A stretch of 64,000 nt of DNA from Buchnera aphidicola (Hyperomyzus lactucae) (GTDB taxonomy: Bacteria > Pseudomonadota > Gammaproteobacteria > Enterobacterales > Enterobacteriaceae). A program made the position numbers and the translations under genes. The stretch covers positions 7,234-71,233 of the forward strand of contig NZ_CP034876.1 in the NCBI RefSeq assembly GCF_005081705.1. The letters are read 5' to 3'. This document shows positions 1-64,000 of this stretch, piece by piece (positions within the stretch are counted from its first letter, which is position 1; every line of letters begins with the position of its first letter). The notes beneath the pieces were generated by a model. That model ran no database searches, was not told where the DNA came from, and was given only the letters and a program-made list of their open reading frames with translations.

Positions 1-2
1 AT

Positions 3-1082
<1,080 letters not shown>

Positions 1083-1108
1083 TTTTTTAAAAACATTTGG
1101 ATGTATTT

Positions 1109-1525
1109 ATGAATTTTTATTTAGATATAGTGAGTCTAAAAAAACGTATATTTTCTGGTTTTGTAAAGAAAATACGTGTATCTGGAAGTGAAGGGGAACT
1201 AGGTATTTATCCAGGACATGCTCAATTATTAAGTATAATTAAGCCCGGTGGAGTATATATTTCTCATATAGAAAATAAAAAAAAAGAATATATTTACGTG
1301 TCAGGGGGAATATTAGAAGTTCAACCCACTATTGTATTTATTTTAGCAGATGTTGCCATTCATGCTATAAATTTAGATAGAGAACGTATTTTACAAACAA
1401 AAAAAAACGCCGAAGAAGACATTAATAGAAAAAATACAAAAATTAAACAAGACGATATTTTATTAAAAATTTCTAAAGAAATAGCCAAATTACGCGTTTT
1501 GGAAATGATGGATAAATTTAAATGA
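1109..1525 (+). CDS. atpC: ATP synthase F1 subunit epsilon
   Basis: Central-stalk subunit that couples rotation to catalysis and inhibits ATP hydrolysis. The 138-residue product matches the family length (E. coli 139). The N-terminal beta-sandwich carries [14 protein letters not shown] and SGGILEVQP; the C-terminal helical hairpin is lysine-rich. The ATG at 1109 gives [10 protein letters not shown], which aligns with the E. coli start; an in-frame TTG at 1097 would add four residues and is less likely. It is the last gene of the atp operon and converges on gyrB with a GC-rich hairpin between them. Confidence 0.95.
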
Positions 1526-1538
1526 ATAATCATTGTTC

Positions 1539-1560
1539 GCGGCTGGTTTTTTCCTGCCGC
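1539..1560. terminator. Hairpin between convergent atpC and gyrB
   Basis: GCGGC at 1539-1543 pairs with GCCGC at 1556-1560 around a T-rich loop, followed on the plus strand by an AT-rich tract with a run of seven T (1571-1577). It is the only GC-rich spot in the gap and sits between two convergent operons, so it probably ends atp transcription and possibly gyrB as well. Confidence 0.6.
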
Positions 1561-1575
1561 AATTTTAAAATTTTT

Positions 1576-4002
<2,427 letters not shown>

Positions 4003-4109
4003 TTAAATTAAAAATAATTATTAATCTTAGTGTATTTTTCTATGATAAAATAAACAGTCTGCAATAATTGGTAATTGTTTATTGTTTTATACAATTTAAA
4101 TTAAAACAA

Positions 4110-5210
4110 TTACCGTTTTAATAACATTACGACATATGCTATTGAAGTATCATTTTCAGCTTCTATTTGTATAGAGTTATTAATATCGTTTATATACAAA
4201 AATATATTTTCGCTAGTAATAGAATTTAATATATCTAATATATAATAAACATTAATTGATATTTCTACTTTGTTGCCAGAATAATTAATCATAAATGTAT
4301 CTTGTGCTGTTTCTTCTTCTTGATTATCAGATAATACTGTAAATTGACCGTTTCTGATATGCATTTCTATCCCGCAAAATTTTTCATGTGATAAAATTGC
4401 AGCACGTGATAGTGATTGTTTTAATAATTTACTGTTAAAAACAATAGGATTGTTTTTTATTTTTAGTAATACACTTTGATAGTCAGGATATTCTCCTTCA
4501 ATTAATTGTGCAGTAAAAATTAATTCTTCTATGTATATTCTAATGTTATTTTTTCCAATTAAAATACGTATTAATTGCGGTTGAACATTTAATAATCTAT
4601 ATAATTCAACAATTCCTTTTCTTGGAACAACTATAGAAAAAGGGATTATATCTTCTTTTAAAAAAGTTTGTGCTATTGCTAGACGATAGCCATCTGTAGC
4701 AACTGCATAAAAAAATGCACCCTTTTTTTCTAATAACATGCCATTAAGATAATATCGTACATCTTGTTTCCCCATTGAAAATTGAGTTTTTTCAATCATT
4801 TTTTTTAAAATATTTGAAGATATATAAAATTCTGAAACATGATAAAAATCATTATTATTTGGAAAGTTATCAGAAGGTAAAGTAGTTAATATATATATGC
4901 TGTTATGAGAAATAATATGCATTTTATTTTTTTTTAAATGCATTTTAATATTTGATAATTCCAATGAATTTCGACAAATATCTAATAGTTTTCGACCAGC
5001 AATTGTTGTACTTCCTGATATATTATTATTTGATATTTTAATATTAGATATTAATTCTATTTCTAAATTTGTTGTTGTTAATGACAAGATTCCATCTTTT
5101 ATAGTGATTAATATATTTTCTAAAATGGGAAAAGAAGTATTTTTTGTAAGCAAGCGATTTATTTTTTGTAAATGTTTAATTAAAATAGTATTCTTAATTT
5201 TAAATTTCAT
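4110..5210 (-). CDS. dnaN: DNA polymerase III sliding clamp (beta subunit)
   Basis: Ring-shaped processivity clamp of the replicative polymerase. The 366 residues equal the E. coli length, consistent with three complete clamp repeats. Recognisable stretches include [18 protein letters not shown] and the N-terminal [12 protein letters not shown]; the C-terminus ends YVVMLLKR, close to the family's YVVMPMR-type end. The gene starts 4 bases after dnaA and is probably co-transcribed with it, as in most bacteria. Confidence 0.97.
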
Positions 5211-5214
5211 ATGA

Positions 5215-6576
5215 TCACACTGATAAAGTTCTAATTAAATTTGAAAAATCTTTTTTAATATCGTGACTTTCTTCCTTTAATTGCTCAATTTTACGACAAG
5301 CATGTAGTACCGTTGTATGATCTCGTCCGCTAAAAGCATCTCCAATTTCGGGTAGACTGTGATTAGTGAGTTTTTTTGCCATTGCCATAGCCATTTGTCT
5401 TGGACGAGCCACTGAACGTGAGCGTCTTTTCGATAATAAATCAGTAACTTTAATTTTGTAATATTCTGCTACTGTTTTCTGAATATTATCAATTGTAATA
5501 ATTTTATGTTGCAGAGCAAGTATATCTCGAAGTGCTTCACGAACAAATTCTACAGTAATAGGACGATGAGTAAAACGAGAATTAACAATAACACGATTCA
5601 GAGCACCTTCTAATTCACGTACGTTAGATCTTAAACGTTTAGCAATAAAAAAAGCTACTTCATTAGATAATAAAATATTATTTTCATCAGCTTTTTTGAT
5701 AAGAATAGCTACTCTAGTTTCAAGTTCTGGTGGATCTATTGCTACTGTAAGACCCCAACCAAATCGTGATTTCAGACGTTCTTCAACGCCATTGATTTCT
5801 TTAGGATAGCGATCAGAAGTTAAAATAATTTGTTGATTTCCTTCTAATAGAGAATTAAAGGTATGAAAAAATTCTTCCTGTGAACGTTCCTTATGAGCAA
5901 AAAATTGAATATCATCAATTAGTAATGCATCAACAGAACGATAGTATAATTTAAATTTTTCGATAGCGTTGTTTTTTAATGCTTTTACCATGTCTTGTAC
6001 AAAACGTTCAGAATGCATATAAATAATTTTAATATCATATTTATATGCTAAAATTCCATTTCCAATTGCATGAAGTAAATGAGTTTTCCCTAATCCTGTT
6101 CCACCGTATAAGAATAATGGATTATAAGAGTTACCTGGATTATGAGCTACTTGAAATGCTGCAGCTCGTGCAAGTTGATTAGATTTTCCTTCGATAAAAT
6201 TCTCAAAATTATATTTTTTGTTAATATTAGAACGATAAGATGAATTTTTAAATACTGGTATCTTATCCCAGATTATTTTTTTTCGTTTATTAGAATTATC
6301 TAAAATATTTCTTTTGATTTTTTTTTCTTTATAATTTTGATATATTTCAAATTTTATTAATGGAGGATTAGAACCACATAAATCTTGTAGTATTTTTTTA
6401 AAAAAAATTAAATATTTATCTTGCACCCAATCTAAAACAAATTTATTTGGAGCATATATTTCTAAGATATTATTGTTTAGTTTGGCCTTCAGAGAGCGTA
6501 TCCACATACTAAACTCTGTGGTTGGCAGCTCATCCTGTAACCGGTCAAGACACTGTTTCCAAAGACAAAGTGACAC
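5215..6576 (-). CDS. dnaA: Chromosomal replication initiator DnaA
   Basis: AAA+ protein that binds DnaA boxes and opens the origin. Domain I ([14 protein letters not shown]) and the AAA+ domain are intact: Walker A is GGTGLGKTH, Walker B is LLIDDIQ, and the domain IV signature is [14 protein letters not shown]. The product is 453 residues against 467 in E. coli, with a shortened linker domain II. I chose the GTG at 6574-6576 because GGAG lies six bases upstream and the product then aligns with the E. coli start; an in-frame TTG at 6588 would add four residues. It leads dnaA-dnaN-gyrB and is divergent from rpmH. Confidence 0.96.
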
Positions 6577-6987
6577 GGTAGACTCCAAGCGAACAAAATT
6601 AATAAAAAATAAAATTTGGAAAATTCTTGTTCTTTATACATTTATTTTGATATATATAATTTATATAAAATTATTTATATAAAATTATATTATTTTACAT
6701 TAAAAGTTATACAATTTAAGGTTGGTGAGTATAACGAAAAGGATGTAATATATTGTTAAGATATTTTATTTATCTCAAGAAGTGATTTTTAGATGTAATA
6801 TTGTATTTATAAATAAAAATATAGTTATCATACCAGAATACAATATTAAAAATATTTTTTCTGATGATTGTTTTTATAATAAACTATTTAAGTAAAGTTA
6901 ATTGACTATATTCTTTAGAATAATTACTCTTAGTAAGAGTGATTTTATAAACAACATTTAATGAAAAATGATCAGGTGAATATTAAA
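6577..6987. other. dnaA-rpmH divergent intergenic region
   Basis: About 410 bases without a gene, very AT-rich. It must hold the promoters for dnaA (leftward) and rpmH-rnpA (rightward). Visible elements are a 10-base direct repeat GATGTAATAT at 6742-6751 and 6793-6802, a 12-base perfect inverted repeat at 6796-6848, a small palindrome ACTCTTAGTAAGAGT just before rpmH, and a TTGACT (6902-6907) without a convincing -10. No good DnaA box (TTATCCACA) was found by eye. This gap is not necessarily the origin, which in Buchnera is thought to lie near gidA (mnmG), outside the window. Confidence 0.5.
6796..6848. repeat. 12-base inverted repeat upstream of rpmH
   Basis: TAATATTGTATT at 6796-6807 is the exact reverse complement of AATACAATATTA at 6837-6848, with 29 bases between them. 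Its place in the dnaA-rpmH gap would allow a hairpin in a leader transcript or a binding site for a dimeric protein. Function unknown. Confidence 0.55.
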
Positions 6988-7131
6988 ATGAAAAGAACTT
7001 TTCAACCATCAATATTAAAACGTAATCGTTCACACGGTTTTAGAATTCGAATGGCAACAAAAAATGGTCGTTATATTTTATCACGCAGACGTGCTAAATT
7101 AAGAACACGTTTAACTGTTTCTAGTAAATAG
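6988..7131 (+). CDS. rpmH: 50S ribosomal protein L34
   Basis: Small basic protein of the large ribosomal subunit. The 47-residue product begins [19 protein letters not shown] and continues with MATKNGR and SRRRAKLR, the family signature, one residue longer than E. coli. AGGTGA lies nine bases upstream of the ATG. rnpA follows after 13 bases, giving the conserved rpmH-rnpA pair. Confidence 0.97.
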
Positions 7132-7144
7132 AAGGTTAAGTATT

Positions 7145-7489
7145 GTGTTTAATTATTTTTTTACAAAACAATTACGATTAACAAACTCTATAAATTTTCG
7201 ACATGTTTTTAGTAAACCTTTTAAACAAAATACTTCAGAAATAAGCATTCTAGGACGTGTAAATTTACTAGAGCATCCTAGACTAGGTCTGAGCATACCT
7301 CGTAAAAATATTAAGTACGCTCATAATAGAAATTTAATCAAGCGATTAATTCGGGAAACTTTTCGTTTATTACAACACAAGTTAATTTCAATGGATTATA
7401 TAGTTATAGCAAAAAAAAATATTCTTTATTTAAATAATAAAAATGTAATAGATAAATTGAATAACTTATGGTCACATTATCATAGATAA
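7145..7489 (+). CDS. rnpA: Ribonuclease P protein component
   Basis: Basic protein cofactor of RNase P, which matures tRNA 5' ends together with the catalytic RNA. The start is GTG at 7145, preceded by AAGG. The product is 114 residues (E. coli 119). The RNR signature region is present as ahNRNLIKRLIRETFR, and ILGRVN and DYIVIAKK match the fold. It follows rpmH closely. The yidD gene normally next is missing, and yidC follows after 129 AT-only bases. Confidence 0.95.
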   Translation: MFNYFFTKQLRLTNSINFRHVFSKPFKQNTSEISILGRVNLLEHPRLGLSIPRKNIKYAHNRNLIKRLIRETFRLLQHKLISMDYIVIAKKNILYLNNKNVIDKLNNLWSHYHR

Positions 7490-7618
7490 TTTTATTTTTT
7501 AAAATAAAAAAATATTTTATAAAAAATTTATCATTTTATATTTTTTTTAATATCATTTAAATGCAGATTGATGTGATTATTTACCTTTAAATGTTAAAGA
7601 TAAAAGTGAATATTAATT

Positions 7619-9217
7619 ATGGAAGTACAACGTAATTTTTTTATTTTTGCTTTTTTATTTGTTTCTTTTTTGCTTTGGCAAACCTGGCAAGGTCAATCAT
7701 TTTTAAGTCATAAAAAAAATGAAACAACAAATCCAACATTTCATTTTATTGATGTAAAAAAAAACGCGAAAAAAATTTTTATTAAAAATGATGTAATTAG
7801 TTTAATTGTAAATATGTATGGAGGAGATATAGAAGAAGCTAATTTACTAACATATAAAAAAACACTGCATTCGTCTCAACCTTTCAAGTTACTTAAAACT
7901 AGATCTGATTTCATTTATCAAGCACAAAGTGGATTAATTGGAGAAGATGGTCCAGATAGTTCAGTACACAATACTAGACCATTATATTTTTCTGATAAAA
8001 AAATTTACGAATTAGACAATTCTGAAAAAGAATTGCGTGTACCCATAACATGGGTCAGTAAGAATGGTGTTGTTTATACAAAAACTTTTATTTTAAAATC
8101 TAAAAGATACGATATTCAAATAGAATATAATATTCATAATTTAAGTAAAAATGCTGTAAATATGAATATGTTTGGACAAATAAAGCAAACAATCAATTTA
8201 CCTAAAAAAAATAAGATTTATAGTGGTAATTTTGCTCTTCAAACTTTTCGTGGTGCTGCTTATTCAAGCGTTGACAATAAATATGAAAAATATAAATTTG
8301 ATTACATTTCTAATAATCAAAATTTACATGTTACTACTGAAAATGGTTGGATAGCAATGTTGCAACAGTATTTTGCTGTAGCTTGGATTCCTCAAAATTC
8401 AGGTCAGAATACAATATATACATCTCATTTAGATAATGGCATTGCTGCAATTGGCTATACATCTCCTTCAATTAATATTTTACCTAATTCTAAAGCAGTC
8501 ATAAAATCAAAGTTATGGATTGGTCCTGAAATACAGAAGGAAATGAAATTGGTTGCACCAAATTTAGATCTAACAGTAGATTATGGTTGGCTTTGGTTTT
8601 TGTCTCAACCATTGTTTAAATTATTAACTATTTTATATAATATTATAGGAAATTGGGGTTTTTCGATTATTTTGATCACATTTATTATGCGAGCCATAAC
8701 TTATCCTTTAACAAAAGCACAACACACTTCTATGGCAAAAATGCGGGCATTACAGCCTAAAATCAAAGACATAAAAGAAAAATTTAAAAATGATAAAAAA
8801 CGTATTAGTGAAGAGATGATAAATTTGTATAAAAAAGAAAAAATAAACCCTTTAGGTGGTTTTTTGCCTATTTTTATTCAAATGCCAATTTTTTTATCTC
8901 TTTATTATATGTTAATAGGTTCTGTTGAACTACGTCATGCTCCTTTTTTATTATGGATTAATGATTTATCTGATCAAGATCCATATTATGTATTGCCTAT
9001 ACTAATGGGTATAACGATGTTTTTTATTCAAAAAACATCTTCTACTAATAATATTTCCGATCCTTTTCAAAAAAAGATAATGAATATTATGCCTGTTATT
9101 TTTACAGTATTTTTTTTATGGTTTCCTTCAGGATTAGTTTTATATTATATAATGAGTAATTTAGTAACTATTATACAACAAAAATTTTTCTTATCTTGTT
9201 TGCCAAAAACTAAATAG
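7619..9217 (+). CDS. yidC: Membrane protein insertase YidC
   Basis: Inserts and folds inner-membrane proteins, alone or with SecYEG; likely clients here include ATP synthase subunits. The 532 residues compare with 548 in E. coli. An N-terminal transmembrane segment (residues about 5-20, after MEVQRNFF) is followed by a large periplasmic beta domain. Five hydrophobic segments lie in the C-terminal third, with MRAITYPLTKAQH and the NPLGGFLPIFIQMPIF region typical of the Oxa1 superfamily core. It sits in its conserved place between rnpA and mnmE. Confidence 0.97.
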   Translation: MEVQRNFFIFAFLFVSFLLWQTWQGQSFLSHKKNETTNPTFHFIDVKKNAKKIFIKNDVISLIVNMYGGDIEEANLLTYKKTLHSSQPFKLLKTRSDFIYQAQSGLIGEDGPDSSVHNTRPLYFSDKKIYELDNSEKELRVPITWVSKNGVVYTKTFILKSKRYDIQIEYNIHNLSKNAVNMNMFGQIKQTINLPKKNKIYSGNFALQTFRGAAYSSVDNKYEKYKFDYISNNQNLHVTTENGWIAMLQQYFAVAWIPQNSGQNTIYTSHLDNGIAAIGYTSPSINILPNSKAVIKSKLWIGPEIQKEMKLVAPNLDLTVDYGWLWFLSQPLFKLLTILYNIIGNWGFSIILITFIMRAITYPLTKAQHTSMAKMRALQPKIKDIKEKFKNDKKRISEEMINLYKKEKINPLGGFLPIFIQMPIFLSLYYMLIGSVELRHAPFLLWINDLSDQDPYYVLPILMGITMFFIQKTSSTNNISDPFQKKIMNIMPVIFTVFFLWFPSGLVLYYIMSNLVTIIQQKFFLSCLPKTK

Positions 9218-9243
9218 AAAAATATTATAACCATACAAGCAGG

Positions 9244-9276
9244 AGATTAGTTTTAAAATATTTTAATATCTAATCT
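9244..9276 (+). terminator. AT-rich hairpin between yidC and mnmE
   Basis: AGATTAG at 9244-9250 pairs with CTAATCT at 9270-9276; the loop contains the palindrome TTAAAATATTTTAA. There is no T tract after it, so termination is doubtful; it may be a weak attenuator or a processing or stability hairpin. Confidence 0.35.
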
Positions 9277-9294
9277 ACATTAAGAAAAAATTTT

Positions 9295-10656
9295 ATGATT
9301 CATAATGAAACTATTGTTGCTCAAATCACTTCTCCAGGAAAGAGCGCCGTTGGAATATTAAGAATATCTGGTCCTCAAGCGAAAATTGTTGCTATAGAAG
9401 TTTTAGGGAAAATTCCTCGTGCAAGACTTGCTACTTATTCGACGTTTTTAGATGAACATAAAAAAGTACTAGATAAAGGTTTATCTCTCTGGTTTCCTAG
9501 TCCTCATTCATTAACGGGTGAAGACGTATTAGAACTACAAGGACATGGTAGTCCGTTAATAATGGATATTTTAATTAAAAGAATTCTATCTATTAATAAT
9601 ATTCGATTAGCTAAACCAGGAGAATTTTCTGAACGTTCATTTTTAAATGGAAAACTAGATTTGATTCAAGCAGAAGCTATAGATGATTTGATTAATGCAG
9701 AAACAGAGTCATCTATCCGTGCTTCATTGAATTCATTACAAGGACATTTTTCTCTTTTTATTCAAGATTTAATAAATATTATTATTAAATTACGTGTTAA
9801 TATAGAATCTAATATAGATTTTTCAGAAGAAGAAATTGATATTAATATCAAGGATATAATTAATAAAGCATTTAGCGAAATACATCATAAGTTTTTAAAA
9901 ATAAAACAAACTGTTATAGAAGGAAATTTATTAAAAGAAGGGAAAAAAATAGTAATTGCTGGTTTTCCTAATTCAGGAAAATCAAGTTTATTAAATATTT
10001 TATCATATAATGATAGAGCCATAGTAACTGATATACCCGGTACTACAAGGGATTTGCTTTATTCACATGTGAATATTAATAATATTGCTTGCGAGTTAAT
10101 TGATACTGCTGGTTTGCGTGATACAGATAATGAAGTGGAACGTATTGGCATCGTTCGTGCATGGGAAGCAATTAAGAAATCTGATCACGTTCTTTTTGTA
10201 ATTGATAAAACAATTGAAAAATCAAGACAAAAAAAAATATGCGCTGATTTTATAAAAAATCTTTCTAATAATAGCATTCAAGTAACTTTTGTTTTGAATA
10301 AAAATGATTTAGTAAATGAACCATTTAATTTTGAAAAAAAAGAAGGTTTGTCATTCATTAGCATTTCAGCACGTACAGGTCAAGGTGTTGATATATTACG
10401 CAAACATATTGTAAAAATTGAAAAAAATAAAAATAAAGAAAGTGTTTTTATTGCTCGTAGACGTCATGTTCATCAAATTGATTTAGCATACAATGAATTT
10501 TTACTAGCTGAAAAAAATTGGATATTTTTTCAAAATATTGAATTATTAGCTGAATCTTTAAATATAATAAATAGATTTTTAGGGGAAATAACCGGTCGGT
10601 TTAGTTCTGAAGATTTATTAAAACAGATTTTCTCTAGTTTTTGTATTGGAAAATAA
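9295..10656 (+). CDS. mnmE: tRNA modification GTPase MnmE (TrmE/ThdF)
   Basis: With MnmG, modifies the wobble uridine at C5 (cmnm5U) of certain tRNAs. The 453 residues match E. coli's 454. The N-terminal folate-binding domain begins [15 protein letters not shown]. The inserted G domain has [10 protein letters not shown] (P-loop), GTTRD, DTAG and NKND. The C-terminal CIGK motif, whose cysteine is needed for the reaction, is intact. MnmG (gidA) would be expected just upstream of the atp operon, outside the window. Confidence 0.98.
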
Positions 10657-10675
10657 ATATTGAAACTACATATTA

Positions 10676-10748
10676 TGCCCGGAGGCGGAATTGAACCACC
10701 GACACGGGGATTTTCAGTCCCCTGCTCTACCGACTGAGCTATCCGGGC
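10676..10748 (-). tRNA. pheV: tRNA-Phe (GAA)
   Basis: 73 bases, close to E. coli tRNA-Phe. The acceptor stem GCCCGGA/TCCGGGC pairs fully, the anticodon loop is CTGAAAA with anticodon GAA, and the T arm has TTCAATT. The discriminator A at 10676 is followed by TAA rather than CCA, so the 3' CCA must be added by the Cca enzyme encoded at 59113-60336. It lies alone, opposite to mnmE and groES. Confidence 0.96.
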
Positions 10749-10928
10749 TTTTTTATATCAAATATAATATATTAAATCATCAAATATAAAAGATTGTCAA
10801 TGTTTTTTTATTATTAAAGCATTTCTATAAATAACTAGATAGTATTTTTATATTCATTCGTAATTAAATTACGAAACATTCAAAATGTAAATTTTTATAA
10901 ATAAAAGAATAAAAAAATAATATTTGCC

Positions 10929-10957
10929 CTTGAAAGTTTTAATAAAGACCCCTATAT
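10929..10957 (+). promoter_or_regulatory. Sigma-32 heat-shock promoter of groES-groEL
   Basis: CTTGAA at 10929-10934 (within CCCTTGAAA), a 14-base spacer, then CCCCTATAT at 10949-10957. This matches the sigma-32 consensus (CTTGAA, 13-15 bases, CCCCATnT) and lies about 70 bases before the groES start. GC-rich consensus sequence in so AT-rich a gap suggests selection. The matching sigma factor RpoH is encoded at 18011-18865. Confidence 0.82.
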
Positions 10958-11025
10958 TGAAAAGTAAGAGAATATGTAAAATTAAAAAAATAATTAAGCG
11001 AGATTATTCACAGAGGTATTGTTAT

Positions 11026-11316
11026 ATGAAAATTCGTCCGTTGCATGATCGTGTGCTTGTTAAACGTAAAGAAGTTGAATCAAAATCTGCAGGTGGAATC
11101 GTTCTAACAGGTTCAGCTGCAGGAAAATCGACTCGAGGAACAGTAACAGCTGTTGGTAAAGGTCGTGTTTTAGATAATGGAGATATTAAACCATTAGATG
11201 TTAAAGTTGGTGACGTTGTTATTTTTAATGAAGGTTATGGTGCAAAAACAGAAAAAATTGATAACGAAGAATTATTGATTTTAACTGAAAGTGACATTTT
11301 AGCAATTGTTGAATAG
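11026..11316 (+). CDS. groES: Co-chaperonin GroES
   Basis: Forms the heptameric lid of the GroEL folding chamber. The product from the ATG at 11026 is 96 residues (E. coli 97): it begins [20 protein letters not shown], has the mobile-loop sequence [17 protein letters not shown] and ends ILAIVE. An upstream in-frame TTG at 10924 would add 34 unrelated residues across the heat-shock promoter and is rejected; GAGG precedes the chosen ATG. groEL follows after 48 bases. Chaperonin is the dominant protein of Buchnera cells (established knowledge). Confidence 0.97.
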
Positions 11317-11340
11317 TAAACTATATGCTATATCCATTGA

Positions 11341-13011
<1,671 letters not shown>

Positions 13012-13051
13012 GAAAAATTTTTTCTATTATTTTAAATTAATTTAAAAATAT

Positions 13052-13088
13052 CTTTCCTCAGATTTTTCTGAGGAAAGTCTTTTTTTTT
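13052..13088 (+). terminator. Intrinsic terminator of groES-groEL
   Basis: CTTTCCTCAGA at 13052-13062 pairs perfectly with TCTGAGGAAAG at 13067-13077 around a TTTT loop: an 11-base-pair stem followed by TCT and a run of nine or more T. It is the best classical terminator in the window, suiting a very highly expressed operon. Confidence 0.92.
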
Positions 13089-13090
13089 AA

Positions 13091-14079
13091 TTAACACAAA
13101 TCATTTATTTTATTATTCTTTAAGTTTGTATTATAAACTGATTAAAGTGCTAAATAATTAAATATCATTTTCATTAAATTAGTTATAATAGATTTAATTT
13201 GATTGTTTAAAACTACAAAAAACATTGTTTTAGTAACTTCACGTAAAATATGAAGATAATATTATTTTCGTATAAAAAATCACTGAATTTTTTTTAGAAT
13301 AATAGCATCATCATTAATATTTTTTAAAAATGTACTTTGATTCAGTAAACTTGAACTAGATTTTTTTAACTTTAATAAACTAATGCTTATATTATTGTTT
13401 ATTTCTTGTAGATGATTAATATAAGTCGCTAAAATAATTTTAATAAAAGATTCAATAAATATTCAAAAAATATTAGAAGTTATTTTATAAATTATCACAA
13501 TAAACGATTCGGTATAGATTCTTAATTGTTTTATATGATGAATATTACATAATGATTGAATTAGCTATAATAATTCATGATCTTTAGCAACAATATGGCT
13601 TTCATCTGAAAAAAATTACTTCATTCAATTTTTATCATTCTATATATTATAAGCTACTAGTCTAGTTTTTTTATTTCCATGATTTTGTTAACATAGGAAA
13701 AATTTTTTTAAAAAATATCTATAAATGATAGTACAGTTTATTTCAACAGTGAATAATGCTCGATCATTATTTTTTTGTAATAATGTAGGTAATACAATAT
13801 TTTTTTATCTTTTATAGGATCTAAAATAGATTCTAAAGAATTTATATGTTTTTTCGTGCGTAATAACTTGTAATAAAAGTAGAAATTTTGAATTGTTTTC
13901 GTCATTCTTGAAATAAAATAACGTAGGATACGAAGCAGAATTTTTTTTTGATTAAGAATTGAGATATTTGGGAAAACTTTCTCTATTAAGCATTTTTAAT
14001 AATTCTTTTGATTCTGCAATAGAATTTGATAGTTCACATAACCAGGCATCTTTTTTTCTAGTTATTTTTTTAGTTTCAT
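13091..14079 (-). pseudogene. epmB: Decayed epmB (yjeK): EF-P beta-lysine lysine 2,3-aminomutase
   Basis: Not translatable, but the minus strand carries the EpmB sequence in order across changing frames. The start codon at 14077-14079 opens 42 codons including KKDAWLCELSNSIAESKELL (E. coli: WLTQLADVVTDPDELL) and stops at 13951. Further fragments include VLPTLLQKNNDRAL near 13754-13795, AKDHELL near 13571-13600, HHIKQLRIYTE near 13510-13545 and [15 protein letters not shown] near 13298-13352, each close to E. coli EpmB. The radical-SAM CxxxCxxC becomes CTIIYRYF, losing two of three cysteines. The order groEL, epmB (leftward), efp (rightward) matches E. coli, with yjeI and yjeJ lost. Confidence 0.9.
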
Positions 14080-14103
14080 ACATTGTATAAAATAGAGGCT
14101 GAT

Positions 14104-14673
14104 ATGAGAGTATATCACAGCAATAATTTTCGTTCAGGCTGTAAAATTATATTTGAAAATGAACCGTGTTTAATAGAATCTAGTGAATTTGTTAAACCCG
14201 GAAAAGGTCAAGCTTTTGTTCGTGTAAAATTAAGAAAATTATTAACTAATCAACTAATAGAAAAGACATTTAAATCTACAGATTCTTTAGAAATAGCTGA
14301 CATTATAGAATATATACTCTCTTATTTATATAATGATGGTCGCTTTTGGTATTTTATCAATAACAAGACTTTTGAAGAATTGTCAGTAGAAAAAAAAATT
14401 ATTGGCGGTCATAAAAAATGGTTGCTAGAACAAGATACCTGTGTTGTAACTTTATGGAATAATCAACCGATTTCTATTACTCCTAATACTTTTGTAGGAC
14501 TTGAAGTCATAGACGTACAAGCAACCTTGAAAGGTGATACTATTAATAGTTCTATTACTAAATTAGCAACATTAAGTACTGGTGCTGTTGTAAGAGTACC
14601 GTTATTTATTCAAGTTGGTTCGTTTATCAAAGTGGATACACGATCTGGTGAATATGTATCTAGAATTAAGTAA
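14104..14673 (+). CDS. efp: Translation elongation factor P
   Basis: Binds between the ribosomal P and E sites and relieves stalling at proline runs. The 189 residues compare with 188 in E. coli. The KOW-like domain I contains [11 protein letters not shown], where the second lysine is residue 34, the one beta-lysylated in E. coli. The C-terminal OB folds show [11 protein letters not shown] and end [17 protein letters not shown] lies six bases before the ATG at 14104; an upstream in-frame TTG at 14083 is less likely. It is divergent from the epmB pseudogene and convergent with dnaC (18-base gap). Confidence 0.97.
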
Positions 14674-14691
14674 AAAATATAAAAATGTTTT

Positions 14692-15432
14692 TTAATATTC
14701 ATTACCTTTTACATATTGTCTGTAACTGTCCCATTCAAAAGTTAACCATAAACTATTTCCTAAACGCATTCTATCAATAACTCTTTCACCCAATAAACTT
14801 TTCATACCTCTGTGATCTAAATTTGACAGCATCCCAGTGGAACGTTTAGAAGATGATCTTCGATCAACTATTTGATTGATAATTACTTTTTCATAACGAG
14901 ATTCAGTTTGCATGCCAATTTCATCAATCATTAAAAGATCGACACTACTAAGATTATGTAATAAATTCTCTTCAGTAATATGACTAGTACCACTAAACGT
15001 TCCCTTCATATTAGACATTAAATCAGCAACTGTTACAAGTAAAATACTTTTTCCATGTAAAATTAAGTAGTTTCCTATCGCTGATGCTAAATGATTTTTT
15101 CCTGTTCCAGGTTTTCCTGAGAAAATAAAACTGGCAATATTTTCATTAAATTCTTCCGCGTATCTTCTTGATGCTTTTAGTACTTTTCTTTGTCCATCAT
15201 GTTCAATTTTATAATTGTCAAATGAACAATTCATATATAGTTCTCGAATACCTGATCTTCCTAAAACACGTTGCATTTTCATTGCTTTATTTTCACGTAA
15301 TATAGATTCGGAAGATAATCTACCTTGTTCTTGATTCCAAGCTAATAGATCTTCATCATTATCAAATTTGGGTTTAATATGATTAGGCATAAGACGTTGA
15401 AGACGTTTAAAGAATTCAGTATAAAATGTCAT
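14692..15432 (-). CDS. dnaC: Replicative helicase loader DnaC
   Basis: AAA+ ATPase that delivers DnaB helicase to the origin. The 246 residues match E. coli's 245. Walker A is FSGKPGTGKNHLASAIGN, Walker B LLMIDEIG; IINQIVDRRSSSKR and GERVIDRMRLGNSLW are family hallmarks. Its start overlaps the dnaT stop by one base (TAATG), so translation is probably coupled. The pair dnaT-dnaC is retained as in E. coli. Confidence 0.97.
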   Translation of the reverse strand: MTFYTEFFKRLQRLMPNHIKPKFDNDEDLLAWNQEQGRLSSESILRENKAMKMQRVLGRSGIRELYMNCSFDNYKIEHDGQRKVLKASRRYAEEFNENIASFIFSGKPGTGKNHLASAIGNYLILHGKSILLVTVADLMSNMKGTFSGTSHITEENLLHNLSSVDLLMIDEIGMQTESRYEKVIINQIVDRRSSSKRSTGMLSNLDHRGMKSLLGERVIDRMRLGNSLWLTFEWDSYRQYVKGNEY

Positions 15433-15929
15433 TATTTACCTCGAAAGCCGTTCGGTATAGTTTGATCAGGTTTTGGAATATATGTAATATCTCTTTTTTT
15501 TTGTAAAGTGTGATTATTTAAAGATCTGCTTTTTTCCAAACTTCTAGCTAATTTTTGTTGCCATTGTATATGATAAAAAAAACAACCTTCTGCTTGCCAA
15601 TAAGAAATAAAGCATGTAAGTTCAGATTCTAGTATTTCTTCAGTTAAAATAATTCCCCATAATGCTGCTTGACGAATAAAATCTTTGTCTGGAGTCCATT
15701 TTGGATGCATTGCAAATTTTTTATCTATATTTTGTTTTTTTGTATTTTTGTATGATAAGTTATATTTAATATCAAATATTTTTTCAAAAAAAGAAGGCGT
15801 GATTGCATAAAATGCAGGAGCATTATTTTGTAGTACTGCTACTGCACCAGTATTAGATATTTCTAATATTTTAGTCGGGTTTTTACAAAATAAATCAAGA
15901 TTTACATTATCAGAAATTAAAATTTTCAT
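15432..15929 (-). CDS. dnaT: Primosomal protein DnaT
   Basis: In E. coli acts in PriA-dependent replication restart and associates with DnaB-DnaC. The 165 residues compare with about 179 in E. coli. Recognisable parts are LFCKNPTKILEISNTGAVAV near the N-terminus and HPKWTPDKDFIRQAALWGI in the C-terminal single-strand DNA binding domain. A lysine/asparagine-rich middle replaces the usual linker. It overlaps dnaC by one base. Confidence 0.9.
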   Translation of the reverse strand: MKILISDNVNLDLFCKNPTKILEISNTGAVAVLQNNAPAFYAITPSFFEKIFDIKYNLSYKNTKKQNIDKKFAMHPKWTPDKDFIRQAALWGIILTEEILESELTCFISYWQAEGCFFYHIQWQQKLARSLEKSRSLNNHTLQKKRDITYIPKPDQTIPNGFRGK

Positions 15930-16000
15930 AAATATTTTTTTCCTTATCTAATTTTTAAATTTTTTTTGAATTTATGTATACTATTTAAAATATAAATTTT

Positions 16001-16573
16001 TTACACATTGAAAATATAGAGATAGCATTCTATTTTTCTTGTAATTTTTTTTTTATATAAAGTCCAGTTTTTTGATATTTGTAGACCTTGATTTTTTTCT
16101 TTTTCTATATAAATAAGAGAATTTTTTTTAATTGATTTATTACCTTCTAATAAAGTAAGAGTTTTGTTAATTAATCCTTGATGATAAGGTGGATCAATAA
16201 ATACTATATCATATGGTTTTCTATTTTTTTTTATCCAATCTAGGGTGTTAGTATTTATAAGTTCAACATTAGATATATTTAATTCTCTTATATTTTTTTT
16301 AAGAGTAAAAAATGTTTTTTTTTCTATTTCTAAAAAAGTTGAGAATTGAGCATGACGGGATATAGCTTCTATTCCTAATGCACCACTACCTGCAAAACAA
16401 TCTAAACATCGAGAGTTTTTAATATATTTAGATAACCATTCAAATAGCGTTTCTCTTATTTGATTAGTAGTTGGGCGTAAGTTCGGAAGATTATTAAAAG
16501 ATATTTTTCTTCCTTTAAACTTACCAGAAATAATATAAACTTTGCCATTTTTTTTCAAACAATAATTATGCAT
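16001..16573 (-). CDS. rsmD: 16S rRNA (guanine-966-N2)-methyltransferase
   Basis: Methylates G966 of 16S rRNA using S-adenosylmethionine. The 190 residues compare with 198 in E. coli. The SAM-binding motif is CLDCFAGSGALGIEA and the catalytic motif is VFIDPPYHQG. It is divergent from ftsY, the same arrangement as in E. coli (formerly yhhF). The frame contains long A runs, including A10 at 16045-16054 read on the minus strand. Confidence 0.93.
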   Translation of the reverse strand: MHNYCLKKNGKVYIISGKFKGRKISFNNLPNLRPTTNQIRETLFEWLSKYIKNSRCLDCFAGSGALGIEAISRHAQFSTFLEIEKKTFFTLKKNIRELNISNVELINTNTLDWIKKNRKPYDIVFIDPPYHQGLINKTLTLLEGNKSIKKNSLIYIEKEKNQGLQISKNWTLYKKKITRKIECYLYIFNV

Positions 16574-16718
16574 TTTATTAGATTATTTGTGTTATTGATA
16601 TAATTTATTTTATTATTAATAATAACTCAAATAAAAATTTTATTTTTTTAAATTTTTTCAAATATAATTAATTTCTTAAAAATATAGTTCTTACTTACAA
16701 AGTACAAGGTTAATAATT

Positions 16719-17876
16719 ATGAAAGATGATAAAAAACATGGTTTTTTTTCTTGGTTGAGTTCTAAAATAACAAAAAAGAAAACGATAGATATTCAAGGAA
16801 ATAATAAAGAACAAAAAAGAGAGCACTATGATAAAAAATCATATATTTCTAAAGATTTATCAAACAAAAAAGATGTTCTTGAAAAAGATAATTTAGAAAA
16901 TGTTCATGATATTGAAAATAATTTAGATACTATTAATAATATACAAACAAGTTTTTTTTCACGTTTAAAAAAAAGTTTAAATAAAACAAAAAAATTTCTT
17001 GGAGACGGCATTAATAATATTTTTTTATCAAAAAAAATTGATAAAATTCTGTTTGAAGAATTAGAAGAAAAAATGTTACTTGCTGATATTGGGGTTTATA
17101 CTACTGATCGAATTATTAATAATTTAATAAAAGACATAAAACGTAAAGATTTAAATAGTCCTGAAAAATTATATTTTGTATTAAAAGAGAATATGCATAG
17201 AATTTTAAAAAAAGTAGAGGTTCCTTTAAAAATATTAAATAATAAGCCTTTTATAATTTTAGTAACAGGAGTTAATGGTACAGGAAAAACGACAACAGTT
17301 GCTAAATTAGCAAAAAAATATAAGTCAGAAGGAAAATCTGTAATGTTAGCTGCTGCAGATACATTTAGAGCTGCTGCTATAGAGCAATTGCAAATATTAG
17401 GGAAATTAAATAAAATACCAGTAATAGCACAACGTTCTGGTTCAGATCCAGCAGCAGTAATATTTGATGCAGTGAAATCAGCAAAATCAAAAAAAATTGA
17501 TGTTCTTATTATTGATACAGCTGGAAGATTACATAATAAATTACATTTAATAGAAGAATTACAAAAAATAGTTCGAGTAATCAAAAAAATTGATGTATCT
17601 GCACCACATGAAACAATGTTAATTATCGATGCTTGTAATGGACAAAACACAATACAACAAACAGATATATTTCATAAAGCATTAAATTTAACCGGTATTG
17701 TGATTACAAAGTTAGATGGAACAGCAAAAGGAGGAGTTATTTTTTCATTAGCCGATCAATTTAACATTCCTATTCGTTATATTGGAATTGGTGAAAAAAT
17801 ACGAGATTTAGGTGTTTTTAATAGTAAAGAATTTATTAAAGCTATATTTAGCTCAAAAGAACAACTTCTTAAATAG
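16719..17876 (+). CDS. ftsY: Signal recognition particle receptor FtsY
   Basis: SRP-type GTPase that docks ribosome-nascent chains at the inner membrane. The 385 residues are much shorter than E. coli's 497. The N-terminal region (about 1-80) is lysine- and asparagine-rich rather than strongly acidic. The NG domain is intact: GVNGTGKTTTVAKLA, AADTFRAAAIEQL, IIDTAGR and ITKLDGTAKGG. ftsE and ftsX, which follow in E. coli, are absent and rpoH comes next after a long hairpin. Confidence 0.96.
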   Translation: MKDDKKHGFFSWLSSKITKKKTIDIQGNNKEQKREHYDKKSYISKDLSNKKDVLEKDNLENVHDIENNLDTINNIQTSFFSRLKKSLNKTKKFLGDGINNIFLSKKIDKILFEELEEKMLLADIGVYTTDRIINNLIKDIKRKDLNSPEKLYFVLKENMHRILKKVEVPLKILNNKPFIILVTGVNGTGKTTTVAKLAKKYKSEGKSVMLAAADTFRAAAIEQLQILGKLNKIPVIAQRSGSDPAAVIFDAVKSAKSKKIDVLIIDTAGRLHNKLHLIEELQKIVRVIKKIDVSAPHETMLIIDACNGQNTIQQTDIFHKALNLTGIVITKLDGTAKGGVIFSLADQFNIPIRYIGIGEKIRDLGVFNSKEFIKAIFSSKEQLLK

Positions 17877-17886
17877 AATATATTGT

Positions 17887-17945
17887 TGTAATTAAATATA
17901 AATTAATTATTTTATATAAATCTTTGATTTATATTTTTAATTACA
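17887..17945 (+). terminator. Long AT hairpin between ftsY and rpoH
   Basis: TGTAATTAAA (17887-17896) plus TATAAAT (17897-17903) pair with ATTTATA (17927-17933) and TTTAATTACA (17936-17945), giving 17 base pairs with one two-base bulge. There is no T tract after it. It separates ftsY from the region where the rpoH promoter should lie. Confidence 0.5.
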
Positions 17946-17970
17946 GTATGATGGATATGTCCCACATGTT

Positions 17971-17990
17971 TATAATTCAGTAAATATAAT
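17971..17990 (+). promoter_or_regulatory. Possible rpoH promoter -10 boxes
   Basis: Two perfect TATAAT boxes lie at 17971-17976 and 17985-17990, 21-40 bases before the rpoH ATG. No good -35 stands at the right distance. In an AT-rich gap TATAAT can occur by chance, so this is only a candidate. Confidence 0.3.
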
Positions 17991-18010
17991 TCGTTAATGC
18001 GGGAATTAAA

Positions 18011-18865
18011 ATGATCAATAAAGTACAGATTTTATCTGTAACACCACCAAGTAATTTAGATGCTTATATCAGAATAGCCAATCTTTGGCCGATGCTATCA
18101 ATCGAAGAAGAAAAATCATTAACTAAACGCTTACGTTATAACAGCGATTTAGATGCCGCAAAAACTCTAATTTTATCCCATCTCCGTTTTGTTATTCACA
18201 TTTCACGTAATTATTCAGGATATGGTTTACTTCAAGCTGATCTTATACAAGAAGGTAATATAGGATTAATGAAAGCGGTACGTAGATTTAATCCAGAAAT
18301 AGGAGTTCGATTAGTCTCATTCGCTGTGCATTGGATTAAATCCGAAATACATGAATACGTATTACGTAATTGGCGTATCGTTAAAGTAGCTACTACAAAA
18401 TCTCAAAGAAAATTATTTTTTAATTTAAGAAAAACCAAAAAAAGATTAGGATGGTTTAATGAAGAAGAAATTCAAATCGTTGCTAGAGAATTAGGCGTAA
18501 GTAGTGGAGATGTAAGAGAAATGGAATCTCGAATGTCTGCTCAAGATATTACTTTTAATCCATTGCCAGAAGAAGATTTTGATTGTAGAACTAATACTTC
18601 TATGCAGTATTTACAAGATAAAACATCTGATTTTGCAAATGGGGTTGAAAAAAATAATTGGCAAGAACATGCTTCGAATAAACTCAGTAATGCATTATTA
18701 GGTCTTGATAAACGTAGTCGTGATATTATTCATGCACGTTGGTTGGATAAAAACAAAAAAAACACTTTGCAAACTATAGCAAATAATTATGGAATTTCTG
18801 CAGAACGTGTTCGGCAATTAGAAAAAAATGCAATGAAAAAGTTAAAAATAGCTATAGAAACTTAA
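18011..18865 (+). CDS. rpoH: RNA polymerase sigma-32 (heat shock) factor
   Basis: Directs RNA polymerase to heat-shock promoters such as the one before groES. The 284 residues equal E. coli's length. Region 2 ([36 protein letters not shown]), the RpoH box [17 protein letters not shown] and region 4.2 ([15 protein letters not shown]) are nearly unchanged. GGGA precedes the ATG. One of only two sigma factors visible in this window, the other being RpoD. Confidence 0.98.
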
Positions 18866-18915
18866 TTGAAAATATAATTTTAAATATAACTAATGTTTAT
18901 TAAAAAATATTTTTC

Positions 18916-18958
18916 AGAGTATGAGATTAAGTTCTTTTAAGTTGAAAACTCATACTCT
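18916..18958. terminator. Hairpin between convergent rpoH and glmS
   Basis: AGAGTATGAG at 18916-18925 pairs perfectly with CTCATACTCT at 18949-18958 (10 base pairs, 23-base loop). TTT follows on the plus strand and AAAAATA on the minus. It can serve both converging genes. Confidence 0.65.
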
Positions 18959-18997
18959 TTAAAATTTAATAATTTTTTTATATCAAATGATTGTATT

Positions 18998-20827
18998 TTA
19001 TTCAACTGTTACTGATTTAGCAAGATGTCTTGGTTGATCGATATCTCTTCCTTTACTTAATGCAACGTAATAAGCAAGTAGTTGTAGAGGGATAATATAA
19101 AAAATAGGTGCTATTAATTCTTCTACATAAGGCATTTTTATTACGTTCATGTTCTCTTCATAATCAAACTCCTGATCTGAAAAAACATAAGTTATACCTC
19201 CTCTTAAAGATATCTCTTTGATATTCTTTTTTATTTTATTTAATAATGAGTTTTTTGGAGCAATGATAATAATTGGTATATTTTGATCAATAAGTGCAAG
19301 AGGTCCGTGTTTAAGCTCTCCGGCTGGATAAGCTTCCGCATGAATATAAGAAATTTCTTTTAATTTTAAAGCTCCTTCTATTGCAATAGGATATGTGTCT
19401 CCTCTACCAAGAAATAATATATTTTTTTTATGAGAAATTTTATTAGCTAAATTTTTTATTAATTCATTTTTTTTTAAAATCTCTTCGATTCTAGTAGGTA
19501 AAATATTTAATGTTTGTATAATTTTATTCGAAATGTTATTTTTTTCTTTTTTTACATTAATGATTTTAGCAATTAACATGAGTAAAACTGTTAATTGAGT
19601 TGTAAAAGATTTTGTTGAGGCAACTCCTATTTCTAATCCTGCTTTAGTTAATATACAACAATCAGATTCTTTTACTAAAGATGAACTTTCCATATTACAT
19701 ATAGTTAAATTTCCTAAATATCCGAGATTTTTAGAGCATCTTAATGCTGATAATGTATCTGCAGTTTCACCTGATTGTGATAAAGTAATTAATAAACTTT
19801 TTTTTCTTAGAGCTAATTTTCTTGACGAAAATTCAGATGCTATTTCAACATCGCAAGGAATATTTGCAAGTGATTCAAACCAATATCTAGAAACCATAGC
19901 TGCATTATATGAAGTTCCACAGGCAACGATTTGAATATGTTCTGCATGATAAAATAAATTATTTTCTTTAAGTCCTAATTCAGAAAAATATATTTTACTA
20001 TTATTTTTTAAACGGTTTTCTAAAGTTTTTCGAATGGATTCGGGTTGTTCATATATTTCTTTTTCCATAAAATGACGATATTTTCCTTTTTTTACTGACT
20101 TATATTCTGTATTAGATATTATTTCTTTTCTTTTTGTTATAGTACTATTTTTATTAAAAATATCGATTCTTTTTCTTGTAACGACAGCGATATCACCTTC
20201 TTCTAAATATATAAAACGTTTTGTTATATTTAGTAATGCAATTTGATCAGAAGCTATAAAATTTTCTTCTAATCCCAATCCTATAACTAATGGACTTCTA
20301 GATCTTACTGCTATTAATCGTGATGGATTGTTTTTATCTATTACAACCATACTATAATTTCCATATAATTTTTCTATACTATTTTGTATTGTTTTTTTAA
20401 GGGGATCTTTTTTTTTATTTTGTTCCCAATGTAATAGATGAGCAATTACCTCGGTATCAGTATCAGAATAAAATATATATCCTTTTTTTTGTAAAAAAAG
20501 ACGTAATATAGAACTATTTTCAATAATTCCATTATGAACAACAATTATATTTGAAGAAATATGTGGATGAGTGTTTGCTTTTGAAACTTTTCCATGAGTG
20601 GCCCATCGAGTATGAGCCATACCAATATTACCTAATATTTTTTTTTTATATACCTTTTTTATTAATTCGTTAACTTTTCCAACACAACGAATTCTAATAA
20701 TATTGTTTTTATAATCTATAATAGCTAATCCTGAAGAATCATATCCTCTATATTCTAATTTTTTAATGCCTTCAACAAGAAAATTAGTAATATTACGTTG
20801 TGTTACTGCAGCAACAATACCACACAT
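18998..20827 (-). CDS. glmS: Glucosamine-6-phosphate synthase (glutamine-hydrolysing)
   Basis: Makes glucosamine-6-phosphate from fructose-6-phosphate and glutamine, the entry to UDP-GlcNAc and peptidoglycan. The 609 residues match E. coli. The N-terminal nucleophile Cys2 is in [12 protein letters not shown]; the glutaminase domain has AHTRWATHG and VHNGIIEN; the SIS domains have [20 protein letters not shown] and the C-terminal [13 protein letters not shown]. It follows glmU on the same strand after 69 bases. The pair sits away from the atp operon, its neighbour in E. coli. Confidence 0.98.
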
Positions 20828-20896
20828 ATTGATACCTTTTTTAATTAAAATAGTATTTTTAAATAAAAATATTTTTTTTTAAATAGATTGTAAAAA

Positions 20897-22270
20897 TTAT
20901 TTTTTATAAAACTTACTAGGACGTATCCAGTTTTTTTTATATTTTTGTTCTTTTTTATTATAAACTAAACAAGAAGTATTAACATCTTTTGTTAAAGTTG
21001 TACCCGCTGCAATAGTTGTATCTTTAGCAATTGTAATAGGTGCTATTAATTGTGTATTAGAACCAACTAAAACATTGTCACCAATAATTGTTTTTAATTT
21101 ATTCGCACCATCATAATTACATGTAATACTACCGGCTCCAATATTTACTTTAGCACCAATTTCAGAATTACCAAGATAACTTAAGTGTTTTACCTTAGAT
21201 TTTATTTTTATAGTACTATCTTTTATTTCAACAAAATTTCCTATTTGAACATCTTTATCTAATAAAGTATTTGATCGTAAATGTGAAAAAGGACCTATAG
21301 TACAATTTTTTCCTATTTTAGCATTCTCTATAATTGTATAAGCTTTAATATTAGTTTTACTGTCAATAATACTATTTTTTATAATACATCCAGGACCGAT
21401 GGTAACGTCATCACCTAAAATAATATTTTTTTCTAGAACAACTCCTGTATCTATTTCAATATTTTTTCCGTGTTTTAGTGTTCCTCTTAAAATAAAATGA
21501 GATGGATCTTTTAATGTAACTCCAGCCATAAGTAATGTATTGATTTGTTTCTTTTGAAAAATGTCTTCTAAAATAGACAGTTGTAATTTATTATTTACTC
21601 CTAATATTTCTTCAAAATTCGATGGTTGTACTGTTGTAATAAAATTATTTTCAAGATAAGATAAAGATATAATATCAGTTGCATAAAATTCTTTTTTTTT
21701 ATTTTTATTATTAATTTTTCTCAACCATCTTTTTAAATCTTCACTATTAGCCATAAAAACACCGGAATATATTTCTTTAATATTTTTTTGTTCAAGAGTT
21801 GTATCTTGTTCTTCTACTATACCTATAACTTCTCCTTTTTGACGTAAAACACGTCCATATCCTTTAGGATTTTTTAGTTTTGCAGTTAAGAGACTAATCT
21901 TTGATTTTTTTTTAGAATTTTGTAATTTTTTTATTGATTCTACTGAAATCAATGGTACGTCTCCATATAAAACTACTACATCTTCATAATTTGACAGTGT
22001 TTGAACGGCTAATAGTATAGCTTGTCCCGTTCCTTGTGGGTTTTTTTGTATTACCCATTCCATAGGAATATTATCAATATTAGATGAAATAAGTTTTATA
22101 TTACTATAAACTATTATAATTTTTTTAGGTTTTATAGATTTTGCTGTTTGAATTACATGTTCTAAAATTGTTTTTCCTCCTAAAGAATGTAATACTTTGG
22201 GGTAGTTAGATTTCATTCTACTTCCTTTTCCAGCAGCAAGTATTACTACAACAATTTCTTTTTTTAACAT
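20897..22270 (-). CDS. glmU: Bifunctional GlcN-1-P acetyltransferase / GlcNAc-1-P uridyltransferase
   Basis: Makes UDP-N-acetylglucosamine, the precursor for the cell wall. The 457 residues match E. coli's 456. The uridyltransferase domain starts with ILAAGKGSRMKSNYPK and has VLYGDVPLI. The C-terminal left-handed beta helix shows hexapeptide repeats, with GAGSITCNYDGANK and the LVGSNTQLIAPI region holding acetyltransferase residues. It is the first gene of glmU-glmS. Confidence 0.97.
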   Translation of the reverse strand: MLKKEIVVVILAAGKGSRMKSNYPKVLHSLGGKTILEHVIQTAKSIKPKKIIIVYSNIKLISSNIDNIPMEWVIQKNPQGTGQAILLAVQTLSNYEDVVVLYGDVPLISVESIKKLQNSKKKSKISLLTAKLKNPKGYGRVLRQKGEVIGIVEEQDTTLEQKNIKEIYSGVFMANSEDLKRWLRKINNKNKKKEFYATDIISLSYLENNFITTVQPSNFEEILGVNNKLQLSILEDIFQKKQINTLLMAGVTLKDPSHFILRGTLKHGKNIEIDTGVVLEKNIILGDDVTIGPGCIIKNSIIDSKTNIKAYTIIENAKIGKNCTIGPFSHLRSNTLLDKDVQIGNFVEIKDSTIKIKSKVKHLSYLGNSEIGAKVNIGAGSITCNYDGANKLKTIIGDNVLVGSNTQLIAPITIAKDTTIAAGTTLTKDVNTSCLVYNKKEQKYKKNWIRPSKFYKK

Positions 22271-22448
22271 AAAAAATAGCCTTTTTTATAAAAATTTGAT
22301 TAATATACTTATACTTAATAAAACTTTTTTATCGAGTATGATTAATTGACCAATGTAGATACTTTTGATAAGTAATTTTTTAATATATATATAATATATT
22401 TATCCTGGGATAAAATGTATTATAATATATCGTTGAGGTTATAATGCT

Positions 22449-23261
22449 ATGCGTAGAATTATTGCAGTAGATTTAGATGGTACTTTACTTTCTTCAAAAA
22501 ATACAATAACAGAATATACTAAAGAAATTATACAACTATTAGCAAAAAAAAATATTTTTTTTATTTTAGCCTCAGGTCGTCATCATGTTGATATAATAGA
22601 AATTAGAGATATCTTAAAAATAAGATCTTTCATTATTGCTTCTAACGGTGCTAAAATTTATGATTTAGATAATCAATTAATATTTAGTGATTGTTTGGAC
22701 AAAGAAATTGCATCACAATTATGTAAAATAAAATATTTAGAAAAAGATATTATTACTCAGGTATACAAAAAAAATAGATGGTTTGTTAATAACAATAAAG
22801 TAAACAACAAATTTTGTTCAGCTTTATCATCATTACAATATGAGTATTTTACTCCTGATAAATTTGCATTTGATAATATTTGTAAAATATTCTTTACAAG
22901 TAACAATTTTGAAAAATTATATATTCTCGAAAAAAAAATTATAGATATTTGGGGTGAAAAAGTTAACATCAGTTTTTCAGTACCTGGTTGTTTAGAAGTA
23001 GTATCAGGAAAAACTTCGAAAGGTCATGGAGTAAGATTAATATCTCATTTACTAGGAATCCCTTTAGATAGCTGTATTGCTTTTGGAGATGGAATGAATG
23101 ATTTAGATATGCTTACTATTTCTGGACAAGCATATATAATGAAAAATGCAGATTCATGTTTAAAAAATGCATTGCCAAATATTGAAATTATTGATAGTAA
23201 TAATAATAATGGTGTAGCAAAACGTTTAGATGAAATTTTTATAAAACATAAAAAAATATGA
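22449..23261 (+). CDS. yigL: HAD-superfamily phosphatase YigL
   Basis: Cof-type haloacid dehalogenase-like hydrolase; the E. coli homologue dephosphorylates pyridoxal phosphate and sugar phosphates. The 270 residues match the family (E. coli 266). Motif I is VDLDGTLLS, motif II ILASGRHH, motif III the lysine of SGKTSKGHGV, and motif IV FGDGMNDLDM. It lies next to metR as in E. coli (yigL-yigM-metR), with yigM lost. One of few general phosphatases expected in such a genome; substrate not certain here. Confidence 0.9.
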   Translation: MRRIIAVDLDGTLLSSKNTITEYTKEIIQLLAKKNIFFILASGRHHVDIIEIRDILKIRSFIIASNGAKIYDLDNQLIFSDCLDKEIASQLCKIKYLEKDIITQVYKKNRWFVNNNKVNNKFCSALSSLQYEYFTPDKFAFDNICKIFFTSNNFEKLYILEKKIIDIWGEKVNISFSVPGCLEVVSGKTSKGHGVRLISHLLGIPLDSCIAFGDGMNDLDMLTISGQAYIMKNADSCLKNALPNIEIIDSNNNNGVAKRLDEIFIKHKKI

Positions 23262-23300
23262 TAAATTTTTTATCCCATTAAAATAGAACGAAAAAATATT

Positions 23301-24221
23301 TTAAAAAAAATGTGGTTTTAGTAGACCACGAATAAATTTCAAATGATTACAAGCATGTAAACGTATAGAATGAATAAAAGTTTTTATAACTAATTCTTTT
23401 TCTTCACCATTACGTATTGCCGCATATAATCGTCTCCATATCCCGTTTCCTATTTTTTTTGTTACAATTAGACCTTGACGTTCAAAATTATCTACTACCC
23501 AATGAGGTAGTGCGGCAATTCCCATTTGAGCTGATACCATCTGAATTAAAAGAAATGTATTATTGACATTTTTAAAAATAGGTATTATACCAGCTGGTTG
23601 TAAAAAATGTTTCCATATATCTAGTCTATGTCTCTGAATCGGATAAGTCATTAATATTTCAGCTGCAAGATCTTCTGGAACGATGTTGTTTTTCTTTAAA
23701 ACAAGGGGATGATGAGGAGATAATACTAAACGTACTTCGAAGTCAAAAATGGGTGCGTAAAATACGTTACTTCTTGGAAGTACTTCAGAGGTTAATACAA
23801 TGTCTAGTTTACCTTGTTGTAGGGATGGTTGAGGACTAAAAATCATATCAGAATAAAAATCTATTTCTACTTTTGGCCATTTTTTTTGAAAAATTTTTAA
23901 TGCTGGTGTTAACCATTGAATACAGCTGTGACATTCAATAGCTAATCGAATAATCATATGATGAGATATTGCGCATGATTTTATTGCTTTTTGTATTTTA
24001 GGTAGTATTTCCTCAGATAATTGAAGTAAAATTTTTCCTTGAATAGTAAATTTTATAGGATTGCTTTTTCTAATAAATAATTTAAATCCTAATTTTTTTT
24101 CTAATTCGTTACACTGATGAGATATTGCTGATTGTGTTTGATGAAGTTGAATGGCAGCGGAACTTAATGAACCATTATGTTTTAAAGCTTGCAGTGTTCG
24201 AAGATGTTTTATTTCAATCAT
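23301..24221 (-). CDS. metR: LysR-type transcriptional regulator MetR
   Basis: In E. coli activates metE and other methionine genes with homocysteine as co-effector. The 306 residues compare with 317. The N-terminal helix-turn-helix is [19 protein letters not shown] (about residues 17-35), followed by the linker and a two-lobed effector domain with LVLSPHHPL and [11 protein letters not shown]. The frame is complete and AAGGA lies seven bases before the ATG, so it looks functional. It is divergent from metE across 131 bases, the E. coli arrangement. Dedicated regulators are rare in Buchnera. Confidence 0.95.
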
Positions 24222-24352
24222 GAGATTCCTTCATGTCTAGAATTAACTATTTATGCTTGCTAATTTCCCTTAATGCTAGAATTATAGAATATCTTTTTTG
24301 AATAAAGCAATTATAAATTTAATAAGTTAATTATAAAGAATAGGATATATAA
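24222..24352. promoter_or_regulatory. metR-metE divergent control region
   Basis: 131 bases between the two start codons. A 9-base direct repeat CTAGAATTA occurs at 24237-24245 and 24276-24284, 39 bases apart. TTGCTA (24257-24262) and the AT-rich ATTATAGAAT (24281-24290) may form a metE promoter of poor spacing. TGAGATTCCTTCA at 24221-24233 matches the MetR site TGAAnnnnnTTCA with one mismatch but overlaps the metR start codon. The parts are visible; the roles are inferred. Confidence 0.5.
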
Positions 24353-26626
24353 ATGAAAATTTTAAATCACACTCTCGGATTTCCAAGAATAGGTTTAAAT
24401 CGAGAGTTAAAAAAAGCTCAAGAAAAATATTGGTCGGGTGATTTATTGCTCAAAGATTTGCTATTGATTGGATATGAATTACGAAAAAAGCATTGGCAAA
24501 TTCAAAAAGAATCTGGAATTGATTATATACCAGTTGGAGATTTTGCTTGGTATGATCATGTATTAACTACTACTATGATGTTAGGGAATATTCCAGAAAG
24601 ACATAATAGCCTTAATTCTATTGACATAGATTGTTTATTTCGTATTGCTCGAGGTTGTTCACCAGATATTCCTGCTTCAGAAATGACTAAATGGTTTAAT
24701 ACTAATTATCATTATATTGTTCCTGAATTTTATAAAAATAAAGTTTTGAAGTTTTCTTGGAAGCAGCTTTTAGATGAAGTAGATGAAGCATTATTATTAG
24801 GTTATAAAATTAAACCTGTTATTCTAGGTCCAATTACATATCTTTGGTTAGGAAAAGTAAAAGGAAAATCTTTTGATCGTCTCGATATTTTACAAGACAT
24901 TATTCCTATATATAAACATGTTTTAAAAGAACTGTCTAATCGAGGTGTTGATTTTGTTCAAATGGATGAACCTGCTTTAGTTTTAGAATTACCACAAAAA
25001 TGGAAGGATGCTTATTCTTACGTGTATAAAGAATTATATGGAGTGACAAAATTATTACTCACAACATATTTTGATAGTATAGAACATAATATTGAATTTA
25101 TTCGTAATTTACCAATTGAAGGTATTCATATTGATTTAGTACATGGAAGTTATAACATAGTTGATTTTAATTCTAAAATACCATCAGAGTGGATGTTATC
25201 ATTAGGTGTTATTAATGGCCGAAATGTTTGGCGTGCTGATTTAGTAAAATGGTTTGAATCTATTTCGAAAATTTCTAAAAATAATAGGCAATTGTTAATT
25301 GGTTCCTCTTGTTCTTTATTACATACTCCAATTGATTTAACTGCAGAAAAATATTTAGATAAAGAAGCAAAAAAATGGTTTTCTTTTGCCGTGCAAAAAT
25401 GCACAGAATTAGCATTATTGTCAGATTCTTTAAACAATGACAATATTGATTCTATCAAAAAATGGAGTTTACCTATTCATAATCGTAGTTTTTCTCCAAG
25501 AGTACATAAAAATGAAGTAGAACAGCGTTTATCTGATATTTCAATCGATCAATATCGACGTTTAAATTCTTATGAATATCGTTCTGTGGAACAGAAGAAA
25601 AAATTTAATTTACCTATTTTACCCACGACAACTATTGGATCTTTCCCTCAAACTATTAAAATAAGAAAATTAAGACATGATTTTAAATTAGGATTGATAA
25701 ATGAAGAAAAATATTCATTAGAAATTAAGAAAAATATTAAAAAAGTAATAAAAATACAAGAAGAATTGGATATAGATGTTTTAGTTCATGGTGAATTAGA
25801 ACGAAATGATATGGTAGAATATTTTGGTGAACATTTAGATGGATTTATATTTACAAGTAACGGATGGGTGCAAAGTTATGGTTCACGTTGTGTAAAACCT
25901 CCCATTATTATTGGTGATATCAGTCGTCCTAAACCGATTACCGTAGAATGGTCTAAATATGCTCAGTCTATAACAAAAAAACCAGTTAAAGGTATGTTAA
26001 CTGGACCAGTTACGATTTTATTTTGGTCTTTTCCTAGAGAAGATATTTCATTAAAAAAAATTGCAACACAAATTGCCTTAGCATTGCATGATGAAGTTTT
26101 GGATTTAGAAAAAGCAAAAATAGAAATTATTCAAATTGATGAACCAGCATTGCGAGAAGGTTTGCCTTTACAAAAAAGTTATTGGTCTGAATATTTATCC
26201 TGGGCGGTTAATGCATTCCGTTTAAGTTCTTCAGGTGTTAAAAATACAACACAAATTCATACACATATGTGTTATTGTGAATTTAATGATATAATGGATT
26301 CCATTTCTTTATTAGATGCAGACGTAATTACAATTGAGACAGCCCGTTCAGATATGGAATTATTAGAATCATTCAAAGAGTTTCACTATCCTAATGAAGT
26401 TGGTCCTGGGGTATATGATATTCATTCATCTAATATACCAAGTATAGAATCAATTAGAATATTACTAACTAAAGCTATGAAATATATTCCTATTAAACGT
26501 ATCTGGGTTAATCCAGATTGTGGTTTAAAAACAAGAAATTGGAATGAAACTATGTTAGCTTTAAAAAATATGGTTTTAGCAACGCAACAACTTAGAAAAA
26601 AAATTCAAGATAATGTAATAGATTAA
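24353..26626 (+). CDS. metE: Cobalamin-independent methionine synthase
   Basis: Transfers a methyl group from methyltetrahydrofolate to homocysteine, the last step of methionine synthesis and a likely product supplied to the aphid. The 757 residues match E. coli's 753. The N-terminal half begins [19 protein letters not shown]. The C-terminal catalytic half has [22 protein letters not shown], and zinc ligands in [10 protein letters not shown] and NPDCGLKTR. It is divergent from metR, and uses methyl-THF made by MetF (43063-43941). Confidence 0.98.
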
Positions 26627-26652
26627 ATTGATAAGTTTTAAATCATACAAAT

Positions 26653-26701
26653 ATTAAATCATCTTTTAGACTATTTTAAAAAATCTAAATGATGATTTAA
26701 T
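26653..26701. terminator. Hairpin between convergent metE and purH
   Basis: ATTAAATCATC at 26653-26663 pairs with GATGATTTAAT at 26691-26701, and inside a T/T mismatch TTTAGA (26665-26670) pairs with TCTAAA (26684-26689). The 17-pair stem lies midway between two converging genes. Confidence 0.6.
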
Positions 26702-26722
26702 AAATGTTATTTTATATATAGA

Positions 26723-28300
26723 TTAATGCTTAAAATGACGTTTATTAGTAAAAATCATTGTTATATTATGTTCATTTGCCGCTTGAATAATTTCTTTATC
26801 ACGTATAGATCCTCCTGGTTGAATTATACAGCTGATACCAACCGATGCGGCACTATCGACTCCATCCCTAAAAGGGAAAAAAGCATCAGAAGCCATAGTA
26901 GCACCAATAATGTTATGACTTTGATTTTTTACTTTGAGGTTGGCTAATTTAGTTGAATCAATTCTGCTCATTTGACCGGCACCTATTCCGATAGTAACTG
27001 TATTACGACCGTATACAATAGCATTTGATTTCACGAATTTAGATACTTTCCAACAAAAGATAGAATCCTGTAACTCTTGTTCTGTCGGAGAACGTTTAGT
27101 AACAAAGTTCCATGATTTATAATCTATTTTACAAGAATCATACTCTTGTACGAGTAATCCATTAGTAGTTCTTTTAAAATCTAATCCTGATTGTTTTTTA
27201 TTTAATTTTCCAGTAATTAAAACTCTTATATTTTCTTTTTTTTGTAATATTTTTATTGCAAAAGTATTTATTTCAGGAACAATAATAACTTCTACAAAAT
27301 GGTTTGTTACGATTTTTTCAGCTATTTTCTCATCTAATATACCATTGAAAGCAATTATACCACCAAATGCTGAAACAGGATCAGCATGATATGCTAATAA
27401 ATATGATTCTAAAAGATTGCTACTTATTGCAACACCACATGGATTACCGTGTTTTACAATAACGCACGCGGGTTTGCTAAATTCTTTTACACATTCTAAT
27501 GCTACATCAGCATCTGCTATATTATTATATGATAAAGTTTTTCCTTGAATTTGATGTGCATTACTCACTGTTCCAGTTTGTGATAAATTTTTTTCTATAT
27601 AAAAAGATGCTTTTTGATGATGATTTTCTCCATATCTTAAATCTTGTTTTTTTATAAAAGAAAAGTTAATTTTTTTAGGAAATAAATTATTGATATGAGT
27701 TTTCTTAAAACTATTTTTTTCTACAAAATATTTTGAAATAATCTTTTCATAAGACAATGTATATTGAAATGCCTTTGATGCTAAATTAAATCTTGTTTCT
27801 ATGTTCATACTATTTTTATTAATAGAATTGATAATAGAAAAAACATCACGAAGATCCACTATAACTATGACATGTTTGTAATTTTTTGCAGCTGCACGTA
27901 CGAGTGTGGGTCCACCTATATCAATATTATTTATAATATCATCTATGTTGTTCTTTGGAGTATTTTGAATGTTTTTAAATGGATAAAAATTCACAATAAC
28001 TATATCTATTGGATGAATATTATATAATTTCATAATGTCTTCATCTTCATCTCCTCTTCTTAAAATACCACCCATAATTTTTGGATGTAATGTTTTAACA
28101 CGTCCATTCATTATTTCAGGGAATTTTGTATAATCTGCTATTTCTATAACTGGTATATTATTTTTTTTTAAAGTTTGAGCTGTACCTCCAGTTGAAAATA
28201 AATTAATCTTGTTTTTTATTAATATTTTTGCGATGGCTAAAATATTTGTTTTTTCTGAAACACTTATTAAAGCATTTTTTATAATACTACTTGATGACAT
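26723..28300 (-). CDS. purH: AICAR transformylase / IMP cyclohydrolase
   Basis: Catalyses the last two steps from AICAR to IMP. The 525 residues compare with 529 in E. coli. The N-terminal cyclohydrolase (MGS fold) has ALISVSEKTNI, LFSTGGTAQTLKK and MNGRVKTLHPKI. The transformylase part has RYGENHHQKA, KHGNPCGVA and SDAFFPFRDGVD. purD, its usual partner, is absent downstream. In Buchnera PurH most plausibly recycles the AICAR released by histidine synthesis (inference). Confidence 0.97.
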   Translation of the reverse strand: MSSSSIIKNALISVSEKTNILAIAKILIKNKINLFSTGGTAQTLKKNNIPVIEIADYTKFPEIMNGRVKTLHPKIMGGILRRGDEDEDIMKLYNIHPIDIVIVNFYPFKNIQNTPKNNIDDIINNIDIGGPTLVRAAAKNYKHVIVIVDLRDVFSIINSINKNSMNIETRFNLASKAFQYTLSYEKIISKYFVEKNSFKKTHINNLFPKKINFSFIKKQDLRYGENHHQKASFYIEKNLSQTGTVSNAHQIQGKTLSYNNIADADVALECVKEFSKPACVIVKHGNPCGVAISSNLLESYLLAYHADPVSAFGGIIAFNGILDEKIAEKIVTNHFVEVIIVPEINTFAIKILQKKENIRVLITGKLNKKQSGLDFKRTTNGLLVQEYDSCKIDYKSWNFVTKRSPTEQELQDSIFCWKVSKFVKSNAIVYGRNTVTIGIGAGQMSRIDSTKLANLKVKNQSHNIIGATMASDAFFPFRDGVDSAASVGISCIIQPGGSIRDKEIIQAANEHNITMIFTNKRHFKH

Positions 28301-28405
28301 AATGTATTTTCTTTGTTATAAAATATTAAATGTTTCATTATATAATATGAATTTTTTTCCACATCTAGAATGTTTTTATAGATATAATGACCGTTTGAAA
28401 AAATA

Positions 28406-28449
28406 AAATATTTGTGCCTTAGGGGCATAACAATGCCCCGCAAATATTT
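28406..28449 (-). terminator. Two-part hairpin downstream of hupA
   Basis: Outer arms AAATATTTG (28406-28414) and CAAATATTT (28441-28449) enclose an inner GC-rich hairpin GGGGCAT (28422-28428), loop AACA, ATGCCCC (28433-28439). T-rich sequence flanks it on both strands. It lies 22 bases after the hupA stop and 105 bases before the purH start, so it probably ends hupA transcription or protects its 3' end. Confidence 0.7.
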
Positions 28450-28471
28450 TTTTAAATATAATTATATGATA

Positions 28472-28744
28472 TTATTTAATCGCATTTTTTAATGTTTTAC
28501 CAGATGTAAAACTAGGAACTTTTGTGGCGGGAATTTGTATTTCTTTTCCTGTTTGAGGATTTCTTCCTGTACGAGAAGATCTTAAATTGACTTTGAAAGT
28601 ACCAAAACCAACTATTTGTACAGATTCTCCTTTTTTTAAAGATTCAATAATAGTTGATAATGTTGCTTCTAAAGTGGATTTAGCTTGCATCTTAGATAAA
28701 TTAGATTTTTTAGAGATAACATTAATTAATTGTGTTTTATTCAT
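28472..28744 (-). CDS. hupA: DNA-binding protein HU-alpha
   Basis: Small histone-like protein that bends and compacts the nucleoid. The 90 residues equal the family length. It begins [18 protein letters not shown] as the alpha rather than the beta form, has VGFGTFKV, and keeps the DNA-contacting arm [19 protein letters not shown] lies before the ATG. hupA lies upstream of rpoC in this layout, the intervening genes of E. coli being lost. Confidence 0.97.
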
Positions 28745-29299
28745 TATTTTTCCTTTTCTTATTTTAAATGTAAAACTTAATGATGCATTTAGATGCTATT
28801 TTGATAAATTCAAGTAGAAAAATTTATATTAACAAAATATTGTTTTATACATAAATTTTTCTATATATATTTGATATAAAAAGAAAAAATATATTTTTTA
28901 TTGAAAGATACTCTATTCTTATAAAAATATGAAATTTTATGTAAAAATTTAGTAATATATAAATATTAAATATATATAATATATTGAATATTTCTTTAAA
29001 ATACACTACACAGATACTGTATAAATACTTTAAAAGTATTTTCTCTTCAAAAAGATTAATCTTAATTTTAATATTATTGAAATACAATTGAAATTGAATA
29101 ATTTTTTGTTAAGATAGTTTTATTTATATTAAATAATTTTATTATATAAAATATATTTTTATTTGAATAAAGAACAATGACAATCTCAAAAAATGTTATA
29201 ACTTTATTTAAGGAGTTATTTTTTAAAGAATATAATTATATTTTAAACGATAATGTCTCATATTTTGATATTAAATGAAAAGTTGTTATCTTTTTACTT
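28745..29299. other. Gene-free AT-rich stretch between hupA and rpoC
   Basis: About 555 bases, nearly pure A and T, where E. coli has a long run of genes (thi cluster, rsd, nudC, hemE, nfi, yjaG). I see no convincing gene. A leftward frame at 28845-29087 is low-complexity I/Y/F/K. A rightward frame of 33 codons at 29177-29278 resembles nothing I know. The promoter of hupA should lie at the left end. Confidence 0.5.
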
Positions 29300-29321
29300 T
29301 GGCTGCTTTTAAGAGCAGCCA
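29300..29321 (-). terminator. Hairpin after rpoC
   Basis: TGGCTGCT at 29300-29307 and AGCAGCCA at 29314-29321 form an 8-pair stem with a 6-base loop, 22 bases after the rpoC stop. The minus-strand tail is AAGTAAAAAG, without a T tract, so it may act as a 3'-end protecting hairpin or rho-assisted terminator of the rplKAJL-rpoBC transcript. Confidence 0.6.
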
Positions 29322-29343
29322 TAATTTAGATATATATAAAATA

Positions 29344-32300
29344 TTAAAGACAATCATTTTTCGTAAGAGTAGAATTTAATAATTCTGAAAGACTAGCAGA
29401 GGCTTCTTCGGCACTAATTTGAGAACTACTTACTGTTGGATTATTCTGTTTTTTTTGACGGCGGTTAAAACGTTCTTTATGATATGCATATCCCGTACCT
29501 GCAGGAATTAAACGTCCAACAATTACATTTTCTTTTAATCCTCTTAATTCATCTTTTTTTCCTGCAACTGCAGATTCTGTTAATACTCTTGTTGTCTCTT
29601 GAAAGGAAGCAGCGGATATAAAAGATTCTGTTGCTAGTGAGGCTTTAGTAATTCCTAATAAATCTCTTGAAAAAGTAGCTAATTTTTTCTTCTTTTTATC
29701 TAGAATACGATTTGATATTTTTACACGAGAAAACTCAACTTGTTCACCGTCTAAAAAATCAGAATCTCCTGATTTAACTATAGTGGCTTTGCGTAGCATT
29801 TGTCTTATAATTACTTCAATATGTTTATCGTTAATTTTCACACCTTGTAGACGATATACTTCTTGTACTTCATTTACAATATATCTAGTTACAGCTTGAA
29901 CACCTCTTAATCTAAGAATATCATGTGGTGATTCTGGTCCATCAGATATAACATCACCTCGTTCTACTCTTTCTCCTTCAAAAACATTTAATTGTCTCCA
30001 TTTAGGGATCATTTCTTCATACGCATCGCTACCATCTACTGGTGTGATAACTAATCTTCTTTTTCCTTTAGTTTCTTTTCCAAAAGATACGATTCCACTA
30101 ATTTCAGCTAAAATTGCTAATTCTTTTGGACGTCTAGCTTCAAATAAATCAGCAACTCTTGGAAGTCCACCAGTAATATCTTTAGTACCTCCAGATTCTT
30201 GTGGAACTCTTGCTAAAGTATCACCAGAACTGATTTGAACACCGTCATCAAGCTGAACAATAGCTTTACCAGGTAAAAAATATTGAGCAGGCATGTCTGT
30301 TCCTGAAATAAGAACATCTTTTCCATTACTATCAATAATCTTTAATGCTGGTCTTAAATCTTTTCCAATCGACATTCTTTCTGCTGTATCTAATATTACT
30401 ATAGAAGATAATCCTGTTAATTCGTCTGCTTGTCTCGTAATACTTTGACCATCTATCATATCTACAAAACGCACTAAACCATTAACTTCTGTAATAACTG
30501 GCATGGTGTGTGGATCCCATTTTGCCACAGTTTCTCCAGAATTAACTTTTTCACCGTCTCCTTTGGCCATGATTGCTCCATAAGGTACTTTATAACTTTC
30601 TTTTGTTCTACCAAAATTGTCAATAATATTCAGTTCAACATTTCTTGAAGTAATTACTATTTTACCAGCAGAATTAGTTACAGATTTTGCATTGTTAAGA
30701 TTTATAATGCCTTGGTTTTTTATTTGAATGCTAGATTCGGCTGCAGCTCTTGATGCTGCACCACCAATATGAAAAGTTCTCATAGTGAGCTGTGTGCCTG
30801 GTTCTCCAATAGATTGAGCTGCAATTACTCCAATCGCTTCTCCTTTGTTTACTAAATGACCCCTAGCTAAATCTCTACCATAACAATAAGCGCATACACC
30901 AAAATCAGTATCGCAATTTACTACTGATCTTACTTTAACATTATCTATAGAATTATCATCTAAAAGATCACACCATTCTTCATTTAATAATGTATTTCTT
31001 CTGATTAATATATTATTAGTATTCGGACTTACAATATTTTCAGCAGTAACACGACCTAAAACACGTTCACGTAATGGTTCTTTTACATCTCCCCCTTCAA
31101 TTAATGGAGTCATTAAAATTCCTTCATGTGTTTGACAATCGTCTTGTGTTACAACTAAATCTTGTGCTACATCTACTAAACGACGTGTTAAATATCCAGA
31201 ATTAGCAGTTTTTAATGCAGTATCTGCTAGTCCTTTACGTGCTCCATGAGTAGAAATAAAATATTGTAATACATTTAAACCTTCGCGGAAATTAGCAGTG
31301 ATCGGTGTTTCAATAATAGAGCCATCAGGTTTTGCCATTAATCCTCTCATTCCTGCTAACTGACGAATTTGTGCAGCAGAACCTCGAGCCCCTGAATCTG
31401 CCATCATAAATATACTATTGAAAGATACCTGTTTTTGTTTTTGTCCTTTTTTATTTATAACAGATTCTGTAGATAAATTTTCCATCATCGCTTTAGCAAC
31501 GCGTTCATTAGCAGCTGCCCAAATATCAATTACTTTATTATATCTTTCGCCTGCTGTAACTAATCCAGATTGAAACTGTTCTTGTATTTCAGCAACTTCA
31601 ATTTCTGCTTCGTTGATAATATTAGCTTTTTTTTCCGGTATTACCATATCATCAATACCAACTGAAGCACCAGATCTTGCTGCATAAGCAAATCCGGTAT
31701 ACATAATTTGATCAGCAAAAAAAACAGTAGGTTTAAGTCCTAAAATGCGATAACAAGTATTAAGCATTTTAGAAATGTCTTTTTTACCCAAAGTCTGATT
31801 AACAATACTAAAAGGTAATCCTTTAGGAATAATCATCCATAAAATAGCGCGACCTATAGTAGTATGAATGATTTTTTTTATTGGAGTAAAACTTTGATCT
31901 ATATTTTTTTCATATTCTACTATTCGGACTCTTACTAGAGAATGCAATTCAGCAATGCCTAATCGATATACTTTTTCAGCCTCATTAGAACCATTTAATA
32001 ACATACCTTCTCCTTTACCATTGATTTTTTCACGAGTCATATAATACAAACCTAAAACAACGTCTTGAGAAGGTACAATAATTGGTTCTCCGTTAGCCGG
32101 AGATAAAATATTATTAATAGACATCATTAAAGCTCTAGCTTCTAATTGAGATTCAAGAGTTAATGGTACATGTACAGCCATTTGATCTCCATCGAAATCA
32201 GCATTATAAGCGGCGCATACTAATGGATGTAACTGGATAGCTTTTCCTTCTATAAGAACTGGTTCAAATGCTTGTATACCTAGCCTATGCAAAGTGGGTG

Positions 32301-33576
32301 CTCGGTTTAAAAGAACTGGATGTTCGCGAATTACTTCATCAAGAATGTCCCAGACTACTGATTCTTCTCTTTCTACCATTTTTTTTGCTGCTTTAATAGT
32401 TGTTGCTAAACCACGAACTTCTAGTTTTCCATATATAAATGGTTTAAAAAGTTCTAATGCCATTTTTTTAGGCAAGCCACATTGATGTAAGCGAAGGTAA
32501 GGACCTACAGTAATGACTGATCGACCAGAATAATCTACACGTTTTCCAAGAAGATTTTGTCGAAATCGTCCTTGCTTTCCTTTAATCATATCAGCTAGTG
32601 ATTTTAGAGGTCTTTTATTTGATCCTGTAATTGCTCTCCCTCTCCTTCCGTTATCTAGTAAAGCATCGACTGCTTCTTGTAACATTCTTTTTTCATTACG
32701 TACAATTATATCTGGAGCTGCTAAATCTAATAAACGTTTAAGACGATTATTTCTATTGATTACTCGACGATATAAATCGTTTAAATCTGATGTTGCAAAT
32801 CTTCCTCCGTCTAATGGTACTAATGGTCTAAGATCAGGCGGCAATACTGGTAGCACAGTCAGAATCATCCATTCGGGTTTATTGTGAGATTGAATAAAAG
32901 CTTCTAATAATTTAATTCTTTTTGTTAATTTTTTCTTTTTGGTTTCAGAATTGGTATCATTTAATTCTATTCTTAATGTATTGCATTCTTGTATTAAATT
33001 AATATCTTTTAATAAAAATTGAATCGCTTCTGCTCCCATAGTTGCATGAAATTCATCTCCAAATTCTTCTAATGAATCTAGATATTGTTCTTCAGTTAGT
33101 ATTTGACGTTTTTCAAGCGTAGTCATACCTGCTTCTGTAACAACATAAGATTCAAAATATAGTACTCTTTCAATATCTCTTAAAGGCATATCTAACAATA
33201 AACCTATTCTTGATGGTAAAGATTTTAAAAACCAAATATGAGCAGTAGGTGAAGACAGTTCTATATGACCCATTCGTTCACGTCTAACTTTACTTTGTGT
33301 TACTTCGACTCCACATTTTTCACAGATAACACCGCGGTGTTTTAATCTTTTATATTTACCACACAAACACTCATAATCTTTTACTGGACCAAAAATACGA
33401 GCACAAAATAATCCATCTCTCTCAGGTTTAAATGTACGATAGTTAATAGTTTCAGGTTTTTTTACTTCACCAAATGACCAAGATCTAATCATATCAGGTG
33501 AAGCTAATGAAATTTTAATAGCATCAAAATCTTCATTTTTAGTTTGGGATTTTAGAAATTTTAGTAAATCTTTCAC
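29344..33576 (-). CDS. rpoC: RNA polymerase subunit beta'
   Basis: Largest RNA polymerase subunit, carrying the catalytic Mg centre. The 1410 residues compare with 1407 in E. coli. The N-terminal zinc site is in [20 protein letters not shown], the active-site loop is [12 protein letters not shown], and the second zinc site is in [19 protein letters not shown]. The start is GTG at 33574-33576, as in E. coli. It follows rpoB after 80 bases in the rpoBC operon. Confidence 0.99.
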
Positions 33577-33656
33577 GCATTAGCTCCCGTCGGAGTTAAA
33601 CTTATTAAGGTAATAGATCTATAAATATTTTTTATAAGTTGTTAGCACTTCTACCT

Positions 33657-36600
33657 TTATTCGCTTTCTAGTTCAATATTAATACCTAATGATCTGATTT
33701 CTTTTAACAGTACATTAAAAGATTCTGGCATTCCAGGCTCCATTTGATGATTTCCATCTACAATATTTTTATACATTTTAGTTCTTCCATTTACGTCATC
33801 AGATTTTACAGTTAACATTTCCTGTAATGTATAAGAGGCTCCATACGCTTCCAGTGCCCAAACTTCCATTTCACCAAAACGTTGTCCACCAAATTGTGCT
33901 TTTCCACCTAATGGTTGTTGAGTTACTAAACTATAAGAACCAGTGGATCGAGCATGCATTTTATCATCTACTAAATGATTTAATTTCAACATGTACATAT
34001 AGCCCACTGTAACAGGTCTTTCAAATTTTTCACCAGTTCTTCCATCAAAAAGTTTAATTTGTCCAGAAGTAGGCAAGTCTGCAAGCTCTAATAACTGTTT
34101 GATTTCATGTTCTTCTGCACCGTCAAATACTGGGGTGGCAATAGGAATACCGTTTTTTAAATTATTTGCTAGGCATAATATTTCTTCGTTAGAAAATGCA
34201 TCTAAATCTACTTTTTGACGTAAATTTTTTCCTAAATCAAAAGCTTTTTGGATGAATTTTCGCAAATTAGATATTTTTTCTTCTTTTTTGAGCATTTTGT
34301 TTATTTTATCACCGATTCCTTTAGCCGCCATTCCCAAATGTGTTTCTAATATTTGTCCAATATTCATACGAGAAGGTACACCTAACGGATTTAAAACGAT
34401 ATCAACTGGCATACCATTTTCATCGTAAGGCATATCTTCAATGGGATTAATTTTAGAAATTACTCCTTTATTACCATGTCTTCCCGCCATTTTGTCACCA
34501 GGTTGAATTTGACGCTTAACCGCTAGATATACTTTTACTATTTTTAAGACACCAGGAGCAAGATCATCTCCTTGTGTTATTTTTCGGCGTTTGATCTCAA
34601 TTTTTTTATCAAATTCTTCCTTTAATTCATTATGTTGTTTTTCAAGTTTTTCTATTTCTTTTTTTTGATCTTTTTCTGTTGTTTCTATCGAAAACCATTT
34701 TTCAAAAGATAGATTATTAAGCTTTTCTACCTCAATATTAAAAGATATAAGAGTTTTCTTTATATGAACGAATAAGCTGGATTCAAATATTTTGAATTCT
34801 TCAGTAAGATCTTTTTTTGCTTTTTTCAACTGCATATCTTCGATTTCTAAAGCTCTTTTATCTTTTTTGACGCCATCTCTTGTGAATATTTGTACATCTA
34901 TTACAGTACCTGATACTCCATTAGGAACTCTTAATGAAGAATCTTTGACATCGGATGCTTTTTCGCCAAAAATAGCGCGTAATAGCTTTTCTTCTGGTGT
35001 TAATTGTGTTTCTCCTTTTGGAGTTACTTTTCCTACTAAAATATCACCTCCAGTAACTTCCGCTCCAATATAAACAATACCAGATTCATCTAGTTTAGAT
35101 AGTGCAGCTTCTCCTACATTAGGTATATCTGAACTAATTTCTTCTGGTCCTAATTTAGTATCTCGCGATATGCATGATAGTTCTTGAATATGAATAGTAG
35201 TAAATCGATCCTCTTGTACGACCCTTTCTGATACTAAGATTGAATCTTCAAAATTGTATCCATTCCAAGGCATAAATGCTACACGCATATTTTGTCCTAA
35301 TGCCAACTCACCTAAATCAGTAGATGGTCCATCTGCTAAAACATCACCTTTTTTAATTTTTTCGCCTAAATTGACACAAGGTTGTTGATTAATACAAGTG
35401 TTTTGATTAGATCGTGTGTATTTCGTTAAATTGTAAATATCTATTCCGGCTTCTTCTGAGTTCATTTCTATTTCATTGACTTTAATTACTATTCGAGAAG
35501 CATCTACGTATTGAATAAAACCACTTCTTTTGGCTACTGCCGTTACACCTGAATCTACTGCTACCGCTCGTTCCATTCCTGTTCCAACTAATGGTTTTTC
35601 TGCTCGAAGAGTAGGCACTGCTTGACGTTGCATATTGGCTCCCATTAAAGCCCTATTTGCATCATCATGCTCGAGAAACGGAATTAAAGATGCGCCAACC
35701 GATACGATCTGTTGCGTAGAAACATCCATATAATCAACTTGATTTTGATTAAATAGACTAGATTCACCTTTGTTTCTACAAGTTACTAAATCATCGATAA
35801 AAAAACCAGATTTATCAATATTAGTATTGGCTTGTGCAATAATATAGTTTCCTTCTTCTATGGCAGATAGATAATGTATTTCTTTAGTGACTAAACCATT
35901 CCGAACTTTACGATAAGGTGTTTCTAAAAATCCATACAAATTGGTTTGAGCATATACAGATAAAGAATTAATTAATCCAATATTTGGACCTTCTGGTGTT
36001 TCTATGGGGCATACACGTCCATAATGCGTTGGATGAACATCTCGAACTTCAAATCCCGCTCTTTCTCTAGTTAAACCACCTAGTCCTAATGCTGAAATGC
36101 GTCTTTTATGTGTGATTTCTGATAAAGGATTATTTTGATCCATAAATTGGGATAATTGACTAGAACCAAAAAATTCTTTAACAGCAGCAGATATTGGTTT
36201 GGCATTAATCATATCTTGTGGCATTAGAGTATCTAAATCACCAATAGACAATCTTTCTTTAACGGCTCTTTCAACTCTTACCAAACCAATTCTAAATTGA
36301 TTTTCAGCCATTTCTCCTACTGATCTAACGCGTCGGTTACCTAAATGATCAATATCATCTACTTCTCCTTTTCCATTCCGTATATCAATTATTTTTTTTA
36401 TAACGTCAATTATATCTTGTTTATTTAAAATACCCGAACCATGAATTTCTTTACGTAGAAGAGATCTATTAAATTTCATTCTGCCCACAGAAGATAGATC
36501 ATATCTATCTTCAGAAAAAAATAAATTTTCAAATAAGTTTTCTGTTGCTTCTTTAGTAGGAGGTTCTCCTGGTCTCATTACTCGATAAATTTCTATTAAA

Positions 36601-37685
36601 GCGCTCATGCGATCATGAGCCGAATCTATACGTAATGTTTCTGAGATATATGGACCATGATCTAAATCATTAGTAAAAAGTGTTTCAATAGAAGAAAATC
36701 CTGATTTTTTTAACTTTTCTAGTATTTCTAAAGATAGTTCTGTATTAGCAAAAATAATTATTTCGCCTGTTTGTTTATCTGTATAGTTTTTAGATACAAT
36801 TCTCCCTAAAATATATTCTATTGGAACTGTAATAGATTCTATTTGTTGATTTTTTAATTCTTGAATATGTCTAGCGGTAATACGACGACCTTTTTCTACA
36901 TATATTTTTCCATTTTTTTTAATATTAAACGATGCAGTTTCTCCTCGAAGTCGTTCAGGAATTAGTTCTAATTGAATTTTTTTATCTTCTATTTTAAAAA
37001 TATTCTTTTCAAAAAAAATGTCTAATATTTCTTCAGTATTATAATCAAGAGCACGTAAAATAATACTAACCGGTAGTTTTCTACGTCTATCGATTCTTAC
37101 AAACAAATTATCTTTTGGATCGAATTCAAAATCTAACCAAGATCCCCTGTAAGGGATAATACGTGCATTATAGAGAACTTTTCCCGAAGAATGTGTTTTA
37201 CCTTTGTCACTATCAAAAAAAACTCCAGGACTACGGTGTAACTGAGAAACAACTACTCTTTCTGTTCCATTTATAATAAATGTTCCGTTTTCTGTCATCA
37301 AGGGTATTTCACCCATATAAACTTCTTGTTCTTTAATATCTTTAACAGTAGCTTCTAATATATCACGTTCGTAAATAACAAGTCGTAATCTTACTCTTAA
37401 TGGTGCTGAATAAGTAGCACCTCTTATTTGACATTCTTTTACATCAAATATTGCTTCTCCTAAACGATAACTCACATATTGAAGTTCAGAATTGCTATTA
37501 TAACCACGAATAGGAAAAACAGAACGAAATGCTGCTTCCAATCCGTATTGACCTTCTAAATCTGGTTCGATAAATTTTTTAAAAGAATCTAATTGAATCG
37601 AAAGAAGATATGGTATATCTAAAACTTGGGGACGCTTACCAAAATCTTTACGAATACGTTTTTTTTCGGTATAAGAGTAAACCAT
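33657..37685 (-). CDS. rpoB: RNA polymerase subunit beta
   Basis: Second-largest RNA polymerase subunit. At 1342 residues it has exactly the E. coli length. The rifampicin-binding region reads [20 protein letters not shown] and [20 protein letters not shown], matching wild-type sequence. [31 protein letters not shown] and the C-terminal [18 protein letters not shown] are present. It lies downstream of rplL behind an attenuator-like hairpin. Confidence 0.99.
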
Positions 37686-37706
37686 GGGGTTCCTAAGCTC
37701 GCTGAC

Positions 37707-37751
37707 AGATAAGTTAAAAATAAATTTATCTTTTTGTCTGAAGGGGAGACA
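37707..37751 (-). promoter_or_regulatory. Possible processing hairpins in the rpoB leader
   Basis: Two small inverted repeats precede rpoB: TGTCT (37735-37739) with AGACA (37747-37751), and AGATAA (37707-37712) with TTATCT (37726-37731). In E. coli an RNase III cleavage site lies in this same rplL-rpoB spacer. The sequence here is compatible with a structured leader but does not prove cleavage. Confidence 0.35.
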
Positions 37752-37817
37752 GTTTTAATTTTTAGAGAATTTAATTGTTTTTTTGTAGACAATAATTTGA
37801 ATTTATTTTAATCAAAA

Positions 37818-37842
37818 GGCTGGTGAATTAAAATCACCAGCC
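37818..37842 (-). terminator. rplL-rpoB attenuator hairpin
   Basis: GGCTGGTGA and TCACCAGCC form a perfect 9-pair stem (37818-37826 with 37834-37842) around a 7-base loop, followed on the minus strand by TTTTGATT. It lies between rplL and rpoB, exactly where E. coli has the attenuator that lowers rpoBC transcription below that of rplJL. GC-rich in an AT-rich gap, so probably kept by selection. Confidence 0.85.
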
Positions 37843-37880
37843 GTGCTTGAAAATTAATTAAATTATAATATTTAATATAT

Positions 37881-38249
37881 TTATTTAATTTCGATTTCAG
37901 CACCAACATCTTCCAATGTTTTTTTAAGTGATTCCGCATCTTCTTTACTAATATTTTCTTTTAAAACTATTGGAGCTGATTCTACTAAATCTTTAGCTTC
38001 TTTTAAACCTAGACCAGTAGCACTGCGTACCGTTTTAATTACTGATACTTTATTTGGTCCAATAACTTTTAAAAAAATATCAAATTCTGTTTTTTCTTCA
38101 TGTGAATCTTTTTCATGATTATTATTGGAATTAATAGGCATACTAGCAGAAACTCCAAACTTTTCTTCCATTGCGGAAATAAGATCTACAACATTCATAA
38201 CAGACATTTCTGATACAGCTTCTAAGATTTGTTCTTTAGTAATAGACAT
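37881..38249 (-). CDS. rplL: 50S ribosomal protein L7/L12
   Basis: Stalk protein that recruits translation factors; present in multiple copies on L10. The 122 residues match the family. The N-terminal dimerisation part is [20 protein letters not shown], the flexible hinge is unusually asparagine- and histidine-containing ([10 protein letters not shown] instead of an alanine-rich linker), and the C-terminal domain has [20 protein letters not shown]. It follows rplJ after 66 bases. Confidence 0.97.
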
Positions 38250-38315
38250 AACAATAATTCCTAATAAAAATTAGAATTATTTTAGATGTTATTAATACAT
38301 CAAAAATAATAACCT

Positions 38316-38813
38316 TTAAGAAGTTTCTTTTTTCTTTTTGATAGCGGATAATGTATAAATAAGTTTTCCTGCAATCGCCATCTTCAATATGAATAGAAGT
38401 TTTATTATTGCTTCTTTATAAGTAGGCATTTCTGCAAGTTTATTAATTTCTGTGATAGAGAGTAATTTTCCTTCAAAAGCAGCTCCTGTAATTTTAAAAT
38501 TTGTATTTTTTTTTGAAAATTCCTGAAATAACCTAGCGCCGCTACCTGGATGTATCATAGAATAAGCTATAAAGGTAGAACCTTTTATTTTTTTTTTTAA
38601 ACATTCAAAAATAGTATTTTTAATTGCTAATGATAGCAGAGTGTTTTGAACTACACTCATAGTCACTCCAATTTCACGTCCAGATTTTCTTAACTGATTT
38701 AATTTATTAACGCAAATACCTTGAGAGTCTGCAGTGATCATAGATAGTGCTGCATTAGATATTTTATGGATTTTAGATACAATTATTTTTTTTTGATTCA
38801 GATTTAATGCCAT
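38316..38813 (-). CDS. rplJ: 50S ribosomal protein L10
   Basis: Anchors L7/L12 dimers to 23S rRNA and, in E. coli, represses its own mRNA. The 165 residues equal E. coli's length. It begins MALNLNQKKIIVSKI and has MSVVQNTLLSLAI, IAYSMIHPGSGARLFQEF and TYKEAIIKLL. An A11 homopolymer (T run 38588-38598 on the plus strand) encodes LKKKIK, a slippage-prone spot. It is preceded by a 264-base leader. Confidence 0.96.
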   Translation of the reverse strand: MALNLNQKKIIVSKIHKISNAALSMITADSQGICVNKLNQLRKSGREIGVTMSVVQNTLLSLAIKNTIFECLKKKIKGSTFIAYSMIHPGSGARLFQEFSKKNTNFKITGAAFEGKLLSITEINKLAEMPTYKEAIIKLLFILKMAIAGKLIYTLSAIKKKKETS

Positions 38814-39077
38814 ATATCGGATTATCCTTATTTATAGAGAAATAATTTTTCAACTAATATTGTGACAAAAATTTTTAATATAATAATATTTTTTTAAAAT
38901 ATAATTTATATGCTAGTGTACTATAACTATAAAAAATGATTGAATAGTAAATTTGTAGTATTAGAATCAGATTAATTCTTAGGTATATTAAACTAAAAAT
39001 AATTTTAGATGCCGATTAAAAAAAGGGGATTCTATTATAGATAATTTTTTTTATAGCGTAAAGTAGAAATCATTTTA
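38814..39077 (-). promoter_or_regulatory. rplJ leader region
   Basis: 264 bases between rplA and rplJ, a long spacer by the standard of this genome. In E. coli this region holds the rplJ promoter and the mRNA site bound by L10-L7/L12 for feedback control. The sequence is too AT-rich to recognise that structure by eye, though conserved length suggests it is used. A weak AGGA lies 13 bases before the rplJ ATG. Confidence 0.45.
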
Positions 39078-39773
39078 TTAAAAAGATAAAGTAGATTGAT
39101 CGACGATTAATCCAATTCCCATAGTTGTCGATAATACTATTTTTTTTATATATGTTCCTTTAGAATGTGGTGGTTTTGACTTTTTTATAGATTCCAAAAA
39201 TACATTAAAGTTTTCTTTTATAGAATTTTTATCGAAATTGATTCTACCAATGGTAGCATGAATAATTCCATTCTTATCGTTACGATAACGGACTTGACCT
39301 GTTTTGGCATTTTTAACAGCTTCATAAATATTTGTAGTCACCGTACCCAACTTAGGATTAGGCATCAAACCACGAGGACCAAGTATTTGTCCTAATTGTG
39401 TTACGGATTTCATTGCGTCTGGTGAAGCGATAGCAACGTTAAAATTAACACCTTCTTTTTTAATTTTTTCAACTAAATCGTTCATTCCTATTAATTCGGC
39501 ACCCGCATTTTTAGCCATTTGAACATTATCACCTTGCGTAAATACAGCTACTCGAACAGAACGTCCAATACCATTAGGTAATACTGTTGCTCCTCGAATA
39601 TTTTGATCTGATTTTTTAGAATTTATGCCTAAATTAATAGAAATATCAATACTTTCATTAAATTTTACGTTAGATGATTCTTTTAATATACTGATAAGTT
39701 CATCAATGTGATATAATTTTTTGCAATTAATATTTTTTTTAATATTTTTCATTCTTTTAATAATTTTACTCAT
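39078..39773 (-). CDS. rplA: 50S ribosomal protein L1
   Basis: L1-stalk protein that helps move tRNA out of the E site, and in E. coli the translational repressor of rplK-rplA. The 231 residues compare with 234. Family stretches include [35 protein letters not shown] and [13 protein letters not shown]. The C-terminus shows [19 protein letters not shown]. It starts 2 bases after rplK. Confidence 0.97.
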
Positions 39774-39775
39774 AA

Positions 39776-40204
39776 TTATTCCTCAATAATTAAACCCATA
39801 GATTTAGCAGTTCCTTCAATAGATCGCATCATACTTTCAATACTAGAACCCGTCATATCATTATTTTTAATTGTTGCTATTTCTTTTATTTGAGAACGAG
39901 TAATTTTTCCTATTGTTTCTGATTTTGGTTTGCTAGATCCCAATTTAACTCCGGCCAATTTTTTCAATAAAATAGAAGCTGGAGGTGTTTTTGTAATAAA
40001 AGTAAATGAACGATCAGAATAAACTGTAATAATTACTGGGATAGGCAGTCCTTTTTCTATATTTTCAGTTTGTTTATTAAACAATTTACAAAATTCCATA
40101 ATATTAACACCTTTTTGACCTAACGCTGGTCCAATAGGTGGACTAGGATTAGCCATTCCAGCTGAAACTTGAAGTTTGATATAGGATTGTATTTTTTTAG
40201 CCAT
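39776..40204 (-). CDS. rplK: 50S ribosomal protein L11
   Basis: Binds the GTPase-associated region of 23S rRNA. The 142 residues equal E. coli. The N-terminal [20 protein letters not shown], with its proline-rich factor-binding surface, and [12 protein letters not shown] are typical. The C-terminal rRNA-binding part includes [17 protein letters not shown]. It lies between nusG and rplA. Confidence 0.98.
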
Positions 40205-40233
40205 TATTTATTTTCTCGTGTTATATAAAAATT

Positions 40234-40779
40234 TTAATTTTTTTCAACTTGTCTAAAATCTAATTCCACAGGAGTAGATCTGCCAAAAATGGAAACAGAC
40301 ACTTTTAGTCTACTTTTTTCATAGTCTACTTCTTCTACAATGCCGTTAAAGTCTGAAAAAGGACCATCATTTACACGAATCATTTCTCCCGGTTCAAATA
40401 AAGTTTTAGGTCTTGGTTTGTCACCAATTTGACGCAAGCGATTAATGATAATTTCTACTTCTTTATCGCTTATTGGTGATGGTTTATCTGACTTTCCTCC
40501 AATAAACCCTAAAACTCTTGGAACGTTTCTTATCAAATGCCAAGTTGAGTCTGTCATTATCATTTGAATTAAAACATATCCAGGAAAAAATTTATATTCA
40601 CTTTTTCTACGTTGTCCGCCTCTAATTTCAACAACTTCTTGAGAAGGAACCATGACTTCTCCAAATAAATTTTCCATTTCATTTAATTTTACGTGTTCTC
40701 GTATTGATTGTGCTACGCGACCTTCGAATCCAGAAAAAGCTTGTAGTACATACCATCTTTTTTTTTGACTCTCATACAT
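40234..40779 (-). CDS. nusG: Transcription elongation/antitermination factor NusG
   Basis: Links RNA polymerase with Rho or ribosomal protein S10. The 181 residues equal E. coli. The N-terminal NGN domain has [17 protein letters not shown] and [10 protein letters not shown]; the C-terminal KOW domain has [20 protein letters not shown] and ends [11 protein letters not shown]. It follows secE with a 3-base gap, the universal secE-nusG pair. Confidence 0.98.
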
Positions 40780-40782
40780 GTT

Positions 40783-41163
40783 TTAGAACCTTAAACTAAT
40801 AATAAATGCTATTAAACGGAATATAATACTATCTAGTCCCCATAAAAGGAGAGACATAACAATGGTTACAGCAATAACAATAAACGTAGTATATAAAGTT
40901 TCTTTATATTTAGGCCATGTTATTTTTTGCATTTCATTTTTTGACATACTTATATAAAAAAATAAATTTTTTCCTTTTTTTGTAGATAGTATTATTTTAA
41001 TAATACATAGAATTAAAAAAGATATAATTAATATTTGAACAAATATTTGTGTTTTATAAAAATAGTTTATAAAAAATAATAGAATAAAAAGTATATATAT
41101 AGACAACCATTTCATTTTCTCTGAAATTTTATTTTTTTTTTGATTGCAATTTTTTTTATTCAT
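40783..41163 (-). CDS. secE: Preprotein translocase subunit SecE
   Basis: Essential clamp subunit of the SecYEG channel. The 126 residues match E. coli's 127, with three hydrophobic segments (about residues 18-35, 42-60 and 94-120). The conserved amphipathic part is [16 protein letters not shown], then [22 protein letters not shown] lies before the ATG. In E. coli tufB lies between thrT and secE; here that gene is gone and 238 AT-rich bases remain. Confidence 0.96.
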
Positions 41164-41401
41164 AGTTTCTCCTACAAATTATAAAATAATATAGAAAAAA
41201 TATGCCAATCTACTAAAAATTTTTTCTTTTTTAAATTAAGAAAAAAATAATAGAACTATTTTTTTTACAATAGATCGAGTATTTATGAAATAAATATAGA
41301 ATATTTCAAAAAAAATATTTGGGTGAGATTTATGATAAATGGTTTGATGATAATTTAAAAAAAATGATAAATTATAAAGATAATAGATGAATTTTAAATT
41401 A

Positions 41402-41474
41402 TGCTGATACCCAGAATTGAACTGGGGACCTCACCCTTACCAAGGGTGTGCTCTACCTACTGAGCCATATCAGC
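41402..41474 (-). tRNA. thrT: tRNA-Thr (GGT)
   Basis: 73 bases; the acceptor stem GCTGATA/TATCAGC pairs fully and the anticodon loop TTGGTAA gives GGT. Closely similar to E. coli thrT. No CCA is encoded: the discriminator A is followed by T. Last gene of the four-tRNA cluster. Confidence 0.96.
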
Positions 41475-41485
41475 AATTTTATTTT

Positions 41486-41557
41486 AGCGGACAGCGGGAA
41501 TTGAACCCGCGTCATCAGCTTGGAAGGCTGAGGTAATTGCCATTATACGATGTCCGC
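41486..41557 (-). tRNA. glyT: tRNA-Gly (TCC)
   Basis: 72 bases; acceptor stem GCGGACA/TGTCCGC, anticodon loop CTTCCAA with anticodon TCC, and the short D arm typical of glycine tRNA. Similar to E. coli glyT. The discriminator T is followed by AAAA, so CCA is not encoded. Lies 11 bases upstream of thrT. Confidence 0.96.
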
Positions 41558-41594
41558 TTTGTATCCGTATTGCATAAGATTGTATGTTAATAAT

Positions 41595-41676
41595 TGGTGG
41601 GGGAAGGATTCGAACCTTCGAAGTCAATGACGGCAGATTTACAGTCTGCTCCCTTTAGCCGCTCGGGAACCCCACC
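41595..41676 (-). tRNA. tyrU: tRNA-Tyr (GTA)
   Basis: 82 bases, with the long variable arm of a class II tRNA. The acceptor stem GGTGGGG/CCCCACC pairs fully and the anticodon loop CTGTAAA gives GTA. Nearly identical to E. coli tyrU. After the discriminator A comes ATTA, so CCA is not encoded. Confidence 0.97.
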
Positions 41677-41701
41677 TGAAAAATAAATTTTTTATTGTAT
41701 A

Positions 41702-41777
<76 letters not shown>

Positions 41778-41887
41778 TTGCTTTTTTTGAATTATTTTAT
41801 AAGATTAATTATAAATAAGCTATATTATATTATTTTTGATTCGTATTGCAAGTTTTTTTATAAAAAATTAATTATTTATAGAATATA

Positions 41888-42952
41888 TTATACTTTATTT
41901 TTTTTTAATTCAAAAATATCTGATGATTTTATTTTACCTATTGGTCCAATAAAATCTATTTCTGGTTCCAATGATATATTGAATTTTTTAAACACACAGG
42001 TATGTATTATTTTTGCTAATTTTACAATTTCTTGAGAAGTTGCATTTTTTTTGTTAATTAATACAAGTTGTTGTTTTTCATAAATCGCTGCATCGCCAAT
42101 GTGAATATTTTTAAATTTATAATTTTCAATCAACCATCCTCCAGAAATTTTTATTAAACCATCTTTTTGAGGATAAAAGGGTATTGGATATAAAGATGCA
42201 AGTTTCTCTGCTTTTTTTTTTGTAATAATAGGATTTTTAAAAAAACTTCCAGCATTTCCAATTTTTTTGGGATCGGGTAATTTTTTTTTTCTTATTTTAC
42301 ATATGAGATTAAAAATATTGTGTGCAGTAATATTTGTTAGTGTGATATATTTTTGAAATGAAGAAAAAATAATTGGACGCCATGTTTTCACTATTTTTAT
42401 ACCAACACTAATAATACCATATTGATTACTATATTGATTTTTAAAAATACTATTTCGATAAGAAAATTTGCAAGAATTTTTATTAATTCTTGTAATTGTA
42501 TGTTTTTTAAAACATAATATATCCACGTATTGGCAAAAGTCTTTAAATTCTAAACCATATGCGCCAATATTTTGAATAGCTGCAGATCCTATACAACCAG
42601 GAATTAAAGCTAAATTTTCTAATCCAAAAATTCCTAAATTTAAAGTGAATTTTACTAAATCATGCCATTTTTCTCCTGAAAAAATATGTATTAACCAAAA
42701 ATTTTTTTTTTCTGTTATTTTAATACCTTTAATTCGATTAATAATTACTACTCCTGTATAGTTTTCTAAAAAAAGTGTATTGCTTCCTTCTCCTAAAATT
42801 ATATAAGGAGTATTAGATATATTGCACATTTTTGAGATATTAATAAGATCTTTAATTGTTTTTGCAAAAATGATTTTTTTTGCTTTTACATCTATTGCAA
42901 ATGTGTTTAAATCTTTTAATGATTGATTGCAAAAATGATTTTTTTTGTGCAT
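41888..42952 (-). CDS. murB: UDP-N-acetylenolpyruvoylglucosamine reductase
   Basis: FAD enzyme that reduces enolpyruvyl-UDP-GlcNAc to UDP-MurNAc in peptidoglycan synthesis. The 354 residues compare with 342 in E. coli. The FAD-binding part has ILGEGSNTLFLENYTGVVI and LIPGCIGSAAIQNIGAYG. The catalytic serine lies in GNAGSFFKNP and the catalytic glutamate in SLEPEIDFIG. An A10 tract (T run 42281-42290 on the plus strand) lies in frame within RKKKLPDP. birA, its usual downstream neighbour, is absent. Confidence 0.96.
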   Translation of the reverse strand: MHKKNHFCNQSLKDLNTFAIDVKAKKIIFAKTIKDLINISKMCNISNTPYIILGEGSNTLFLENYTGVVIINRIKGIKITEKKNFWLIHIFSGEKWHDLVKFTLNLGIFGLENLALIPGCIGSAAIQNIGAYGLEFKDFCQYVDILCFKKHTITRINKNSCKFSYRNSIFKNQYSNQYGIISVGIKIVKTWRPIIFSSFQKYITLTNITAHNIFNLICKIRKKKLPDPKKIGNAGSFFKNPIITKKKAEKLASLYPIPFYPQKDGLIKISGGWLIENYKFKNIHIGDAAIYEKQQLVLINKKNATSQEIVKLAKIIHTCVFKKFNISLEPEIDFIGPIGKIKSSDIFELKKNKV

Positions 42953-43062
42953 AGAATATCAAAAATATTGTTTAGTTTTTTTACTATCAATAGATATTTT
43001 GATTATATTTATTGATATTAATAAAAATTTTTAATATGAAATTATTTTCATGGAGCTTTCAA

Positions 43063-43941
43063 ATGAATGTTTTTTTTGAATATCATCGAGATATTATAAA
43101 TCAAAAAATAGAAAATCTTCGTAATACAGTAAAATGTTCTTTTGAATTTTTTCCACCCAAGAATGTGATTGCAGAAGAAAAGCTTTGGTGTTCAGTTAAA
43201 AAATTAAGTAAATTAAAACCAAATTTTTTTTCTATCACTTATGGTGCAAATAGTGGCGAACGTGAAAAGACATATAATTTTGTAAAAAAGATACATAAAA
43301 CAACAGGAATTCTCACATCTGCTCATTTGACTTGTGTTGATTCTACACCTGTTGAATTAAAAAAAATAGCAAAACATTATTGGGACAATAATATTACAAG
43401 TATTGTTGCGCTCAGAGGTGATACGTTAGAAAAACATTATAAACATAAAATGTATGCTTTAGATTTAGTCATATTATTGAAAAAAATTGCTAATTTTGAT
43501 ATTTCTGTGGCTACTTATCCTGAACTTCATCCAGAATCACAAAACATGACATGTGAGATTATTAATTTAAAGAAAAAAGTTGATGCAGGTGCAAATAGAG
43601 CAATTACTCAATTTTTTTTTAATATTCATAATTATTTATATTTCCGAGACAATTGTATTAAAAATAAAATCAACGTAGAAATTATACCAGGTATTTTGCC
43701 AGTTTTAAACTTTAAACAATTAAAGAAGTTTGCAGCTATGACAAACGTTCATATTCCTAAATGGATGTTTGAACTTTTCAACGGTCTTGATAATGATATT
43801 ATGACAGAGAAAATTATAGGTGCTAGTATAGCTATAGATATGGTAAAAAAATTATCTTCTGAAGGAGTAAAAAATTTTCATTTTTACACTTTAAATGAAT
43901 CTGATATTACTTATTCTATTTGTCATCTTTTAGGTTTATAA
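43063..43941 (+). CDS. metF: 5,10-methylenetetrahydrofolate reductase
   Basis: Flavoprotein that makes 5-methyltetrahydrofolate, the methyl donor for MetE. From the ATG at 43063 the product is 292 residues (E. coli 296), beginning MNVFFEYHRD. GGAG lies eight bases upstream; in-frame upstream starts from 43012 would add 17 unmatched residues. CSFEFFPPKN, VTYGANSGE-like ITYGANSGERE, VALRGD and RAITQFFF are family hallmarks. It is divergent from murB and converges on argE (13-base gap). Confidence 0.95.
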   Translation: MNVFFEYHRDIINQKIENLRNTVKCSFEFFPPKNVIAEEKLWCSVKKLSKLKPNFFSITYGANSGEREKTYNFVKKIHKTTGILTSAHLTCVDSTPVELKKIAKHYWDNNITSIVALRGDTLEKHYKHKMYALDLVILLKKIANFDISVATYPELHPESQNMTCEIINLKKKVDAGANRAITQFFFNIHNYLYFRDNCIKNKINVEIIPGILPVLNFKQLKKFAAMTNVHIPKWMFELFNGLDNDIMTEKIIGASIAIDMVKKLSSEGVKNFHFYTLNESDITYSICHLLGL

Positions 43942-43954
43942 AAAATACGTCGAT

Positions 43955-45100
43955 TTAAAAACAAAATGCATGTATTAATTTATTGATAATATTTTTTGTA
44001 GGTTTAATAAAAGACATGTCTAAATATTCATCAGGTTGATGTGCTTGCTCAATAGAACCAGGTCCCAATATTAAAGTTGGTGCAATTTTTTGAAGAAAAG
44101 GTGCTTCTGTACAGTAATTTACTGTTGTACATTTTGATTTGCATAATTTTTCTACTATTCTAGTAGTATTTTTTTTATAAGAACATTGATAGGAAGGAAT
44201 AGAAGAATAGAGTTTTTTTATAAAAATACGATTATACCACCTTGTTATTATTGATTGTAAGTTTTCTTGAATTAATTTTTCTACTTGCAATAAAGTTAAT
44301 CCTGGTATAGGTCGTATTTCTAAATTTAATGTACATATAGAACAAATCCGATTAATTGCGTCGCCTCCATGTATAGAAGACAAGTTCATAGTTGGATACG
44401 GAATAGAAAAATTTTTATGCTGATATTTTTGTTTTAAAAAATTTTTTAATAATAATAAGCGCTGAATAATACTATGCATGATTTCAATACTGTTAATACC
44501 ATCTTCCGGATTACTAGCATGTCCAGTTTTCCCGATAACTTCAATCGAATAAGATATATGTCCTTTGTGTGCATTTATTAATTGTAAAGATGTAGGTTCT
44601 CCTATTATTATACATTCGGGTTTAATAGTGCTAGATTCTATAAAATACTTAGCTCCAGACATGTCTGTTTCTTCATTAGCTGTCGCAAGAATATAAATTG
44701 GTTTAGTGAGTTTTTTTGTATTTATAGAAGATATGACATCTAATATAAAAACAAAAAAACCTTTCATATCTATTGCTCCTAATCCATAAAATTTATTATC
44801 TTGTTCAGTTAATGTAAATGGATCTTTAGTCCATGTTTTTTCATCAAAATCTACTGTATCTGAGTGTCCAGATAATAGCAGTCCTCCTTGTCCTGAACCG
44901 ATACGAGCTAACATGTTATACTTATCAGTATGAATAATCTGCTTAGTTTGTATTGAAAAATTTAAATCAGCAAAATAATTAGATAACAAATCAATAAAAT
45001 TTTTATTACTTTTATCAAGGAGTATATTATCACTGCTAATTGTAGGGATTTTAATTAATGACCTATATATTTCAATAAAAGATGGTATTTTTCTTTTCAT
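43955..45100 (-). CDS. argE: Acetylornithine deacetylase
   Basis: Zn/Co-dependent M20-family hydrolase releasing ornithine from N-acetylornithine. From the ATG at 45098-45100 the product is 381 residues (E. coli 383), beginning MKRKIPSFIEIYRSLI. Metal-binding and catalytic stretches GHSDTVDF, ANEETDMSGA, IGEPTS and QAHQPDEY are intact. A GTG at 45107-45109 would add three residues. It is divergent from argC, as in E. coli. Confidence 0.95.
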   Translation of the reverse strand: MKRKIPSFIEIYRSLIKIPTISSDNILLDKSNKNFIDLLSNYFADLNFSIQTKQIIHTDKYNMLARIGSGQGGLLLSGHSDTVDFDEKTWTKDPFTLTEQDNKFYGLGAIDMKGFFVFILDVISSINTKKLTKPIYILATANEETDMSGAKYFIESSTIKPECIIIGEPTSLQLINAHKGHISYSIEVIGKTGHASNPEDGINSIEIMHSIIQRLLLLKNFLKQKYQHKNFSIPYPTMNLSSIHGGDAINRICSICTLNLEIRPIPGLTLLQVEKLIQENLQSIITRWYNRIFIKKLYSSIPSYQCSYKKNTTRIVEKLCKSKCTTVNYCTEAPFLQKIAPTLILGPGSIEQAHQPDEYLDMSFIKPTKNIINKLIHAFCF

Positions 45101-45124
45101 ATAAAACACTTTAAAAATTTATTG

Positions 45125-45153
45125 TTGACATTCAAAATATTTTATTCATAAAT
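45125..45153 (+). promoter_or_regulatory. Candidate sigma-70 promoter of argCBGH
   Basis: A perfect -35 TTGACA at 45125-45130, a 17-base spacer and ATAAAT at 45148-45153, about 105 bases before the argC start. This is the best sigma-70 match I noticed in an intergenic region here. I found no convincing pair of ARG boxes over it, in keeping with the loss of ArgR reported for Buchnera. Confidence 0.6.
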
Positions 45154-45259
45154 AGACAATTGATCAATATATTAATAATATTAAATATATTTTTATTATA
45201 AAGTCAAATACATTATTTAATTTATAAATCGTAGTTTTTATTTAAGGTGTATTAACTTT

Positions 45260-46264
45260 ATGTTGAATATATTAATTGTTGGTGCTAGTGGATATGCTGG
45301 TGCAGAATTAGTAAATTATATGAATCGTCATACTTTTGCCAGTATAAAAAAGATATTTGTTTCAAAAAATAGTATAGATATAGGTAAATCGTTTTCTGAT
45401 GTTCATCAACAATTTAAAAATATTATAGATTTAAAATTTGAATCTATAAGCAATGCAAATCTAATTAAAAAAGATATTGATGCCGTTTTTTTAGCAACAG
45501 ATCATCATGTAAGTCATTCTCTCGTTCCTTTCTTTTTGTCACCTAATTGTGTTGTGTTTGATCTTTCAGCTTCTTATAGATTAAGAAATAGTAGAGTGTA
45601 TTTAGATTATTATGGTTTTGTTCATCAATATAAAGAACTTTTAGAACAGTCGGTATATGGATTAGCGGAATGGCAAGAAAAAAAAATTAAAAAAGCACAG
45701 CTAATTGCAGTTCCAGGATGCTATGCAACTTGTATTCAATTGGCGTTAAAACCGCTTATACAGGAAAAAATTCTTTGCGGTACAAATATACCAATTATCA
45801 ATGCTGTAAGTGGTGTCAGTGGTGCTGGTAGGAAATCTAATGCAAATAACAGTTTTTGCGAAGTAAGTTTACAACCATATAATATTTTTACTCATCGTCA
45901 TACTCCTGAAATTATAGAGCATTTAGGTATTCCAGTAATTTTTATTCCACATCTAGGTTCTTTTTCTCGGGGTATTATTACTACGATTACATGTAAATTA
46001 AAATATGATATCAAATCAGTTGATATATACAACATTTTTTATAATACATATCAAAAAAAGCCTTTAATTCGTATATCTGAGAAATTTTTACCCAGTATTA
46101 AATCAGTGGAAAATTCGCCATTTTGTGATATTGGTTTTGTTATTAAAGATAAATATATAGTAGTTGTGGCTGCAGAAGATAATTTGTTAAAAGGTGCTGC
46201 TGCACAAGCAGTACAGTGTTTTAATATTCGGTTTGGTTTTTCTGAAACAGAATCAATTATCTAA
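45260..46264 (+). CDS. argC: N-acetyl-gamma-glutamyl-phosphate reductase
   Basis: NADPH-dependent third step of arginine synthesis. The 334 residues equal E. coli. The Rossmann motif is [13 protein letters not shown], the catalytic cysteine is in [14 protein letters not shown], and [12 protein letters not shown] follows the family pattern. AGGTG lies before the ATG. First gene of argCBGH; argB follows after 20 bases. Confidence 0.98.
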
Positions 46265-46284
46265 TTAACAATGAGGTATTTATT

Positions 46285-47058
46285 ATGAATCCTTTAGTTA
46301 TCAAATTAGGTGGTGTTCTTTTAGAAAGTGATAAAGCTATGATGCGTTTATTTAAAGCATTAGTTGATTATCGACAATCTTATAAACGTCACGTATTAAT
46401 AGTTCATGGAGGAGGTCGTTTAATTGATGATTTAATGAAGAAACTTTCTTTGCCAATACAAAAGAAAAATGGTTTACGTATTACTCCATTTGAACATATT
46501 AACATTATTACAGGCGCATTAGCTGGAACTGCTAATAAAACCCTTCTTGCATGGGCATTAAAATATAAAATAAATGCTGTAGGATTATGCTTAGCAGATG
46601 GTCAAAGTATTCATGTGGAAAAATTAGATGAAGATTTAGGGCATGTAGGAAAAGTAACACCAGGATCGCCTTTGTTTTTAACTAAACTATGCAAAGAAGG
46701 AATGTTGCCAATTATTAGTTCTATCGGAATTACTAATGACGGTTTATTAATGAATGTGAATGCTGATTTAGCAGCAACAGCATTGGCCACTACTTTACAA
46801 GCTAATTTAATTTTATTATCTGATATAAGTTCTGTATTAGATGGAAAAGGTCAAAGAATTCCAGAAATTAATAGTATTCAAGCTCAAAAATTGATTGCAC
46901 AAGGAATTATTACTGACGGTATGATTATAAAAGTAAATGCAGCGTTAGAAGCAGTAAAAATTTTACATCGTTCCGTGGATATAGCTAGTTGGCAAAATAC
47001 AGAAGAATTAAAGCTGTTGTTTAATGGTATAAATATTGGTACACGAGTTTTTAATTAA
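46285..47058 (+). CDS. argB: Acetylglutamate kinase
   Basis: Phosphorylates N-acetylglutamate, the second step of arginine synthesis. The 257 residues match E. coli's 258. Characteristic parts are [35 protein letters not shown] and [13 protein letters not shown]. No N-terminal extension of the arginine-inhibited type is present. GAGG precedes the ATG. Confidence 0.98.
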
Positions 47059-47087
47059 TTTTACTATAAATATAGTAGGTGTAAACA

Positions 47088-48299
47088 ATGATTCAGAAAA
47101 ATATTAATAAAGTTGTTTTAGCTTATTCGGGTGGTTTAGATACTTCAGCAATCATTCCATGGCTTAAAGAAAATTATCATGTTGAAGTGATTGCTTTTGT
47201 TGCCGATATAGGACAATCTAAAAAAGATTTAAATGGGATCGAAAAAAAAGCGCTTAAGTCTGGGGCGTCTAGTTGTCATATTTTTGATTTAAAAGAAGAA
47301 TTTATAAAAGATTATGTATATCCTATTTTAAAAACCGGTGCATTATATGAAGGTAACTACTTGTTAGGAACAGCATTAGCTAGGCCTATTATTGCAAAAA
47401 AACAAGTAGAACTAGCATTAAATATTGGAGCAGATTCATTATGTCATGGTGCTACTGGTAAAGGTAATGATCAAGTTCGCTTTGAAATGACTTATGCAGC
47501 ATTAGCACCAAACTTGCATGTAATAGCTCCATGGCGAGAATGGAATCTTAATTCAAGGGAATCATTATTAAAATATTTACATGAAAGAAATATTCCTATA
47601 AAAGCAACACTAGACAAAATTTACAGTAAAGATGAAAACTCTTGGCATATTTCTACAGAAGGAGGATTACTTGAAGATCCTTGGAATCAATCTAATGAAG
47701 ATTGTTGGGATTGGACAGTTAATCCTGAAGATGCTCCAGAAAAACCCGAATATATTTTATTAAAGATAGAAGAAGGTTCTGTAATATCGGTTAATCATGA
47801 AAAAATGAATCCATTACAGTGTGTAGAAAAATTAAATTATTTTGGTTCAAAGCATGGAGTTGGGAGAATTGATATTATTGAAAATAGATTAATTGGAATC
47901 AAATCTAGGGGATGTTATGAAACACCTGGTGGAACTATTATTACTACAGCTATAAAAGCAATTGAACAACTAGTATTAGATCGTGAAAGTTTTCAGTGGC
48001 GAGAAAAAATAGGATTAGAAATGTCTTCAGTTGTATATGATGGACGTTGGTTTTCTCCAATACGGCAATCTTTACAAGCTGCTGCTAATTCTTTAGCATC
48101 TCAAATCAATGGAGAAGTCGTATTGAAATTATATAAAGGAAGTGTAACAGCTGTTCAAAAAAACTCACCTAATTCGTTATATTCTATAGAATATGCAACT
48201 TTTGGTGAAGATGAAGTTTATGAACAATCAGATGCACATGGTTTTATTCGTCTTTTTTCTCTTTCTTCAAGAATACGTGCTAAAAATCAATTGAAATAA
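47088..48299 (+). CDS. argG: Argininosuccinate synthase
   Basis: Joins citrulline and aspartate using ATP. The 403 residues are of the short subfamily found in many bacteria, unlike E. coli's longer 447-residue enzyme. The P-loop-like pyrophosphatase motif is [30 protein letters not shown] and YETPGGTII follow the family. It sits between argB and argH, an argCBGH order found in other Gammaproteobacteria, whereas argG is separate in E. coli. Confidence 0.97.
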
Positions 48300-48373
48300 T
48301 TTTAAAAAAGAAAAAAAAGACTTTTAACTATGGAAGTTAATATTATTTTTGCATTTTTTTATAGAGAAAATAT

Positions 48374-49753
48374 ATGACACTTTGGGGTGGACGATTCATT
48401 AATGAATCTCATGAGTTGTTTAAAAAATTTAATACGTCATTGTCTTTTGATTATGTTTTAGCAGAAGAAGATATAATTGCTTCAATTGCTTGGTCTAAAA
48501 CTCTAATGAAGAGTGGTATTCTAACTAAAAAAGAACAAATGACAATAGAGTCTGCACTTCTTTTGTTATTAAGAGAAATTAAAGACAAAACTCAAAATAT
48601 TATTTCAAGTAATTGTGAAGACATTCATAGTTGGGTTGAAGAAAAGCTTATTAATAAAATTGGGAAATTAGGTAAAAAATTACACACTGGTCGCAGTCGT
48701 AACGATCAAATTACTACTGATTTAAGATTGTGGTGTAGAAGTAAGATTTATATTTTATTAGAGAATATTATTGATTTGCAGAAACATTTTGTTTTAAGCG
48801 CTGAGTCAAATTATAATATAATTATGCCGGGATATACTCATTTACAACGAGCTCAACCTATTACTTTTTCTTATTGGTGTTTAGCTTACGTAGAAATGTT
48901 AAGAAGAGATGCTAGTCGGTTAGAAGATGTTTTAAAGAGATTAAATGTAAGTCCTTTAGGTTCTGGTGCTTTATCTGGAACAGCTTGGAATATTAATCGT
49001 GAAGAACTTGCTTTATCGATGGGTTTTGATTCTGCTACTAATAATGCATTAGATAGTGTTTCTGATCGAGATTATATTATTGAATTATTATCATCTGCAT
49101 CAATTAGTATGATGCATTTATCGAGATTTTCTGAAGATTTAATTTTTTTTAATTCTGGTGAAGCTGATTTCATTGAACTATCTGATTTAATTACATCAGG
49201 CTCCTCTCTAATGCCGCAAAAAAAAAATCCAGATGCATTAGAACTCATTCGTGCTAAATGTGGGCGTGTTCATGGTTCTTTGATGTCTATTTTAGTGATA
49301 TTAAAATCTCTCCCTTTATCTTATAATAAAGATATGCAAGAGGATAAAGAAGGTTTATTTGATGCAATAAAAACATGGAATGATTGTTTATGCATAGCAA
49401 TGCTAGTATTAAAAAATATTAAAATTAAAAATAAATCGTGTCGTAAAGCTGCAGAAGAAGGATATTCTAACGCCACAGAAATTGCGGATTATTTAGTAAA
49501 AAAAGGAGTACCTTTTCGTGAAGCGCATAATATATCTGGTCAATTAGTACTTCGAGCAATTACTGAAAAAAAATCTTTAAATAATTTAGAGTTATCTATA
49601 TTTAAAATTTATAGTAATCTTATTGAAGATGATATATATCAAAATATCACTTTAGAAGCTTGTCTTGAAAAAAGAATATCTCAAGGTGGTGTGGCACCAT
49701 CTCAAGTTTATGAAGAAATTATCAAGGCGAAAAAAAGATTAAATATTTTTTAA
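48374..49753 (+). CDS. argH: Argininosuccinate lyase
   Basis: Splits argininosuccinate into arginine and fumarate, the last step. The 459 residues match E. coli's 457. It begins MTLWGGRF, has [10 protein letters not shown] and [10 protein letters not shown], and the fumarase-superfamily signature [11 protein letters not shown]. That signature is encoded over an A10 run (about 49218-49227), a slippage-prone place. Last gene of argCBGH, followed by a long hairpin. Confidence 0.97.
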
Positions 49754-49777
49754 TGTTTTATTTTTTTTGTATTATTG

Positions 49778-49813
49778 TTAACTAGTATTTAAAATTTTTT
49801 AAATGCTAGTTAA
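49778..49813 (+). terminator. Long hairpin after argH
   Basis: TTAACTAG (49778-49785) plus ATTTAAA (49787-49793) pair with TTTAAAT (49798-49804) and CTAGTTAA (49806-49813), with a T-G wobble between: a 16-pair stem and ATTT loop. No T tract follows. It probably marks the 3' end of the arg operon. Confidence 0.6.
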
Positions 49814-49860
49814 TAATATCACTAACAAAATTAATATATAAAATATAGGAAATATAATTT

Positions 49861-50301
49861 ATGCGAGATGTAATGTTGTTCATTAGTGAAAATATTATAC
49901 TTTTTATTATATGGTTTTTTTTTCTTGTTTTAGCAATATTTTTATCAATAAGAAATATATTTATTAAATCTAAAATTATTAATAATATTCAAGCAATTAA
50001 ACTGATCAATCAACATCGTGCTATTATAATTGATACTCGTTCCTCAGATTTTTTTAACAAAGGTCATATTGTTAATTCTATTAATTTTCCATTAAACAAA
50101 ATTTTTTTAAGCAACTTTAAAGAAATAGAAATATATAAATCTTCTCCTATTATTCTTATATTAAATGAAACATATAAATATAATAAATGTATTCAAGCAT
50201 TTTTAAAATACGGATTTAATCATATTTATATTTTAAACAATGGTATACATTCCTGGAATTTAGAATATTTGCCACTAGTTACCAAAGAAAAAAAATCTTA
50301 A
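49861..50301 (+). CDS. yibN: Membrane-anchored rhodanese-like protein YibN
   Basis: 146 residues with an N-terminal transmembrane helix (about 13-32) and a rhodanese-like domain (DTRSSDFFNKGHIVNSINF, then PIILIL and YGFNHIYILNNGIHSW). In E. coli yibN lies upstream of secB and has been linked to membrane protein biogenesis. At the usual rhodanese cysteine position just after the PIILI strand there is a leucine; the only nearby cysteine is nine residues later. Sulfur-transfer activity is therefore doubtful. Located between argH and secB. Confidence 0.85.
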   Translation: MRDVMLFISENIILFIIWFFFLVLAIFLSIRNIFIKSKIINNIQAIKLINQHRAIIIDTRSSDFFNKGHIVNSINFPLNKIFLSNFKEIEIYKSSPIILILNETYKYNKCIQAFLKYGFNHIYILNNGIHSWNLEYLPLVTKEKKS

Positions 50302-50429
50302 CAATTATTTTATGAAGATATAAATGTATGATTTCTCTTGAATAAATTTATTTTTTATTACTTTAAAAAACTTTAATCAAATTAAAATTTTTTAACGAAT
50401 ATATACTTATTAATTTTTATGGATATATT

Positions 50430-50873
50430 ATGTCAGAAGAAAAAATCAAAAAAAAATCCTTTGAAATTCAACGTATTTATATAAAAGACGCTTCTTTTGA
50501 AGCACCTAATACACCAAATATTTTTCATGTAAGTTGGAAACCGGTTGTACAATTGAATTTAAATACGACGTCTAAAAAAATAGAAGATAATATTTTTGAA
50601 ATTGTTTTACAAGTGAGAGTTATTGTTAAAATTAAAGAAGATTTAGTGTTTTTGTGTGAAGTAGATCAAGCGGGTATTTTTTTTATTGCCAATTTGAACG
50701 AAAAAAAACTAAAACATTGTTTATACTCTTATTGTCCAAATATTTTATTTCCTTATGCTCGTACATGTATATCTAATTTAATATCTTATGGCAGTTTTCC
50801 ACAGATGAATCTTGAACCTATCAACTTTGATGCGATTTATTACAATCATATAAAATTTGAAAAAAAAGTATAA
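50430..50873 (+). CDS. secB: Protein-export chaperone SecB
   Basis: Tetrameric cytoplasmic chaperone that keeps preproteins unfolded and hands them to SecA. The 147 residues compare with 155 in E. coli. FEIQRIYIKDASFEAPNTP and the C-terminal part with LFPYARTCISNLISYGSFP match. grxC before it and gpsA after it in E. coli are both missing here. It needs SecA and SecYEG, of which SecE is encoded in this window. Confidence 0.95.
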   Translation: MSEEKIKKKSFEIQRIYIKDASFEAPNTPNIFHVSWKPVVQLNLNTTSKKIEDNIFEIVLQVRVIVKIKEDLVFLCEVDQAGIFFIANLNEKKLKHCLYSYCPNILFPYARTCISNLISYGSFPQMNLEPINFDAIYYNHIKFEKKV

Positions 50874-50917
50874 ATGATAATTATAAAACACTATAAACAT
50901 TTATTGAGGAGAAAATT

Positions 50918-51742
50918 ATGTATTTTTTAGAAATATCAAAAATATGGGAAAAAATAATTTTCGAAGTTTCTATTTTATTGAAAAAAGAACCAATTTTATC
51001 AGATTTTTATTATAATAGTATATTAAAGCATAAAAATTTAAATAGTTCTTTAAGTTATATATTAGCAAATAAATTATCTACATCTATTGTTTCTGAAAAA
51101 AAAATACAAAATATATTTGATAACATTTATTTAAATAATTCTTTTATGTTAAAGTTTATAGTACAAGATATTCAAGCTATATTACAGCGAGATCCAGCAG
51201 TTAAAGATTATTTAACACCTTTATTATATTTAAAAGGTTTTCATGCACTAGAAGCTTATAGATTAAGCCATTATCTTTGGGGGATTAAAAATACTTCATT
51301 ATCTAAATATTTACAAAATAGAATATCTTCGGAATTTTCAGTTGATATTCATCCGGCTGCTTGTATTGGATCTGGTGTCATGCTAGATCATGCGACGGGC
51401 ATTGTTATTGGGGAGGGTGTGATTATAGAAGATAATGTTTCAATTTTTCATTCAGTAACATTAGGAGGAACAGGAAAGAATTTTAGTAAAAATAGACATC
51501 CTACTATTCGAAAAGGAGTTATTATCGGTGCTGGGGCAAAAATTTTAGGAAATATTGAAGTAGGTTTAGAAGCAAAAATAGGTGCGGGTTCAATAGTTCT
51601 AAAAAATGTTCCTCCATATGTAACAGTTGTTGGAGTTCCGGCAAAAATTGTTAATCCATTAGATAGTCAAAAGTATTCTTCTCAAGAAGCATTAAATGAT
51701 TTTTCATATATTAATAGATTTCAATATGGAGATGGTATTTAA
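50918..51742 (+). CDS. cysE: Serine acetyltransferase
   Basis: Makes O-acetylserine for cysteine synthesis. The 274 residues match E. coli's 273. After an alpha-helical N-terminal domain, the left-handed beta helix shows DIHPAACIGSGVMLDHATG and VSIFHSVTLGGTGK with the catalytic histidine region. The C-terminus FQYGDGI keeps the tail whose last isoleucine inserts into the CysK active site. GAGGAG precedes the ATG. It converges on rpoD. Confidence 0.97.
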   Translation: MYFLEISKIWEKIIFEVSILLKKEPILSDFYYNSILKHKNLNSSLSYILANKLSTSIVSEKKIQNIFDNIYLNNSFMLKFIVQDIQAILQRDPAVKDYLTPLLYLKGFHALEAYRLSHYLWGIKNTSLSKYLQNRISSEFSVDIHPAACIGSGVMLDHATGIVIGEGVIIEDNVSIFHSVTLGGTGKNFSKNRHPTIRKGVIIGAGAKILGNIEVGLEAKIGAGSIVLKNVPPYVTVVGVPAKIVNPLDSQKYSSQEALNDFSYINRFQYGDGI

Positions 51743-51757
51743 TTTAAATTTTCATCT

Positions 51758-51842
51758 ATATAAAATAAAAACTTCTGTTTTTATTGAAGAAAGGTAATAT
51801 AAATATATTACTAATATTAAGTACAGAAGTTTTATTTTATAT
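51758..51842. terminator. Long hairpin between convergent cysE and rpoD
   Basis: The arm at 51758-51778 (ending AAAACTTCTGT) pairs with 51823-51842 (starting ACAGAAGTTTT), 20 pairs with a single bulged A. Inside the loop GTAATAT pairs with ATATTAC. Both strands leave the stem with T-rich sequence (TTTTATTTTAT on the plus strand), so it can act as a bidirectional terminator. Confidence 0.8.
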
Positions 51843-51856
51843 TAAACAATGTTATT

Positions 51857-53695
51857 TTAATCATCTAAAAAACTACGCAATACTTCTGATCTACTTGGAT
51901 GACGTAGTTTTCTAAGTGCTTTTGCTTCTATTTGACGAATTCTTTCTCGAGTTACATCAAATTGTTTTCCAACTTCTTCTAAAGTATGATCAGTATTCAT
52001 ATCTATTCCAAAACGCATACGTAGCACTTTGGCTTCACGAGCTGTTAAACCTGATAAAACGTCATGTGTTGCTGATCTTAAACTTTCAGATGTAGCAGAA
52101 TCTAGTGGTAGTTCTAAAGTGGTATCTTCGATAAAATCACCTAAATGTGAATCATCATCATCTCCAATAGGAGTTTCCATAGATATTGGTTCTTTGGCTA
52201 TTTTTAATACTTTCCTAATTTTATCTTCAGGGATAAGCATTTTTTCAGATAATTCTTCTGGAGTAGGTTCGCGACCTATTTCTTGTAACATTTGTCTAGA
52301 GATACGATTGAGTTTATTGATTGTTTCAATCATATGAACTGGTATTCGAATAGTACGAGCTTGATCGGCAATGGAACGAGTAATTGCTTGTCTAATCCAC
52401 CAAGTAGCATAAGTTGAAAATTTATAACCACGACGATATTCAAATTTGTCTACTGCTTTCATTAAACCAATATTTCCCTCTTGAATCAAATCTAAAAATT
52501 GCAATCCTCTATTTGTGTATTTTTTTGCAATAGAAATAACTAATCTTAAATTAGCTTCTACCATTTCTTTTTTTGCTCTTCGAGCTTTTGCTTCTCCTAT
52601 AGACATTCTTTTGTTAATATCTTTTACCTGTTCAATTGTTAAACCAGTTTCTTTTTCTATTTTAATTAATTTTTTAATACTAATAGAAACGTCTTCTTGA
52701 ACCTTTTTTAAATCTTCAGACCATGGTTGATTTTTATTTTGTTCTTTTATTAACCAATTATTATTAATTTTTTTCCCTGGAAAAATTTTAATAAAATTTT
52801 TTTTTGGCATTTTACATTTTTCAACGCATAATTTCATGATAATTCTTTCTTGTCTTCGTACTCTTTCCATCATATAGCGCATATTATTAACTAAATGATC
52901 GAATTGTTTAGGAACGAGTCTGAATTGTTTAAAAACTTCTGAAAGATTATAAATTTCTAATAATGAATCTTTATGTGTTCTATTTTTAGTTTTTATTGTA
53001 TTATTTGTATTGTTATACTGTATTCTTAATTCAGAAAATTTTTCATTAGCTAATTCTGGATCTATACTGTTATCATCTTCATCTTCCTGAGCATTTGGTT
53101 CTTCATCGTCTTCAGTGTTTTGTTCTTCATCTAAAAGGTCAGAACCTATATGAATTGCTGTAGGAGAAAATATTTCTTCTGCATTAGGATCTACAAAACC
53201 TGTTATTATATCAGACAATCTTATTTGACCAGTTTTAATACGATCGTATTGTTCAAGAAGATAAGTAATAGCTTCAGGATATTCAGAAACTGAACATTGA
53301 ACTTGATTAATTCCTTCCTCGATACGTTTGGCTATATCAATTTCTCCTTCTCGTGTTAATAATTCTACACTTCCCATTTCCCTCATATACATGCGAACAG
53401 GATCAGTAGTACGGCCCAATTCTGATTCTACACTAGATAATACTTGTGTTGCTGCTTCGACTGCATCTTCATCTGTATCTGTGTTTATTTCATTTAAGAT
53501 TAAATCATCAGCATCCGGTGCTTCTTCAACTACTGGAATTCCCATATCATTAATCATCTGAATGATATCATCGATTTGTTCAGAATCAATAATATCTTCT
53601 GGTAGATGATCATTAACTTCTGCATAGGTTAAATACCCTTGCTCCTTACCATGTGTAACAAGTAGCTTAAGTTGCGACTGTGGGTTTTGATCCAT
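51857..53695 (-). CDS. rpoD: Primary sigma factor sigma-70
   Basis: Housekeeping sigma factor. The 612 residues match E. coli's 613. Region 1.1 begins [20 protein letters not shown]; region 1.2 has [20 protein letters not shown]; region 2 has [20 protein letters not shown] and [15 protein letters not shown]; region 4.2 has [20 protein letters not shown]. An acidic stretch (about residues 190-212) marks the non-conserved region. Last gene of rpsU-dnaG-rpoD. Confidence 0.99.
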
Positions 53696-53798
53696 AAGAT
53701 GATATCCAGATTCGGTTAATTTAATGAATATTAATTGACTATTCCGTCAATAATGAATAATAAAATTATCTTAAATTTTTAATACATATAATCAGTGT

Positions 53799-55556
53799 CT
53801 AATGTTTTAAAACACTTAATTTTACTTTTTTTGATAATTTTTTATTAATAAACCAAATTTCTTTTTTTTCATTCATTGTTAATCCCTTGACTCTTTCTTG
53901 TGCAATCAAGTATTCTTGTCTTTCTTCAAGAATTTTATCATATATATTTGTTAATAAATCTAAAAACATATTTTGAATTTCTTTTTTAACTATCATAAGA
54001 TCCCATCTTGCTAAAATCTTTAAAATATTAATTATTTCAGTATCTCTATAGAATTCTAATAATTGACCTGTATTAATATTGGGATTATCAAGACATGTTT
54101 TTAAGATTTCCAAAAAAATAGGGAGTCCTTTTACTTTTAAATTTTTTAATTTTATCGTTGTAGGTACTATTTTTGATAGACTAGGATTTTGTACAAGTAG
54201 TCCTATAAGAGTTCGCATTGGTGTTCTTTTGATTTGAAAGTATGATTTTTGACTTTTTTTTATTTCTTGTTCGTATAAAAATTTTTCAAATTGATTATCG
54301 TCTAAAATCCCTATCATTCTAGCTAATATTTGACGTAAGTAAATTCGTATTGTATCACTAGAAATAATATTAATTAAAGGTAACGCGCGTACACTTAAAT
54401 GAAATTTGTCTTCATTAGAAGATAAATCAATATTTTTTAATATATGTTGAAAAAAAAACTTTGGCATGGTAATTGCATTATCGATACGCATTTGAAATTT
54501 TTTTCTGCCTTCTTTTCTAATAATAGAATCAGGATCTTCGTTTTTAGGTAACAAAATAAATTTTAATGTTTTTTTATCTGATATATATGGTAATGCTTTT
54601 TTTAAAGTTCTCCAGGCTGCATCTTTTCCTGCATCATCACCATCATAACAATATATAACTGTGTCCGTATTTTTAAATAGAATTTGAATATGTTCACTTG
54701 TTGTTGCAGTACCCAAAGAAGAAACTACATAATTAATATTATATTGTGTGAGTGTTATAACATCAATATACCCTTCAACAACTAATAAATACATTGGTTT
54801 AGTATGATTTTTTTTAACTTGATAAAGTCCGTAAATTTGTTTTCTTTTATGAAAAATATTTGTTTCAGGTGAATTAAGATATTTTGGTAAAATATTGTTT
54901 AATGAACGACCTCCAAAACCTACAACTCTACCATGATGGTCTTGTATAGGAAATATTATACGCCCTTGAAATCGATCATATTTATATCCTTTTTTACTAA
55001 TAGAAATTATGTTATTATTTAATAATTCTTTTTCAAATTCTTTGCTTATATAACAGTTTTTGTAAAAAATATTCCATTCGAGACTAGAGAATCCAATTAA
55101 AAAAGAATCAATCATCTTTTTATCGATCCCTCTTTTAGCTAAATATTGATAAGCTAAACTAGTTTTAGTTATATTTTTTTGATATAGTTTGCACATTTTT
55201 TCCATTAGTAAATATAATTTTTGTTGTTTAATATAAATATTATTTTCTAATGTTCTTTTAAAAGGTATTTTAATGCCATGAATTATTGAAAGTTCTTCAA
55301 TACTTTCTAGAAAGCTTAAATGTTCGTACTGTATTAAAAAATCAATTGCATTTCCATATATATTACATCCAAAGCAATAGTAAAATTGTTTTTCATGACT
55401 GACAGTAAAAGATGGAGTTTTATCATGATGAAAAGGACAGTTTGTTCGGTAGTTTTTACCATTTTTTTGTAATGTGAGACGTGTGCTAATTAGTTCTACA
55501 ATATTAGTTCGAGAGAGTAGTTCACTGATGAAATATTTAGGTATTTTCCTAGACAT
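53799..55556 (-). CDS. dnaG: DNA primase
   Basis: Makes RNA primers for replication. The 585 residues match E. coli's 581. The CHC2 zinc finger is [13 protein letters not shown]...CFGC near residues 40-65. The TOPRIM core has VVEGYIDVI and [15 protein letters not shown]. The C-terminal helicase-binding domain is poorly conserved but of full length. It lies between rpsU and rpoD. Confidence 0.97.
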
Positions 55557-55582
55557 ATATTTTTGTAATTATAATTATATTT

Positions 55583-55610
55583 CCGTTCTTGAAGAAGAAC
55601 GGTTTTTTTT
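55583..55610 (+). terminator. Hairpin in the rpsU-dnaG spacer with its T tract on the plus strand
   Basis: CCGTTCTT (55583-55590) and AAGAACGG (55595-55602) form a perfect 8-pair stem with loop GAAG, followed on the plus strand by eight T (55603-55610). The flanking genes run leftward, and in that direction the stem is followed by AAATATAA. E. coli has a terminator between rpsU and dnaG, so position is conserved but the tract favours the antisense direction. Confidence 0.65.
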
Positions 55611-55628
55611 GATTGTTTGAAAATATAT

Positions 55629-55856
<228 letters not shown>

Positions 55857-56047
55857 TCAATGGTTTATTAGAACAGATTCTAGGAGATTTTTTAATATAA
55901 TAGATCCTATATCAATAAGTGTTATATTGTAAAGTATCATTTTTATATTTAATTTTATTTTAAATAAATTTTTATAATATAATTTTGAGAATACTATTAG
56001 CATAATATATTTTTATTTTTGATTTTTTAATAGTTAGGTGTGAACTT

Positions 56048-57070
56048 ATGAAAGTTTTAGGTATCGAAACTTCTTGTGATGATACAGGTATTGCAATCTA
56101 TGATAGTGAAGAGGGACTCTTGATAAATGAAATATACAATCAAAAAAAATTACATAATATGTATGGAGGTATTATTCCTGAATTAGCATCTCGAGAGCAT
56201 ATGAAAGCGATGATTTTTTTGTTAAAAAAAATATTTTATAAAAAAAAGATTTTTCAAGGTATTGATCTTATTTCATATACTGCTGGTCCTGGTTTAGTTG
56301 GTTCTTTATTAGTAGGCGCCACGTTTGCATGTTCTTTAGGGTTATCTTTGAATATCCCAGTTATTCCAGTTAATCATATGGAAGGGCATCTGTTATCACC
56401 AATGTTAGATTGCACGTTAATCGAATTTCCATTTATTGGATTATTAGTCTCTGGAAAACATACACAAATTATTGCTGCTTATAGATTAGGTGAATATGAA
56501 ATATTAGGAAATTGTTTAGATGATGCAGCAGGTGAAGCATTTGATAAAACAGCAAAACTATTAGGATTAAAATATCCAGGTGGTCCTGAATTATCTAAAC
56601 TAGCTCGAAGTGGAATTAAAAAATCTTTTTACTTTCCTCGACCTATGATACATGATCCAAGTTTGAATTTTAGTTTTTCGGGTTTAAAAACTTATGCTGC
56701 TCAAGTAATCAAAAAATCTAATCAAAGTATACAAGAAAAAGCCAATATTGCCAGGGCTTTTGAAGATGCAGTAATTGATATATTATTAATTAAAACCAAA
56801 AAGGCATTAACTAAAAAAAAATGGAAACGTTTAATTATAGCTGGTGGTGTTAGTGCAAACTATATTTTACGAAAAAAGGCCGAAAAAATGGTTAAAGAGT
56901 ATTTTAATGGTCAAGTTTTTTTTTCTAGTTTAGATTTTTGTACAGATAATGCCGCAATGATTGCATATCTTGGTTTATTACGTTATAAAGAAGCTGAATA
57001 TCCTCAATTAGAAATATTAGTAAAACCAAAATGGTCTATAAGTAATATGTGTTATAAAAAATTTTCTTAA
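56048..57070 (+). CDS. tsaD: tRNA N6-adenosine threonylcarbamoyltransferase
   Basis: Catalytic subunit of the enzyme making t6A37 on tRNAs that read ANN codons. The 340 residues compare with 337 in E. coli. It begins MKVLGIETSCDDTGIAIYD; the metal-binding HxxxH is in NHMEGHLLSP; ASKHT-type LLVSGKHTQIIAA, DAAGEAFDK and the C-terminal CTDNAAMIAYLGL follow the family. Divergent from rpsU, as in E. coli. Confidence 0.98.
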   Translation: MKVLGIETSCDDTGIAIYDSEEGLLINEIYNQKKLHNMYGGIIPELASREHMKAMIFLLKKIFYKKKIFQGIDLISYTAGPGLVGSLLVGATFACSLGLSLNIPVIPVNHMEGHLLSPMLDCTLIEFPFIGLLVSGKHTQIIAAYRLGEYEILGNCLDDAAGEAFDKTAKLLGLKYPGGPELSKLARSGIKKSFYFPRPMIHDPSLNFSFSGLKTYAAQVIKKSNQSIQEKANIARAFEDAVIDILLIKTKKALTKKKWKRLIIAGGVSANYILRKKAEKMVKEYFNGQVFFSSLDFCTDNAAMIAYLGLLRYKEAEYPQLEILVKPKWSISNMCYKKFS

Positions 57071-57090
57071 AATGTTTTTCAATTATATAT

Positions 57091-57732
57091 CTATGTATTT
57101 TTAATATACCAAATTAAGTCTTGAATAGTTACTATTGGCATTTTTTTATTTTTAGAAAATGCTATTATTTCGGGTGTACGAGCCATAGTACCATCTCTAT
57201 TTGTTAATTCACAGATCACTCCGGCGGGTTTAAAACCTGCTAGAGAGATAATTTCAATAGCAGCTTCTGTGTGTCCTGCTCTAGCTAAAACTCCACCACT
57301 ATTGGCTCTTAAGGGAAATACATGTCCGGGCCTATTTAAGTCACTTGGTTGAGCATTGTCAGCCATTGCTGTTTGTATAGTAGTTAATCTGTCTTGGGCT
57401 GATACACCAGTAGAAATGTTTTTTGAAGCTTCTATTGTTACTGTAAATCCGGTTCGATATGCACTAGTATTTTTTGCGACCATCATAGGTAAATTAAGTT
57501 GTTTACATTTAGATTCGGTAATACAAAGACATACAATACCACTGCCATACCGAATGCTTAAAGCCATTTGCTCTACCGTCATGTTTTCGCATGAAAATAC
57601 AAGATCTCCTTCATTTTCACGTTTTTCGTCATCTAATATAATAATTCCTTGACCAGATTTTAACGCAAGTATAGCTTTTTGGATTCTTTCTTTAGCTGTT
57701 CCAAATTCAGATAGGAGTCTTCGGTTCATCAT
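57091..57732 (-). CDS. ribB: 3,4-dihydroxy-2-butanone 4-phosphate synthase
   Basis: Makes the four-carbon riboflavin precursor from ribulose-5-phosphate. The 213 residues compare with 217 in E. coli. [15 protein letters not shown] carries metal ligands; [25 protein letters not shown] and [10 protein letters not shown] complete the site. Two ATGs stand in a row at 57732 and 57729; either may be used. The FMN riboswitch that precedes ribB in E. coli is not visible in the 219-base leader. Confidence 0.96.
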
Positions 57733-57951
57733 AAAAACCCTAATAAAATTAACTGATTAAAAAAATAATCTATATTAATAAAGTTTTATCTGATTTTTAA
57801 AAATTTTTATAAAAATAAGAATTATCTATATTATATATTGAATTAAATCTAAGAGCAACGTAGAAATTTGAAGTTTGAATAATATTTTTAGGTAAGTGTT
57901 ATAAGTAATATTTACTCGTATTGTTTTTTTAAACAAAATAAATATTATTTT

Positions 57952-58899
57952 TTAGTGATAATTTAATACTCCATTTAACTCATTAATTGTAAGTGTTTCA
58001 GTGCCAATTTTTTTTATAACTATACTCGCACCAACGTTTGCATAAAAACATGCTTCTTCTAAAGAATATCCTTTTGCTAAAGAAGTTGCAATTATAGCAA
58101 TTACTGTATCTCCTGCACCAGTAACATCAGATGCTATTTTTTCTATTGCGGGAAAATGTATTGGTTTTTTATGAGATTGAAATAAAGTCATTCCATGTTT
58201 AGAGCGAGTTACTAATAATGCCGATAAATTGAGTTCAGATAATAATTTCATTCCTCTTTGTAAAATTTCATTTTCTTTATAACATTTTCCAACTATTTTT
58301 TCAAATTCAGCAAGATTTGGTGTTAATAAACTAGCACCAGAATATTTTTTAAAATCTATTCCTTTCGGATCTATAAGAATCGGGATTGACATTTTTTTTG
58401 CTAAATTAATTATTTTTTTTATATGTACTAAAGTTCCTTTTGCATAATCTGATAATACTAAAATTTTAAAATATGATAATGAATTAACAATTTTTTTATA
58501 CAATACGTCAATTTTTTTAGAAATATATTTTTCTTGAAAATCTACTCGCATTAATTGTTTTTCTTCTGATAAAATCCTAATTTTAGTAATTGTTTTATTT
58601 TTTTTTATAGCAATAAAATCACAATAAATCCTAATATGAGTCATCAGTTTTTTTAATATCAAACCTTCATGATCCATACCTATAAATCCAATAATTTTAG
58701 AACTACCTCCAATTTCTGCAATGTTTTTAGCTACATTAGCAGCGCCTCCTGGTTGTTTTTTAACTTGATTAATTAATAGAATTGGTGTTAATTGTTCAGA
58801 TAATAAGTAATTACTTTTGCTAGACCAATAGCAATCTAATATAATATCTCCAACAACTAGTACGAATGTGTTCGTAAAATCGATTAGTTTTTTCTTCAT
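57952..58899 (-). CDS. hldE: HldE kinase domain only (heptose-7-phosphate kinase), C-terminal half deleted
   Basis: E. coli HldE (RfaE) is 477 residues: a ribokinase-type kinase (about 1-318) plus a cytidylyl/adenylyltransferase domain (about 344-477). This product is 315 residues and stops just after the kinase domain. Kinase motifs are intact: [25 protein letters not shown], and [10 protein letters not shown] with the catalytic aspartate. Only 219 bases separate it from ribB, too few for the missing domain. The enzyme could make heptose 1,7-bisphosphate but not ADP-heptose; its purpose is unclear as lipopolysaccharide genes are mostly lost in Buchnera. Confidence 0.9.
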
Positions 58900-59112
58900 A
58901 ATATTATCTCTATAAATATAAATGATTTAATAAATAATTAAATATTTAATAAATTTCTTAGAAATATAAATTTTTATCAATTTTCAAAAGACAATATAAT
59001 TTTTATATATGATCCATAAGATTATTACAAGAGTTAAATTAAAAATAATAAATAATCTATTTAAGATATTTTATCTTAAAAAAAATTTTATTTTTTAGTA
59101 TGAGAAATTATT

Positions 59113-60336
59113 ATGAAAATATATTTAGTTGGAGGTGCTGTTCGTGATTCTTTACTGAATTTACCTGTTAAAGATAAAGATTGGGTAATTGTTGGTGGTT
59201 CAAAAAAAATATTATTGGAAAAAAATTTTCAACAAGTAGGCAAGGATTTTCCAGTTTTTTTACATCCAGAAACACATGAAGAATACGCTTTAGCAAGAAA
59301 AGAAAGAAAATCTGGTACAGGTTATACAGGTTTTGAGACTGATTATAGCTCAAATGTTACTTTAGAAGAAGATTTAATAAGAAGAGACTTGACAATTAAT
59401 GCTATTGCTCAAGATGAGCACGGTAATTATATTGATCCTTTTCAAGGGAAAAAAGATATTAAATGTGGTTTAATAAGACATATTTCAGAATCTTTTACAG
59501 AAGATCCATTACGTATTTTGCGTACAGCAAGATTTGCTGCTACTTTAGTTCATTTGGGATTTACAATCGCAAAAGAAACTATGTCATTAATGTGTATTTT
59601 AGTGAAAAAAAAAGAACTATTATATTTAACTTCGCATAGAATATGGAATGAAACTGAAAAGGCTTTTAAAACTTTAAATCCCCATGTATATTTTCAAGTT
59701 TTATATACTTGTAAAGCTTTGCAATTATTTTTTCCAGAAATGTATCCTTTATATGAAAAAAGAATATTTTTTAATATTGATTTTTTGAAAAAAATACTTA
59801 ATAAAAATTTTATATTAATGGGATTGGCTAAAATATCACTTGTTAATAAAGATGTTGATATTCGTTTTTCATATCTTTGTCAATTTTTATCTATTAATCA
59901 AATTCATTCATATTCTTCAGAAACATTTTTTAATGAATGTTCTGCTTATATTATTAATAATTTATGTAAACGTTTTAATATTCCATCCTATATCAGAGAT
60001 TTAGCTGTTTTAAATGCTGGTTTTTGTTTTTTTTTAAGTACTGTTTATTATCAATCATCTAAAAATATTATAAAATTATTTTTAAAAATTGATGCCTGGA
60101 GAAAGCCTGAACGTGTTAAAAAATTACAATTATTAAGTAATTTTAATTTTTTAAATCAATCTAAATCTAGTTATTTTTTAGAAAAGTGTTTTTCTGTTGT
60201 ACAAAATATTTCAATTACATTAATTTTGAAAAAAGGGTTTAAGGGATATCAAATAAAAGATGAATTGATGCGATTAAGAATTAAAAAACTTGAATTATGG
60301 CGTCTTAAAAACATTGGATTTTTTGTTGAGATGTAA
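59113..60336 (+). CDS. cca: CCA-adding tRNA nucleotidyltransferase with degenerate HD domain
   Basis: Adds or repairs the 3' CCA of tRNAs. The 407 residues compare with 412 in E. coli. The nucleotidyltransferase part is well kept: YLVGGAVRDSLL, VKDKDWVIVGG with catalytic aspartates, EYALARKERKSG and RRDLTINAIAQD, EDPLRILRTARFAA. In the C-terminal HD region the E. coli CHDLGK becomes CQFLSI and EFHDLIH becomes NAGFCFF, so the phosphohydrolase metal ligands are gone while the following KIDAWRKPERV and GFKGYQIKDEL are conserved. Confidence 0.96.
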   Translation: MKIYLVGGAVRDSLLNLPVKDKDWVIVGGSKKILLEKNFQQVGKDFPVFLHPETHEEYALARKERKSGTGYTGFETDYSSNVTLEEDLIRRDLTINAIAQDEHGNYIDPFQGKKDIKCGLIRHISESFTEDPLRILRTARFAATLVHLGFTIAKETMSLMCILVKKKELLYLTSHRIWNETEKAFKTLNPHVYFQVLYTCKALQLFFPEMYPLYEKRIFFNIDFLKKILNKNFILMGLAKISLVNKDVDIRFSYLCQFLSINQIHSYSSETFFNECSAYIINNLCKRFNIPSYIRDLAVLNAGFCFFLSTVYYQSSKNIIKLFLKIDAWRKPERVKKLQLLSNFNFLNQSKSSYFLEKCFSVVQNISITLILKKGFKGYQIKDELMRLRIKKLELWRLKNIGFFVEM

Positions 60337-60344
60337 AAATATTT

Positions 60345-61139
60345 TTAGTGAATAAAGTAAATTAATACAACTATTATAAAGCGATATATTCCAAAAAATA
60401 TTAACGATGTTTTGTTGATAATTTTTAATAATTTCTTAATGAATAGAAGAGATACTATAAAAGAAACTATAAATCCAATAAAAAATATTGGAATATTTAA
60501 TATTTTTATATTATTAAAATTATTAATTAAATCAAAAAAAGATGCTCCCATTAACAATGGGATAGATATTATGAAGGAAAATTCTATTCCAGTAGATCGT
60601 TTAATTCCTAATAGTATTGCAGTTCCTATAGTTACTCCAGATCTTGAAAAACCGGGATATAAAGAAAAAGTTTGAAAAAAGCCAATTATTATTGATTGAA
60701 ATAAATTGATATCATTAATATTATTTGTATTAGATATTTTTGGTTTAAATATTTCAGATATTAATAAGAAACATCCACCTAATATTGATGAATAAATAAT
60801 ATTATTTATATTATATAACAATTTAATTTGTTTGTAATATATTAGTCCCACAAATATTGTAGGTAAATTAGCAATGAGAACATGAATATGTTTTTTTTTA
60901 TTTAAATTATTTTTTTTAAATCTAATTATTTGAAAGATTTTTTTATGAAAAAAACATAAGATTGCCAATGCGGAACCAAAGTGAATAAATATTTCTAACA
61001 TTTTTGTATTGTTATTTTCTATATTTAATAAATGAGAAATTATAATCATGTGACTTGTAGAAGAAATAGGAAGAAATTCTGTTATGCCCTCTATTACTCC
61101 AATAATAATAGAGGTAATTAATGTATATAAATCAATCAT
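60345..61139 (-). CDS. uppP: Undecaprenyl-diphosphatase
   Basis: Integral membrane enzyme recycling the lipid carrier of cell wall synthesis (also called bacA). The 264 residues compare with 273 in E. coli, with seven or eight hydrophobic segments. The two signature motifs are intact: EGITEFLPISSTSHM near the N-terminus and PGFSRSGVTIG in the middle. Its retention with glmS, glmU and murB supports a working peptidoglycan pathway. Confidence 0.95.
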   Translation of the reverse strand: MIDLYTLITSIIIGVIEGITEFLPISSTSHMIIISHLLNIENNNTKMLEIFIHFGSALAILCFFHKKIFQIIRFKKNNLNKKKHIHVLIANLPTIFVGLIYYKQIKLLYNINNIIYSSILGGCFLLISEIFKPKISNTNNINDINLFQSIIIGFFQTFSLYPGFSRSGVTIGTAILLGIKRSTGIEFSFIISIPLLMGASFFDLINNFNNIKILNIPIFFIGFIVSFIVSLLFIKKLLKIINKTSLIFFGIYRFIIVVLIYFIH

Positions 61140-61182
61140 TTATTTTCCTTTTAAAAATTTTAACTATTATTCAAAATACATT

Positions 61183-61211
61183 AAAACGGTACTAAATAAT
61201 AGCACCGTTTT
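61183..61211. terminator. Terminator downstream of crr
   Basis: AAAACGGT (61183-61190) plus ACTA pair with TAGC plus ACCGTTTT (61204-61211): 12 pairs with one wobble and loop AATAA. The stem itself gives T runs in either direction. It lies 11 bases after the crr stop and ends the ptsHI-crr operon; uppP starts 44 bases further. Confidence 0.8.
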
Positions 61212-61222
61212 TATATTGAAAA

Positions 61223-61726
61223 TCAATTATATACAGACATAATAACTGTTTTTCCAGCAACAATAGTACCAGATGATTTTTTTATTTTTTTAAAATTTTC
61301 CATGTTAGATATAACAACAGGAGTTAAAATAGATTTAGATTGGTTTGTTAAAAAATCTAAATCAAATATAATAATTTCATCTCCTATTTTTACTTTTTGA
61401 TTATTTTCTGCTTTTTTTTTAAAACCTTTTCCTTTTAGTTGTACAGTATCAATTCCAAAATGTACAAATAATTCAACGTTATCTTCTGAAATAATTGAAA
61501 AAGCATGCATACTTTCAAATATTTTTCCAATAGTTCCGTTTACTGGTGCAAGTATTTGATTTCCTAAGGGTTTAATTGCTATTCCATCACCTACAATTTT
61601 ATTAGAAAAAACGACATCTGGTACATCTTCAATGTCTACTATTTCACCTGATAATGGTGCAATGATTTCTATTTTTTTGGAAAAAATGGGTTTTTTATTA
61701 TTAAAAAGATTAGACAAGAAACTCAT
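61223..61726 (-). CDS. crr: PTS glucose-type EIIA component
   Basis: Takes phosphate from HPr and passes it to glucose-family EIIB; in E. coli it is also a regulator. The 167 residues compare with 169. The phosphorylated histidine lies in [18 protein letters not shown], the other active-site histidine in SMHAFSI. The hydrophobic start [12 protein letters not shown] matches the E. coli membrane-binding tail. It follows ptsI after 47 bases. Confidence 0.97.
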
Positions 61727-61773
61727 TTTTTTCTCCTAATTACCTGGTTTTTTTATTTTTGTTATATTACTTT

Positions 61774-63489
61774 TTAAGTATTATTAAAGGTTTCTAGTAA
61801 ATGAATTATTTCTTCTGAAGTTGGCATTTTTAATGCTTTTTGTGCTAGTTTTTGCGCATCATAAAAAGATGTTTTGCGAATTATTTGTTTGATTTTAGGA
61901 ATGCTAATTGAACTCATACTAAATTCATCTAGTCCCATTCCTAATAGTAGAATAGTTGCACGTTCATCCCCTGCTAGCTCTCCACACATTCCAGTCCATT
62001 TTCCATCTGAATGTGCCACATCAATGACTTGTTTGATTAATTTTAAAACAGATGGGTTCATGGGATTGTAAAGATGTGAAATTAACTTATTGCCTCTATC
62101 AACAGCCAAAGTGTATTGTGTTAAATCATTAGTTCCAATACTAAAAAAATCTACTTCTTTTATTAAATGCTCTGCTATTATTGCTGATGCAGGCGTTTCT
62201 ATCATAATGCCAATTTTGATATTTTTATCAAATAATATATTATTATTATTTAATTGAATTTGAATTTTTTTAATTTCTAGTTTTAAAATTCTAATTTCTT
62301 CTACAGATATTATCATCGGAAATAGAATATATATTTTTCCAAAGGCAGAAGCTCTAAGAATGGCATTTAATTGAGCGTGTAATATTTCTTTGCGATCCAT
62401 TGAAATGCGTATAGCACGCCATCCAAGAAAAGGATTATCTTCTTTGGGTAAATTCATATAAGGTAAATCTTTATCTCCACCAATATCCATAGTTCTTATA
62501 ATAACAGCTTTGTCCTTCATTAATTCAGCAATTTTTTTATATGCTTGAAATTGTTCATCTTCAGTTGGCAAACAATTTCTTCCCATAAATAAAAATTCTG
62601 TTCGGTAAAGACCAATACATTCAGCACCATTTTTTTTTGCAGAATAAATGTCTTGTATATTACCAATATTAGAACCAATCTTTATGTTATGTCCGTCAAG
62701 AGTGGTAGCACATAAATTTTTTAGATTTATTAATTTATTTTTTTTGATAATAAAATTCTTTTTTAATTCTTCTTTTTTATTAATCAGTTCTTTAGATGGA
62801 TTGATAAAAATTTGATTATTAATAGAATCTAGAATAATATAATCATTCTTTTTTACTATATTCGTTATATTTCCGGTTCCGACAATCGCAGGAATTTCTA
62901 ATGATCTTGCCATAATTGAAGTATGTGATGTTTTGCCTCCTAAATCAGTAATAAATCCTAAAATATATTTTAGATTAATTTGAGCTGTTTCTGAAGGAGT
63001 TAAATCTTTTGCAATTAAAATCACTTCATTTCTTATATTGTCTAAATCAATAATGTTGAGATTAAGTATGTTTTTTAATAAACGACTTCCAATATCTCTT
63101 ACGTCTATTGCTCTATTTTTTAAATATTCATCTTTTAATTCTTCTAGAGCTTTTGCTTGTCCTTCAATTACTACCTCTGTTGCTGCTGCAGCAGATATTT
63201 TTTTTTCTTTTATTAAGGATATTATTTCTTTTTCTAACTCTTCATCCTCAAGAAGCATAATATGACCTTCAAAAATACTTTCTTTTTTTTCTCCAAATTT
63301 TTCTCGTGTCTTAATTTTGATTTCTGTCAATTGTTGTATTGATTTTTTTCTACCTTCAAAAAATCTTTGTATTTCTTTTGTAATATTTTCAGTAGTAATT
63401 ATTTTCCGGTGAATAACAATTTCTTCTTCTTTTAATAAAAGAGCAGTGCCGAAAGCTATACCCGGTGATGCTAAAATGCCTGAAATCAT
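61774..63489 (-). CDS. ptsI: PTS enzyme I
   Basis: Takes phosphate from phosphoenolpyruvate and passes it to HPr. The 571 residues compare with 575 in E. coli. The phosphorylated histidine is in [22 protein letters not shown]-binding parts include [28 protein letters not shown] and [10 protein letters not shown]. It begins [18 protein letters not shown]. Middle gene of ptsH-ptsI-crr. Confidence 0.98.
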
Positions 63490-63574
63490 AACATTACCTT
63501 TAATAATAAAATTTGTCTATTAAGAGATGGAAAATATGGAATATCAGGCGAATACATCTGTATCATTAAATAAT

Positions 63575-63601
63575 CCGGAAGTTTTTTTATATAACCTCCG
63601 G
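63575..63601 (-). terminator. Attenuator-like hairpin between ptsH and ptsI
   Basis: CCGGAAG (63575-63581) and CCTCCGG (63595-63601) form a 7-pair stem with one wobble and a T-rich loop. It lies in the unusually long (151-base) ptsH-ptsI spacer. Read leftward no T tract follows, so it may protect or process the ptsH message, giving more HPr than enzyme I. Confidence 0.5.
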
Positions 63602-63640
63602 TATTTTTAGAAATTTCACAAATTATTTTATAAAAATAAT

Positions 63641-63898
63641 TTATTCTAATTCTGTCATTATTTTTGATAAATGTTCAATTGCTTTTTGCTCATCATCTCC
63701 TTCGGCTGATAGTATTACGAGACTTCCTTGCACTAAACCCAATGTTTGAATTTTAAATAAACTTTTTGCATTAACAGATTTGCCATTGTAAATAATATTA
63801 ATATCTGAAATAAATTTTTTTGCTTCTTTTACGAATTGAGCTGCAGGACGAGTATGTAACCCGTGTGGAGCAGTTATTGTAATCTGGTTTTGAAACAT
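63641..63898 (-). CDS. ptsH: PTS phosphocarrier protein HPr
   Basis: Small phosphate carrier between enzyme I and EIIA proteins. The 85 residues equal E. coli. The phosphorylated histidine is residue 15 in [20 protein letters not shown], and [14 protein letters not shown] is the conserved middle. GAGGA stands before the ATG. cysK is its upstream neighbour in related genomes and may lie just past the window edge. Confidence 0.98.
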
Positions 63899-64000
63899 TT
63901 TTTTTTCCTCAGTTAAAGTTGATTTAAATAATATATAAATAAATTTTTAAAAAATAAAATATCAATTTGATATGTACTTATTAAAATACAACTTCTGCAA

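Follow-up and report, generated by a model that had tools for sequence, protein, structure and literature searches.

A decayed epmB gene beside an intact efp, and purifying selection on epmA without EpmB, in Buchnera aphidicola

EF-P is normally modified with beta-lysine, which is made by EpmB and attached by EpmA. In Buchnera aphidicola (Hyperomyzus lactucae) the spacer next to an intact efp holds the remains of epmB, which raises the question of what use EpmA can have, and what becomes of EF-P, once the enzyme that makes the donor is lost. We analysed a window of 64,000 nucleotides (contig NZ_CP034876.1, positions 7,234 to 71,233, the whole stretch of DNA to which window coordinates below refer) together with the complete genome and the genomes of the genus, 36 in all. 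The combination of efp and epmA with a missing epmB is not new for Buchnera: poxA was reported without yjeK in 2010 (Bailly and de Crecy-Lagard, PMC2821294, excerpt), and in 2015 the presence of efp and poxA and the absence of yjeK and yfcM were discussed, with either the use of alpha-lysine or a loss of the modification proposed (Rajkovic et al., PMC5354580). The genome studied here resembles strain APS as described in both accounts in having efp and poxA/epmA and lacking yjeK/epmB, and differs from those reports in that epmB has left readable remains and that the selection acting on epmA has been measured. What is new are the selection on epmA without EpmB, of which we found no earlier report in the open-licence literature, and the genus-wide counts.

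The groEL-efp spacer (window 13012-14103, 1,092 bases) contains no open gene, and a previous sequence-only reading had claimed that its minus strand nevertheless encodes EpmB, which our searches bear out. The EpmB model TIGR03821 matches G000:C1:20381-21277 on the minus strand (G000 being this genome; window 13148-14044, E 1.2e-40) across 10 internal stops, at 137.3 bits against a family cut-off of 369.3 bits, and the pseudogene as a whole extends over window 13106-14079 on the minus strand. Ten intact Buchnera EpmBs could be aligned with the spacer over 324-337 residues, with 39-47 % identity and E values from 6e-46 to 4e-63, and E. coli EpmB matched at 30 % identity (E 3e-34). The homology is thus full-length and lies in the ancestral place, the same as that of the 10 intact copies, divergent from efp. 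Compared at the nucleotide level with the intact epmB of G023, the fossil is 71.2 % identical and four other intact epmB genes are 78.1-88.8 % identical. Its gene part carries 10 indels against the majority state of the intact copies, 9 of which are not multiples of three in the nucleotide alignment, and its stops are of all three kinds. For the greater part the fossil reads in one net frame, with brief excursions into the other two when set against an intact relative; the description of fragments spread over all three frames is therefore loosely right, although the three peptides quoted for it as coming from different frames (window 13754-13795, 13508-13540 and 13304-13348) all share one. That selection might be holding the fossil in frame, as a tblastn match in a single frame over the whole length could suggest, was rejected because the nucleotide alignment has 9 frameshifting indels, whose shifts nearly cancel out.

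The ATG on the minus strand at 14077-14079, described earlier as still present, is indeed there but lies in another frame than the rest, where its reading ends after five residues at a stop in codon 6 (MKLKK*). At the place of the radical-SAM CxxxCxxC motif (13712-13735, minus strand) the fossil reads CTIIYRYF, the first cysteine being kept and two lost, in agreement with the sequence-only reading. A TIGR03821 profile search of the 652,809-base genome at E <= 0.001 found no second copy. We are certain that the spacer holds a decaying, full-length and multiply broken epmB divergent from a working efp, and it is one half of a once complete EF-P beta-lysylation system. An active protein from this gene is impossible, and since no second copy was found no EpmB-made beta-lysine is available; the earlier claim that the lineage makes no beta-lysine holds in this sense. 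Homopolymer frameshifts number 1-18 per Buchnera genome (table in PMC3164680, excerpt), and these, with the predominance of one net frame, would favour slippage during transcription, or readthrough, as a way to an active product. The probability of such a product is practically nil, given the 10 stops of all three kinds, the loss of two of the three radical-SAM cysteines, which speaks against an active enzyme, and a branch omega for epmB that is indistinguishable from 1 (below).

The fossil is flanked by intact genes, groEL on the left as a 548-aa ORF at 11365-13011 on the plus strand, and efp at 14104-14673, also on the plus strand, which scores 221.6 bits against a cut-off of 185.8 and has Lys34 in its loop, as had been stated. 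The gene order groES-groEL-efp-dnaC-dnaT is identical in all 36 genomes of the genus, where, efp excepted, the names are those we take to apply and were assigned by similarity to the window ORFs; glmS was not found in the examined stretch of three of the 36. Between the live and the dead gene, on the side of the spacer next to groEL, we read from the sequence a terminator-like hairpin, CTTTCCTCAGA...TCTGAGGAAAG (13052-13077), which is perfect with 11-base arms, is present in all five other sequences of the alignment and is likely the terminator of groEL. A search for known RNAs in the spacer gave a single Rfam hit below threshold (27.8 bits, threshold 53), which we took as chance.

The loss of epmB holds for this lineage, as the sequence-only reading had it, but is no peculiarity of it. 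Among the 36 Buchnera genomes epmB scores over the cut-off in 10, is a readable fossil in this genome alone and has no match in 25, leaving 26 without a working copy. The spacer measures 1,128-1,170 bases in the 10 epmB-intact genomes and 100-873 bases in the 25 without a match, whose spacers showed no EpmB similarity at E <= 0.01. On a genus tree built from nine proteins (2,860 columns), the deepest nodes of which are weakly supported, the epmB-less genomes form a clade of 12 that includes this genome, a clade of 9, the single genomes G004, G024 and G005, and the pair G019 and G025. This distribution would imply five or six losses if the gene was never regained, and more if the fossil described here is younger than its clade. 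The pattern is like the Buchnera gene inactivation described by Degnan et al. 2011, in which one gene was lost independently in several lineages and homopolymer frameshifts were found (PMC3164680, excerpt); efp, poxA and groEL have 0 occurrences each in its main text.

In this genome epmA lies outside the window, where the sequence-only reading could not see it, and the earlier inference is incomplete without it. It is intact at G000:C1:616581-617492, with no stop, and scores 387 bits with TIGR00462 (cut-off 286.9 bits) and 475 bits with NF006828 (cut-off 264), the NCBIfam name of the product being EF-P--(R)-beta-lysine ligase; the nearest solved chains are 3a5z, 3a5y and 3g1z. Its neighbours are the gene for a ferredoxin-NADP reductase, which falls just under its own cut-off, and coaD. 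What remains is a partial EF-P modification system, with efp and the transferase present and the donor synthase absent. As in the E. coli EpmA/EpmB/EpmC pathway there is an efp with Lys34, an EpmA over cut-off with two EpmA-type pocket residues and an epmB divergent from efp; unlike in E. coli, EpmB is broken and the EpmC model PF04315 has a match in 0 of the 36 genomes of the genus.

EpmA over the cut-off occurs in 25 of the 36 genomes of the genus. It is kept by 15 of the 26 that lack a working epmB, full-length in 14 of these and frameshifted in G016, whereas the other 10, with G030 counted on neither side because its epmA region is all N, lack an EpmA that reaches the cut-off. Fossils of epmA were recognised in two of these 10 (G006 and G034), six showed no epmA remains in the interval between the two neighbouring genes, and for G019 and G025 the search did not locate both flanks. 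The frameshift of G016 (L036) is a single one and falls at a run of T close to the 5' end of the gene, and homopolymer frameshifts are numerous in Buchnera (PMC3164680, excerpt). Nine of the 10 epmB-bearing genomes have an intact epmA; in the tenth, G001 (L037), epmA has one frameshift, and no other of the 36 genomes combines an intact epmB with a damaged epmA.

Outside the genus we searched 55 genomes of the family without epmB, 54 having no epmB match and one (G134) nearly none; 12 of them, from 7 genera, carry EpmA over the cut-off. Six of these 12 are listed at 400 kb, and in 11 the reductase gene adjoins epmA, the arrangement to be expected if they are further aphid symbionts. EpmA exceeds the cut-off in each of the 27 other reduced genomes that bear epmB (listed at <= 1.1 Mb, epmB match at E 1e-106 or better), and in two of them a single TAG interrupts it. 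Together with the retention of epmA in 15 of 26 epmB-less Buchnera, these gene contents suggest that epmB loss comes first, and epmB seems to be lost before epmA. G169 (L121, listed at 1.4 Mb) has EpmA over the cut-off, no epmB match and no reductase neighbour, from which EpmA without EpmB may extend beyond aphid symbionts.

We measured selection with a codon model written for this analysis (MG94-type, F3x4, with branch classes), using one set of ten taxa for all genes in the test of the G000 branch. On that branch the epmB fossil has an omega of 0.695 (others 0.149; 95 % limits about 0.42-1.22), with equality to the other branches costing 17.4 lnL and omega = 1 costing 0.85, while epmA has an omega of 0.163 (others 0.165; 95 % limits about 0.10-0.28), with omega = 1 costing 17.0 lnL. 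The corresponding values for efp and mnmE are 0.063 and 0.182. By simple arithmetic epmB has been neutral, at the point estimate, for ~64 % of the branch, so that an epmA released simultaneously would show an omega of ~0.70, a value which would cost 12.1 lnL; the neutral share of epmA is at most ~14 % even at its 95 % limit of ~0.28. On this branch epmB evolves almost neutrally and epmA is constrained as in epmB-bearing relatives. The point estimate places the loss of epmB here after the split from G012, within a range that includes an earlier loss; on the tip since that split epmA has an omega of 0.21 in a 23-taxon set, where a value of 0.4 costs 2.3 lnL.

For epmA within the epmB-less clades of the genus omega is 0.159 (0.143 on tips, 0.182 on stems and internal branches), compared to 0.171 on epmB-bearing branches; omega = 1 costs 314.8 lnL, and a single omega for all branches costs 1.9 lnL for three parameters. 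Outside the genus the omega of epmA ranges from 0.08 to 0.12 in three sets of three genomes with very long branches, and on long branches synonymous sites are near saturation. The dates of the individual epmB losses are not fixed, and part of the constraint on epmA predates the loss if many were recent. EpmA is thus under selection without EpmB on the branch of this genome, and elsewhere within the limits set by the loss dates.

We compared two pocket positions, 76 and 298 in E. coli numbering, the second of which reportedly governs donor choice in EpmA. EpmA has Ser and Ala at these positions and the five Buchnera LysRS compared have Ala and Gly; the EpmA of this genome carries S76 and A298. 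Among the 26 EpmAs of epmB-less genomes (14 of the genus and 12 outside it) S76 is present in all and A298 in 25, and the shortened EpmA of G016, left out of this count, keeps both. A change to a LysRS-like alpha-lysine pocket was therefore not seen at the two positions compared, and their retention gives no sequence sign of a change of donor. An unchanged pocket would neither indicate a switch nor rule out the use of alpha-lysine; E. coli PoxA/EpmA accepts alpha-lysine as a poorer substrate (PMC9437257, excerpt; PMC5354580). The sole EpmA of the 26 with Ser at position 298 is that of G216 (L128), from outside the genus. Other motif changes among the 12 outside genomes are F249C in two, H108N in one and D302E in one, the two with Cys for E. 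coli Phe249, in an NGF motif common to LysRS, being G256 (L130) and G154 (L132) of one genus.

Every one of the 36 genomes has efp over the cut-off and keeps Lys34, including the 10 without epmA, and conserved Lys34 is for that reason no evidence of modification and was rejected as a sign of it. The omega of efp is 0.121 on epmA-less tips and 0.089 elsewhere (2dlnL 5.94), against 2dlnL values of 0.29, 0.31, 0.60, 0.69, 0.81 and 3.86 (the last for dnaC) in control genes under the same contrast, which offers a hint only that EF-P is loosened where epmA is gone.

The sequence-only reading had left three options, in which EF-P works unmodified, receives alpha-lysine or is modified by a host or unknown route. 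The intact, selected epmA argues against an EF-P that simply works unmodified beside a leftover EpmA: as epmA is intact and selected while epmB is dead, we infer that EpmA is still useful without EpmB. The explanation that we favour, with moderate confidence, is that EpmA works without EpmB and, most likely, puts alpha-lysine on EF-P, the choice of donor being the more conjectural part. While epmB was mostly free to decay, an intact epmA has been kept by purifying selection over the same branch, and EpmA would activate (S)-alpha-lysine, the second-best donor of its known reaction, drawn from Buchnera's own synthesis for the host, to which it supplies lysine (PMC5354580). Attachment to Lys34 would give alpha-lysyl-EF-P, which may be enough for the few remaining polyproline proteins. 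Some lineages would then lose EpmA too, with EF-P presumably working bare, and the absence of epmA from 10 of the 26 epmB-less genomes indicates that its EpmB-independent use is dispensable. More tentatively, and as a serious possibility that could well prove wrong, EpmA may be naturally EpmB-independent in many aphid symbionts, with alpha-lysyl-EF-P, or EF-P carrying another ordinary amino acid, as the native form, selected over long spans since the death of epmB, with the pocket unchanged at the sites where EpmA and LysRS differ. The pocket has perhaps stayed as it is because high lysine in Buchnera makes a change needless.

The alternative that EF-P works unmodified and that epmA is a leftover of the pathway that decays more slowly is favoured by the 10 of 26 epmB-less genomes that have no epmA and still keep efp with Lys34, by the epmA fossils of G006 and G034 and by the few PPP proteins remaining here, as was also said of strain APS (PMC5354580). 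We consider this unlikely, because purifying selection on epmA over the very branch on which epmB decays argues against a leftover combined with bare EF-P: the omega of 0.163 is like that of epmB-bearing relatives and far from the 0.70 of epmB, the neutral share is ~14 % at the epmA 95 % limit against ~64 % for epmB, and the 12 genomes outside the genus, six of them listed at 400 kb, also have epmA without epmB. We know of no source of beta-lysine in aphids, and a supply from outside, whether from the host cell, the diet or a co-symbiont, which EpmA would continue to use, is less likely still, although the unchanged S76 and A298 and the strong constraint on epmA would agree with it. A supply of beta-lysine would sit oddly with the repeated losses of epmA, and the bacterial genes that the excerpted text lists in the pea aphid genome include no lysine 2,3-aminomutase, with 'aminomutase' and 'yjeK' at 0 occurrences (PMC2829048). 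EpmA might also have a job that never needed EpmB, with another aminoacyl donor or another protein target, and it does persist in many epmB-less genomes, while epmB was never seen without an epmA match in the sets searched (epmA being frameshifted in G001). This too we regard as improbable; the higher omega of efp on epmA-less tips (2dlnL 5.94) hints, weakly in view of the 3.86 of the control dnaC, that EF-P is still the partner of EpmA.

Modification of EF-P is often treated as all-or-nothing, and here the donor synthase has been lost several times with the transferase kept under measurable selection. The older suggestion of alpha-lysine as a native donor (PMC5354580) becomes testable in the 15 epmB-less genomes with epmA, for which the 10 related epmA-less genomes are natural controls for bare EF-P.

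In a survey of 68 candidate sites among ORFs of >= 80 codons, at least four ORFs of this genome contain a PPP motif, namely HisD, GlyQ, ValS and a MutL-like protein; for APS four PPP genes were reported, with few polyproline proteins left (PMC5354580). In GlyQ, the glycine--tRNA ligase alpha subunit (L223:834-1802, minus strand), the motif lies in MKPPPR. The E. coli protein presumably has KPSP at this site, so a symbiont that lacks beta-lysine may have acquired a polyproline motif in GlyQ.
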